Made by a program: the position numbers and the translations under genes. Below are positions 1-64,000 of a stretch of 64,000 bases of DNA, in pieces (within the stretch, counting starts at the first letter, position 1; every line of letters starts with the position of its first letter). Origin of the DNA: Laburnicola sp. R22_1 (Eukaryota > Ascomycota > Dothideomycetes > Pleosporales > Didymosphaeriaceae); the NCBI GenBank assembly GCA_014281115.1, contig JACONQ010000014.1, forward strand, positions 744,001-808,000. The letters run 5' to 3'. The notes under the pieces were generated by a model. The model worked only from the letters and a program-made list of their open reading frames with translations, was not told the DNA's origin and made no database searches.

Positions 1-441
1 TTGGGGGGAGAGGGTCGAGTTGGGAGATTCGCATCTTGGGGGCGTTCGTACTGGACTAGTCTTTTTTTCTGAGCGTGGTTGGGTATGATGACGATCATGG
101 GCGGGTGGCTGGTTTGCGTTACTCAATGGTGCACAGGGCTGGAAATGGATGATAATAGCATTGTTAAAATATCGATTCGAAATATCGATCCGAAATATCG
201 TTATATGATGCTCACAAAGCGAGGAGATAATCCCAACCCTGATGCACAAATTCGCAAATGCCATAAAAGTCCGAACGCGCTCCAAGATCCTCTCATTACT
301 CGGCCCCTCGCGGCTGATACTCAGTTTTTCTCCGGGGCCGAGTACAGGATACAGATGCGCACCAGGAGTAGTGACAGGTAGAATAAACGCCCAACTAGAA
401 AAATGACACGAAAGGAGATAACGAAATGACATCTTATCAAA
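1..441. other. window edge, no gene recognised
   Basis: I see no convincing coding signal here. Short open frames exist on both strands but their translations look like random composition. The right end would be the 3' side of the minus-strand Gly/Met-repeat gene. Confidence 0.4.
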
Positions 442-1425
442 TTAGTGTCCATAGTCTCCTCGGCGGTGATCATATCCCCCATGGCCATAGCGACCACGAC
501 CATAAGCATCCGACGCATATCCATAATCCTCATAGTCGCTCTCATCATCTTCATCAAATTCATCAAAACCATCTTCATCCCACAAATCGTCATCTTCGTC
601 GTCCCAGTCCGCATAGTTTCTGTGCCTTCCTCCATATGGCGAACCGTAATATGTGTCTTCCAGGTCGCTCTCATCGTAGTCATTGTCAGTCATATAGTCG
701 TCGTCATCGTAATAAGGTCGCGGATAACGATGTCGGTGAGGAGCGGCTGGAAAGCCCCTCCCACTGTAATGACTTGGGGGCCAACGTGAATTTAAGCCTC
801 CGTATCCCCGGCCGTAGGGTCGACCGTAGTCCAAAGTTGATCGTGAGGGGTATCTCGCATAGGGACTCCGGCAAGGGTTTGCTGGCATACTGTATTGAGA
901 GCTCGACGGGTATGGACGTCGGTGGCCACCAACGTAGGGGTTGTTATACTCTGGTCGGCCGTATCGAGGCATTCGCGAGCCGCCGAATCCTCTTGAGCCG
1001 AACATGCGTGGGTGTTGGTGCCCGTACATTCCCATTCCTCCCATTCCCCCCATGCCCATGCCTCCCATTCCCCCCATGCCCATGCCTCCCATTCCCCCCA
1101 TGCCCATGCCTCCCATGCCCCCCATGCCTCCCATGCCCCCCATGCCTCCCATGCCCCCCATGCCTCCCATGCCCCCCATGCCTCCCATGCCCCCCATGCC
1201 TCCCATGCCACCCATTCCTCGCATTCCTCCCGATCCCATGCCCAACTGGGCAAATAGTCTTTGTTGGCTGCGGTTTTGGTTTCCGAACCCACGAGCGTAA
1301 CCATTCCCCCAAGAGTTCTGATTACGGAGAGCCACCGCCATTGCGGAGGGGTCTATCGATCTTGACGAGCCAAAGCGCGCGAGAGCGTTCTTGGAGCGTT
1401 TCTTCTTTCCGAACCCCAAAGGCAT
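442..1425 (-). CDS. Gly/Met-repeat, acidic low-complexity protein
   Basis: A single uninterrupted frame of 327 aa that I do not recognise as a known family. The N-terminus is basic (GKKKRSK at residues 6-12). Residues about 62-134 are a run of GGM/GM triplet repeats. The middle is rich in Arg, Pro, Tyr and Gly. The C-terminal third (from about residue 235) is very acidic, with DDDD and EDDD clusters, and ends in Tyr/Gly/Arg/His-rich sequence. There is no signal peptide or membrane segment. The layout suggests an intrinsically disordered protein, perhaps nucleic-acid or chaperone associated, but this is inference only. The repeat holds no stops in several frames on either strand, so overlapping frames here are artefacts. 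I chose this frame because the Arg/Tyr/Asp composition stays coherent outside the repeat and the start is basic. An unseen intron is possible. Confidence 0.55.
   Translation of the reverse strand: MPLGFGKKKRSKNALARFGSSRSIDPSAMAVALRNQNSWGNGYARGFGNQNRSQQRLFAQLGMGSGGMRGMGGMGGMGGMGGMGGMGGMGGMGGMGGMGGMGGMGGMGMGGMGGMGMGGMGGMGMGGMGGMGMYGHQHPRMFGSRGFGGSRMPRYGRPEYNNPYVGGHRRPYPSSSQYSMPANPCRSPYARYPSRSTLDYGRPYGRGYGGLNSRWPPSHYSGRGFPAAPHRHRYPRPYYDDDDYMTDNDYDESDLEDTYYGSPYGGRHRNYADWDDEDDDLWDEDGFDEFDEDDESDYEDYGYASDAYGRGRYGHGGYDHRRGDYGH
1030..1215. repeat. GGM-coding tandem minisatellite
   Basis: Tandem units of about 21 bp (three copies at the left) pass into units of about 18 bp built from CCCATGCCTCC-type motifs. 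Unit lengths are multiples of three, so copy-number change would alter protein length without frameshift. Confidence 0.85.
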
Positions 1426-2883
1426 AAATTTATGAATAGAAAGGGTCAGATCTTTGTTTGATTTAAAGTCGCGGCTTGTGAGTGGAGGTTAAAGACCTGT
1501 TGTGGTGGTGTGGTATTTCGGAAAAGAGAGAACAGGACGAGAAACCGGTGAGTTAGGGGAAGACTCGCAGTCCAACAAGATCAACTGACAGGAGGGTGGA
1601 ACAACGAGTAGAAGATAGGTCCGAGCGGAAGGTAGCAAACTGTGCAGGCTGGGCGAAGACTGGAATCCTTAGCTGCTAGCGGTTGCTCCGTTGATCGCAT
1701 TGTAGAACAGGTTTCGACGCGGGGCTCCAACATATTGCAGCCCTTCTTATAATCTGTGATCTGAGCTCGTCAGAGTCTTGTCTTCGGGATGTATGGCCGG
1801 GCCAGTTGATTTAGTAGAGCTTCTATGAATCAGCGTCACAGTGTCACTGGCAGAGAGTGGAGGAAGATGGCCTATCCGTGGCAGGCAACAGTGTTAGCAG
1901 GCAACAGTGTTAGCATGTACCAGATTGTTCGATACGAGGTGGAAATGGTTGGCCGCATTCTGATCAAGAGTGGCCGAGCGTCTAGATAGCAAACAATTCA
2001 TCTTCCAGCAATAGGACGCAAACGTCGGTAACGGAAACAAGCAAACAATGTTTTGACGTCTTGTAACACCTAGGCTTTGCGTGGATAAAATGGGTATATG
2101 TGCGAACAGAATCGAGAGACGAATCTTATGCGTGAAAGAAGAGGACAGAAAAGGGAACCAGCAGACAAAACAAGACGCAGGAAGTTGAACGTTCAAAGGT
2201 TGCAAGCAAGAACTGCGGTGGCGTCCATGTGTTGCAAGGCGTGGCGAAGGCTTCGAATACGTAATACAGCACTCCAGAGGCAATTCAGATTCCTAATCGG
2301 TTCGGTGTCCTGTGTAGCCGGAAAAAGGGGCAAAAATGCCATGTTGACGATGAGGGAGCCTTCATGCGCGTCCCCGCTATACGAAGGTAAACTAAAGGAG
2401 GCAGGGGCACCTGCGTCACTTGTCGCACAAACAACCTCGGAGACATGGAAGGAGCACAGTGCAAAGAAGCAGGTGCGACCTTGAGGACAACAAGGCAGAA
2501 TCCTCACCTGGGCAGCATGGCCATTATGGCTGCGCGCACGCCGTTACCGTGGACTAGAGCTGTCGCGCAACGACGAGAAATGACGGGGAACGAAAATTAC
2601 ACTGCGGCTCACGTGATCTCGGTTGTGCAGGCGTTTGAACTTCTTCTGGGGCAACGGTACAGAGCTTCCTCCTCGTCCATCTCGACACAGCTGCTCCGTA
2701 CCACACCCGCACGTGAACTCTACTCCCGCCCGCCTTTCTCTCGTCCGCGCACAGCTGCAAGCTCGCTCTCCAATCTCCAACCATCGCCGTCGTACCATCT
2801 CCCAATCGCCGCACCCGTACATCTCTCTACGTCGACCCTGGACAGCGCGCTGCTCGATCGGCACTTCTCCATACACCATCGCC
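1426..2883. other. intergenic, 1.46 kb
   Basis: This lies between two divergently oriented genes: the Gly/Met-repeat gene on minus and the GYF gene on plus. Open frames of about 130 aa at 1894-2283 (-) and 2098-2484 (+) overlap each other and show no family features, so I do not call them. The segment 2690-2880 is pyrimidine-rich and is probably 5' UTR or promoter of the GYF gene. Confidence 0.45.
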
Positions 2884-5800
2884 ATGGCACCTGCTTCTTT
2901 TGCTTCAGCTGCGGCGGGAAACAACGCCAACTCATCGCGGGCAGATTCGGGCGGAGACTGGTAAGTGCAGCCGCTCCCTCATTGTACCTCTTGCATCACA
3001 TCACATGCATACGCCTGTGTAGAGCAGCCGCCATTTCGCTTCCCCCACAGCCTATACCGTATCATTTTATACTAGCGCTACCACGGCCGTTACGGACATC
3101 ATGATCTACCGCAGTGCCTCTAACATCTACAGGCCTCGCCGCACGAATGGTGCCACGCAAACGTTTCGCCGACCTTCACATGCACCTACCCTCTCTGGAT
3201 CGACAGCTCACTCGTCCTCCCGGGACGCTAGCGGCACGCAGCACACATCGGCTTCGAATCCTGGCGTCTATGTGCCACCACACGCGCAGTCTGGCCGTAG
3301 CGGTGGCGAGGGTCGGTTCGCTCGAGACCAGATGCTGCACCTTTACGAATCGCAGCGGAACTCGGACGAGCTTGGAGACAGGCTTTCAGATCTCTACGTG
3401 GGCAACTGGGAACCTAACATTTCCAATGGCACCTCGACCGCCAACTGGGGCCGCAAGGACGATCATGGTAGGGAAGCCCAAGGCGGGGTCGACCTGTGCT
3501 GGGACAGAGATGGGAACATCGCGCCCCTGGTTCTGTCGGACATGACAGAGGACGAGAAGGAGGTATGTTGACGCCGCGTGTTGTTTGTCTCGTCCATTGT
3601 CTAACATCTGGTGTCTCGCTTAGCTCTTCAACTCCTCCGTAAACTCGTCTCTGAAACCCCCCACTCAGAACACAAACAAGGACGGCACCCCGAAAGAAGG
3701 CTTGTCTCTCCGCAAAGCTTCCGTCTCCGGAAGCGGCCCGTATGGACTATCATCACCGACAACTACCCGACCAGGCACTCGCCGCCGTGACACGGGCGAA
3801 GCCTTTCCGTTTCCCTCTAATGTGCTAGCGTCGCCGTCGACATCTAGGTTTGCGAGGGAGGATTCGGGTGCTGTGACGCCACCGCCAGCTTTAATACGCC
3901 GCCGCACCGACTTCAAGGACCAAGCTCCAGGCGGCTCGACCGAAGAACGCGACAAGGATAAGGGCGCAGCTGAAAATGCTGGCCCCCTTGGAACCCTCAA
4001 GCGCACTTCGACTGCGACGTTTGGCTCGAGTAGTGCTACCTCTCCATGGGGCTCTGCGCAAGGCGGAGGCTTTTCTCCAATGGGTGCTTTCGGAAGTTTT
4101 GTCGCTCCGCAACCTGAAAAGAAGGCGGCATTCGGCAGCGTACGCGGGGAGAGCAGGTTCAAGGGCCTTATGAACAAGAGTAGCTTGGAAGATGTGGGCA
4201 AAGATCCAGCGGAAAAATCCTCTGCAGGGAATCTTGGGGCTCTCAATGAAGCGGAACCTCCCACGCAGGCGTCCTGGGCAGAAGCCCGTTCGAACAGGCC
4301 GACAAGCAACGACACTGACCCATACCCCGACAGTGACCTCCGTACTGGGAGCGCGGCTCTAGGGGGTGGACAAGACCTAAGTCCGCCCCGCCAGCATGGC
4401 TTGGGCAATTTCGGAACCCCCAATCGGTCCGACCCTCGTGATGATACTGGGTTCTCCGCCTTCGGTATGACTACAGATAACACGGGTCTGCGCGATATAT
4501 TTCATGGCAGGGAAAATCTTGCCCATCAAACACCGCAGCACGGCGGCGGTGGCGGCGCCGAGCCTATGAGCCCGACAGATACAAATCCCTTCCAGAGCCC
4601 TGATCACGCGAGACCGGACCATGATGATGATATAGATACGGATGGATCTGAAAACCAGAACGCTCATTTCCCTGGTATGGGCAGCTTTCATATGGATCCT
4701 CAGGTCGGATCTAGCATTCACCATCACCCATTTGGCGGTCTCGGTGGCCTTGGAAGAGTTACCGCCCCCTTCGAGCACGCGGCAAGCGATCGCAGCCAGA
4801 CCTCAAGCGTGGGACCTGCCCGCGGGTTCCCTACTCTTCCCGGATTGGGTGGTCTGCCTGGGCTAGGAGGCGCGGGTGCGTGGCCTCCCTCTCAACAGAG
4901 TATAGGAACGCCAGGTCAAGACCGTGGCCTTAGAGGAGGATTGGAAGGCATCTTCGGGACTGGAGGTGAAGCACAATCTCCCGGGTTAGCAGGATTCGGA
5001 AACGGCTCGCTTTTCGGATCTGGCCATGGTGGAACATTAGGCCGCTCGAGCAGGTTGGGATCCCTCTTCCCTACCGCCATGCAGGACCAGTTGCGAGCAG
5101 GCGACCCTTCCCGACCCTTGATCGATGATGCCTCTAGCCAGGGCGATCGTCAACAGAGCATGACTGGGACCTTTGGTCGCGGCGCTTTTGGTAGTCAGGC
5201 TCCTGGCAGCTCTATACCTGCTCGTGATACTGAAAGCCCATTTCGTACGGGTCGTAACTTATTCGATGACTTCTCGGGCGGTCACGCCGACGAGTCGGTC
5301 GGATCTGGCTTTGGACATTCGTCGGCAGCAGGACAACCCTCAAATCTGGCAACAACCTCATTGTCGATGGCCGCCCTGAATCAGACCCGCACTGCGCAGC
5401 CGTCTGCGCAAACCCCTGGTATCAACGGTCCAGCTTCGAATCTGCCTCCGGCCCCTCAGCAGCGCACAATGGTCATGCCAGACCGGATGCGATGGATCTA
5501 TCGTGATCCTTCGGGTAACACGCAAGGTCCCTTCTCCGGCTTGGAGATGCATGACTGGTACAAAGCAGGGTTCTTTTCGCCCGAATTGCTGGTAAAGAAA
5601 CAAGAGGAAACCGACTATGAGCCTTTGCTCCAACTCATTCGTCGCATTGGAAACTCTAGGGAGCCTTTCCTTGTGCCACAGATAGGAATACCGCATGGTC
5701 CTCCGTCAGCTGCGACACCAGGAACTACTTGGACGGGGAACCCTCCAGCAGGCCCGAACGGAGGCGCACAGCCACCTTTTGCCAATTCTTTCCCAAGCTT

Positions 5801-7902
5801 CGGCACTACGCTGACCGCCGAGCAACAGAATGCTCTTGAGCGTAGGAAGCAGGAAGAGCAGTATCTGATGGCTCGTCAGAAGGAACATCTTGCCCAGCAA
5901 CAGGCGATTGCGAAACAGCAGATGGGAATAGGCTCTCATGGGATTTTACCTCATCAGCTTCAACATCACTCGAGTGCCCATAGTCTGCATAGTCAGCCGA
6001 GTTATGGTAGTATCACTTCTCCTGGTGGTTTCCAAGCACCACCTAACCAAGGGACTCTTCCAGGAGCTTCGGGTGTTCCAGGGCTGCTTGACAATGCCTT
6101 CCGACCAGCGCCTGTTCCTGGCCTTGGACCGATTGGTCAAGGACCAGATGCGCTTGGAAATATCAGGGAGGAAGATGTTTCGGCCATGATGGACCGTCTC
6201 AATCTCAGCCGCACCGCTCAGCAAGGTTTCGGTGCGACGACTGCGCCACAGTTTGGACAACAGCAACCGGATTCAAACGCGCATGCCCAGCAGGTCGTTG
6301 CCATGCTAAATGACCGAGCCCGGCTTCAGCGAGAACAAGCCGAACATGACGCTTTGCACCGCCTCGGCCATAATGATCACCAATCTGCACAAGCTTCCGC
6401 TGAGCGATTGCAGCAATTTCAAGAGCTCAGGGTACAGACGGATCTAGGTCACCACTCTACAGGTTTGCCTCCTCCAGAGGGTGTGATCGGGAAACGCGCT
6501 GCTCCGACTGCCGACCAGTCTAATAGGGACCTAGAACCTGAACAGATGCAAGCAGGTAGGACTCAGGCTGCGCAATTCGAAGAAGGGGACTCTGCTAGGA
6601 CTGAACCGCTCTCTTTGACCGAGCAAGTCCAGAAAGCTGCATCAGCCAAGCAGACGCCTCAGCCGCAATCAGCTTGGAACAAAGTTGAACCGGCCATTCA
6701 TCCTTTCCCTCCGCCGCCTTCCCAGTCGCCGTTGCCTGCTCCTGCTGCACAAAGGAAGCCAATTGTTGCTGATTCGCTAGCGGGAGAATCCCGCTCTCGT
6801 TCTGAGACGCCTTCAGCAGACACTCCTAGCGCGTCGATCGCTCCGTGGGCCAAGGAACCATCTGAAGCACCTCGCGGGCCATCTCTTAAAGAGATCCAAG
6901 AAGCTGAGGCTCGAAAAGCTGCCGAACGTGAAGCAGTCGCTGCGGCAGCTCGTCGTGAAGCTTACGAGAGGGAGCTGGTTGCGCAAGCTCAAGCTTTGGC
7001 ACCCCAACCCGGCCTTCCTTCAAGCTCTAACTGGGCAAGTGGAGCGTCGCCGGTCACCCCTGGAGCTGCAAGTGCGTCTGCTTGGACCAAGCCGCTCGCG
7101 GGTAAGACGCAAGCTCAGTCAAGCTCTTCGGCCAAGAAAACCCTGCAACAGATTCAAAAAGAAGAAGAAGCCCGCAAACAGCGTGCTGCTCATCAGGCCA
7201 CAACGGCGGCCCTTGGTGCTGCTGCCACCCAAAACCTGGCTTCCGGAAAGCGGTACGCTGACCTTGCTAGCAAGCAAGCAGCAACACCACCAACAGTCAC
7301 TGGTGGCGGTGCTTGGACCACCGTGGGGTCCAGCGGCAAGGCTAAAGCACCGATAGCGACTCCAGCCCCTAACCCCGCCGTTCGCTCTACTAGCAGTAGC
7401 GTAGTACCTGCTGTTTTGAAGAAGCCCGCCGTCACTCGAAGCGTAACAAGTGGCCAAGTCGCCGGACAAGCGAATGCGCAGGAGGAGTTCAAAAAGTGGG
7501 CAGTAGGCGAGCTTCGTGGCGATCTGAATAGGAGTATCAATGGTAAGTGGATTATATGTCCGCAGAAGATTCAAATGCTAATTAACAACAGCCGACGAAT
7601 TTGTTGCCTCCCTTCTCACTTTCCCTCCAGAGCTCGAGCTCATCACGGAATCTGTTCATGCTGCTACGCACAACATCGACAGCCGCCATTTCGCCGAAGA
7701 GTTCCTTAGACGCCGCAAGCTCGCCGACAAGGGCATTGTTGACGATCGTAACACCGCTAGTCCCGCCGACAACAAGTCTGGAGGCGGTTGGAGCGAGGTC
7801 GCAAAGAAAGGAAACCCGAATGTGCAACAGCAGCAGCAAAGCACGCTTGATAGCGGTAACTTCAAGGTTGTTGCGCCTAAGAAGAAGGGTGCGAAGCGTT
7901 AG
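2884..7902 (+). CDS. GYF-domain protein (SMY2/SYH1/GIGYF-like)
   Basis: Exons read as 2884-2960, 3133-3562, 3624-7542 and 7592-7902. All junctions are GT-AG and phases agree, giving 1578 aa. The start sits in a strong CGCCATGG context. The GYF domain lies at about residues 788-855: MRWIYRDP, then TQGPFSGLEMHDWYKAGFF, the proline-rich-ligand binding signature (W-x-Y-x-D, QGPF, W-x-x-x-G-F-F). Upstream is about 790 residues of low-complexity Gly/Ser/Pro-rich sequence. Downstream are Gln-rich and Ala/Glu-rich stretches (REAVAAAARREAYERE), probably coiled coil. The tail has a helical ADEFVASLL segment and ends KKKGAKR. Relatives (yeast Smy2/Syh1, animal GIGYF) bind proline-rich motifs and act in mRNA repression, ribosome-linked mRNA decay and ER-Golgi traffic. 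The cytoplasmic mRNA role here is inferred from the family. The gene converges on SPC24. Confidence 0.9.
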
Positions 7903-8291
7903 TCTAGCTTCGGTTACACAAAAGGAAAAATCGCAGGCGAAAGTGGAAGTGAAACAGATCTTCTCGAGGATGGGATGGTACTGAAGGAGAAGAGCTGAAT
8001 GATGACTTGGGTTGATTCCCAGGTTTCTGAGAGGGTTGTTGTTGGAGAACGCATTAGCTCGGTATACAAATGAACATGGTCGTTCACGACATGTGTGCAA
8101 TTTTGAGTACGATTGGTTGCAGGTGCCATTCAATCAACGACACAAACTAAACACCGCTTGTACGAACGCCGTGTCTCCAGAGGTATCTCAAATATAGCCA
8201 TGCTCCCCACCCATATAAGCTCCTGTGCTTGGGCACTCACTCTCAAATGAACGCCTGCCCAACCCTCGTACTCTTCAACTGTGTTGCACGA
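7903..8291. other. convergent 3' region between GYF gene and SPC24
   Basis: This 389-bp spacer lies between two stop codons facing each other, so it must hold both 3' UTRs and polyadenylation signals. No further gene is seen. Confidence 0.6.
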
Positions 8292-8991
8292 TTACATGGT
8301 CCGCCAGAAGTAGTTGGTATAGAAGTGCCGTGAGAACTTGGGATCGATGTTGACGACGTGCACATCGCCCTTTGCAGCGTTCCGGATAACGGCCTTGTTG
8401 TACTGGCCGGTTGTGGCATCGGCTTCCACGTCGATCCCGAGTGTGCGGTACACTTTAAGTTTCAATCTGCACATCAGGTCAGTAAGCCGTTCTTCATGTA
8501 TATCCGCCGGAGTCACGTACACGGTAGCATCTTCCTCGGGCCCCTTCTCTCTCTCACCGCCTTCCACCCCCTCACTCTCCAACTCGCTCAGTACCCCCCC
8601 CAATCTACTCAGTTCGCCCTCCAGTCTCTCGCCCTCCATCTCCAAATCACTGGCCTGCTTCGCGATTTTGAATTTCTCGGTGTCGAGGCGCAAGATCTCT
8701 GCTGCGTGGGTGGTTGGGTTGTGCTGCGATAGCGTGTGGTTGTGGTTTGAAGAGAGGGTTTGGTGGGTGCGGTTTAGACGGTTGAGAGTTGATTGCAGAG
8801 AGGTGAGGTGTTGGGTGCGGAAGGTGGAGAGGGTGGTGAGGGAGTCGGATATGCGGAGGAGGGAGGAGCGGTCGCTGTCGAGCTTGAAGTGCGATGTGCA
8901 TTGCGCGATGAGCTGGGTAGTGTTAGCTGGCCGGATGCGGGGAGTAGACGAGAGAGTCGCGTACGGAGGCGGGGTCTTCGTCGAGAAGCAT
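8292..8991 (-). CDS. spc24: kinetochore protein Spc24
   Basis: Two exons, 8965-8991 and 8292-8912, with a 52-nt GT-AG intron, give 215 aa. The first exon encodes MLLDEDPAS and the second opens LIAQC, which matches the usual fungal Spc24 N-terminus and fixes the start. A longer unspliced frame upstream is therefore not used. Residues about 25-130 are heptad-like coiled coil with the conserved RLDTEKFKIAKQASDLEMEG block. The C-terminal globular (RWD-like) part includes LKLKVYRTLGIDVEAD, KGDVHVVNIDP and the terminal FYTNYFWRTM. Spc24 pairs with Spc25 in the Ndc80 complex, linking spindle microtubules to the inner kinetochore. The gene is head to head with FIS1. The coding strand shifts from C-rich to G-rich within exon 2. 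Confidence 0.95.
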
Positions 8992-9347
8992 TTTGAGTAT
9001 CTTATGGCGCGAAGCCTGTTCAACGCAATTTGAGAGATTTCAGAGGGCCGGGCGTTGCGCGCAAGTGATGCTTGTGGTTTGATGTGGGATGGGAACCGCG
9101 ATGTAGGCGTGGTGTTGACATTTGGTGTTTGGTGGTCCGAGCGCTGCACGGCAACCGGACCGGGCTCTGCCGCCACCAGAGCGCAGGGCCACGAGCGTCT
9201 GGCGACTGGCGTCTGGCGTACGTCACTGGCCAAAGTCACCCGCGTCGCGAGACATTGAATCCTTGCCGCCTGGCTATTTGATATTCGCCTCTCCGCACGT
9301 CTCTTTTCTTCAACACCTCGTACTTTTGCCACAAGGAAGTCTACAAC
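8992..9347. promoter_or_regulatory. shared spc24/fis1 divergent promoter
   Basis: The two start codons face away from each other 356 bp apart, so both promoters must lie here. No specific factor site could be assigned by eye. Confidence 0.6.
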
Positions 9348-10006
<659 letters not shown>

Positions 10007-10858
10007 AGGTGCGATAGGATGGAGGTTATGGGTTCGATGGGGGAACGTATGGCTGTTCCATCTTTCGCGAGGCTTGCATAGGTGTTGCGTGGTGCTGGCT
10101 CGGCTCCAGGTTGTATAGTATTCATTGTTTGGGGGAGCTCACATATGAGGCACAATTCCTCTACTTTTGTTCCACGTCTGATTTTGGTCCTCTTACGTTG
10201 CTCGGCCCGGTCTAGGTGTAGATGCCCAGGTGCGGGTTTGAACATCTGACAAAATACTTCTGTAGAAGCAAATGGAAAGTCATAGAAGACATCTAGGGAC
10301 AAGGTGGTCAAACGGAGCCCCAGAGAGAGAGAAACACGCTTGACCCAAACGATCAAGCAGCACAAAGAAAGCGCCAGCATCGCGGCTCTCTACTTTCTTG
10401 TTTCTTCTCCCCATCAACCTGTGAGCCCTGGTCAACGGGTGCGCAGCCTCGCGGATCGATCGGTGGGCCATTTGCCGATAACGTCGGATCGCCCAGGGAC
10501 AACGCCACTGCTGAGCTCGACCATCCAAGGATCAAAAACTCACCGGTGGCTCACAACTATCTGCCTCCTTCCAATCCACTCCTCCCGCGACGATTTGGCC
10601 GTTGCCTGCGTCACTTGCGCTTCTCCGCCGCCGCCGCACTAATAAGCCGCAGCGTGTCCAGTCACTGCACGCAGGCGCATGACGAGACCGCGACCCTGCA
10701 CACCGGCTCCCCAGCACCACCAGCAGTTTCCCTCTCCAAACACCTCTCGTAAGCGCCGTTCCTACATTTGCAGTCGCCTTTACTTACACTGACACGCCCT
10801 AGGCCCTACCTAATACCTATTGCACCTTGAATCTCCCCGCAAACCGCACCCCGCCACC
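10007..10858. other. intergenic with possible 5' UTR intron
   Basis: Spacer between fis1 and the RING gene. A candidate 5' UTR intron runs from the GTAAGC at 10749 to the AG at 10801-10802, just upstream of the RING start at 10859. Pyrimidine-rich sequence dominates 10540-10860. No additional coding region is supported. Confidence 0.45.
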
Positions 10859-12339
10859 ATGGACCGGTCAACACCACCGCAACCGCAAAGCTCCGGCCGG
10901 CGGGAGATGATGTTCTGTCACGAATGCCACGATGAGTGGTACCGCGACGAGCGTGGCATTTTCTGCCCAGAGTGCGGGTCAGAGTTTACAGAAATCGTAA
11001 GTTCATTTTATCCTCACTTTCAGCCCTGTCGCAGGGCCAGGTCCGACAAGGTGCTTCGCAGTTTGCTAACTTCGCATTCGCAGATAGAAGATGGGAATGA
11101 CCCCCGCGATAACGCCATGTTCGTCGACCACGACCACGACAACGATAGTATTCCCTCGCTAGAAGAAGCGGACGCGAACTCCCTCCACAACCACAACCCT
11201 TTTCGAAACGACGACGACCCGGAGGAGGCAGATATCAGTAGGATGCGGTTCCAGAATATCGGGCCTGGTCGGTTCCATGTTTCCGCCACAATACACCGTA
11301 CCATCTCCCCCGCACAGCTTGGTCCGAACGGCAACGGTCCCACCACGATAGGCGGCATTACCTCGTTCCTTACAAACTTGCTGCAAGGTGCCGGCGCTCA
11401 GCACCAGGCTCAGGCTGAACCGGGTGATGGTCAGGGTGCTTCACAACCAAGGTCGGGGCCCGGTGGCACCCCCCATGTGCATCGCTTTACCTACGCTCCT
11501 GGCGCACGGCTGAATCCTCGCGACGGCGACAATCCGGGTCCGCGCCTGCAGCCTGTAGACGACATTAACAAGTAAGTTGGAGACGAAAATCTTAACCATC
11601 TGTTTGCTGATACGGGTGCAGTGTGCTGGCCGGTTTGTTCGCAGCGTTTGGTGACCCCCCTGGACGCGGTCCAGGCCCTGATGGTGCTCATATGCACGAT
11701 CACGCTCATGGTTTTGGTGGCATGCCTGTGAACCCACTCATGGGTCTCTTTGCCGCGCTGAGTGTAGGACAACATGGGGACTTTGTCACTTCTCAAGAAG
11801 CTATGGACCGTATCATCTCACAGCTCATGGAACAAACAGCCACCAGCAATGCTCCCGGTCCCGCCTCGCAAGCCGACATTGATGCGCTTCCACGAAAGAA
11901 AGTCACGAAGGACATGCTTGGCGACGACGGCCGCGCAGACTGTAGTATATGCATGGACGAGGTCACCCCGGAGGAGGAGGTCACGGAATTGCCCTGCAAA
12001 CACTGGTTCCATCATCAGTGCGTGTCTGCATGGCTGAAAGAGCACGATACCTGTCCCCACTGTCGCAAAGGGATTACAAAGGTCAACGAAAACGCTGCAA
12101 ATGTTGCTTCGGCCGGAAACTCGTCGCCTTCTGGGGCCGATCCCACCCGATCAATGCCAGGCGCTTTTTCCGTTACCGGAGAAGGCACTACAAGCAACCC
12201 TTTCGTACTGCCAGGCAGCTCCCCACCGGCATCGAGAAACACGAACCCTAATGACAATTCAACTGAAGGCCAATCAAGTAGGAATGAAGGGTCAAATGGC
12301 GGGAATGGAATCTGGGAGCAATTGCGAAGGAGTTGGTGA
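10859..12339 (+). CDS. RING-H2 E3 ubiquitin ligase (RNF126/RNF115-like)
   Basis: Exons 10859-10996, 11084-11571 and 11622-12339 give 447 aa. Intron 1 (87 nt) keeps frame and has no stop, so retention would add 29 residues. I splice it because GTAAGT and CAG are strong and the join FTEI-IEDGNDPRDN reads well. An N-terminal zinc ribbon uses C20, C23, C36 and C39 (FCHECHDEW, FCPECGSEF). The RING-H2 domain lies at about residues 316-357: CSICMDE, PCKHWFHHQC, DTCPHCRKGI, a C3H2C3 ligand set. The linker is disordered and Gly/Pro/His-rich. An N-terminal zinc ribbon plus C-terminal RING-H2 matches the RNF126/RNF115 class, which ubiquitinates misfolded or endocytosed clients. The substrate here is unknown. 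The start lies in a perfect CCACCATGG context. Confidence 0.88.
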
Positions 12340-14012
12340 CCCTAAGCGTCACCAATGCATGCCATCTTTTCTTGATATTGAGCTGATGTATTCGCAACAC
12401 AGCAAGAGACCGAGCGAGAGGTCGCGCGAGAGATGGAGCGCTTCGCCGGACTAGATCGGCTTCTGAAGTCAGAGATGGGATTGAGGTGGTTCTGATACGT
12501 CTTCGTCGAGTGGCGCGCCGCAGTGAGGCGTAGTGTGGTCGCATTGTTTCTAGGCGTTAGGGTAGAGGTCAAGGTCGCATTCACGGGAACGGCGCTTGGA
12601 TACTATATTCCCCCAGTTGATGGCTTAGTGGTTTCTGGTTTCTGGTTGATAGTTTATCTTTATTCCGTCTCTGTGGTCGGCCTCATTATTGTTTCGGTGT
12701 ATTATGATATGGTGCATGGTATCATGGAATGCAAGAGGGCGTGGGATAGAAGGCGATGGTGCTCGAATGAACGGTTGGGAAAGGACAATAGTTCATGGAG
12801 TGGTCAGGATTATTTTTCACTGATAGATTTGTGGCATGCATTCGACGTTTCACATGGGCAATTGGGCGTATCGCTGGCTTTGCCGCTGAATCATCTTCGA
12901 GTGTCGGCGGTCCTCACGGGCGTTCATCTGAAGGGGGTTTCAACATTCGGGTATGTAGCTAGATAGACAGATGGCTTGCAAGTTGGGCATTCATTGTCCG
13001 GACAACGGAGAGTTTGCATGCTGCGAACAGCATCAACCTGGGCTTTTGCGAATGCGGATCAGCACGCACACGCAGCTACCGGTATGGAGCTTGTGGAGCT
13101 GTGGCTGACTACAGGGCACCCGAGCCTCCCGAGGTTGCAACCAGGCACGCAGCACGCGATGCGGTTAACGTGCGGGTATCCGATGCAGGCGTGCCAGCTG
13201 GCACCAATCTATGTTGATGTGCTGGTTGCTTGAGGGCGTGACGTAGCAGTTCTGGTGGAGGGTCGGCAATGGCGGGCGCCGGGCAGGCAGGGGAGGAGAT
13301 GAGGTCGTGAGTTGGGCATTGCATGGCTGTGATGGCACTGATGGATGATGACACGGATGACAGATGGGCAGCCGGGGGCTTCTGGCGCCACTCTTTCCAG
13401 TCGCCAATCTGCACAGACGGTGCGGGCCCGCTGCTCGACAACGCATCAGTCCCTGGTCCCTTTGCGGCATGGATTCTCCTTTCCTCTCTTGCCGCCAGCG
13501 CAATGCGCGGGCGCGACGAGAGCAAGCAATCCTGGGAGACATGGCCGCCTTCGACTTGTTCGAGGGCGTGTGAGAGGTTGCCTCGAGGCGGTGGGACGAA
13601 ACTCCCAAGGAATAGCCTCGGTCGCTGCAGCAGGAGCCTGAGGACCCTTCCGCTTAATAAGTTAGAGAGCAGATTCCAGTCACCATTGCCGTGCACGCTG
13701 TCACAATTTTCCCACGCTGTTCTTTTGCCTCAATTGCATCCCCTGTAGCTATCCTCGCATCCTTGTCGCCAATCGCGCCAGCATTTTATCTGATCTTTTA
13801 CCTTTCCGCGCATCGGAGCTGTCTGTGCCACGTCAAAGGCCGTGATTGGCACCCCCGGACTGGGCCGGACACAGCACGTACAGGGCGCTTTTATGTCCCG
13901 TACATAAAAGCCAATACTTTATACGCTGTGCCTCCGCTTCCGCTTGAGAGAATCAGGAAAGAAAATTTGATACGCTAGCAGTGCAGTTGCTATCAGTGCT
14001 GAGCTGCAAATC
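12340..14012. other. intergenic, 1.67 kb
   Basis: It holds the 3' end of the RING gene and the promoter of the coiled-coil gene. Frames of 147 aa at 12523-12966 (+) and 195 aa at 13109-13696 (-) have no domain, no splice logic and poor composition, so I leave them out. Confidence 0.45.
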
Positions 14013-17000
14013 ATGATGCCCAGCTTTGGAAGGAGTCGGTCGAGCTACGAGTGAGTTCCTTTTTATCGTCACTTTTTCACACCTTTCCCTCGCCTCATAC
14101 TTCCCTCACTACGTTTCGCTCTGGTAAGCACGCTTCTGCCTTGGAGAGTTGCCCCAATGCCTCGGTAGCCAATTGCTTCCTGTTTTCTTTCGCTAGTAGC
14201 TTCCCGCGAACTGGCGGTGTGGTGTCTGCCATTTGTTTACAAGCCCCCCGAAGCTCTGACTGACGCCCCATCCGCAGTGCATCGGCCAAGGAGCAGAAGC
14301 AGATCCTCGCCGACATCAACGCGGGATCCCAGAAGTTCGGCCGCAAGCTTCTTACCCGGCAGGCTAGTCACAGACGCCAAAGCAGCAACGAGACTCTCAC
14401 ACCGGTGACTGTCTTGCCCGAGCAGCAGCAGGAAGAACGCAGAGGACGCAACTCGTCAACTTCGAATCGACCCAAGCTTCCCAAGCGTACGAGCAGCATG
14501 AGGCGTGCGTACAACTACTTTTTTGGCGGGGCAACGCCGCAGCAACCACCTTCACCTACGTCGCCCGTCACCACGGGGACCGCGGCAGCGAAGGGCCCAC
14601 AAGATGACGACAGCAACGCCCGCGCAGCCGGCGTGGACACCCCGCCGCGAACACCTGCCCGAGAAGCTTCGCAGCCCGCCGACGCCGTGGATGAGGACGT
14701 AGACGCAGAGCCAGCTGGTGAGTAGAACAGCACAAGCACACTTCCAGCCTTTCACTATTTTTGTTCACGTGCCAATATTACTGTCCCGCTAACAGCTCGC
14801 TTTGCCAGCCCCAGAACCACCCTCCCCCAACGCCGACGATCCGCCCGACGTCCAGCTCGAGAAGCTTAGGAAAAAGCTGGAGAAGGTACGGAGTGACTTG
14901 GAAGAAGCAAATTCCACGGTCAAGCGCCAGGACGATACCATTGCTGGCATCGAGGAGGAATACAAGGAGCGAGAGAAGGGCTTCGAAGAGCGGGAGTCTA
15001 CCCTCCAGCAGGACAAGAAGGACTTGGAAGAGCACATGGTCAGCATCGTTGTGCAACAAGTCCGAGAAGCCAAAGCGAAGGAGCGACACACCGTTGCCGA
15101 AGAGTGCGAGAAGGAGTTTGAAGAGAAGATGGAGCAACACCGCGCTGAAGCCGAGGCCAAAGAATTGGCGCTGCAAGAGAAGATTACTTCGTTGCAGAAG
15201 CAAATCGCTTCGCTTGAAAAGGAAATCGAAGAGCTTCGCGCCACCGTTGCTAGCCTACAGTCGGAGAAGGGTGAGGCGGTACCCAAGGCAGATCTGGAGG
15301 CCAAGGACAACGAGATCGCCATCCTCACCTCGGACAAGACCAGTGCAGAAGAGTCTCTCGCCAAGGTAAGTCATCGCACGCAATCAATTTGAGACCTATG
15401 CTTACTGCAGGATCTGTAGGCAAATGCCGAGTTGGAACAGCTCAAAGCAGCAAATGCTAGTATGGAAGAGGAGAAGGCAGCGCTCGTACCCAAGGCCGAT
15501 TTGGATGCGAAAGACGAGACCATCTCTACGCTTACGTCCGAAAAGGACTCTGCTACGCAAGCTTTGAACCAGGCCAAGGAAGAATTGGCCGCTCAGATCT
15601 CCACTCTACAACAGGAGCTTGAGGCAGAGAAGACGAAACACAGCGACACTGCCGGAAAGCTCACCGCCAAATCCGATGAGTACAGCAAGTTGCAGGAGGA
15701 GCACGATGCTCGTGGTATGGACAGCGAGGAGAACAAGATCAGGATCTCCGAACTCGAGGCCGTAAGTCACTTCGCCATGCCCAACGCTCCTGGAGCGAAT
15801 GCTAATCATATTTCACTTAGTCCATCACCGCGTTGAAGTCAGCCGAGGGTGACATCTCCACCAAGATCACCGATTTGCAGCAGTCCGTTACTGAGAAGGA
15901 GCAAGCCCTCAAAGAGAAGCTCTCCGAGCTAGATGCGACCAAGGCCGAAGTTACTAGCAAAGCTGAAGAGCTAGCCAGTGTCACTGAAGCCCATCAAGCA
16001 ACTACGCGCGAGTTGGAGACCCACAAATCCAAAGTATCTGAACTGGAAGAGGCACTCAAGATCGCCGAACTTTCGAAGGGCGACTCCGAAGAGTTGGCCA
16101 ACAAGATCACGCAGCTAGAAGCCGAGAAGGAGAGTGCTCTGAAGGATGCTGAAGATGCTAAGACTAAGCTCGATAGTCTGGCCACGGAGAAGTCAGAGGT
16201 TGAGAAGTCTCTCAGTGAAGCATCCAGCAAGACGGATGACCTGTCCTCGCGCATATCCGAACTCGAGGCTCAGCTCAGCGCTGCGGAAGAGTCTAAGAGC
16301 ACCATCACCAAGGATGCTGAAGAGGCACGCAGTAGTGCGGATAACTTGGCCAGCGAGAAGGCAGCGCTGCAGAAATCTCTGGATGACGTCACAGGCCAAC
16401 TTGACAGCTTGACTGCGGAGAAGCAAAACCTCGAAACTTCTCTAAGCGATGCCTCAAGCCAAGTCGAAGGTCTCACAGCAGAGAAAACAGAGCTGGATCA
16501 GGCTTTGAAGCAGAACAAGAGTGAAGTCGAGACCTTGAGCGCCAAAGTCAGTGAGCTCGAATCGTCTGTATCTTCCAAGGACGAGGCTCTTGCAGCTGCC
16601 GAAGCCGCCAAGGGCGACGCTGATGGTCTCTCCGCTCAAATTGGCGAGCTAAAATCGTCGTTGCAATCGAAGGATGAAGAGCTCGCGAACTCCACCTCCC
16701 AGAAAACCGAGTTGGATACTAGGATCTCCGAACTAGAGCAGTCGTTGTCTACGGCGCAATCTGATGTCGCGGCAAAGGAAAAGGAGTTGGCCAGCAAAGA
16801 GGAAGCCCTCCAACATGCTCAGTCGGCTGCGCAGGGTGATGTCGAGGGCCTCAACGCAAAGGTCGCAGAGCTCCAGAAGTCGCTCCAAGATGCCGAGAAG
16901 AAGGCGCAAGCCTCTACAGACGATCTGGAGTCCCTGAAGAGCGAGTTGGCTGCTAAGGAAGAGTCGTTGAAGGCCGCTGAGTCCTTCAAGACGGAGGCTG

Positions 17001-19216
17001 AAGAGCTTAAGACGAAGATCTCTGGGCTAGAATCTCAACTTGAGTCTGCGCAAGAGGGTGCCGCTAAGGTTTCTGATCTCGAGACGTCGCTCCAGGAAGC
17101 CCGAGATGCACTTGCCACGAAGACGACGGAAGTCGAAGGTCTTGCGACTAAGCTCTCTGACAAGGAAAAGACGTCTGAATCCGCCCAGGAGGAAGTTCAG
17201 ACGCTGAACGCCAAGATCGCCGAACTCCAGACAGAATTGGAGAAGAGCACTTCCGATCACGAGACAGCCAAACAGGGCCACGACGAAGCTCTCGGCGCTG
17301 AAAAGTCTGCCCACGAGGAGACCAAGGCCGCCCTGACCGCAGTTCAATCGGAGAAGGAAGATCTGCTCTCTGCCAAGAATCAACTTCAGTCAGCTGCCCA
17401 AGAACAGGCTGACCGGGTCTCCGAGTTGCAAACCCAGCTTGAGAAGGCCACTGCCGATAAAGAACAACTGGAGAAGGATTTGGCAGCCGCCAAACAGGAG
17501 GCTGGTAGCGCCACCGACTTGCAGGCCCAGCTCGACAAAGCCACCGCTGATCATAGTGCGCAGAAAGAGCAGCTGGAGAAAGATTTGGCAGCTGCTAAAG
17601 AAGAAGCCGAACGTGTGTCCGGTTTACAGACGCAGCTCGACAAGGCGAACTCTGACGCCGAGGAAAAGACTGCTAACCACGAGACCGCGCTCAAGAACGC
17701 CGAGACATCACATGGCGAGACCAAAGATACTCTCGCAAAGACGCAAGCTCAACTCGAAGAAGCACAGAAAGCCAAGGACGAGGCTGAACAAGCTTTAGCG
17801 GCTGCGAAAGAGGCTGCTGCCAAGGTCGCGGACCTGGAGACTCAACTTGGAGCCGCTCAATCTGAGAAGTTGGCATTGGAGGAGAAGCTCGAGGCTGCTT
17901 CCGCGCACGAAGCTAAGATTGCTCAGCAGAGCAAGGATCTGGAGGCTGTAGAGGTATGTTCCCAGCACTGATTTCGCTCTTGATAATTTGCTGACTGATA
18001 TACACACATAGGCTACCAAGGCTGAACTTGAAGAGCAGTTGAAGGCCGCTACTGAGTCGTCGGCCAAAGCCGAAGAGAATCTCAAGTCGCTGCAATCAGA
18101 GAAGGAAGAGCTTGACCAAAAGCTCAAGGCCGCTACTGAAGCTTCCTCTGTAAGTCATCCCGCACATACGGTACTCAAGTCCTAACCAATATGCACATGT
18201 ATTCCGTACCGTGGTGTAACGCACTGTACGGAAAATAATGCCTAGATGTTGTATACTCCACCAACAACATACGCTGACCAGACAATTAGACCCATGACGC
18301 TAAAGTCACTGAACTTGAAAGCACCGTCAAGGATCTCGAAAGCCAGCTCCAAACTGCCCAAACCGAAGCGAGCGATGCTTCTTCGAAGATCCAGGAAGAG
18401 GTTGATGCCCTCAAGAAGACAAACTCTGAGCTTGAAGAAAAGCTCAAGGTTGCTACTGAAGCATCGACTTCTGACAACTCCAAGGTCTCCGAGCTGGAAA
18501 AGCAACTCGAAGACCTCACCAATGAGAAGGCCAAGAAAGAGGTTGCCGTGACCGAGCTCGAGATCAAACTCGAGAACGCCCTCAAGGAGGCCCAAGATGC
18601 TTCGAAGATCGCGGATGATTTGAAGGCAGTGGAGAACGCTAAAAGCGAGCTAGAAGAGAAGCTCTTGGCTGCTCAAGACGCATCAGAGGCAGCAAAGAAG
18701 GCTCAGGCGGATGCTGTCAACGATCTTGAAGAGGCCAAGAAGGCACATGAGCTTGCACAGCAAGAATCGGCCAGCGCCATCAGCACCTTCGAAGAAAACG
18801 TTGCTACGCTAAAGACTGAGCAGACCTCAGCTGCCGAGCGTCTCGAGATTGCGGAGAAGGCATTGGCTGAGGGTAAAGCCTCGCTTGAAGAGATGGCCGA
18901 AAAGAATCAGGAGGTCGAGAAGCGTGCAGAGGATGCTCTCGCCAGCGTCAAAGAGGCGGAAGAGAAGACGAAGCTCGCCGAAGATCAGCTAGCCAAGGCT
19001 GTCGAAGAGAAGCAAGAACTTGAGCAAAAGCTCGAAAGCGCGGTCAAGGCCGCCGCCGATGCCTCGACTGAGGATGCCGCCGATGTCTCTAAGGAGGATG
19101 CCGCTTCCCCTGCTTCCCCTGCTTCGCCCGTCTCCCCCGTCGTAAACGGCAAAGCGGCCAAGAAGAAGGCGGCCAAGAAGGCTGCAGCCAAAGCGAAGGC
19201 GGATGCTGCAGAGTAG
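14013..19216 (+). CDS. giant coiled-coil protein, 1524 aa
   Basis: Seven exons: 14013-14050, 14278-14717, 14809-15365, 15420-15761, 15821-17953, 18012-18149 and 18290-19216. All are GT-AG and in phase. The N-terminus is basic and Ser-rich (MMPSFGRSRSSYD, then KEQKQILADINAGSQKFGRK), followed by a disordered Pro/Thr-rich segment. From about residue 165 to 1470 it is almost unbroken heptad coiled coil built of Glu/Lys/Ala/Ser-rich repeats such as SELEAQLSAAEESK. The tail (ASPASPASPVSPVVNGK) ends in a Lys/Ala-rich patch (KKKAAKKAAAKAKADAAE). No GRIP, kinesin or SMC head is visible. Databases often label such fungal proteins M-protein-repeat or Uso1-like, but that reflects composition, not function. 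A tether or scaffold role is inference. Introns within the coil fall in phase 0, and some internal segments resemble each other, suggesting growth by duplication. Confidence 0.85.
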
Positions 19217-19884
19217 AACTGCCTAGTGGTTCTCGTTCGCGTTGAGCTGTACCGCTTAGGGACTGGTAGTTCGAAGGATGTTTCGATGCGCGTTCCCCTA
19301 CACCCAGACTGTACCCAAGATTGTGTTTGTGTTTTTCGAGTTCCTTTTCGTCAGCGGCATACGGCATTATACCCCCCAATTTTTGCACTTTTCTCGAGCC
19401 GAGTGAGCGAAGCGAGTGGATATTGGTGGCATGCATTGCGATTTGCCTTTTGTTCTCCGCTCTTTATGAAGATTGCACATATTGATGTTGAGCTCATGAG
19501 CTTGAGCTTGAGGGGGTGATTGACTGATAGAGATGAGAGACGTCCACGAGATGAGGTTCATGGTTTCATGAGGTCATGTTTTTAATGAATGGATTGTGTG
19601 TATACTTTTCAAACCTTCGAAGACTTTTAAAAGGGTTGTTTCGAGTTCGTTCAAGTGATGGTGACACGGATCGGTGTATTTTTTTCACCGAACGCATCGA
19701 CTTGCCGAATACGTCATCGAGCATATCCACTCCTCTGCCCTTTCCGAGGCTTAACCAAACTCCTTCAATATCCGACGCTATGAAGGGCATCCTCATCCCT
19801 TCCCAACCAAAGTCGCAATTGCGCACGAAGCACCTCTACATCTGAAAAACCAGTTAAAAGATCTCTTGTTCATCCAACCCCACC
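19217..19884. other. intergenic
   Basis: 3' region of the coiled-coil gene and upstream region of the GlcG-like gene. Nothing else is recognised. Confidence 0.45.
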
Positions 19885-20276
19885 ATGTCCACAAAATCCG
19901 TCCCCGTCCTCACTCTCTCAGGCGCACGCGCCGCCCTCTCAGCCGCCGAAGAGCGCGCCCACGAAATCGGCGTCCCCATGAACATCGCCGTCGTCGACTC
20001 GTCATGCCACCTCCTCGCGTTTGCGCGGATGGAAGGCGCAAAACTAACGTCCATCAACATCGCGATCGACAAGGCGTTTACGGCCGCGGGGCACCGGGTG
20101 CCGACGAGCGTGTACAAGGAGAATGTGTGGCCGGGGGGTGCGGCGTTTGGGATTAATCATAGTAATGGGGGGAGGTTTATGACGGTTGCGGTGGGGGGTG
20201 TAGTAGTGGGACGCCCGGGGAGGATGAGGATGTTGCGGGGAGGGGGTGGAGGGGTTGGGGGAGAAGAAAGGGATGA
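19885..20276 (+). pseudogene. GlcG/HbpS-family (DUF336) gene with damaged 3' end
   Basis: The first about 100 codons read cleanly as a GlcG/HbpS-like haem-associated fold: LTLSGARAALSAAEERAHEI, MNIAVVDSSCHLLAFARM, INIAIDKAFTAAG and GGAAFGINHSNGGRFM. Family members continue with a Gly/Pro loop and a GVSSGTP..D.EVA tail. Here the original frame runs on as Gly/Arg-rich nonsense to 20355, while the expected tail (CSSGTPGEDEDVAGRGW) appears in the +1-shifted frame from about 20199 and stops at 20274-20276. A loop of roughly 12 residues is also missing. So there is a small deletion with frameshift near 20185-20200. No intron explains it, as the nearest GT to AG span is under 30 nt. The family binds haem or modifies small molecules; the function here is probably lost. 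A sequencing error in the G-rich tract is the main alternative for the frameshift, but not for the missing loop. Confidence 0.6.
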
Positions 20277-20834
20277 GGGAGGGGGTGAGGGCGAAGTTGT
20301 AGGGTGGGGGAGGTTGGGTGGGGGAAGGGAAGAGGATTGGGGGAGGCTAGGTTGATGTTCTACAGTGCTAGGACAAAAGATTAAGGACAATGTGTTACCT
20401 AAGATAAGCAATATCAAGGCCAACTGTAAGCATACTGTAGCATTTCTGAACATACGCGTGTTGTTTGGCTCTACGATGTTGCGTTGAGCAATAGGCAAAG
20501 GGCATGAGCGTCCGTGGAAGGTAGTTTAAAAGAGTGGCTGTTTTGAAAAGTCGTCGAAGAAGTTAGAATGGTGGTCATTGGACGGCTGGTTACACAAATG
20601 TTAGTTACAACTGGCCATCTAATCAAGTCAATTAGCGAGTAGTGAGAAGGGTGTGAATTGGTTCGCCTAGCAAATTATCCCGCATCAGATTACTACCCGC
20701 ACAGTATGTGGCGTAGGCGGCGTAGTTGCAATATTTGTGATATTCCACTTTTGCTGGAGAAGGTGACGAGACCTACGTCCCATCGTTTCTGACCTGTCTT
20801 CACTCAATCCCAAGCTAGCTCTCGATTCAGCTCC
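20277..20834. other. intergenic; purine-rich start
   Basis: The first 70 bp are nearly pure G/A on the plus strand. No gene is recognised in the remainder. Confidence 0.4.
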
Positions 20835-21598
20835 ATGACTTCCATGGACCCTATCGTAGTCATAGGCGGTTGCGGTAGTCTCGGCCACCACATTGTCAAA
20901 CAACTCCTCGAAGCCGGAGCCGCCGATGTCACTGTCTTCGACGTCAACACAGAGAAAAACATCATCCCCAACGCCAAGTACATTAAAGGGAGCATCTGCA
21001 GTCCCCACGACGTGCTCCACCTCCTCCAAAGTGTGAAGCCACTTACAATTTTCCACACCGCATCTCCATCGATGCTAGGCCAGCGGAACACACGTCAAAT
21101 CTTCGAGAATGTCAATATCAAGGGAACACAGATTCTCCTCGAAAACATCCACAAAGTGGGCGTTACCAAAGCCCTCGTCTACACCTCCTCTTCCTTGGTA
21201 GTCTACAACAATATTACCGACCTTATCTACGCTATAGAAGACCTCCCTTACTGCCCTGAATCTGAGCAACTAGTATACTACACTCACACAAAGGCAGTAG
21301 CCGAGCAGATGGTCCTCGCAGCCAACAGAAAAGCCGGACTTCTCACGGCCGCCATCCGAAGCACTACTGTATGACTGTTGTGGCTGAGTGGTGGGTTTGG
21401 TTGGGAAGCTTTGGAAGGAAGGAATCGTATTTAAATAGGCAGATAGCGAGGTATTTTACTATAAATAGGACGTTTAATATTACTAGGGCGAAAGAGCGGT
21501 TAGGGTATCGGCCAAAGGTGGGCGTGGAAGAGGGGATTCGGAGAGCTGTTGAGGCTTATATGGCGAACCAGGCGTCTGGTGAGAAGAAGGGCCGCTGA
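20835..21598 (+). pseudogene. 3-beta-HSD/ERG26-like sterol dehydrogenase remnant
   Basis: 20835-21374 encodes the N-terminal half of an extended short-chain dehydrogenase. It has the NAD-binding GGCGSLGHH motif, an acidic FDVNTE end of beta-2, and the catalytic YTHTK (YxxxK). It then stops shortly after TAAIRSTTV. A second piece in another frame, about 21440-21598, matches the C-terminal end of the same family (RTFNITRAKERLGYRPKV followed by an EEGIRRAVEAYM helix). About 110-130 residues that should lie between them, including substrate-binding sequence, are gone. The junction region (21400-21500) is AT-rich with many TA steps. Intact relatives (about 350 aa) act on 4-carboxysterols or other 3-beta-hydroxysteroids. 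This copy should be non-functional. It lies about 270 bp from the nested transposons. Confidence 0.75.
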
Positions 21599-22654
21599 TG
21601 TAGCTTTTGACTTGCCCGTTGATTATCGTTGGGCTGCCTGCGAGTCCCGTGTTTTGCGCCGCCAACGTCCGCGCGCGTATGTAGCCGTTGCTTGTTTGTA
21701 TTTGGCGCGTGTTTCATGTGAGTAGATTTATTCTTGTCACATTGCTAATACTATTCAACCAAGACGAACTCACGCTGCGTACGGAATTATCTTCGTTGCT
21801 CAGAAGAATCTGAGCATCGCTGTTCCACGCAAGTTTGTTGATGGGCAGGACGTCCCTAAAAGGTAGAAGGTACCGTGTCCGTGCGCGTAACGGGCCACGT
21901 CGCGTAACGGGCCACGAACAACATGCTCACCACCACAAAGATGAGGTTATTGTAACAGCTATAATAGCTCTTTTAACGAGATTTTTTGGTGGAGAGACCC
22001 GTAACATGCTCGCGATTGATTTGTATTATCTATATTTGCGTGGAACGTTGATGGTGCGGCCACAAGAGTTGATTTTGGGTGGAGCATCTGGTGCAGCTTC
22101 TGGCGACTCCCTGACAGCTGCAGTACCGCGCGCGCGTCTCTTGGGCTCACGCTTTGCTGAGGGCGCTCTTAAGGCTTTGCGCTTACCCGTTTGGGAAGTT
22201 TTAGATGCTCTCTTAGTGTTTTGGGCCTCAATTCTGGCCGCGCGAGCAGCTGCCTGTTCGGCCTTCAGCTAATCTCTCACCACTTTGGCTCTCTCTCTCG
22301 CCACGCGTCTCTCCTCAGCCTCTTGCTCTCGGAGGAGCTTAGCAGCAGCTTGAAGCTCCTTCATGTTCGCCTTTGCAAGCTGCTCCTCATGCTCTTGGTG
22401 TTGTACTACTGCCTCACGTGCACGTGCCTCTCTCAGCTTGCGCGGTGACCAGAAGACAGCACCACCATAGTACTCCTCGCGCTGCTGCAAGTTAAGAGGT
22501 TTGCCGCGCTTTTTGTGCCTCCTCTTAACAGTAAGAGCCTCTCTTAGGCCGTTATTCTTATGGTGTAGCAGCTCGTTTTGAGCTGCGAGTAAGTGGAGCG
22601 TTTAAGAGAGCGTCTTAGAGTCCTCCGCGGCAGTATCCCTCACTGCAGAGCGTA

Positions 22655-24765
22655 CTGTGTCCGTGCACTCAACGCCCGGATTCAGTCAACGCCCCGCTGA
22701 ACACCATAGCAGCTTAACTAAAATAAGGCTGCAGAGCCACACAAAATCGCTATTATTACGAGATTTTGTAGTAGAGTACTATTTTGATGCTTACGATTCA
22801 CCTGTGCTACTTATATTTACTTGGAAGCTTAACGTTGTGGCCGTGCCGCGTAGTCTTAGGTGGAGCTGCTGATGCGGCACCTAAAGCCTCCTAAGTAGTT
22901 ATAGTATTAACTACGCGTTTCTGACGCTTGTTGCTCTGTATAGATGGCTGCGAGGCCTTTCTTTTACCCTTTTGGGTAGATTGTAGAGCTTTTGCATTGT
23001 CGCGAGCTTCTCTCTAGCGAGCACGCTCTGCTGCCTTCTTAGCCTTCTCCTTCTCCTTGGCTACCTTGGCTGCCTCCCTCGCCACACGCTTCTCCTCTGC
23101 AATTTTCTCCTTGCATAGCTTAGCTGCCTTCTTCAACTCAGCCTTCTCAGCTTTTTGAAGCTTCTGCTCCTTCTCCTCTTGTTCCTTTACAGACTGACGT
23201 ACGCGAGCCTCCCTAACCTTCCTTGGTGACCAGAAAACCGCCCCCATAGTACTCTTGACGTTGTTGCAGATCTAGAGGTTTTCCCTTCTTCTTGTGCTTC
23301 TTTTTCGTAGTAAGAGCCTCTCTTAACCCAGCAATCTTATGGTGAAGTAACTCATTTTGAACTGAGATGTGGTGGAGTGAGCGGCTAAGCTTCTGCGCGT
23401 CCTTACTACTCTGATCTTCTACTGCGGATCGTACAAGGCGGTCTAGTTTACGCCAGTTAGATCCGCTGAGTACTGACGTAGAGCTCTCTCGCGATTCCTG
23501 CTCATGTAGGGTAGTGTTGGTGAACCTTTTAAGTATAACCTCTGGGTTAAATGGTGATATGCCTGTTGCTTCAAAAGACTTAAGTATCGTCTCCTCCTTA
23601 AAAGAGCTCGTCCAGGCCTCCCAGAATAGAGGGAAGAAGTCCCCTTTCTTAATAGGGAGGAGTCCCTGGCTCTGGTGGAGGTGATCTAATAGCTCCTTTA
23701 AGTACGCAGTTGATAGAGGCTTAAATAGAACCACATCAAGTGGCTGAAGCGTGTGGGTTAAATGAGGGGGGAAGATGGCTAGGAGTATCCTATTACGATC
23801 GCAATAGTCAATAAAATCCATAGTAACGTGAGATCCATGGCCATCAAGGATGAGTAACCGGTAAGACCGTCGAGCTTTTACCTTAGTGTAGCGATCAAAC
23901 ACCTGTTCAAGCCAGGCAAGGCCAATATCGTTGTTTGTCTAGCCTAAAGGCGACAAGGAAATGTGTACTAAGTGCTCTCCTGCCTTAATATCCTCTACCC
24001 AGCTTGATTGTATAGCCTTGTTAGTAGCCTAATAGATGAGGCTTGGCGGCAAGGCTGATCTATTAGCGCAAACACACGCTAGGAGGGTAATCCATTCACA
24101 AGAGCCATCTTAGAGAGATGCTATAACCTCCTTATTCTCCCACATTCGTCTGCTGAACACTCGTTTTAATCAGCTAGTGATACCAATTAAGAAGCCTTTT
24201 TCATCCATATTATACGTGTGACGAGGCTCGATGTTATATTCCTTGATTTTGGCACCCAGGAGATCAAAATACAGGCTGTATTTATCCCCTAAGTCGGCTT
24301 GGTGGCGATTGCTGTCCATACCAGCTGCCCATCGAGAGATCAGATGGATGTTGTGTCGGTTGATGAAGCGAGTAACCCAGCTCTCGCTCACTGGCTCCTT
24401 GGCTATTGTTGACGCGAAATTTCGTATCATCTCTCTTGTGGGTGGCAAGTGACGCGCTGTAAGCCCTTCAATGTATTGTACAAGCTCCTGCTCTTGTTGG
24501 GGACTGAGTTTCCGTCGGTTAAACCCCGCAGTTGCACGCGTCGTTTGAATCGCTTGGTGCCTTCGCGACAGCGTACTTCGATCAACGCCATGCTTGCTAG
24601 CGATCTTAGTATAAGAGAAAGATTCTTCTGACCTTAGCGATTCTATTTCTTTAATTGCAGCCTCAATTGAGCTCATATTGGTGGCGTTATGGCGTGTTGA
24701 AATTTGGGGTGGTTTGCGTTCAGCGGGGCGTTGACTGAATCCGGGCGTTGAGTGCACGGACACAG
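22655..24765 (-). mobile_element. inner pogo/Fot1-type transposon (nested)
   Basis: Perfect 48-bp inverted ends (22655-22702 and 24718-24765) are flanked by TA duplications at 22653-22654 and 24766-24767. The length is 2111 bp. Each end holds a TCAACGCCC motif twice. It inserted into the transposase gene of the outer element, so it is the younger of the two. Confidence 0.93.
22807..24676 (-). pseudogene. inner-element DDE transposase with RIP-like stops
   Basis: Aligned by eye with the intact 623-aa transposase, this copy keeps the psq-type HTH, the CENP-B/Tc5-like domain (SESWVTRFINRHNIHL), NMDEKG, LILDGHGSH and QPLDVVLFKPL. At least four nonsense changes lie between 24170 and 23935: positions matching Arg, Gln, Gln and Trp of the intact copy are TGA, TAA, TAG and TAG. 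All are single C-to-T or G-to-A transitions, mostly in CpA/TpG context, as RIP makes. A break near 23245 separates the C-terminal WSPRKVREARVRQ coil. Confidence 0.88.
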
Positions 24766-26115
24766 TACGAGACGCTCCATGTGACGCTAGTCGCTCTCTT
24801 TGGGTGCTAGGGGACATGCTTCACCTCCTCTATGCTCGCTAGAGCTCTCTCTCTCGAAGCGTTTGAGTATAGCCTCTGGCTCCATAGGCCATATGCCAGT
24901 GGCTTCAAAGAAATTGAGGATCGTCTCTGTTGTGAAGGCAGACTGCCAGGCACCCTAGAACAATAGGAAGAAGTCTCCCTTAGTAACTGGGATGAGCCCT
25001 TGGCTCCTTTAGAGGTGGCTAGAGAGCTCCTTAAAGTAGCTACTTAAGCGAGGCTTAAAGCAAACAACATTAAGTGGCTAAAGCGTGTGAGTAGAGTAAG
25101 GGGGAAACACAGCCAGGAGTATACGATAGGAGTCGCAGTAGTCAATAAAGTCCTTTGTAAGGTGACTGCCATAGCCGTTAAGTATGAGGAGACGCCAGTC
25201 CCTCCCGCGACGCGCTTTCTACTTCGTATAGCGATTGAATACCTGCTCTAGCCACGCCAATCCAATATCGTTGTTCGTCCATCCTAACAGAGATGAAGCC
25301 ACAAAGACGTCGTGTTGCCCGGCTTCAATAGCGGCCACCCATGAGGCCTGCAGTGAGCTGTTCGCCAACTGGTAGATGAGGCCGGGCGAGAGAGCACTCC
25401 CATCTGCGCAGACGGCTGCTAGGAGGGTGATCCACTCACAAGAGCCATCTTGGAGAGCTGCAGTGACCTCCCTACGCTCCCACATCTGACGGCTGAACAC
25501 TTGTTTAGAGCGGCTAAGTACACCGATTATGAAGCCCTTCTCATCCATATTGTATATATAGCGAGGCTCCAAGCCGTACTAAGTGAGCTTGGAGTGTAGC
25601 AGCTTGAAGTACGCCTTGTACTTGTCCTTAGAGTCAGCTCTGTGGCGTGTGGCGTCCATCCCGAGGGTGTATTTAGAGGTGAGATGCTTATGGTTTCGGC
25701 TCAAGAAGCGCGTAACCCAGGCATTAGAGGCGCTCTTGGAGGAGATCTTAGAGGCGAAATTTCGTATTATCTCTCTTGTAGGTGGTAGCCCTCGCTTTGT
25801 TAAGCCTCTAATATACTCTACAAGCTCGTACTCTTGTTGCGGGCTAGGAGTAGTTGATCGCGATGTTTGGCTTCCCGTGGGCGCTGACGACCTTGGTGTC
25901 TTTGAGTCAACGTAGTCTTTGGTACACCGAACTGACGAGCAATTGCGCGGTACGAAAAGTGTTCTCCTGGTTCTAGCGAATCAATTGCTGCAATCGCGTC
26001 ATCAATCGGAGCCATAGTGGTGGAGTTACGACGCGTTAAAGTTGGTGGCTTGTCTGGTGTTTTGGTGTTCGTGACCCGTTACGCGACGTGGCCCGTTACG
26101 CGCACGGACATGGTA

Positions 26116-26640
26116 ACAGAAGCCGTGACCTCGGCCCTTCAACAGCCGACGTATTCGACTTCACGCTCATGCCCAAAGGATGATTTCCTATAGCAACAAC
26201 CTTACCACGCCGCAGCACCTCAGCTTAAGAAGCTTCCTCATGGATTTAAGCCTTTCTTGGATAATGCCTCCACCCTTTTATTTGGCCCCCACAACTGACA
26301 GTCCGGCACAGAGAGGGCACGGAGTCATCGCCAATCTCCGACGCGAACTATTCCACGGCCCCTATGCTCAAGTCCGACCACCCAGCGCCACTGCGTATGA
26401 TGAGTAAGTCTTGCTAAGATGGCGTCTCGCTGTTTAGCTCCTGGTATGGACATCTGTACGCAATTAGCATAGGCGGAGGGACTTCGTGATGGGTGGAGTC
26501 CGCTCGTATACGCTGCCGATCTTGCTATATGACGGCTTTGTAGGGAAGGTTTGTTGATCATCAACTTACTTCGTTCTTTTCATGTGTGCTATTTGGTCCT
26601 CCAGTCACTCTTTTTTTGCAGTCCTTCATCCGTTTTGAAA
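26116..26640. other. intergenic, GH71 upstream region
   Basis: No gene recognised. The 3' part should hold the GH71 promoter; no clear control site was identified. Confidence 0.4.
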
Positions 26641-28003
26641 ATGCGCGCTTCGACTTCTTCTATAGCCCTTGGGCTGCTGGCGGCTGTGGCCAACGCGACT
26701 CCGTTGCAGACAACCGCTATCAAGAGACAGGATGGCGCGGGAAAGATAGTCGCAGCACATTTCATGGTACCTATTCGTAACCGTTCCCTCTACCCTATCA
26801 CCAAACTAAGAGATATAGATTGGCATCATGGCAAACCGCGAAAGCGCCGCCGACTACGACGCCGACATGCAAATAGCCACCGCCGCCGGCATCGACGCCT
26901 TCGCCCTCAACATAGCCAAAGACTCCTACACCGACACCCAGCTCAACTACGCCTACGAAAGCGCCGCCAACAACGGCATGAAAGTCTTCATCTCCTTCGA
27001 CTACAACTACTTCCAGACAGACGAGAACGCCCTCGTCGGCGCCAAGCTAAAAGAATACTGCGCGAAAGAAAGCCAGCTCAAGATCTCCGGAAAATGCTTC
27101 GCCTCAACCTTCAACGGCGACACGGACCCCTCGAAACTCTTCGACGCAAAATCGGTCCGCGCCGCAGCCGGAACGGACCTGTACCTCGTGCCCAACCTCT
27201 CACCTGGAGGCATCCGCGACGCGACGTCCGTCGACGACATCGACGGCTCCTTCAACTGGATCGGCTGGGACAGCAACGGCGCCAACCGCGCACCCACCAA
27301 CGGCGTCAACGTCACCACCTCCGACTTCGACGCCCAGTACACGGCCTGGCTCGGCGGGAAAACCTACATGGCGCCCGTGTCCCCCTGGTTCTTCACCAAC
27401 TTCGCCTCCAAAGCGTGGAACTTCCCCGGCGACCTGCTCTGGTTCCGCCGCTGGAACGAGATCCTGGCCCTCGCGCCGCAGATGCTGGAAATCATCACGT
27501 GGAACGACTACGGCGAGTCGCACTATGTCGGGGCGGACGCGGAGACGGATAAGCACGCTGATGACGGGTCCGGCGCGTGGGCGAACAACATGCCGCATGG
27601 GGGCTGGCTCGAGATGGCCCAGCCGTACATTGCGGCTTTCAAAGCCGGCGCAAAGGAAGTCACCGTCGCAGAGGAGAAACTTATTTACTGGTACAGGCCG
27701 AGTCCCAAGGCGGCGTGCGGGGCTTTCGACGGCATCGAAACGCTCCAGGATGCTGTCTTTGTCGTTGCTATGCTCAAGACGGCTGGGACGGTGACGGTTA
27801 CGTCAGGGGGAAACGAGAAGAGCTTCGAGGCTCCGGCTGGGGCTAGTGCGTACCACGTCGATATGGGGACTGGCAAGCAAACTTTCAGTCTTGCGCGCGA
27901 TGGTGCAGATGTCTTCAGTGGTACAGGTACGCTTGAGATCTCGGAGAATTGTAGCCCCATCAACCTCAACGCGTTCGTGGGTACCGTCAAGGGCGCCTCT
28001 TGA
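26641..28003 (+). CDS. GH71 endo-1,3-alpha-glucanase (mutanase), secreted
   Basis: Exons 26641-26766 and 26819-28003 give 436 aa. The signal peptide MRASTSSIALGLLAAVANA is followed by a short propeptide ending in KR (Kex2-type site). The join gives IVAAHFM-IGIMANRESAADYD, the usual GH71 opening. Other family blocks: GIDAFALNIAKDSYTD, YESAANNGMKVFISFDYN, FNWIGWDSN, SPWFFTNF, WNEIL and EIITWNDYGESHYVG; acidic residues in these are likely catalytic. It is about the size of a single catalytic domain plus a small C-terminal beta domain, with no CBM24 repeat. Known members (EC 3.2.1.59) cleave alpha-1,3-glucan of fungal cell walls, in cell separation, remodelling or attack on other fungi. The coding strand is C-rich until about 27490, then G-rich. 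Confidence 0.93.
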
Positions 28004-28549
28004 TCTGCACCCCGCGTAGTCCTTGGGATGGAGTTGTGGCATGCAAGTAGCTAGAGTCCGCGAGGGATGGGATGATCGATGCGTGTTGTATAGTACTAGA
28101 TGAGCAATACCATGGTTGACTATACTGAACGTTTGTCCTGCGGCTGTGTGCCTTACCTTGTTGTGTTTTCTTCTCGTCTAGAAATTCGACGCTAGCATGG
28201 TTGCATGTGTTGCTTTGATATTCTACATAGCAACAGTCTGTGCAGTTCCTGCCCGGGTCTGGAACTTTCTACCTAGCCAGCTAGTCTATTTAACATAGCG
28301 AATCGGTGATGGTTATTATTGGACTATAAATGCCCAAGTTCAACATCAGTCAGTGCATTGACAAATATGTGTGTGGAACCTCGGCCCAAGAAGAAGAATA
28401 TACCGCATCTATCTACTCCAGCGCTGCTGTTCCACCCCAATCCCAAGCCAAAGTGAAGAAAAAACCAAAGGTATCCATTTCCTTTCCATCCCCCAACGCC
28501 CCTTTCCCTAGTAGATATAAATTCAAAACCAACGACGAAAACAAACACA
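28004..28549. other. convergent 3' region
   Basis: Spacer between the GH71 stop and the minus-strand membrane-protein stop. Nothing else seen. Confidence 0.45.
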
Positions 28550-29786
28550 TCACTGCTGCACCTGGCTCACATGTCCACCCGCCGCCGGTCCACCCCACTC
28601 ACTCTCATCATCACTCCCCACATCCGTCCAACTCGACGGCGTCATAATGCCCCTATTCTCACCCATTTCGCTGAATCCCGCTTCGGAGAAGCCAGCCTCG
28701 GTGAAGCCGCTTTCGGAGAAGGTTTCAGAGCGCGCGTCGTGGTCCGTATCGTTTTGCATGCTGAGGATGGCGATGTCGTCGGCTTGGCTGTCTACCACGG
28801 ATGCACCAGTGAAGCCGGAGTGATCGGAGCGCGGAGTGAGGGTGCCGGTGGACACGATTTCGGCTTCGTCGTCGTCGAGGGCGTGCGGGTTGGAGGCGGA
28901 GGTTGTGAAGGAGTAGAATGATTGGGCGTTGGGGTCTTCGGCTTCGGGGTGGGGAACCGATGCTGTTTGCGGGTCTTCTGGGTGCAGGTAGATGGATTCG
29001 GGAGTGAGGTCGATGAGCGGGGCGGCAGGGGGTGAGGAGACGTGGTCGTCGCCCTCGATAGTGGCGGAGCTCTCGCGGGTGTTGGATTCGGTGTATGTGA
29101 ACGATTTCGGGGAGGAAGCTTCTTCGTTGTCGTGATCGAATAAGACGTGGTCATCTGAGAAGGGATTCGCGACAGCAGCCGCAGCCGCAGCACCAGCAGC
29201 AAAACCAGCGAGGCCGCGTTGTCGAAGACCACCGTTCGAAGCCTCGGCACCGGTTGCTTGTGCTTGTGCCGTCGATGCGTCGTTCTTGAGCATGCCGTCG
29301 CTGCCGACCAAGTCGTCAAAGCTGCGCTGGCTCGCATCCGTCTTCCGGCGCTGCCTCCGCCCAGCCAGCTCGACATCCTCCTGTCCAATGCGGGCCAGCT
29401 CGTCCAGGTCTACCGCGATACCTTCCTCCCGTGCCCGTCGAATCAGCTCATTGCGATTTCTCCTTACGAGCTCCTCTCGCTTCCGCTTGCGCTCCCCGAA
29501 GTCGTCCGAGGATTCGGACGGCCGGCGGGCCTGTATGTCATCACCGAGGGAGTTGAGCGCGACGACAAGCTTGCGACGGGACTGGTCGACCCATTGTCGG
29601 ACCTGGGGCGACTCGTAGATGGCGATGCCGGCGGCGACGATGACCGAGGCGGCGATAATGAGGCCTGTTCGGAAGAGCGGTTGGCATTCAGAACTCTCAT
29701 CAACAGGAAGAAAGCACGAAAGGGGGAGCTAGGAGACGTGGCATGGAGCCCAGCGTGGGCTTACCTTTAGCTAGTGGCGCAGGCAT
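28550..29786 (-). CDS. conserved fungal single-pass membrane protein
   Basis: Exons 29765-29786 and 28550-29664 (100-nt intron) give 378 aa. The first exon encodes MPAPLAKG, and the second opens at once with a membrane helix (LIIAASVIVAAGIAIYES), so the start is secure. A basic amphipathic stretch follows: QVRQWVDQSRRKLVVALNSL, then a charged helix with RKRKREELVRRNRNELIRRA. From about residue 150 the protein is acidic, Ser/Thr/Pro-rich and probably disordered (an Ala-rich patch, PFSDDHVLFDHD, ESGFTEAGFSEAGFSEM repeats, SSWTDVGSDDESEWGG). I recognise the N-terminal layout as conserved in filamentous ascomycetes but know no assigned function. The topology suggests a signal-anchored protein with a large disordered tail, possibly mitochondrial or ER. 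The C-terminus could contain an unseen intron. Confidence 0.75.
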
Positions 29787-30218
29787 AATGGCGGGTTGCT
29801 TGCTAGCACTTCAGCAGATGCAGGTATATCGCGCAGCGAAGCAAAAGGCGTGTAGGGTGAGGTTAGGAGAGGTATAAACGGCAGCCTGGCGGCTTTTAAT
29901 GGGAGTGAGAAGGCACCGTCGCGGCAGTGTCGTCGTAATGGTACCGCCACCCACCCCGAGTCCGAGCGCGGCTTTGGCGGCGGGGCATTCACACTGTTTC
30001 ATCCGTGGTAGATCTGGCCGCTAAACCCGGCGCTTCGTGCACCAGTGTGGAAGCATCACGAGCACTCCGAATTCGCCAACAATTATTAGTTACATCTGAT
30101 TCTGCATGGGAGCTTTCTACTCGACATGTATGGATGAATACACAGTTTTTTAGCCACTGGATTCCTCTAATTCGTCGGCGCCAACGATACAAATGCATAT
30201 ACAAGCCATGTAGACTGA
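29787..30218. other. intergenic
   Basis: Promoter of the upstream-facing membrane-protein gene and 3' end of the MFS gene. No other feature recognised. Confidence 0.45.
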
Positions 30219-32036
30219 TCAGGCGCGATACTCGCCGTCCTCCTCTACCTTCTGCTTGACTGCATGGTCAGACTGTATGGCCCAGAAGCACGCAACAATC
30301 CCCAGAATGCTGGAGCCAAGTGTGACATAATATGCTGCCTTGTAGCAAGTGAGCCCCTCGTCGCAGCTTCGCTCGCCACCGGGCTGCACGTCCGAGTGCG
30401 AATCGTACACTGCGCCGTAGAACAAGTTGTAGATGTTGCCACTCACGACCGGCGCTAGCGTCATAAACCCCCAATTCACGGCGAATCCATCAGGGCCGAA
30501 GGCGTCTACCACGACTGCGGGGAAGACGCCGAACAAAATGCCATAGGCAAGACCATTGAGCCCTGAGACGGCGAATAGGTGGTTGGGGTCCTGGATCCGG
30601 GTAGCGCAGATTTGGGCAATCATGAACACCGTCCCCGATGCCGCAACGCACCAGAAGCGGGAGCCGCCCAAGCGTTTTACAATCAGATCGGACCCAACGC
30701 CTGACGTTAATCGACCCAGAAAGGAGCACAACGAGATCATCGAGACATGCCAGAGTTGACGGTGCGCGACGAAGTCTTTACTCGCCGAGTCATCCCAGTG
30801 GTTCCACAGGGCCTGGACATCGTGACCAATGTTGCTGTCGGTGTTAACAAGGTCTCAAGATGCGTGGTTGAGAGACGTACTTGATTGTCATCAATCCAAC
30901 CCCTGTCAGCAACCCCATCATGATCCACAGTTGCCAGAATTTGTACTTGTAAAGCAGGGCCACTCCAGTGATGTCTATGCAATGTGAGTGACTCGATTTA
31001 TGGCTAGCTGCGTCGTCCTCTGGAGGTATATCGCCAGGTCCGGACAAGAGGGAGGAAGTTTCGTCTGAATCGCCAGCCTGTTCGTCATTGTCTGGATGAT
31101 ACGGTTGGCAAAGACCAGGGGCTTGTAGACTGGATAAGAAACTGGTTACTTACTAACTTCGGGCGGCGGTATTAACGAAGTAATGTATTTGTTGCTATTC
31201 TTACTACCGTTGGACTTGGTTCGGTGCAGTACATTGGAGTCTCTGCGGCTGCGCTCGCTGGTAGGCAGAACAGCGTAGGCGGCGCCGGTTTTGTGATCAA
31301 CGACATGTAGGAACGGCAGCGCAGCAAGGACAACCATGGATGTTCCAAAAGAGAGCAAGAGAAGCAGACTGGAGGTATTTCCGGGGAATGCAAGGCCGGC
31401 AATGAGCGTGTAAAAGAATGCGCTCAAGCCAAATGCAGCCAGTGGAAAGGCTGTCGCGGTGCCCCTATGGGTTGGCCAGTTCAACGTAGCAACCTTCAAG
31501 GCTGACTGAAAGGCAGCACAGCTGCCTACTCCGCTGAGAAAGGAGCAGAAGGATATCAGGGCTACGCTCATGGAGCCGGCTCCCTCGTCGTAAGCTTGCC
31601 CTGTTAGCGCGTGGCTTCGTACCGTCACGGCTTGACGTACCGATATGTATTGGATAGTAGCCCGCGAACAGGCAGAGCATACCCATGACGCCTGCAAGAC
31701 GCGGGCTCTTCCTATCTGCGATGATGCCGACAGGTATCCCCGCAGCGTACATGCCCAGATTGCCAGAGGTGCCCTGGATTTACGGTGAGTGGTGAAGTGG
31801 ATGTATGAATGCGCGCGAGGATCGTACGATGATGTTGCTCTGGGTCGCCGAGAGATTCAGCTTTTCGGCGAACTGCGGTGCCCATGCTGAATAGGCATAC
31901 TGTGGGACATTAGTTGTGGCTGCGATCGGACACTGACCAAACCTACATTGGTGCCACAGGCAAGCGCGATGGCGGTCGCGGCGACAACGGATACGATGCG
32001 CGTCTTCTGGTGCGTCGGCGTCTCGGGGATGACCAT
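30219..32036 (-). CDS. MFS transporter with nodulin-like domain (MCH1/YMR155W type)
   Basis: Six exons: 31947-32036, 31828-31899, 31641-31773, 31154-31600, 30881-31091 and 30219-30834, in phase, giving 522 aa. The intron between exons 4 and 5 is placed at 31092-31153 because a nearer AG would leave only 24 nt and the wrong frame. About 12 membrane helices are visible. Features: KTRIVSVVAATAIALACGTN (TM1), YAYSAWAPQFAEKLNLS, GIPVGIIADRKSPR (MFS loop 2-3), a long charged central loop with SDETSSLLSGPGD, then GLMTINNIGHDVQALW and FLGRLTSGVGSDLIVKRLG in the second half. This matches fungal nodulin-like MFS proteins such as yeast Mch1, usually vacuolar. The substrate is unknown. It is divergent from tms1. 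Confidence 0.85.
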
Positions 32037-32408
32037 TGTGCTCCTGGAGAGCGAACAGAGGCTATGGCCACAGCGATATCATCAGATAACGTGGTAGCGG
32101 GGCGTGGTGGGACGCGTGGACACGGCGGCAGCTGATGGACGCAGGTGGGCTGGAATGCACGACACGACGGTGGATTTTCCTGCGGCATGGGACGGTGGAA
32201 ATGAGCGGAAAAAACAAGCAACTATTCACCACACATACAGCTTCGCCGTGCGATTGAACTGCAGAGGGTCATCGCATCCGCGAGCGGAGATAAGCATCGC
32301 AGACGCCAAGCCCTTGGGGGCGTGCCACATGCGCCAGCGCCCAACGTCACCAGGCGCCGACGCCGGCCTCTCTCTCCGCAGACACACCTCCTCTCGCGCA
32401 TCGCAACC
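32037..32408. promoter_or_regulatory. shared MFS/tms1 divergent promoter
   Basis: A 372-bp interval lies between oppositely oriented start codons and must contain both promoters. No factor site assigned. Confidence 0.55.
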
Positions 32409-33969
32409 ATGGGCGCCCTCTTGTCCATCCCGATGATGGCGCTTCCCGGCGTCGGCACCGTACGTAGGCCCTCTACATACACCCCGGGTGTTTTGCGCTG
32501 CTAACAGGTCCAGCTCTGGGGCGTCGCCGCGTCGTGCTGCGGAGCAGCCACCTGCAGCGCCGTCTTTGGCTCATGCGGCGGCAAGTGTGGGAACAGTATC
32601 GCTACCCGTATCGCCTACGCCCTCATCCTCCTCATCAACTCGATCGTCTCGTGGATCATGCTCACCGACTGGGCGATGAAGAAGCTTTCCCACCTCACAC
32701 TGGACTACGTCGACATCAAGTGTCACGGCGAGCAATGTTACGGATACGTCGCGGTGCAGCGCATAAACTTTGCCCTCGGTTTCTTCCACATCCTCATGGC
32801 CTTGATGCTCATCGGCGTCCGCAGCTCAAAGGACGGTCGCGCGCCCATTCAAAACGGCTTCTGGGGTCCCAAAATCATCGGATGGATTGTCATGGTCGTG
32901 CTAACCTTCTTCATTCCAAACTCGTTCTTCATCGTTTGGGGCAACTACTTCGCCATGATTGGCGCCTGTCTCTTCCTGCTTATTGGCCTGGTTCTCCTCG
33001 TCGATCTAGCGCACAACTGGGCCGAATACTGCCAAGAGAAGATCGAGGTCACTGAGTCCAGGGTCTGGACCGGGATGCTCGTGGGTTCGGCACTCGTCAT
33101 GTATCTGGCTTCATTCGCCATGACCGTTGTCATGTACATCTTCTTTGCAAGGAGCGGGTGCGGAATGAACCAGGCTGCAATCACAGTACGTGTTTTGCCC
33201 AATCTGGTATACCCTCCACTAACATCAGCAGATCAACCTGATTCTACTTCTCCTCTCTTCCATTGTTTCGATCCACCCAGCGGTTCAGAATGTCAATCCT
33301 CGCGCTGGTCTTGCCCAATCAGCAATCGTCGCCATATACTGCACATACCTCACCATGTCTGCTGTTGGAATGGAGCCCGATGATCACCAATGCAATCCGC
33401 TCGTTCGGGCCCGTGGTACCCGTAAAGCTACCATTATCATTGGCGCTATTGTCACTTTTGTCACCGTTGCGTACACTACCACGCGTGCGGCTACCTACGG
33501 CCTGGCATTAGGTGCACAGGGCAACTCTTACGGAAACGGATACTCTCAGGTTGGGACCGAAGACTACGAACATGGTCTCGTACATCAGCAACCCGAGTCG
33601 CGTCGTGAAATGCGCGCCGCCGCTCTTCGCGCTGCCGTTGAGTCCGGCTCGCTTCCTGCTTCCGCACTCGACGAATCTGATAGCGATGACGAGGACGACG
33701 CACCATCCAAGAACGCGCGGGACGACGAACGAAACGCGACCCAGTACAACTACTCACTTTTCCACGTAATTTTCTTCCTGAGCACGACCTGGGTTGCTAC
33801 GCTCCTGACCACCAACTTCGACGAGAAGGACATGTCGAATGATTTTGTGCCTGTAGGACGAACATACTGGGCTAGCTGGGCCAAGATTATCAGTGCATGG
33901 GTATGCTATGGAATCTATACCTGGAGTTTGGTTGCTCCGCTCGTGTTGCCGGATCGCTTTGATTACTAA
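32409..33969 (+). CDS. tms1: SERINC/TMS1 family membrane protein
   Basis: Exons 32409-32459, 32514-33185 and 33232-33969 give 486 aa. The N-terminus MGALLSIPMMALPGVGT joins LWGVAASCCGAATC, the hallmark start of the family. An alternative acceptor 6 nt upstream (32508) would add two residues in frame. Further family blocks: SCGGKCGNSIATRIAYALIL, RINFALGFFHILMALM, GFWGPKIIGWI, WAEYCQEK, MEPDDHQCNPL, YNYSLFHVIFFLSTTWVATLLTNF-like sequence, and YTWSLVAPLVLPDRFDY at the end. About ten membrane helices and an acidic loop (ESDSDDEDD) are seen. SERINC proteins have been linked to serine and lipid incorporation into membranes and to lipid scrambling; the yeast member is Tms1. The exact activity is inferred from the family. 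Confidence 0.93.
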
Positions 33970-34647
33970 GGTTAATGAGTCTGGAGGGGTGGATATCTGG
34001 ACTTGGGCGCTGCATTGTAATATCATTTTGTGGTTCTTGTAATGCTTAAGACTTTCCTTTCTATGCATATACCCATATACTATCATTCTCAAACTTGTCG
34101 CAGGTTGAGCTACTGTGTTGACTCTTTTTTATTTACTAAAGATATTTGGTGCTGAGCACTTTCAAGTAGTTATACTGGAACTTTTTATGGGGTATTAGAG
34201 CGTGTGAGAAGATGGTTCTGGATTGGTGACAGGAAGTATCGATAGGAATTGCTAATTATAGGAAGTGGGAATGTAGCGAGAGTATCAGCTTGAGAACGAT
34301 ATGGTTTGAATATAGAAAGAGATATGTAGGTGAAGAGTGATGCGGGGATGGATGTGTGAGAGGTGAATGCTGAGCTGAACTGGCTGGTATGACGACGTGG
34401 GCTTGGTGAGTATCAAGACGGAAGATATCTTGCATGTAGGCTATGGGCGGAAGCCAGATATGGCATATTGTATTTTCGTAGCACGGTGTGCGGTCGTTGG
34501 ATGTGTCGGTGAATAATCAGAGCAATCATCGTCGTTGGATGTGACCAAGTAGACACATCACCTCCGCCCATCACTATCCCAACATTGTCACGCATCCAAC
34601 TGCGCACTTTTCAGTATACTGCTCATTTTTTCCACCTTCCTCCCAGC
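33970..34647. other. intergenic
   Basis: 3' region of tms1, moderately AT-rich. No gene or repeat recognised. Confidence 0.4.
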
Positions 34648-35211
34648 ATGTCCTGCCTTTCTCACCCAACCATACTTTGTATTGCAATCTTCCACGTCCC
34701 TCTAATGATGCCCCTACTAAAATCCCTCCTCCCCACCTTCCTCCCACGCCCCACGGCCCACCACACACCCAGCACGCTCCAACGCAAAACCACCGCCCTA
34801 CGCACCTCCCTCTCCAAAGCCGAAACGCACCTCGCCACCCTAAAAACCCGCGTAACAAGCACGCTCGACAGCTACGAATCTCACTACTGTTTCCTCCGCT
34901 CTGTAGCGTATGAAGCTGTGCGCTCAGACGTGATTTTGCAAAGGAATGCAGAGCGTTTAGAGGAGATGAGGAGGGGGTTGGAGGAGGCGTTGGAGGAGGT
35001 GGAGTCTGCGTTGGTGGTTGCGGGGTTGAAGGTTAGGGGGTTGGGGGAGGAGGTTGAGTGGTTGGTGGGGGAGAATGAGAGGTTGAGGGGGTTGGTGGAT
35101 GGGGATAGGGAGGGGAGGGTGGGTGGTGAGGGGGTGAGGAGGAGGAGGAGGGCGGAGGAGAGGTGGGTGGGGGTGGAGAGGGAGGGGGTGGATAGTGGAG
35201 GGTGTGTGTAG
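34648..35211 (+). CDS. hypothetical short coiled-coil protein
   Basis: A 187-aa frame from the ATG at 34648; a nested MM at 34705 is an alternative start. I do not recognise it. The N-terminus is hydrophobic (CLSHPTILCIAIFHVPLMM). The middle (TALRTSLSKAETHLATLKTR, then VILQRNAERLEEMRRGLEEA and EEVEWLVGENERLRGLV) forms heptad-like helices. The C-terminus is Arg/Glu/Gly-rich. The coding strand switches from C-rich (34690-34900) to almost pure G/A with T (34960-35210), a pattern seen in other genes here, which supports its being real. Apparent frames on the opposite strand are Pro/His/Leu-rich shadows. No intron was needed. Confidence 0.45.
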   Translation: MSCLSHPTILCIAIFHVPLMMPLLKSLLPTFLPRPTAHHTPSTLQRKTTALRTSLSKAETHLATLKTRVTSTLDSYESHYCFLRSVAYEAVRSDVILQRNAERLEEMRRGLEEALEEVESALVVAGLKVRGLGEEVEWLVGENERLRGLVDGDREGRVGGEGVRRRRRAEERWVGVEREGVDSGGCV

Positions 35212-36768
35212 GTGAGGTGTTGGTTTTGATGTGGTGCTGGAGATGCGTGTGCTACTAAGCTGTGGAGATGATGCTTTGGGTTGTGTGTTGGGTGCGCTCA
35301 TTTGGTGGCTGCGTGTTTCGGGTTGGATATGGTTTTCAGTGCGATACTACACATCAAAATGCTCTTGGTCAAGGTTGCGAGTGAACGTGTAAATTGGCTT
35401 GATTTGGTGAGCCTCAAGGAAGAATTGCACTACCAAAGTTAGATTCCTTTTAAAGGTCGAGGTGCCATCAAGCGCTCCCCCATACTCTAAAGATGAAGGA
35501 TTGAACAACCCATGCCATGGTAAACATACAAAAACTCCTTCTCTCGCTTCTGATACGTTCCTTGAATATACCGAATCATTTCAGTTTATACACTCGACCA
35601 AAAACGACACAGTCCGTTAAATCCAGACACTTTCAATTTTCCAATCTGAGTTAACAGAAACAGGCTGTGTGATGGTCAAAATATTGATTAACTTTGGTCG
35701 TGAGAGGTTCGAGTTTAGTTCGAGTCCTCACATGGTTGTTATATAGTATTTCAAGGCCAATACTATGCACAGTCTTGGGACATAGAATCTCATTGTCCAG
35801 TCAGCCTTCTGGTTTACTGGAACAACGGAAAAGCGAATAGAAAAACTGGCAAGCGAGAAACCGAAAGACAAGCAGGACAAGGTCAAAAATGAAACTAGCT
35901 AGTGGTTTAAGATAGAGTAGGGGTAAGGTAACGCATGCATGCGGAAAATTTGAAGAAAAGTAGCACCATAATCGCGATGTCTGGAGTGTAATAAGGAATT
36001 TAGAGTATATCCTCGGTGCAGACGTCACTACGACGACAATAACAATGACATGCATTCAACTGTCCTCGGTTGGAAGGACATCGTAGCTTTTGGGAAAATT
36101 GCATCTGCGGGACGAAAGGAGGCGCTGCGTAGTAATAATAGAGCTGCGGTGTTTCATCTAAACCTCGGCAGATCGGCTCAGCCTTGCCAAGATCGGAGTT
36201 TGGAAACGACAGCGCGTTCAAGCAATCAGATGCTGCATGTTTGTATCGCGAGAGAGACCGGTAAACTTCATGTTCTAGGGCCGACTGCGCGTCATTACGG
36301 ACATTCGTTCAAACGATCTAAAAGCTTCCATGGAAATCAAAGAGTGTTTCACCATGCGCATCTCGAGGTGCCGCGCGAGCTAGGTAGTGAATAGGCAGGG
36401 AGAGTGGAGCAATTTGAGAAGGTCCAGATGTCGGAGGAGGCTTAGACGAAGCGTTGATGTCTTCGGACTTGGAAGATCCTGCTCCCCCACAAAAAAGAAT
36501 ACGTTGAGTCGTGCGAAAATGCCAATGCCAATAGGCATTTCGGAGATGCAGAGGCGTCAGTATCGGACACGGTGGGGTCCGCCCGTGGCGGGTTTTCAGC
36601 TGCACTGAGTACCTAAGGTATAAGAGTCCCGACAATCCTTCTTGTAAGAACTTGATTCAAAACCAAAACATTCATCGCTCTTTCTTCATTCAACACTATC
36701 CATTCACTTCCACTTCAACGAGCTAGTCTCATTTACAAACAACCCTTTACAACCTTATAACTATCATC
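35212..36768. other. gene-poor interval, 1.56 kb
   Basis: No supported gene. The last 110 bp are pyrimidine-rich with CATTCA-type motifs and are probably promoter and 5' UTR of the small secreted protein gene. Confidence 0.4.
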
Positions 36769-37298
36769 ATGCACTTCCCCACCATCCTCGGCTTCGCCAT
36801 CCTGGCAACGTCTGTCGCTGCTTGCAAGGACGACAACATCTTCTGTGCTCCAGGCATGGCACCTCCTGAAAAGCGCTCTCTCGGCCTCACAAAAGCGGCC
36901 CGCGGTGCGATTGTCGCCCGCGACAGTTGCGGCTCGTACTACGACGATTACCTTGGCCCTGGCCAGGCATCTACCATCCAAGGCAATGGCCATTGCCACA
37001 ACATCAAGGGCGAGGCAGCGCAGAGCCCTAATTCTGGCTCGACTTTCACCTTGAAGATAAAAGGTCAATGCAACCACTGCGATTTCTACACGTAAGTAAC
37101 GATACCCCTTGACCAGCATGGACACCACGGAAGAGAGCACTTGCCTATTTGAACATTCCAACTCGTGCGAGTGACCTTTACTGACAGCAATATAGCAACG
37201 AGGGCTGGAGACAGGTCAGCTATGGTGTAGGACATAGTCAGGGCACTGACTGGGAAATCCACGAGAACTGGGGAAGGATCAAGAGCTTCAAGTGCTAG
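36769..37298 (+). CDS. small secreted Cys-rich protein, effector candidate
   Basis: Exons 36769-37091 and 37196-37298 give 141 aa. The intron removes a stop and the second exon ends naturally (SFKC then TAG). A signal peptide (MHFPTILGFAILATSVAA) precedes CKDDNIFCAPG. A PPEKR site at about residue 35 could be a Kex2 processing point. The mature part has DSCGSYYDDYLGPGQ, GNGHCHNIKGEA, IKGQCNHCDFYTNEGW and a terminal Cys. Seven Cys follow the signal region, including a CxxC. I recognise no named family. Size, secretion signal, Cys content and a gene-poor, repeat-flanked location fit fungal effectors or antimicrobial-like secreted proteins; that is inference. The opposite-strand frame across it is a shadow. 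Confidence 0.8.
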
Positions 37299-37793
37299 AC
37301 AGCAACTGTCTCGTTCTTGGGGCGGCAGTCAAAGAGGTGTGGTCTCAGTGACCATTACTCTTGGGGACTATATTGTGAAGCTTTTTTCTTGAGCCCGCAC
37401 ATCGTGTTCGGACGTGTTCTTCATCTTCTACCGGTTGAGTCGTTTGAACATTGCAAATGATGAGACGCGGCGATCTTTAGACGCCATTTATTGTACCTTT
37501 TATTGGAGCTGTATATATCGCCCTCTTCAATATCAGGATTTATATCAACCCGAGACGTTCTTGAATTAGCTCAACTATACATTTTGTTTGGGAAACCAAA
37601 AAACAGAAACCTCTCTCTTGTTATGAGAGCTAAAAGGGAAACAACACAAGTCAGCTAGTGCAGCTCGTTTACAAAGGCCTTTGCAGTCCAAGTCAATCTA
37701 ACATCAGCGTTGCCAACGTATCGTAACGACGTTATGGCCTGTAGGCATACATGATAAAACATGCTTTCCACCATGTAGGAGTACTAGTACACT
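37299..37793. other. convergent 3' spacer
   Basis: Lies between the stops of the secreted-protein gene and the carboxylesterase remnant. Nothing else seen. Confidence 0.4.
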
Positions 37794-39239
<1,446 letters not shown>

Positions 39240-41115
39240 GATGAGGATGCTCAGTGCTGCAGCTTTCGTTATGCTCTCCGGTCCTCCCCCGTTTTATAGC
39301 GCAATTTTCATAGCAGACGCTGTAGCAGAGGTACTAGCTATTCATCTACTCGTACGTATCTTCCGAGACAGACACAGCGGTTACATGCAACACTATCCTG
39401 AAAGTGGTATACACAGTCAGAGTTCAAATTTTAGGACCAGCCGGGTATAAGAATTCCTTCGTTGTGTCAATTAACTATCCGAGCCCGGGTGGATGATGCA
39501 TGCCGTAATGATATGAAACGTGTAATTGCACCGGAACACCGCTTGTAGGTACCATGCCCTTTATCATTTGAAAGCAAGCTCCAGGGCTCACTCTTTGTCA
39601 GGTGACCCGTGCACTGTTCCAACCTTCGAGGAGAGTGTTCCAAGATGCTCAAGGTTGCTCCAGAAATTTGGTAAAATCCTATGCATTCATAAACTTAATA
39701 CCGTTATAAGAATCAAGACGGTGAACTCTTCGGGGTGATGCTCATTATGGAGGTGTGGCTGCATGTGCCGAGACCAAACGAACATAAAAATCGTGAGTAA
39801 ACAATAAGACGTCGGATCCATGTAGTCACCACTGCTCGCTTCAATCCCCCTTTCTTCTAGGTCTGGTACGGTGCAGAGCTCGGACGTCAGAAAGTGTCAG
39901 AAACCTATTCGTCAGCCACCAGGGAGATATCGACCTGAGCGCCCACATCAGAAGACGATGTTAATAACTCTTGATTCAACGATTCATGCGATCGACACTC
40001 TCTTGATTCGACGATTCATACGATCGACACTCTCTTGACTCGCCAATTCGTACGATTGACATTCTCTTGCTCGTGAGAAAGCGTCAACTTTTGTCCAGCT
40101 TCCCCCATATACTTTATTTTGTCCATGGTGCGGAAGAGAACTGGCGCACGAAGTTTTTTGGTCCGTAATCAAACCACAGGCTCAGAGCACACTATTGTGT
40201 ATACTGTGTAAGAATGCAACGCTACCAACGGGGCCGTTGTGCGTTACTGGAAATCGTTCTGCGACTCCTGTAGAAGCAAGCGATAGCTATGGTAGCAAGG
40301 GAAATCTCAAAGTACCACGAAATGATTCGATGCGGTGAAGAAGGTCAAAGAGCTGAGGGATTATAAATGAAAACGAACGAAGAATAGCTGCCTAGGTGCA
40401 CCTGCGTGGACATGGGTGACTTACCATACCTCTTTGATGGTATGGAGCCTGCATGGCGGTGTGTACTCGCTCTTCGGTGTCCACTTCGGCCGACGGCATT
40501 GCTCGCGTCTAGAATAAGGGTGCAGATGTAGGAAGATACGGGACTGAAGGAAATCATAAATGTAGGAGACGAGCTCGGAGTAGAGATTGTAAGCAGTTTA
40601 CGCCACACTTGGGAACCTACTTTGGTTAGCGCGGCATCCCACTTGCTAGTTCCCACGGTGCCCCGGGGCCGAAATGTCCGAGCGTCCGTCTCAACTCTCC
40701 TCTCCGCCCCACAGCCCACGTCTGGGGTACTCACACAAACATCCGGAGAAACACATGATATTCCATCCGGACTTCGAGCCTTGCATCAGGTCGTGGTCGC
40801 GAAGCAGTCTGTCTCTCCATCTCCATCTCCTGCACGTATACTACCCATCATCTCCACAAGCAAGTTCAAAGCTCAAAGTACAACTATTAGGGAGAAGTAC
40901 GTAAGCACAACAACAAGTGGAATTACAAGCGTAGGTTTCGAGCGTGGCATCCTAGTGCCGTGCGAAAGGGGACTCATTCATGACGTAGCTGACTCAATGT
41001 AGAGTTTCGCGATGAAAGAAAGGACGACCGTCGAGTGCGAAAGACGTGGGGAGGAGTTTAGGTATCATGTACTTGCTGCGAAAAAACACACGCAACTGTA
41101 GTGGAAATAAAAACT
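39240..41115. other. gene-poor interval, 1.88 kb
   Basis: It contains a 32-bp minisatellite (39970-40065) and otherwise nothing I can support. Overlapping frames at 40345-40734 (-) and 40622-41002 (+) contradict each other and show no domains. Confidence 0.4.
39970..40065. repeat. 32-bp minisatellite, three copies
   Basis: Three head-to-tail 32-bp units start at 39970, 40002 and 40034. Each opens CTTGA(T/C)TC and ends GA(C/T)A(C/T)TCT-like. The third is the most diverged. Confidence 0.85.
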
Positions 41116-41128
41116 ACTTCCTTTCCTA

Positions 41129-41224
41129 TGTGTTGTTAAATTAACTACCTAGGGGTAGAACGACAAAGGCTTTCATCTCAAATAACATGACAAAAAAAGC
41201 AGAGCCCCCTGCTTAGTAATCAAA
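41129..41224 (+). mobile_element. short mobile repeat, copy A, with 13-bp target duplication
   Basis: A 96-bp sequence is flanked by identical ACTTCCTTTCCTA at 41116-41128 and 41225-41237. It begins TGTGTTGTTAAATTAACTAC and ends with a small AGCAG/CTGCT stem, then CTTAGTAATCAAA. The same sequence occurs at 57089-57198 and, inverted, at 52594-52698, 55832-55950 and 56540-56660. This is the least decayed copy. It holds no ORF and no obvious Pol III B box. Confidence 0.85.
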
Positions 41225-41335
41225 ACTTCCTTTCCTAAATTGCCGGTATGAAAGTAGTTTGAAGACCATGCGAACGCCTTTTATCTATTCCTATCATGCA
41301 TTTTGTGGTATCATATCATACACAGCTCATCGGGT

Positions 41336-45451
<4,116 letters not shown>

Positions 45452-45605
45452 GTTTTGTCTACGTTCTAATTATGTGCGTGGGGTCTAGGCGTTTGGCATT
45501 TTGGGGACTCTGCATAGATGTGCATATGGGTGGAGTTTGTGGCTTGTTAGGGCGGGCATACGTTACGAGAAACACTATGTAGGCTATACTATACCTATCT
45601 ACGTT

Positions 45606-47757
45606 CTAAACTAACGTCAAGAAAACGCCTACAAAGGAGACCATCCCCAGTGCGAAACCCATCCCCACCTCTTTCCCACACGCACCACTCGTCTTAATAG
45701 CCTGCGTCGGCACATACGGCGCAGGCGTCGTCGCATCCGTCGTCCCATTCCAACAATACCTCTCAAAGCAATTCCGACACACTGTCGGCGTCTCTGTCTG
45801 CGTCTTCCAGAAGCTTCGCGCTAGCATGGCGCATGCCATGCAGGCGGGCCACTCGCTAGCCACCGTCCCGTTCCCCTGCGTAGCGACGTTGTACCCGTTT
45901 TGGATGATCGCGTTGCGCTCCGTGTCGCTGGTCTGCAGCTGGAAGGTGGAGATGTTGGCGTTGTATGTGTAGGGCGCGTTGGGGATGTAGACGATTAGTG
46001 GGGGGGTTGGATGCGTCAGGTTTTCAGCATCGCAGCCGAAGAAGGTGGGGTTTTCGTTCAAGGCCAGGTTAACGAAAGTATTTTGGTCGGGGATGGGTGG
46101 AAATGTGGGGGGGGATTCGTGGAGAGATTGGCGATAGGTGGCTACGAGCGAGGTCCCGTTCGGCCAGTTTGCACCGGGGGAAGATGTGTCTGCGGAGCTG
46201 TCGACGGCGAATATCACGTCTACTCCGCGGGAGGGTTGGAGCAGTGGGTGTAGCGGAATGTTCTGGAGGGTTTCGCCGCCATCGACCAGGGGGAGGATTT
46301 TGTTGGGCGCGTTTGTGTTGACATCCGCGTTGTAGTTGTAGAAGGGATTCACCCAGAAGGACACGTCACTATTCTCGTTGCCGATTTCCTCGAGCTTTGT
46401 AGACACATAGTCTACCGCTCGGGGAGGCAAGTCGGTATTGTTTAGCTGCAGGTAGGCTTGGTTGAAGAGCGAGGAGGAGGTGCCGACGACGAAGCCCATG
46501 TTGTCGAAGCCGGATACGCAAGGCTGGTCTGAGGGGACGGTGGCGCGGGCGAAGGGTGAACCGGCGTATTGGAGAGGGGCGAAGGCGGCGGTGGGAGGGT
46601 CGAAGGTGCCGATTTCCCAGGGGTTGATCTCGTAGATGCTGGCGTTTGGGGGGATGAGGAGCTGGTTGGGTGGACGCTCGATGGCTACGACGATTGGTAG
46701 GGGGACTTGGGCGGATTGGAAGACGGGGTTGTGCACGACGCTGGTGAATGTGTAATCTTGAGGTTGTTTCTGATTAGTAGGAAGCCCAGAGGGGGTGGGG
46801 GTTGGGTTGGGGGTGGCATGCTTACTAGGACCGCCATCTATGGCATTGAACAGCTGGAATGATAGACATCGGCCCCACAAGTCTGTGATGGTTGTATTAA
46901 AGCCATCTTCGTCTTTGTTGTCAACCTCGTCGGTGATCTGGTCGTAATATTGGGTGATGGATAACGTCGTCGGCCCTACGTAGGTCATTAGCAATGAGCC
47001 AGCGCACTAGGAGGGACGCTTGATGGATGAACCTTTGACGACCGAGTTGTCAAACTGCCAAAGCGAATCCTCGGCGTCCGGATCCATCCTATACAGCTCC
47101 TGCACCGACCTCAACTGCGGCACATAGAGACTCCCCAGCAGCCAACTGCCCCCCGAAAGGCCCGCGAGATAGGTAGCCGCCTGCAGAAGCCCGCCCACAT
47201 GCCCAGGTTCCGTCGAATTCGTCGTCGCGTTGTCAAACGCAGCGATTCCACCTGCGCCGTTCATGAGCGCTCTCCATCCCCCGCCCGATACAACAATCCC
47301 AATGTTTGGCAACGCTGTGCCATTCTCGGCGATTTTATCCATGTAGCTATCAGTGTCGAAACCGCTCATGTTCGCGCGGGACAGGAAGTCGCGTATTGCC
47401 CAGACGGTGTGGTTGCGCCGCTTTTCTAACCAGCGAGTCTCCGACGGAGAGATGGATGTCGCGTTTCGGATTGTAGGACGGGGGTTTGGGCAGGAGACTG
47501 TGTAGGGTGCGTAGCCGTAATGGGCTGGCTTCAACGGCCGGCTTCGGGTTGCTTCGTGAACCGGATTTCCCTGGGTCTCTGCCGAATGCCATTGTAGAGA
47601 GCGCCCTTGGTGGTGTTAGGTTCGCTTGATAGGAAGTTTCCTTCAATGTTCATAGGAAATGGGAGGAACCCGTACCGAACTCGTTGGAAGCGAGTGTCGG
47701 AACTGCCAAGCACAAGAAAAGAACGGTAGGGTATGTTCCGATCGTTAATTGGGCCAT
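45606..47757 (-). CDS. lysophospholipase / phospholipase B, GPI-anchor type
   Basis: Exons 47676-47757, 47033-47524, 46826-46975 and 45606-46756 give 624 aa with all phases consistent. The third intron has no in-frame stop; the acceptor at 46757 was chosen because only it restores GGPNYTFTSVV in frame. Signal peptide: MAQLTIGTYPTVLFLCLAVPTLA. Catalytic blocks typical of fungal PLB (cPLA2-like) are present: SGGGWRALMNGAG (Arg about 112), GLSGGSW (nucleophile Ser about 151) and LPLVDGGETLQNIPL (Asp about 400). Many N-glycosylation sites are seen. The C-terminus (GACGKEVGMGFALGMVSFVG, hydrophobic to the end) fits a GPI anchor signal. The enzyme removes acyl chains from phospholipids and lysophospholipids at the cell surface. 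The first intron is long (151 nt) and its acceptor is the least certain. Confidence 0.9.
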
Positions 47758-48237
47758 GCTAGTTCTGACAAACCACGTTTTTTCATTAATGGAGCTGCTC
47801 TTAACGTGTGAGTGTAGGGTATGATAACCTGGCTCGAGTTCCCGAAGTCGACGAACATTGCATTCACGTAGTACATCTTCGTTTATGTAAGTGCTTGCTT
47901 TTAACGTGCACGTATCTATTGCTCAGGTGGCGTATAAGATTGGGCTAGGTGTGCAACAGTGGGGTGACAGTTGCTGAGAGATGTACTCTCTCTCTTACTG
48001 GCAGAGAGAATGAGGAACATATTATCATGCGACAATATCGCGGATACATCACCCCATGAGCTCGCAGGCATGGACGGAAGGTTCCATACTAATGGCAACA
48101 CGACGGGTTTAAGATTTGCGAAGTGCGTATGAAAAGCGTAGTGCTATTGATGCCACTAAAGGATATTACAAGCAAGCAGGCCACCACGAAGAGCCAACGC
48201 CTCACAGCCACCCAAGAGAGCGCCGATAATGCTAAGA
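47758..48237. other. intergenic, PLB promoter side
   Basis: Upstream of phospholipase B. No gene recognised; short frames look random. Confidence 0.4.
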
Positions 48238-48245
48238 TATCGTTA

Positions 48246-48355
48246 CCACCGGGATCTCAGACCGTTCTGACTCATGTGACGTTTTTAGTGCGAGGATTCA
48301 GGCGCTTGTAGGCCCGCGTGAGTCAAAACAGTCCACAGGTCTGAGATCCCGGTGC
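48246..48355. mobile_element. 110-bp hAT-like MITE
   Basis: Inverted ends share CACCGGGATCTCAGAC, opening CC on the left and GC on the right. The element is flanked by 8-bp near-identical repeats TATCGTTA (48238-48245) and TATCATTA (48356-48363). An 8-bp duplication with short inverted ends is typical of hAT-derived MITEs. There is no coding capacity. Confidence 0.7.
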
Positions 48356-48363
48356 TATCATTA

Positions 48364-48798
48364 TATAAGGTGGTATTCGATGCTCAACCTAGTCTTCCGC
48401 ATCTATCCGACCTAACAATTCAGTCAATCGACTCGAGAGCATCAAGGAAATCTATTCAAGTTCACGATTGCATAGACGTTGCGACCAACAGGTTCACTAT
48501 TGCATACCTTAGGTAGAAGAGGAGATGTTTGTGCTACCCACTTTATTGCTTCCATACAGGGTAGAATTGACGAAGACTTCTGCATCTGCCCAAGATTTCT
48601 AGATTCGCCTTTACGGTCGCGGTGCTCCGCCGCCGGATCTGTAGGCTGTCCAGTGGATGGACGTAATTATGTACGCCATTCTTCCCAAGTATGCTTCTTC
48701 GGTGACTATGAGTTCAGCTCCAGGATACCGTCTTTGATAGTAAGAATTAGTACGGCCAAGAAGCTCTAAACAACAAAGAAAAATTTCCTAGCCCTCAC
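48364..48798. other. intergenic
   Basis: No supported gene. A 96-aa frame at 48479-48769 has no recognisable feature. Confidence 0.4.
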
Positions 48799-48800
48799 TA

Positions 48801-50913
48801 ACGTGTCCGTGCGCGTGATGCGCCACTTCGCGTGATGGGCCACCCACGCCAAAACAGCTCTGCGAGAAACGAGGCTGTAGAGCCACACACAGTAGCTATT
48901 ATCACTAGATTTTATAGCGGAGTACTATGTTAATGCTTGCAATTAACCTGCACTACTTGTATTTACCTGGAAGCTTGACGTTGCGGCCGCACCGCGTGGC
49001 CTTAGGTGGAGCTGCTGATGCGGCACCTGAGGCCTCCTCAGTAGCTACAGCGTCAACCACACGCTTCTGACGCTTATTGCTCTGCGTAGATAGCTGCGAG
49101 GCCTTTCTCTTACCCTTTTGGGTTGATTGTAGAGCTTTTACTGCGCCACGAGCCGCTTTCTGGCGAGCGCGCTCTGCTGCCTTCTCAGCCTTCTCCTTCT
49201 CCCTAGCTACCTTGGCCGCCTCCCGCGCCACACGCTTCTCCTCTGCAATTTTCTCCTTATACAGTTTAGCTGCCTTCCTTAACTTAGCTGTCTCCGCTTT
49301 TTGAAGCTTCTGCTCCTTCTCCTCTTGCTCTTTCACAGACTGGCGTACACGAGCCTCCCGAATCTTCCTTGGTGACCAGATGACTGCTCCCCCATGGTAC
49401 TCTTGACGTCGCTGAAGGTCAAGCGGCTTGCCCTTCTTCCTATGCTTCTTCTTGACTGATAGTGCCTCCTTGAGCCCGCTGATTTCATGGCGAAGTAGCT
49501 CGTTCTGAACTGAGATATGGTGGAGTGAGCGGCTGAGCTTCTGCGCGTCCTTGCTGCTCTGGTCTTCTACTGCAGATCGTACAAGGCGATCTAGTTTACG
49601 CCAGTCAGATCCACTGAGTACTGACTTAGAGCTCTCTCGCGATCCCTGCTCATCTTGGGTGGTTTGGGTGAACCTTTTGAGTATAACCTCTGGGTTGAAT
49701 GGTGAGATACCCGTTGCTTCAAAAGACTTAAGTATCGTCTCCTCCTTAAAGGAGCTCGTCCAGGCCTTCCAGAATAGAGGGAAGAAGTCGCCCTTCTTAA
49801 CAGGGATGAGGCCTTGGCTCTTATGGAGGTGGGTTGATAGCTCAGCTGAGTACGCAGTTGAGAGAGGCTTAAAGAGCACCACATCAAGCGGCTGAAGCGT
49901 GTGAGTTGAATGAGGAGGAAGTATAGCTAGGAGGATCCTATTCTGATCGCAGTAGTCAATAAAATCCATAGTAACGTGAGATCCATGGCCATCAAGGATA
50001 AGTAGTCGGTAAGATCGTCGAGCTTTTGCCTTGGTGTAGCGATCAAACACCTGTTCGAGCCAGGCAAGGCCGATATCGTTGTTGGTCCAGCCTGACTGCG
50101 ATGAGGTGACGTGTACCAAGTGCTCTCCTGCCTTGATGTCCTCTACCCAGCTTGATTGTATGCCGTTGTTGGTAGCCTGATAGATGAGGCTTGGCGGCAA
50201 GGCTGATCCGTCGGCGCAGACGCATGCTAAGATGGTAATCCATTCACGAGAGCCATCTTGGAGAGCTGCTTTAACTTCCTTCTTCTCCCACATTCGCCTG
50301 CTGAACACCCGTTTCGATCTACCAATAATACCAATCAGGCAGCCCTTCTCATCCATATTGTATGTGTGACGAGGCTCGATGTCGTATTCCTTGATTTTGT
50401 CACCTAGGAAATCAAAATACAGGCTGTATTTATCCCCTAATTCGGCGTTGTGGCGATTGGCGTCCATACCCGTTGCCCATTGAGAGATGAGATGGATGTC
50501 GTGTTTGTTGATGAAGCGCGTAACCCAGCTCTCGCTCACGGGCTCCTTCGCAATTGTAGACGCGAAATTCTGTACCATCTCTCTTGTAGGAGGCAAGTGA
50601 CGTGCTGTAAGTCCTTCTATATAGTTAACAAGCTCTGCCTCCTGTGGCGGAGTAAGCTTCTGTTGGTTGATGATCTTGGACGCGTGCGGCTGTGTTGTAG
50701 CTTGGTGCCTTCGTGTTAAAGTTGAGCGAGAAACACCATACTTTTTAGCTATTTTTCGGTACGAGAACTGTTCGCCAGAATTTAGCGACGTTATATCTGC
50801 AACGGCATCATCGATTGGAGCCATGATGGTGGAGTTACGAGGTTGCGAAGTTTGAGTGTTTTGGGCGTGGGTGGCCCATCACGCGAAGTGGCGCATCACG
50901 CGCACGGACACGT
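48801..50913 (-). mobile_element. intact pogo/Fot1-type DNA transposon
   Basis: 2113 bp. Perfect 50-bp inverted ends (48801-48850 and 50864-50913) are flanked by TA at 48799-48800 and 50914-50915. Each end contains two copies of CGCGTGATGSGCCAC 2 bp apart, likely transposase-binding repeats. The single transposase ORF is open. Perfect ends, an intact ORF and no RIP-type stops point to a recent insertion, in contrast to the two decayed relatives at 21.9-26.1 kb. Confidence 0.95.
48953..50824 (-). CDS. pogo/Fot1-type DDE transposase
   Basis: A single intron-free 623-aa frame. Residues 1-45 form an HTH_psq domain (SYRKIAKKYGVSRSTLTRRH). Residues about 55-130 form a CENP-B/Tc5-like HTH (ARHLPPTREMVQNFASTI, SESWVTRFINKHDIHL). 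The DDE_1 catalytic core shows Asp158 (YNMDEKG), Asp278 (LILDGHGSH) and Asp314 (QPLDVVLFKPL). The last two are separated by 35 residues, giving DD35D as in pogo/Fot1. The C-terminal third has GGAVIWSPRKIREARVRQ and a long basic coiled coil, then KGKRKASQ and GRNVKLPGKYK. It should bind the inverted ends and move the element by cut-and-paste at TA sites. All three catalytic residues are present, so activity is plausible. Confidence 0.94.
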   Translation of the reverse strand: MAPIDDAVADITSLNSGEQFSYRKIAKKYGVSRSTLTRRHQATTQPHASKIINQQKLTPPQEAELVNYIEGLTARHLPPTREMVQNFASTIAKEPVSESWVTRFINKHDIHLISQWATGMDANRHNAELGDKYSLYFDFLGDKIKEYDIEPRHTYNMDEKGCLIGIIGRSKRVFSRRMWEKKEVKAALQDGSREWITILACVCADGSALPPSLIYQATNNGIQSSWVEDIKAGEHLVHVTSSQSGWTNNDIGLAWLEQVFDRYTKAKARRSYRLLILDGHGSHVTMDFIDYCDQNRILLAILPPHSTHTLQPLDVVLFKPLSTAYSAELSTHLHKSQGLIPVKKGDFFPLFWKAWTSSFKEETILKSFEATGISPFNPEVILKRFTQTTQDEQGSRESSKSVLSGSDWRKLDRLVRSAVEDQSSKDAQKLSRSLHHISVQNELLRHEISGLKEALSVKKKHRKKGKPLDLQRRQEYHGGAVIWSPRKIREARVRQSVKEQEEKEQKLQKAETAKLRKAAKLYKEKIAEEKRVAREAAKVAREKEKAEKAAERARQKAARGAVKALQSTQKGKRKASQLSTQSNKRQKRVVDAVATEEASGAASAAPPKATRCGRNVKLPGKYK

Positions 50914-50915
50914 TA

Positions 50916-51215
50916 GTAGACCTCGGGAAAAATAGTCTACCCCGCATCTTTACAGCTGAACCCAAAATGTTGGGAATCATGAATGACGGTGCGACCCACC
51001 GTTGAACACGAGACGCATGCAGGCCATGCGTTCTCCCTGACGATGCATGTGAAATTCATCGGATAGATGTCAGGCCACACTGATATGTCCACACGCTTGA
51101 CCGTCACGGGTACCTATCCATATAGCTTAGGTCTGTGCCTCTCACACAACGCAACAGAGCTCTTCACTCGGGCACTCTAACGTTACCCAGAAAGATCACG
51201 ACTTGATCCGCAGCC
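50916..51215. other. upstream region of the MARVEL-like gene
   Basis: 300 bp between the transposon and the next start codon. The transposon may have landed in this promoter. No element recognised. Confidence 0.4.
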
Positions 51216-52005
51216 ATGGGCACAGGCTCCAAAATCTTCTCTGTTATCCTTCGCCTTACCGAACTTTTCAGCTCCATCATCGTCGTAGCCCTTCTGAGTC
51301 GCTTCTTCTACTTGATCCACATTGGGCGATATGGGTCTGTAAATGGCCGCATGGTCTATGCCGAAGTGATCTCTTGTTTAGAGATTATCTTTTCCATCAT
51401 TCTTCTCGTCCCTTACAAATACTCCTTCTACGCGTGGCCCCTTGATGCGATATTGTTTGTCTGCTCAATTGTGGCCTTTGGGATTCTGGCTGGAGTAGGT
51501 AGTAACAGAAAATTACCTTCGCTTTGCTAATTCGGTACACAGCTCAACAGGTCCTGCAGCTCGTACTGGTATTGGAACTACTGGGGTTATTACTGGGGCC
51601 GGTTCTGGACGGTCACACCCCGCGTGAATATAACAGCCGATGTAGTTGGTCGTGCGGGTTGTGGAAGTTGGAGGGCTATTCTCGCTTTCCTTTTCATTGG
51701 GGCAATGGCATGGGCGCTGAGTGCAATTCTTGTGAGTTCCATGTTCCAACCCAAGTATACCGGACGCTGGTCACACTGATCCGCGATGTCTAGGGGAGTT
51801 TTGTCTTCCTTGAAATCCGTGAGGGCCGTGAGGGCCATGCGAGACGCAGGGTATCAAGGTGAGGACAGCTGTTGCGATCCTGCTTCCCCGGAACTACTTA
51901 TTAACGAACGACAGTGCCTCCTTCAAGGAGAAGTTCACGCGCAAGCCCGATCGGTCAACCGACCCCGAAACGCAACAGGGGGCAGCCGACCCTGAAACGC
52001 AATAG
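51216..52005 (+). CDS. MARVEL-like four-helix membrane protein
   Basis: Exons 51216-51494, 51543-51731, 51794-51858 and 51915-52005 give 207 aa, all GT-AG and in phase. Helices: about residues 8-35 (IFSVILRLTELFSSIIVVAL), 48-68 (AEVISCLEIIFSIILLVPY), 72-93 (WPLDAILFVCSIVAFGIL) and about 133-156 (SWRAILAFLFIGAMAWALSA). Between the third and fourth is an aromatic loop (SYWYWNYWGYYWGRFW) typical of fungal MARVEL proteins of this type. The cytosolic tail ends TDPETQQGAADPETQ, with a small duplication of DPETQ. The last intron is inferred from phase; without it the protein would stop at 51862 with 178 aa. These proteins are probably involved in membrane organisation or traffic; the exact role is unknown. 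Confidence 0.75.
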
Positions 52006-52096
52006 TAGTTCCGAGGCAAGGAACGAGGGAATCACGATATAGGGTATATTTAGCTGAGATACCCCAGGAAATTGGTGCTAAATACTGTCTCTTTAT

Positions 52097-52470
52097 GTGT
52101 GGCGTTAAATTAACTACCTAGTAGTAGCAGTGTATCCAACGTATTGTAGTACATCAGGAAAGTTTTTTCTAGAGAGGCTGCTTAACTGTGCGCAGATGTG
52201 CGCATCTGTGCACATTTTTATATAGGCAATTTGCTAGCACAAAAATGCTTAAAGATGCGTAGATATACGCAGACTTACGCAAATATCTATAAATAGTCTA
52301 ACTAAGTAATTTTTTTAAAGCTTTATAACTTTTTTACTATTAAAGCTATAATTTTAATTTTTAATAGATTTATAGAGAAAATACTAGTCTTTAACTATTT
52401 AATTTAAAAATACTATTTTTATTATATAATTAGTTAGTAATTAATAAAAAACTCTTTATTTTACTAGTTA
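52097..52470. repeat. inverted repeat arm 1, partner at about 55960-56275
   Basis: The segment with CTAAGTAATTTTTTTAAAGC and TTATTTTACTAGTTATTATA recurs in reverse complement at about 55960-56275, with scattered transitions. The pair may be two opposed copies of one element or long terminal inverted repeats. Confidence 0.65.
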
Positions 52471-52593
52471 TTATATATATTACGTAATATTATTATATAA
52501 ATATATAGTATTAATAATATAGTATATAAAATTTTAAAAAAGTTTTAATAATAATAAAGTAGTTAAAAAGTTATTAAAGTTTATACTTTTTAA

Positions 52594-52698
52594 TTGCGCT
52601 CTTTTTAATTACTAAGTAGGGGCTCTGCTTTTTTATATTATATTATTTGAGATAAAAGCCTTTATTATTCTACTCCTAGGTAGAATTAACGCCACATA
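52594..52698 (-). mobile_element. short mobile repeat, copy C (inverted), 12-bp duplication
   Basis: A 105-bp reverse-complement copy of the 41129-41224 repeat is flanked by TATACTTTTTAA at 52582-52593 and 52699-52710. It lies inside the AT-rich block, so it inserted after that block arrived. The A-rich 3' end is longer than in copy A (TTAGTAATTAAAAAGAGCGC). Confidence 0.8.
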
Positions 52699-52710
52699 TA
52701 TACTTTTTAA

Positions 52711-53170
52711 AATAGTGTTTTTTACTAAACTACTAATTTTTATCTAATCTAATTCTTTTAAATAATTATAAAACTAATTTTTTTCTATTTTTAAACCTAT
52801 AAAATCTAGAATTTAGAGTTAGATAGAAGTTTTATATAATACACTAGTAATTAGTACTATTATATTAACTAGTAATTACTATCTACTAGTAGTAAGAGAC
52901 TTTAACTTTATACTTTAAGAAATCTTTTTTAAAACTTACTAAGCAGCTTACTAAGCTTTTTTAAATTCTAGCTAATTAAAAGCTTTATTTACTAATTAAT
53001 TAGTATTATTTTAATAGTATAAGTGCTATAAGTACTATAGATACTTTAGATATTCTAGATATACTAGTAGTATAAATATATAATTTTACATAACTTTATA
53101 TATATATATATACTAAAAAAGTAATATTATAAATATAATTAGAGTACTTTTAGTATATAAATAGATATAA
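52711..53170. repeat. long inverted repeat arm, partner at about 54090-54575
   Basis: About 450 bp here read in reverse complement at 54090-54575, sharing for example CTATCTACTAG/ACTAGATAG contexts and TTACTAAGCAGCTTACTAAG. A third, direct copy of the right-arm sequence lies at about 53640-54030. The arrangement resembles a DNA transposon with long inverted ends plus a partial duplication, but its coding part is unreadable. Confidence 0.6.
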
Positions 53171-55315
53171 AGCTGTTTAGATACTATAGGTATACATACA
53201 CGCTTAAAATTTTTTCTAATATATAGGCTATACTATAGCCTATAGTATAGCCTATAAGATATAAGAATATAGCTACTCTTTAAGCTATAGCGTAGCTATA
53301 ATTATATATATTTTAGCCTATAGTTTAACTTTATAGTAGCCTTTACTATATAAAAGCTCTACTTTTTTATTATTAAATATCTTTATTATATAAAAATTCT
53401 AATTATGGTTAAGTTTGTACTATATATAAAGAAAAGTAAAATAAAAAATATTACAATCTAGTATCTAGTATATAGTAGTAATAATAAAATATATATAAAA
53501 TAATAATAATTTAATTATTAATAATATATATAGTAATAGTATTAATAATAGTTAAAAGTAAAGTTATTATTAATAATCTTTATTATATAAAGATTCTAAC
53601 TAAGGTTAGGTCTATACTATATATTAGAATTATATATATATATAAGTATCTAAAGTACCTAAGTAGTTTTATATAAGACTATATATATTTATATACTACA
53701 TATACTTAGAGTGTACTAGTAATCCTACTTTTTCTTAGTGTATATATATATAAAGTTAGTTAATAGTTATAAAATTTTACTTTTACTTTTTATTTATATT
53801 ACTAGTATATCTAAAGTAGCTAAAATAGCTAAAATAGCTAAAATATTCTAAATACCTATACTATTTATAAAATACTAATTAATAAGTAAATAAAACTTTT
53901 TAATTAGCTAAAATTAAAAAAACTTAGTAATCTACATAGTAAGCTTTAAAAAAATTAGAATTTTTTTAAAGTATAAAGTTAAAGTCTTTTACTAGATAGT
54001 AATTACTAGTTAATATAATAATATATTAAAAAAGTTTTAAGTAAGTATAAGTATTTAAAGTATTTAAGTAACTCTAAATATATTTATATATATTTATACA
54101 CTAAATATACTTAGAATATACTAATAATATTACTTTATTTTTAGTATATATATATATAAGGTTATATAAAAATATATATCTATACTACTAGTGCACTTAG
54201 AGCACCTAGAGTACCTAGAGTGTATAGAGTATATAGAGTACCTATACTATTAAAATAATATTAATTAATTAGTAAATAAAGCTCTTTAATTGGCTAGAAT
54301 TTAAAAAAGCTTAGTAAGTAACTTACTAAGCAGCTTACTAAGCTTTAAAAAGATTTTTAAAGTATAAAGTTAAAGTCTCTAACTAGATAGTAATTACTAG
54401 TTAATATAATAGTACTAATTACTAGCGTATTATATAAAACTTCTACCTAACTCTAAATTCTAGATTTTATAGGTTTAAAAATAGAAAAAAATTAGTTTTA
54501 TAATTATTTAAAAGAATTAAATTAGGCGAAAATTAGTAGCTTAGTAAAGAACACAATTTTAACAAGTTTAAACTTTAATAACTTTTTAATAACTTTATTA
54601 TTATTATAACTTTTTTAATTAGCTTACTAAATATCTTTATTAAACTTTTTTTTAGTTTAAGGTTAAAGTAAATTAAAATATAAAGTTATTATATACTACT
54701 ATATATAGTACCTTATTGTAATTAAAGACTAACTTTAAATATACTAATATAATAATAGTATAAACTTACTTACTTATACTCTATACTTTAAAAGTTTTTA
54801 GTCTTAATATAAAGTTTACTTACGCTTTATATAGTATCTAAATTATTACTATTATTATTATTAACTATTCTTACTTACGCCGCTATATAGCGTACTTACT
54901 TAGATAAGCTAATATAGCTATAATAGCTAAAAGAATCTTATAAATTTATATATTACTTTTATTATACTAGAGATTATTAATAAATATTTTATTTTCTACT
55001 TTATACCTTTCTTTTTAGATTCTATTACTAATAAGAAGTAATTTTATCTACTAGAGTAAAAATATAGTTTTTTTAGTTTTTATAAACTAAATAAACTACT
55101 AATCTAGCTAGTATATAAGAAGTACTTTATAGATAGTTAGGTATACTAGACTTTTATAAATAATTATCTTATAAATAAAATAGAACTCTAGTGTTATTAT
55201 CTTAGTAGTAATAGTGTAAATCTTTAGTATATACTTTTTAGTAATAGTAAGTACTTTAGAAATAATATTAATATCTAAATAAATAGTAGGGCATAGAGAT
55301 ATATATAGAGAGATA

Positions 55316-55512
55316 TGTTAGGGATTCCTGAGGTGCGGCGCGCCCGGCGGAAGGTTCCGCCGAGTCCCGGAACCTTACCCGATTAGGCATTAGCGCCTCG
55401 GCTACGTGTGGGTATATAAGGCAGCTGTTAACAGTCTTTATACGCCACCTCGATATCTTAGTAAAATTAACTTCTTGATTTCAACCTTTGATGCCTTGAG
55501 TGATCCCTTATA
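55316..55512. mobile_element. solo LTR, GC-normal island in AT block
   Basis: About 197 bp of normal GC content interrupts the AT-rich block. It starts TGTTAGGGAT and ends ATCCCTTATA, a near-perfect terminal inversion with the final CA changed to TA. It is flanked by GATA on both sides (55312-55315 and 55513-55516). A TATA-like GGGTATATAAGG lies at about 55406-55417. This is the structure of a solo LTR, with 4-5 bp target duplication, inserted after most RIP had occurred. Confidence 0.7.
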
Positions 55513-55831
55513 GATAGTAGTAAATTTATTAAAAATAGTCTTAATATAGTAATAAAGTAATAAATATATATTAAGTATATATTACTTTTATTTTATTTGT
55601 AAAGTAGTATATACCTATTAATATATTAACTTATATTATTTATAATAATCTAAATAGTAGTTTATAACTTAGAATAGTAAAAAAAATAACTATAGTATAG
55701 TAGCGCTAAAGCTATTTTATCCCTTCTCTAAGTTCTAAGTAGCCTCTTTATAAAAAATTTGCTTATAGAAGTAACTTTATACTAAGACTACTAAGCTTAC
55801 TTAGTAGTTTAAACACGCATTTTTATAATTA

Positions 55832-55950
55832 CCTTTTTATCCTTTTTTAATTACTAAGTACGGGGCTTTACTTTTTTATTATATTATTTAAGATAAAAGC
55901 CTTTATTATGCTATTCCTATGTAGTTAATTTAACACTATACACACATAAC
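55832..55950 (-). mobile_element. short mobile repeat, copy D (inverted)
   Basis: A reverse-complement copy of the short repeat, more decayed than copies A and C. Borders are approximate and the flanking duplication is not clear. Confidence 0.65.
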
Positions 55951-56539
55951 TTTTTTAAAAATTTATATAATAACTAGTAAAATAAAGAATTTTTTATTAA
56001 TTACTAACTAATTATATAATAAATATAGTATCTTTAAATTAAATAATTAAAGACTAGTATTTTCTCTATAAATCTATTAAAAAATTAAAATTATAGCTTT
56101 ATTAGTAAAAAGGTTATAAAGCTTTAAAAAAATTACCTATTTAAACTATTTATATATATTTACGCATCTCTAAGTATTTTTATACTAGTAAATTACTTAT
56201 ATAAGAATATATATATATGCGTATATCTGCGTATAGTTAAGTAGTCTCTTTAGATAAAACTTTCCTAATATATATAAAGAGGAGTAAAATAAAAGATACT
56301 ATAACCTAGTACCTAGCACATAGTAGTAGTAACAAAATATATATAAAATAATAATAATTTTATTATTAGTGTTTGGTATAATAGTATTATTAATAGTAGT
56401 TAAAAGTAAAATTATTATATAAAAGTATTTTAAATTATTTAATATTAAAATATAAAGCTAAAAGTAATTGTACTTTATTAAGCTTTTATTTTATAGTAAT
56501 ACTTATTATCTATTATATAGTTTATACTATAGATTATAT

Positions 56540-56660
56540 GCTTTTTTTTCTTTTTACGCCTTTTTTAATTACTAAGTAGGGGCTCTACTTTTTTGTTATG
56601 TTATTTAAGATAAAAGCCTTTATTGTCCTATCCTACCTCTAAATAGATAAAATAACGCTA
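56540..56660 (-). mobile_element. short mobile repeat, copy E (inverted), 12-bp duplication
   Basis: A 121-bp reverse-complement copy is flanked by TATAGATTATAT at 56528-56539 and 56661-56672. Read on the minus strand, its 3' end is the longest A-rich tail of the five copies (AAAAAAGGCGTAAAAAG then AAAAAAAAGC). Confidence 0.78.
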
Positions 56661-57088
56661 TATAGATTATATAGTAGTGTAATAAGTAGTTACTTATCTT
56701 TTAGCTTATTGTCTAGTTTAAGATTAAACGAAAATAGATAGTCTAGAAAGTCTAGACTTTAGAATTTTCTTTATCTTATTAATCACGTGTTATTACGTAA
56801 TTTTAGATAAAGAACTATTAGTTTCCTAAAGTAGAACTTAATAACTTTCTAGCACGTGTATAGTTACGTAAATTTATCTATATAAATAAGCCAAAACTCC
56901 GAGTTAGAAAAATTTATCTAAGTTGGTTATCTTACTATCTATCTTACTAAGAATACTATCTACCTTATTATATAAGTATTTTATACTTATTATATTACTA
57001 CCTACCTACCTTCTACTATATTACGTAATCTATTTCGATATTTAATATTATAAGTAAGGCCTTATAACTAGCTAAAAGGTTATACTAT

Positions 57089-57198
57089 ATGTTGTTAAAT
57101 TATCTACCTAGGAGTAGAATAACAAAGGCTTTTATCTTAAGTAATATAATAAAAAAAGAAGAGCCCCCTGCTTAGTAAATAAAAAGAGGGTAAAAAGG
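57089..57198 (+). mobile_element. short mobile repeat, copy B, right border of AT block
   Basis: A direct-orientation copy ends with AGAGGGTAAAAAGG, immediately followed by the right 13-bp border repeat at 57199-57211. Its left side has no matching repeat. That implies the matching border is the distant one at 52084-52096. Confidence 0.75.
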
Positions 57199-57211
57199 AC
57201 TGTCTCTTTAT

Positions 57212-58310
57212 ATCATCATTGGAGAAGGGAAACCTTGGAAACTTTCTTTAACGTCTGCATCAGGGTAGTTGAATCCAGGGATCACATCTTCTGGTTCGGC
57301 GAGAGGCGATGCGACTTTGCCAGAGGCACGACGTGAAACTTCAAGTATTTGTAAATGGGATTATCCTTCCCCGCGCGCTTCGCCGCTCCCTCCTTTTGCT
57401 TGGCATGGCTTGATTCACCAGCAGAAATGGTCTCTCTTATCCTTTTACCCTGCTGCGGAATTGCAATCCCATAATAGCTATTCATCTGTCGTCGTCTTCA
57501 ACAGATACCTTCACAGCCAGTCCCAGCCTTCCCTCCCTCCAATCCAATTTTTCCCCTTTTCCCAGTCTCTTGATCGCACCTAGTGATCCTGAATAGTCTC
57601 GTTGAACTTCATGGATCATATTTCTTTCTCTAAATAAGCGATGCCAACCTAATACCTTTCATACTCTTCCAGTCCCCGAAGTCCGGGCTAATAGTTGTAC
57701 TCTAGGCTTCGCTTCGTCGATGAAGTTGGAAACTGGCCTAAATAGCCCACATTGTACGCCGGTATAGCATCAAGAAGGAACCTAGCAGTTCCAGCTGCGG
57801 AATCTTTCGCGCATGGAGCGGCGGCCAGAGTAAGCAGATGCTGCATGCGAATGTGAGTTCCGTTCCAACAGAGGAAGGCGCTATCGGGATAGATTCGGCA
57901 TTCTGCGTCCCACGGCAATGTGACTGCTACATCCCAGACAAGCCTTTCCGCTCATGTGCCACGGCGCCTTGGCACGCTTAAGCCCCGCTTACTCGGCTTG
58001 TTTGCCGGCCAAGCAGTCTTGGCTTGCTTGTCATCCTGGACGGGGGGCGTGATTGGCGGGGATGCAGCGTGGCGTTGTGCACGGGTGGGGCTGATGTCAT
58101 GGGCGTGGTTCGGAGTGCCCATCGGATGCGGGTGGAGAAGGTTCGGGTGTTGATCGCGGGTATGCGGAGGGAAGGGGTTAATAAAGAGGTGTGGGTGTGC
58201 GGTTGGGTGAGTACGTTGCTGTACTTATGTACTGTTTTCAGCTGCTTTTTTGACGGACCTGTCCAGCTAGACATCACAACAGCAACTCTACAGCCGCCGA
58301 AATCCCCAAA
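57212..58310. other. gene-poor interval, 1.1 kb
   Basis: Normal GC content resumes. Short frames (57269-57583 +, 57688-57918 -, 57978-58340 -) have no recognisable features. The promoter of the JEN gene should lie at the right end. Confidence 0.4.
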
Positions 58311-59946
58311 ATGCCCGTCGAAGAAGAACAGCACTCGCATAATAACGCACTGAGTTCCGATCAGCCCGCCGTTCCCATGTCAATCGGCCGCTACATCGCG
58401 ACCCGGATCCCCACACTCAAACCGCCCATGGCCAAAGTGCCCAACCCCATCCGCCTCCTCAAACTACTCACTTTCCAACAATGGATGTTCTTCCTCGTCG
58501 CCTTCTGCGCGTGGTCCTGGGACGCCTTCGACTTCTTTACCGTCTCGCTCACGGTCGAAGACCTAGCTGAGACGTTTGGAAAGACGAAGACGGACATCAC
58601 ATGGGGCATCACACTGGTGCTGATGCTGCGTTCTGTGGGTAGTATTGTGTTTGGGTTGGCGGCGGATAGGTGGGGCCGCAAGTGGCCGTTTGTCGTTAAT
58701 AATGTGTTGTTTATTATCTTGGAGCTGGCGACGGGGTTTTGTGGGACGTATGAGAGCTTTTTGGCTGTGAGGGCTTTGTTTGGGATTGCGATGGGGGGTT
58801 TGTATGGAAACGCGGCGGCTACTGGTGAGTTTTATTTCCAGGTTTTGGGTGGTGGGATGTTTGCATTGGGCGCTGCAAGAGTGTATGGTGGCTGACTGGG
58901 TTGTGCAGCTCTTGAAGATTGCCCTGAGGAAGCTCGAGGGCTTATTTCGGGTATGCTCCAGCAAGGCTATGCTTTCGGCTATCTCCTCGCCACTGTCTTT
59001 GCTCGAGCCTTCGTTAATACTGTTGGCCACGGCTGGCGACCCGTAAGTCCCCAAATTCTCAAGTAAACCACCAGCTCCCTCCCTCTAACCTCCCCAGCTC
59101 TTCTGGTTCGGAGCCGGCCCCCCACTCCTCATCATCCTCTTCCGCCTCTCCCTCCCCGAAACCCAATCCTACCTCGAACGCCAACGCCTCCGCGAAGCCA
59201 CCCCCAACGCTGCCGCCGTCTTCCTCGCCGAAGGCAAAGTAGCACTCAAACGCCACTGGCTCCTCCTTATCTACATGGTACTTCTAATGGCCGGCTTCAA
59301 CTTCATGTCGCACGGCTCGCAAGACCTATACCCGACCATGCTAACCAACCAATACAACTTCTCCGCCGACGCCGTGACAGTAACCCAAGTCGTAGCTAAC
59401 CTCGGCGCCATCTGCGGCGGCACCATAATCGGGTACAGCTCGTCCATCTTCGGGCGCCGCTTCAGCATCATCGTCGTGAGCATCCTCGGCGGCGCCCTCC
59501 TCTACCCGTATACCTACACGAGCACCTCGAGCGTCATAGCCGCCGCCTTCTTCGAGCAGTTCTGCGTCCAGGGCGCGTGGGGCGTCATTCCTATTCATCT
59601 GATGGAGTTGTCGCCTGGCTCGTTTCGCACGTTTGTCGTGGGCACTTCGTATCAGCTTGGGAATCTGGTGTCGTCGGCGAGTAGTACGATTGAGTCGACG
59701 ATTGGGGAGAGGTTTCCGTTGGAGGGGGAGGGTGGGGTGAAGAGGTATCAGTATGGGAAGGTTATTTGTATCTTTATGGGGTGTGTGTATGTGTATGTTG
59801 TGCTGCTTACGTTGGTGGGACCTGAGTTTAGGGGGAGGGGTATGAATGTTAGGGATGATGGGGATATGGTGGAGGTTGCTGGAGGGGAGAAGCTTGGGAG
59901 GTTAGAGGATAGGACGGAAGAGGGTGAGGAGGGGAAGGGGGTTTGA
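58311..59946 (+). CDS. JEN1-type carboxylate/H+ symporter (MFS)
   Basis: Exons 58311-58824, 58909-59042 and 59098-59946 give 498 aa. The JEN-family signature NFMSHGSQDLYPT (N-x-x-[ST]-H-x-[ST]-QD-x-x-x-T) lies near residue 280 at the start of TM7. Other blocks: KLLTFQQWMFFLVAFCAWSW, AFDFFTVSLTVEDLAE (TM1), ADRWGRKWPFVVNN (MFS loop), EEARGLISGMLQQGYAFGYL, and PIHLMELSPGSFRTFVVGTSYQLG. Twelve helices are expected, with both termini in the cytosol and an acidic C-terminus. Known members import lactate, pyruvate, acetate or dicarboxylates with protons and are repressed by glucose; the substrate here is inferred. Exons 1 and 3 both run from C-rich to G-rich on the coding strand. Confidence 0.92.
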
Positions 59947-60149
59947 GTGGGGGAGGGGAGGGAGTGTTGGACATCTGGATGGCGGAGAGAAGAGGGCTGA
60001 GGGAGATGGTAAGTTACGAGAAGATTCGAATGACTGATGTGTGCTATTGGGGTATTAACCTCAAGGGAAGTAGCTGTATTTTTCTTTACGAAGGAATTCA
60101 TATCAAACCTGCCTGCCAGCCGCCATTGCCGGTCCCAACCCCAACGCCC

Positions 60150-62072
60150 CTAGAAACACCCCCCTTTCTTATTCTTCCTCCTCGGCACCTCCAAACAGAC
60201 AAACTCCCTCCCCCGAATCTCCCCCCACCTCTCCCTCGCAACCCCACACAAATTCGCCGGCTCCCTACTCGCCTCGCACACCCCCGCAAGATGCCTCCAC
60301 AGCACCTCCGTCTGCCCCAAAGCGCGAAAACACCTTCTACAATCCGCATACACCACCCCCTGCAACACGCCCTTCTGAAACGCGACTTCATATACACCCT
60401 CCTCGCCCCCACCCCCAGGAGCCTCAACCCACGCTCTCACAACCGGATACCCCAGCCTCCCATAGAGGCTCTTCTCCTTCCAAAACTCAAAAAACGCATA
60501 CCCAAACTCATGGTTCAGCATCGAATTCATCAGCCGCTCTCGCGCCGCAGCGTCCTCCTCGTACCGAATCCGCTTATACGTATACCCGCTCTTGCAATAC
60601 TGAAATAAGTACGTCAGCCCGAACGACGGCACCGACCACCCGTGCGCGCGGTATTGCAGCGTGTGCTGCACTTCGTGGATCAGGTGGCGCGTGGCGGTTA
60701 CAAAGGGGGCGCGGGAGTGCCACGCGGGGCCAGAGAGCGCGGAAGCGGGCAGCGTGAAGTACATGTGTCGGGTGAAAGTTATGGCGGCGTAGGATTCTAC
60801 AAAGGTTTTGCGGACGCTGTAGTGCGTTCGGAGGTTTTCTTGGAGGGGGTAGGGCCTGTACACGGGGTAGAGGAAGTACATTTGGTGTTTTGAGATGGGG
60901 ATTCCCGGGCTGGGGGAGCGGGAGGTAACGGTGTGGTATTCGGTCATGAAGAGGGGGAGATTGGATGATGCGACGAGGGTACAGGTTCCGTCGTTGTTGG
61001 TTATGGTGGAGATGGCGGAAATGACGGTTTTGGGGATCGTTTTTGTGATGAGGGTTTCTGCGGCGGTGCCTATTTTGCCGAGGGAGCCACCTATTTTTAT
61101 GGGCTTTTTGAGAGGGCTGAGGAAGCGGGGGGATAGGGGGTTGTCTGGGGTGGGGGCGGTTTGGTTGCTGTTCGTTTCGTTGCTGGGGTGGAGGGTGGTG
61201 AAGAGGCCTTGTGCGATCTCGGAGAGGGCGGGGACGGTGGAGGGCAGGAGATTGGTGATTTCGGAGGGGGGGATGTTGAATTGTGTTAGAATTATTGGGA
61301 GGGCGTATTCGATGCTTTCTGTGCCGTGGTCTAGGAGTGTTGTCGTGTTGGTTTGGTTCTGGGGTGTTGAGTTTGATGGGAGGAGGATGGGGATGCTGAC
61401 GGGAGTGCCGCCGAAGATGGAGGTGTCGTTGAATTGGTATGTCGTTAGAGTGGAGGAGTTGTAGTAGGCGACGACAGATGTGGTGTGGTTATAAGTGGAG
61501 TTTAGGTCCGGGTATGGCGTGGAATTTCCAAATGGGATGGGTATGTCGGGCAGGGAAGGCGCGCATAGTGGCGACAAAGTGTCGTGACTGTTGGAGGCAT
61601 CCCCTATACAAGACTCTGAAATGAGGGTTATCTCACGGCAGCTTTCGACACCTGATGAGACATCGCATAGCATGTCGCATTCAACATCCTCAGCGACCCA
61701 GACGCGATGTTCCTGCTCTTTGATCGAAAGTCTCCACTGTTTCGTAACGTCGTTATTCGCGTACCCCCTCGCTTTGTAGCCGGGACGACAAGCACACGCC
61801 GCGCGAGGATTCGCAGCCCTGGGGTCTGGGAAGATGCATGTTGGTGCTGTTTTGGCGTCGCAGCGGTTTGATTGGGGGTTGCAGGACTTTGGGCAGGTAG
61901 CGTTTAGAGCGGGGTTCTCTTCTGAGGTTAGACATTGGGGTTGGCTTCCGTCAGGACACTACTGAGTCCCTGTTTGCAGGCGACATAGTGGTAGTGTTCC
62001 ATCGAGAGACGCAGCTAGCCGTGGTAGCCAGAAGAATATAAACCATAATTTGACGTTGCGCAAAGGTAACAT
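60150..62072 (-). pseudogene. secreted zincin-like (HExxH) protein with in-frame stop
   Basis: One continuous frame of 641 codons on the minus strand, open except for a TAG at 61959-61961 (codon 38). Codons 1-20 encode a signal peptide (MLPLRNVKLWFIFFWLPRLA). After the TAG comes a Cys-rich EGF-like region (CPDGSQPQC, ATCPKSCNPQSNRCD, AACACRPGYKARG), then a Thr/Asn-rich N-glycosylated segment. The C-terminal domain has HEVQH at residues about 466-470 with a downstream YEEDA around 504, the layout of a zinc metallopeptidase (DUF4157-like HExxH proteins). No GT-AG intron of viable length removes the stop. A downstream start at 61673 would give 507 aa lacking the signal peptide. I do not recognise a named family. 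Gln (CAG) or Trp (TGG) are likely originals of the TAG. It may be a recent pseudogene, a readthrough case or a sequencing error. Confidence 0.6.
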
Positions 62073-62700
62073 CGTAGTGGGGAGGAGTAATGCATGAAAG
62101 AGTAGAGATAGCAATCAATTGCTAGCTTCTTTCTCGGGTGGATCGACCAGAGAAGAAAGGAGTTGACGTCGAGCAACAAGGGTACTATCCACAGGTATGT
62201 ATGATACGGACACGCGATAGTCAACGCATTATAGCGCTTAAACTTTCCGCTCGAAAAGTGCGAGGAGAAGACCATAATAAACTTACTTGCTGGATGCATT
62301 TAACACCGCACGCACACCCAGCGTGCGCATGCTCCATGGGATGGATCATCAGTCCATAATTAAGGCACATGACCACGACTTTTTTACTATATTTACTTTC
62401 TATCAGAGATAGAGTTACGATGAAAATAAGTGATTCGTTGGCAGCCTTTCAGCTCGCTCTTGGCCTTCATTGGCATTCCACTCAACCTTGACCGCCAGCT
62501 CAAACTGAAGGCATTCGCAAATCTACACCACTCTAAGAACAGTAGTCTAACTTTCAGAAGACTAGTGTCGTGGTCGCATGATTATGTAGCCTGCTTGCAA
62601 AGAGAAGAGGTACGTTATATGCGTTGTTCAGGTGCTGCATGTGTACCTTTTCGTTGTTTACATATGCCTATTAAGCCTTCCTTCTGTTGAGCTTTCAACC
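62073..62700. other. intergenic
   Basis: Lies between divergent genes: the zincin-like gene on minus and the SUR7-family gene on plus. Both promoters are presumed here. No other feature seen. Confidence 0.45.
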
Positions 62701-63675
62701 ATGAGTAAATTGCGATTTATGGGTGGCATGAGTCGATTTGCACTCATTGCAACGGCCGTAGGATTTACCATCTTGTCATTATGCTGCCCAGTCACCGTAT
62801 TAGTATCCAGCCTCAAACCCTCCAAAGGGAATCTCAACCATCTCAGTTTCGCAGTGGTAAGCACAAAAGACAAACCCACTATCATAACCCCCATACCAAC
62901 CAGACTCCAGATCGACAGTTCCCAAGTCGCGACAACCGTCCAAGGAACCACCTACCACGGCCTCCCCGACACAAACGACTTCTCCACCTTCAAAGACTTC
63001 TACGCCTTCTATCTCTGGAACTATTGCAGCGGCAAACTCCACGACGGCAATTACCTCGTCGATTTCTGCTCCCAACCTCGCCAATCGCTTTACGATCTCT
63101 TCAGGTACTGGAAGCTCTGGGGCGCGAGCATCCACAAGCAAGGAACGCGATTTTACAGGCTAGAAAAGGGGCCGAAGCTACTCTACGTGTCGTATGTTGT
63201 CACTGCGAGCATAACAGCGCTTGCATTCGCTGCAGGTATTCCGGCGCTTTTCACTCATAGGGTCAGTAGAGTTACTCTGATTCTCTCCGCGGTAAGACAG
63301 CACTACTCTTTATCATCCAATGCCAGCAACACCCATCTAAACAGTACTCAGCTATCATCCGCGTGCATCCTCACGACATCCATCCTCGCGCAAGTTACGT
63401 ACGGGCAACTCATCGACCGCGCAGACGATGAGGATATCCCGCTTCAAGGCCGAAAAGTGGGGCAGTTGCCGTATGTCGCGAATTGGGTGGGGATGGTCTG
63501 TTCGTTGGTTGCTTTGGCTATGTGGCTTCATCTCTTTAGTACGGCCACGTTGAGACGGGTAGCTACTATAGATACGAGTAGTTATGTGCCTGTGAAGGCG
63601 ACGGGGGTAGACAGTCCGGTTGAGAGCCAGTCTCCGGGGACGCCGGTGCGGAAGCGGACGATGTCGAAGTGGTAG
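62701..63675 (+). CDS. SUR7/PalI-family eisosome or tight-junction-like protein
   Basis: Exons 62701-62856, 62911-63291 and 63352-63675 give 286 aa. In both introns a nearer AG exists, but only the chosen acceptors (62910, 63351) keep frame. Four helices: about 10-38 (FALIATAVGFTILSLCCPVT), about 140-165 (LLYVSYVVTASITALAFAAG), about 175-205 around HRVSRVTLILSALSSACILT, and about 232-255 (VANWVGMVCSLVALAMWLHL). The extracellular loop has FYAFYLWNYCSGK and DFCSQPRQSLYDLFRYW, like the W-x-x-x-C loop of SUR7 proteins. The tail is basic and Ser/Pro-rich. Members mark plasma-membrane eisosome/MCC patches or act in pH sensing (PalI/Rim9). Which one applies is not resolved. Confidence 0.85.
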   Translation: MSKLRFMGGMSRFALIATAVGFTILSLCCPVTVLVSSLKPSKGNLNHLSFAVVSTKDKPTIITPIPTRLQIDSSQVATTVQGTTYHGLPDTNDFSTFKDFYAFYLWNYCSGKLHDGNYLVDFCSQPRQSLYDLFRYWKLWGASIHKQGTRFYRLEKGPKLLYVSYVVTASITALAFAAGIPALFTHRVSRVTLILSAVRQHYSLSSNASNTHLNSTQLSSACILTTSILAQVTYGQLIDRADDEDIPLQGRKVGQLPYVANWVGMVCSLVALAMWLHLFSTATLRRVATIDTSSYVPVKATGVDSPVESQSPGTPVRKRTMSKW

Positions 63676-64000
63676 GAGTCTGGGGTGGAGCGGAGGGGCG
63701 ATGGTATTTTCAGTACAAGAATTATAACTGGATTACTGGTTGGAGTTATCTCTAGAATATCCCCTAAGTACCTGATATGGAAAGGAATCCGTAATGGTCT
63801 TGAATCTTTTTAACGAGCAAACGCCTATGAGCTTGCGTGTATAAGAGATTGATATGCAATGAGGGGCATGTAGCTACTCTCATGCGTCAATCAGTCGAAG
63901 AAGAATTTTTACTGCGTCCCGGCCGAAAAGATTGGCCTCGTAAGCCGCAGTAACACTAGTTAAGTTTACCCCAAGTATCCGCAGCGGAATTATTCTTTTC
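63676..64000. other. window edge, 3' of SUR7-family gene
   Basis: Nothing recognised beyond a likely 3' UTR. Confidence 0.4.

What the first reader, a model, noticed from the sequence alone, without database searches (positions are those of the whole stretch)
41116..41237. Tiny (about 96-121 bp) mobile repeat with 12-13 bp target duplications
A 96-bp sequence at 41129-41224 sits between identical 13-bp repeats. Four more copies occur in the AT block (52594-52698, 55832-55950, 56540-56660, 57089-57198), two of them with their own different 12-bp flanking repeats. Copies share a fixed 5' start (TGTGNNGTTAAATTAAC), a small AGCAG/CTGCT stem and an A-rich 3' end of variable length. Long variable target duplications plus an A-rich tail point to mobilisation by target-primed reverse transcription. 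The sequence is shorter than normal SINEs and shows no clear B box, so it may be an undescribed minimal retroposon or a deletion derivative of a larger element.
Basis: partly seen in the sequence, partly recalled or inferred. Interest (0 to 1): 0.78.

Follow-up and report, generated by a model that had tools for sequence, protein, structure and literature searches.

The report
Stubs of a 1.1-kb fungal retroposon
The tiny repeat is real and mobile, but it is the tail end of a 1.1-kilobase non-coding retroposon in an ascomycete fungus, copied in the opposite direction to the one first proposed, and its copies are mostly broken off after roughly 100 to 150 bases.

Summary
In detail: a 96-bp repeat between perfect 13-bp duplications, four more copies in the AT block, and hundreds in the 64-Mb genome (480 exact matches to its 17-base end, 0 for the reversed control). 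Target-primed reverse transcription is well supported, but strand and unit are wrong. TA follows it in 69 of 78 copies (background 17%), so the specific nick (TTA^TA) lies there; the "A-rich variable 3' end" is the truncated 5' end. Parent elements are about 1.1 kb (14 of 16 loci picked for length share one 5' boundary), RIP-mutated, and without a credible Rfam or Pfam match. One lies in the window at 54619-55946 with its own 12-bp duplication. Five inspected paralogous empty sites are ungapped and hold one duplication copy. At least 28 of 38 copies in a length-unbiased sample are under 170 bp, with a 5'-end hotspot at a T-run; four loci carry 222-239-bp internally deleted forms sharing one 3' joint. 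The enzyme donor was not found: 11 of 22 LINE-type loci lack this tail, and one young LINE differs in target. New member of a known kind; modest interest.

The parts
41129..41224 (-). 5'-truncated copy (96 bp) of the retroposon; fixed 3' end at 41129
   Evidence: 40 scored genome copies 97-100% identical; among the 40 read with flanks, similarity runs on variably beyond the 41224 end and stops at the 41129 end
41116..41128 (.). target site duplication, copy next to the element's 3' end
   Evidence: 13 of 13 identical to 41225-41237; 4 swapped-flank controls score 3-6
41225..41237 (.). target site duplication, copy next to the truncated 5' end
52594..52698 (+). 5'-truncated, RIP-altered copy with 12-bp duplication TATACTTTTTAA at 52582-52593 and 52699-52710
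54619..55946 (+).
   Evidence: homology of 14 of 16 long loci starts at window 54594-54623; duplication
56540..56660 (+). 5'-truncated, RIP-altered copy starting GCTTTTTTTT (at the hotspot), duplication TATAGATTATAT at 56528-56539 and 56661-56672
57091..57190 (-). 5'-truncated copy without recognisable duplication
   Evidence: best score 3, controls 3-7

Best explanation
Shown from sequence: a fixed 3' end ...GTTAATTTAAC(AA/GC)CACA(CA)0-3; insertion at TTA^TA with target duplications of mostly 7-15 bp; no loss of target DNA in five inspected empty sites; variable 5' truncation; long copies with a common 5' start; four internally deleted mini copies. Inferred: a reverse transcriptase and endonuclease borrowed from a LINE nick the target strand 5'-TA^TAA, prime on the RNA's 3' end, and usually stop about 90-150 nt in, often at the edge of a U-run. 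Occasionally the enzyme jumps at TAGCAGTTC to about 77-97 nt from the RNA's 5' start and finishes, giving mini copies. Long copies were heavily mutated by RIP and short ones less so, which would explain why the best-preserved copies are stubs.
For: Fixed versus variable end: 40 best-matching loci plus 40 places not chosen by length. Nick at the fixed end: TA follows CACA(CA)n in 69 of 78 copies against 17% of flank dinucleotides; information above 1 bit at four positions there and at most 0.36 bit at the other junction, for 44 copies. Duplications: 44 of 78 copies beat 12 controls each, 15 of the 44 are 11 bp, range 7-25, the three longest in simple repeats; 12 of 21 long and mini copies beat all swapped flanks. 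Empty sites: 16 of 44 joined flanks gave a match across the joint, 13 after discounting three (see report); 5 ungapped alignments were inspected and hold a single duplication copy. Long element: 14 of 16 loci share the 5' boundary. Non-coding: lightly altered copy L125 (1090 bp) has no frame above 105 aa, no credible Pfam match in 8 of its 10 frames of 50 aa or more, no Rfam match. Truncation: 42 short copies with supported duplications span 88-152 bases, 16 of 42 in one 5-base bin. Mini forms: 4 loci, one 3' joint, three different 5' joints. RIP: TA/AT 1.69-1.90 in 14 long copies against 1.22 in L125.
Against: No enzyme donor found: the tail is absent from the stretches fetched downstream of 11 of 22 LINE-type loci; by eye no listed tail lies within 20 kb downstream of the five LINE-type loci on contigs C1-C4, but only 100 of 480 tails were listed. 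34 of 78 short and 9 of 21 long or mini copies fail the strict duplication test. The young (TAC)n LINE shows TA in only 6 of 20 junctions. The mini forms could be DNA deletions; L028 and L116 have no duplication. The 96-nt RNA end is not unusually stable (z -0.37).
Confidence: 0.88

Rival explanations
1. One reading: an independent minimal retroposon (about 96-121 nt), sense strand as in the reader's listing, mobilised through its A-rich 3' end by an L1-like enzyme.
For: A-rich variable end and long duplications are present.
Against: The sequence-specific nick lies at the other, fixed end; copies extend continuously into a 1.1-kb element with its own 5' end and duplications; L1-type specificity would show at the A-rich junction, where information is at most 0.36 bit.
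Confidence: 0.03
2. Short copies come from a separate short RNA (a processed fragment, or a SINE-like transcript starting near the GCGC/T-run boundary or at TAGCAGTTC), not from truncation during reverse transcription of the long RNA.
For: 5' ends cluster: 16 of 42 in one 5-base bin and 6 of 42 at -103 or -102; a GTTCGAAC core resembling a B box lies at the TAGCAGTTC start (sequence; B-box consensus recalled).
Against: Starts spread over 88-152 bases with more than one hotspot, each beside a T-run; T-runs of 5-8 would stop polymerase III (recalled rule); long and mini copies coexist; Rfam finds no tRNA or 5S.
Confidence: 0.12
3. A MITE or other DNA-transposon derivative with long duplications.
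For: Short, numerous, low divergence.
Against: One end is variable, duplication lengths vary, strong sequence preference at one junction only.
Confidence: 0.02
4. Introner-like element (known from this fungal class, recalled).
For: About 100 bp, many copies, ascomycete host.
Against: No fixed GT...AG borders on either strand by inspection; the ends are CACA and a variable T-rich start, and there are 1.1-kb parents.
Confidence: 0.01

Closest known systems
WEIRD/MINE and Mg-SINE of Magnaporthe grisea (PMC2104539; abstract, first part of Results and the template-switching section read)
   Same: 1.1-kb non-coding RNA copied by a LINE machinery, 10-20-bp duplications, template jumps at preferred sites with predicted hairpins, 5'-truncated 3' parts
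   Different: WEIRD was found only fused to LINE or SINE ends; here the 1.1-kb RNA carries its own 3' end and moves alone, and no LINE with that end was found. Sequence similarity to WEIRD was not tested (no sequence at hand).
AfuSINE2 families of Aspergillus fumigatus (PMC5063351; passages read)
   Same: Non-autonomous, 4-14-bp duplications, presumed LINE donor
   Different: tRNA-headed, 140-493 bp, low copy; one has a 3' end similar to a Tad-type LINE. No tRNA head and no LINE-shared end found here
SINE with a tRNA-Ser head in Pyrenophora tritici-repentis (PMC3538342; passages read)
   Same: Short interspersed element in a pleosporalean fungus
   Different: tRNA-headed, 25 tRNA copies; no tRNA match here
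5'-truncated LINE copies in general (recalled)
   Same: Fixed 3' end, variable 5' end, target duplications, dispersal as stubs
   Different: No reverse transcriptase gene was found in the parent

Membership tests
Non-LTR retroposon inserted by target-primed reverse transcription | Variable-length target duplications | tested here: met
   44 of 78 copies beat 12 controls each; mostly 7-15 bp
Non-LTR retroposon inserted by target-primed reverse transcription | Fixed 3' end, variable 5' truncation, nick specificity at the 3' end | tested here: met
Non-LTR retroposon inserted by target-primed reverse transcription | Clean empty sites with one duplication copy | tested here: met
   5 ungapped paralogous empty sites inspected; 16 of 44 with a match across the joint, 13 after discounting
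LINE | Encodes reverse transcriptase and endonuclease | tested here: not met
   L125 frames at most 105 aa, no credible Pfam match in 8 of 10 frames; the other long copies are too RIP-altered to judge
SINE | tRNA-, 5S- or 7SL-derived polymerase III head | tested here: not met
   No Rfam match at E up to 1 in L115, L118, L125, L126
SINE | Polymerase III transcription | not testable with these tools
   T-runs in the sense strand argue against it (inference)
SINE | 3' end shared with a resident LINE | tested here: inconclusive
   Absent from fetched stretches of 11 of 22 LINE-type loci; the rest not examined
WEIRD/MINE | Sequence homology to WEIRD | not tested
MITE | Two fixed ends and fixed-length duplication | tested here: not met
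   Variable 5' end and duplication lengths

The most novel reading that the evidence does not exclude
The family persists in a RIP-proficient lineage because its RNA makes the reverse transcriptase stop or jump at built-in sites, so that most new copies (about 90-240 bp) fall under the length at which RIP recognises repeats, while full-length copies are destroyed. The element would be a RIP-evading retroposon whose active source is a mini form or an unseen unmutated copy, served by an unidentified LINE with TTA^TA specificity.
Probability: 0.15. Interest if true: 0.65.

Novelty: new member of a known kind. Interest (0 to 1): 0.4.

Why it matters
It corrects what looked like an unusually small retroposon: the unit is a stub of a non-coding 1.1-kb element, with the strand reversed. 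The family offers a natural record of where a fungal reverse transcriptase stops and jumps, and of how copy length relates to RIP damage. If the RIP-evasion reading were true it would show a mobile element adapted to a genome defence by being copied badly.

Tried and rejected
LINE partner: stretches downstream of 11 LINE-type loci (of 22 whose reverse-transcriptase match spans 750-790 bp, among 150 scored of 662 candidates) hold no trace of this tail (best E 0.11; nothing at E up to 0.1 in L120-L122). In 7 of the 11 a tail was recognised: (ACCA)n in L067, L068, L072, L073, L074 and (TAC)n in L070, L071; in the other 4 (L065, L066, L069, L120) I did not identify the LINE's end. The young (TAC)n LINE, a candidate because it also has GTTAAT near its end, was tested by target site: TA in 6 of 20 junctions against 69 of 78 here, so it was set aside. 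Homology of the long element to LINE parts: tblastx best E 0.027, blastn none at E up to 0.5. Structural RNA origin: nothing at a family cut-off around the 96-bp copy, nothing at E up to 1 in four longer loci. Printed match: an exact-letter text search listed six papers, unrelated by title. RNA folding: the 3' unit is ordinary (z -0.37); in the 1090-nt fold a helix pairing 147-174 with 896-917 encloses most of what the mini forms lack, but without a shuffle control, so no weight is put on it.

Errors and limits of mine: one search searched L119:1-130:-, the flank of that locus and not the element; it found another repeat. In one search the automatic length of some long copies is too high (L093 and L099 look short on inspection), so '28 of 38 shorter than 170' is a lower bound and the 'long' group of ten is impure. 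Rows dropped before counts: L079 and L108, the same places as L047 and L045; the second copy inside L031 was not counted. The 16 long loci were taken from the top of a search with a query lying in the long part, so they say nothing about how common long copies are.

Full report
WHAT IS THERE. The 96-bp repeat at 41129-41224 lies between two identical 13-bp sequences. The window is part of a 63.9-Mb, 26-contig genome. Window genes (GYF, Spc24, lysophospholipase, sulfate permease) are eukaryotic. A saccharopine dehydrogenase frame is 90% identical over 44% of its length to that of Lojkania enalia, the best hit with an organism name; the best hit of all, 96%, is unnamed. The host is therefore probably a member of the Pleosporales or near them (placement of those names recalled). 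A DNA search gave 2314 first-look candidates, of which 40 were scored, all 40 at 97-100% identity. The last 17 bases, read on the minus strand, occur 480 times exactly and the reversed pattern never.

WHICH WAY ROUND. I read the 40 best copies with 300-bp flanks and the first 40 listed places of the 17-base end, a sample not chosen by length. In both, the TGTG end is constant and the other end varies. Duplications that score at least 7 and beat all 12 swapped-flank controls were found in 44 of 78 distinct copies; 15 of these 44 are 11 bp and the range is 7-25, the longest three in simple repeats. Directly after the fixed end (CACA plus 0-3 further CA units) comes TA in 69 of 78 copies; TA makes up 17% of dinucleotides in the flanks. 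For the 44 copies aligned on the duplication start, four positions carry more than 1 bit (consensus TTA^TA), while the other junction carries at most 0.36 bit per position. In target-primed reverse transcription the sequence-specific first nick is at the element's 3' end (established knowledge of R2 and L1, recalled). Hence the fixed end is the 3' end, and the sense strand of the 41129 copy is the minus strand.

EMPTY SITES. Sixteen of 44 had at least one match running across the joint. Three of these should be discounted: L014 matched its own place held twice, and L081 and L111 matched through an older copy of the family in their left flank. Of the remaining 13, some matches are gapped or weak. 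Five ungapped ones were inspected (L036, L043, L089, L090, L097): in each the homologous place holds one copy of the duplication, exact in L043, L090 and L097 and with differences in L036 and L089, and no element.

THE PARENT. Copies that extend further share up to about 1.1 kb. In 14 of 16 loci fetched with long upstream DNA, homology starts at nearly the same place, window 54594-54623. These loci were picked with a query in the long part. They are full-length copies beginning near GGTCGGCTTGCCGAACGCC. Of 21 long or mini copies tested, 12 have duplications that beat every control; the nine failures are L028, L049, L053, L057, L058, L060, L115, L116 and L125, some of them with perfect but short repeats. 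One full-length copy is in the window, 54619-55946, with duplication TAACTTTTTTAA and a 193-bp repeat inserted in it. Fourteen long copies from 13 loci are RIP-altered (TA/AT 1.69-1.90; (CA+TG)/(AC+GT) 0.21-0.60). L125 is lightly altered (1090 bp, GC 0.48, indices 1.22 and 1.01); its longest frame is 105 aa, Pfam finds nothing credible in 8 of its 10 frames of 50 aa or more (best E 0.078), and Rfam finds nothing at E up to 1 in L115, L118, L125 and L126.

LENGTHS. In the length-unbiased sample at least 28 of 38 copies are shorter than 170 bp; the other ten were called longer, of which L093 and L099 look short on inspection. Among 42 short copies with supported duplications, the 5' ends lie 88-152 bases from the 3' end; 16 of 42 fall in one 5-base bin at the boundary between GCGC and a T7 run, and 6 of 42 lie at -103 or -102 beside a T5 run. 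The simplest reading is that the enzyme leaves the template at the edge of U-runs. This is inference.

MINI FORMS. L028, L115, L116 and L117 (222-239 bp) join the first 77-97 bases to the last 142 or so. The 3' joint is TAGCAGTT in all four; the 5' joint is at three different places. They were the 4 of 40 scored matches (155 candidates) that span the joint. L009, a simple truncated copy, starts at the same TAGCAG. L117 has a supported duplication; L115 has a perfect 9-bp one, although one control scored 10; L028 and L116 have none. Repeated jumping of the enzyme at one stop point would explain this. M. grisea LINE chimeras show jumps at preferred sites with predicted hairpins upstream, but there without microhomology (PMC2104539, section read), whereas here one to two bases are shared at some joints. 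DNA deletion is not excluded.

RIP AND LENGTH. Short copies in the unbiased sample carry 4.8 C-to-T or G-to-A differences from my reference in the last 96 bases, long ones 9.1 (28 and 10 copies). Of the 40 copies nearest to the query, 38 are short. A Mycosphaerella graminicola study states that RIP typically acts on sequences above 400 bp and that families under 200 bp lacked the bias (PMC4522978, passages). Against an adaptive reading, a LINE in this genome has at least 23 copies 98-100% identical over 220 bp, so RIP may be weak now or the LINE recent.

DONOR. Not found. Stretches downstream of 11 of 22 LINE-type loci were examined; in the 7 where a tail was recognised it is (ACCA)n or (TAC)n, and none of the 11 carries this 3' end. 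The (TAC)n LINE differs in target (TA in 6 of 20 junctions).

KNOWN OR NEW. It works like a LINE-served non-autonomous retroposon. It fails the SINE head test and the LINE coding test. I found no description in the held library by these searches: fungal SINEs, the Magnaporthe chimeras, RIP and short copies, Dothideomycete SINEs, exact letters; only PMC2104539, PMC5063351, PMC3538342 and PMC4522978 were opened, in part. Repeat databases such as Repbase were not available, so the family may be catalogued there.

Noticed in passing
window 55318-55510: A 193-bp repeat (TTAGGGAT...ATCCCTTA, with a TATA-like box) inserted in the RIP-altered full-length element; 39 other full-length places at 97-99% identity among 40 scored of 82 candidates, itself not RIP-altered; solo-LTR-like or MITE-like.
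   Followed up: partly
L067, L068, L073: Three copies of one LINE family end in (ACCA)n and are followed by related coding-like sequence, which suggests insertion at a fixed site of another repeat.
   Followed up: no
L070, L071, L128-L147: A young LINE with a (TAC)n tail: at least 23 copies 98-100% identical over 220 bp, in a genome with many RIP-altered repeats.
   Followed up: partly
window 48953-50878 (-): A 641-aa stop-free transposase-like frame with DDE_1 and Tc5-type HTH domains.
   Followed up: no
L119 1-105 (G000 C6:830560): Another repeat beside the 430-bp deletion form; 39 further places among 40 scored of 60 candidates.
   Followed up: no
3' end of the element, many loci: Two common end types, AACAACACA and AACGCCACA, plus rarer GTAGATTAATTAAC, GTAGATAAAATAAC and GTAGAATTAAC forms, which look like subfamilies.
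   Followed up: no
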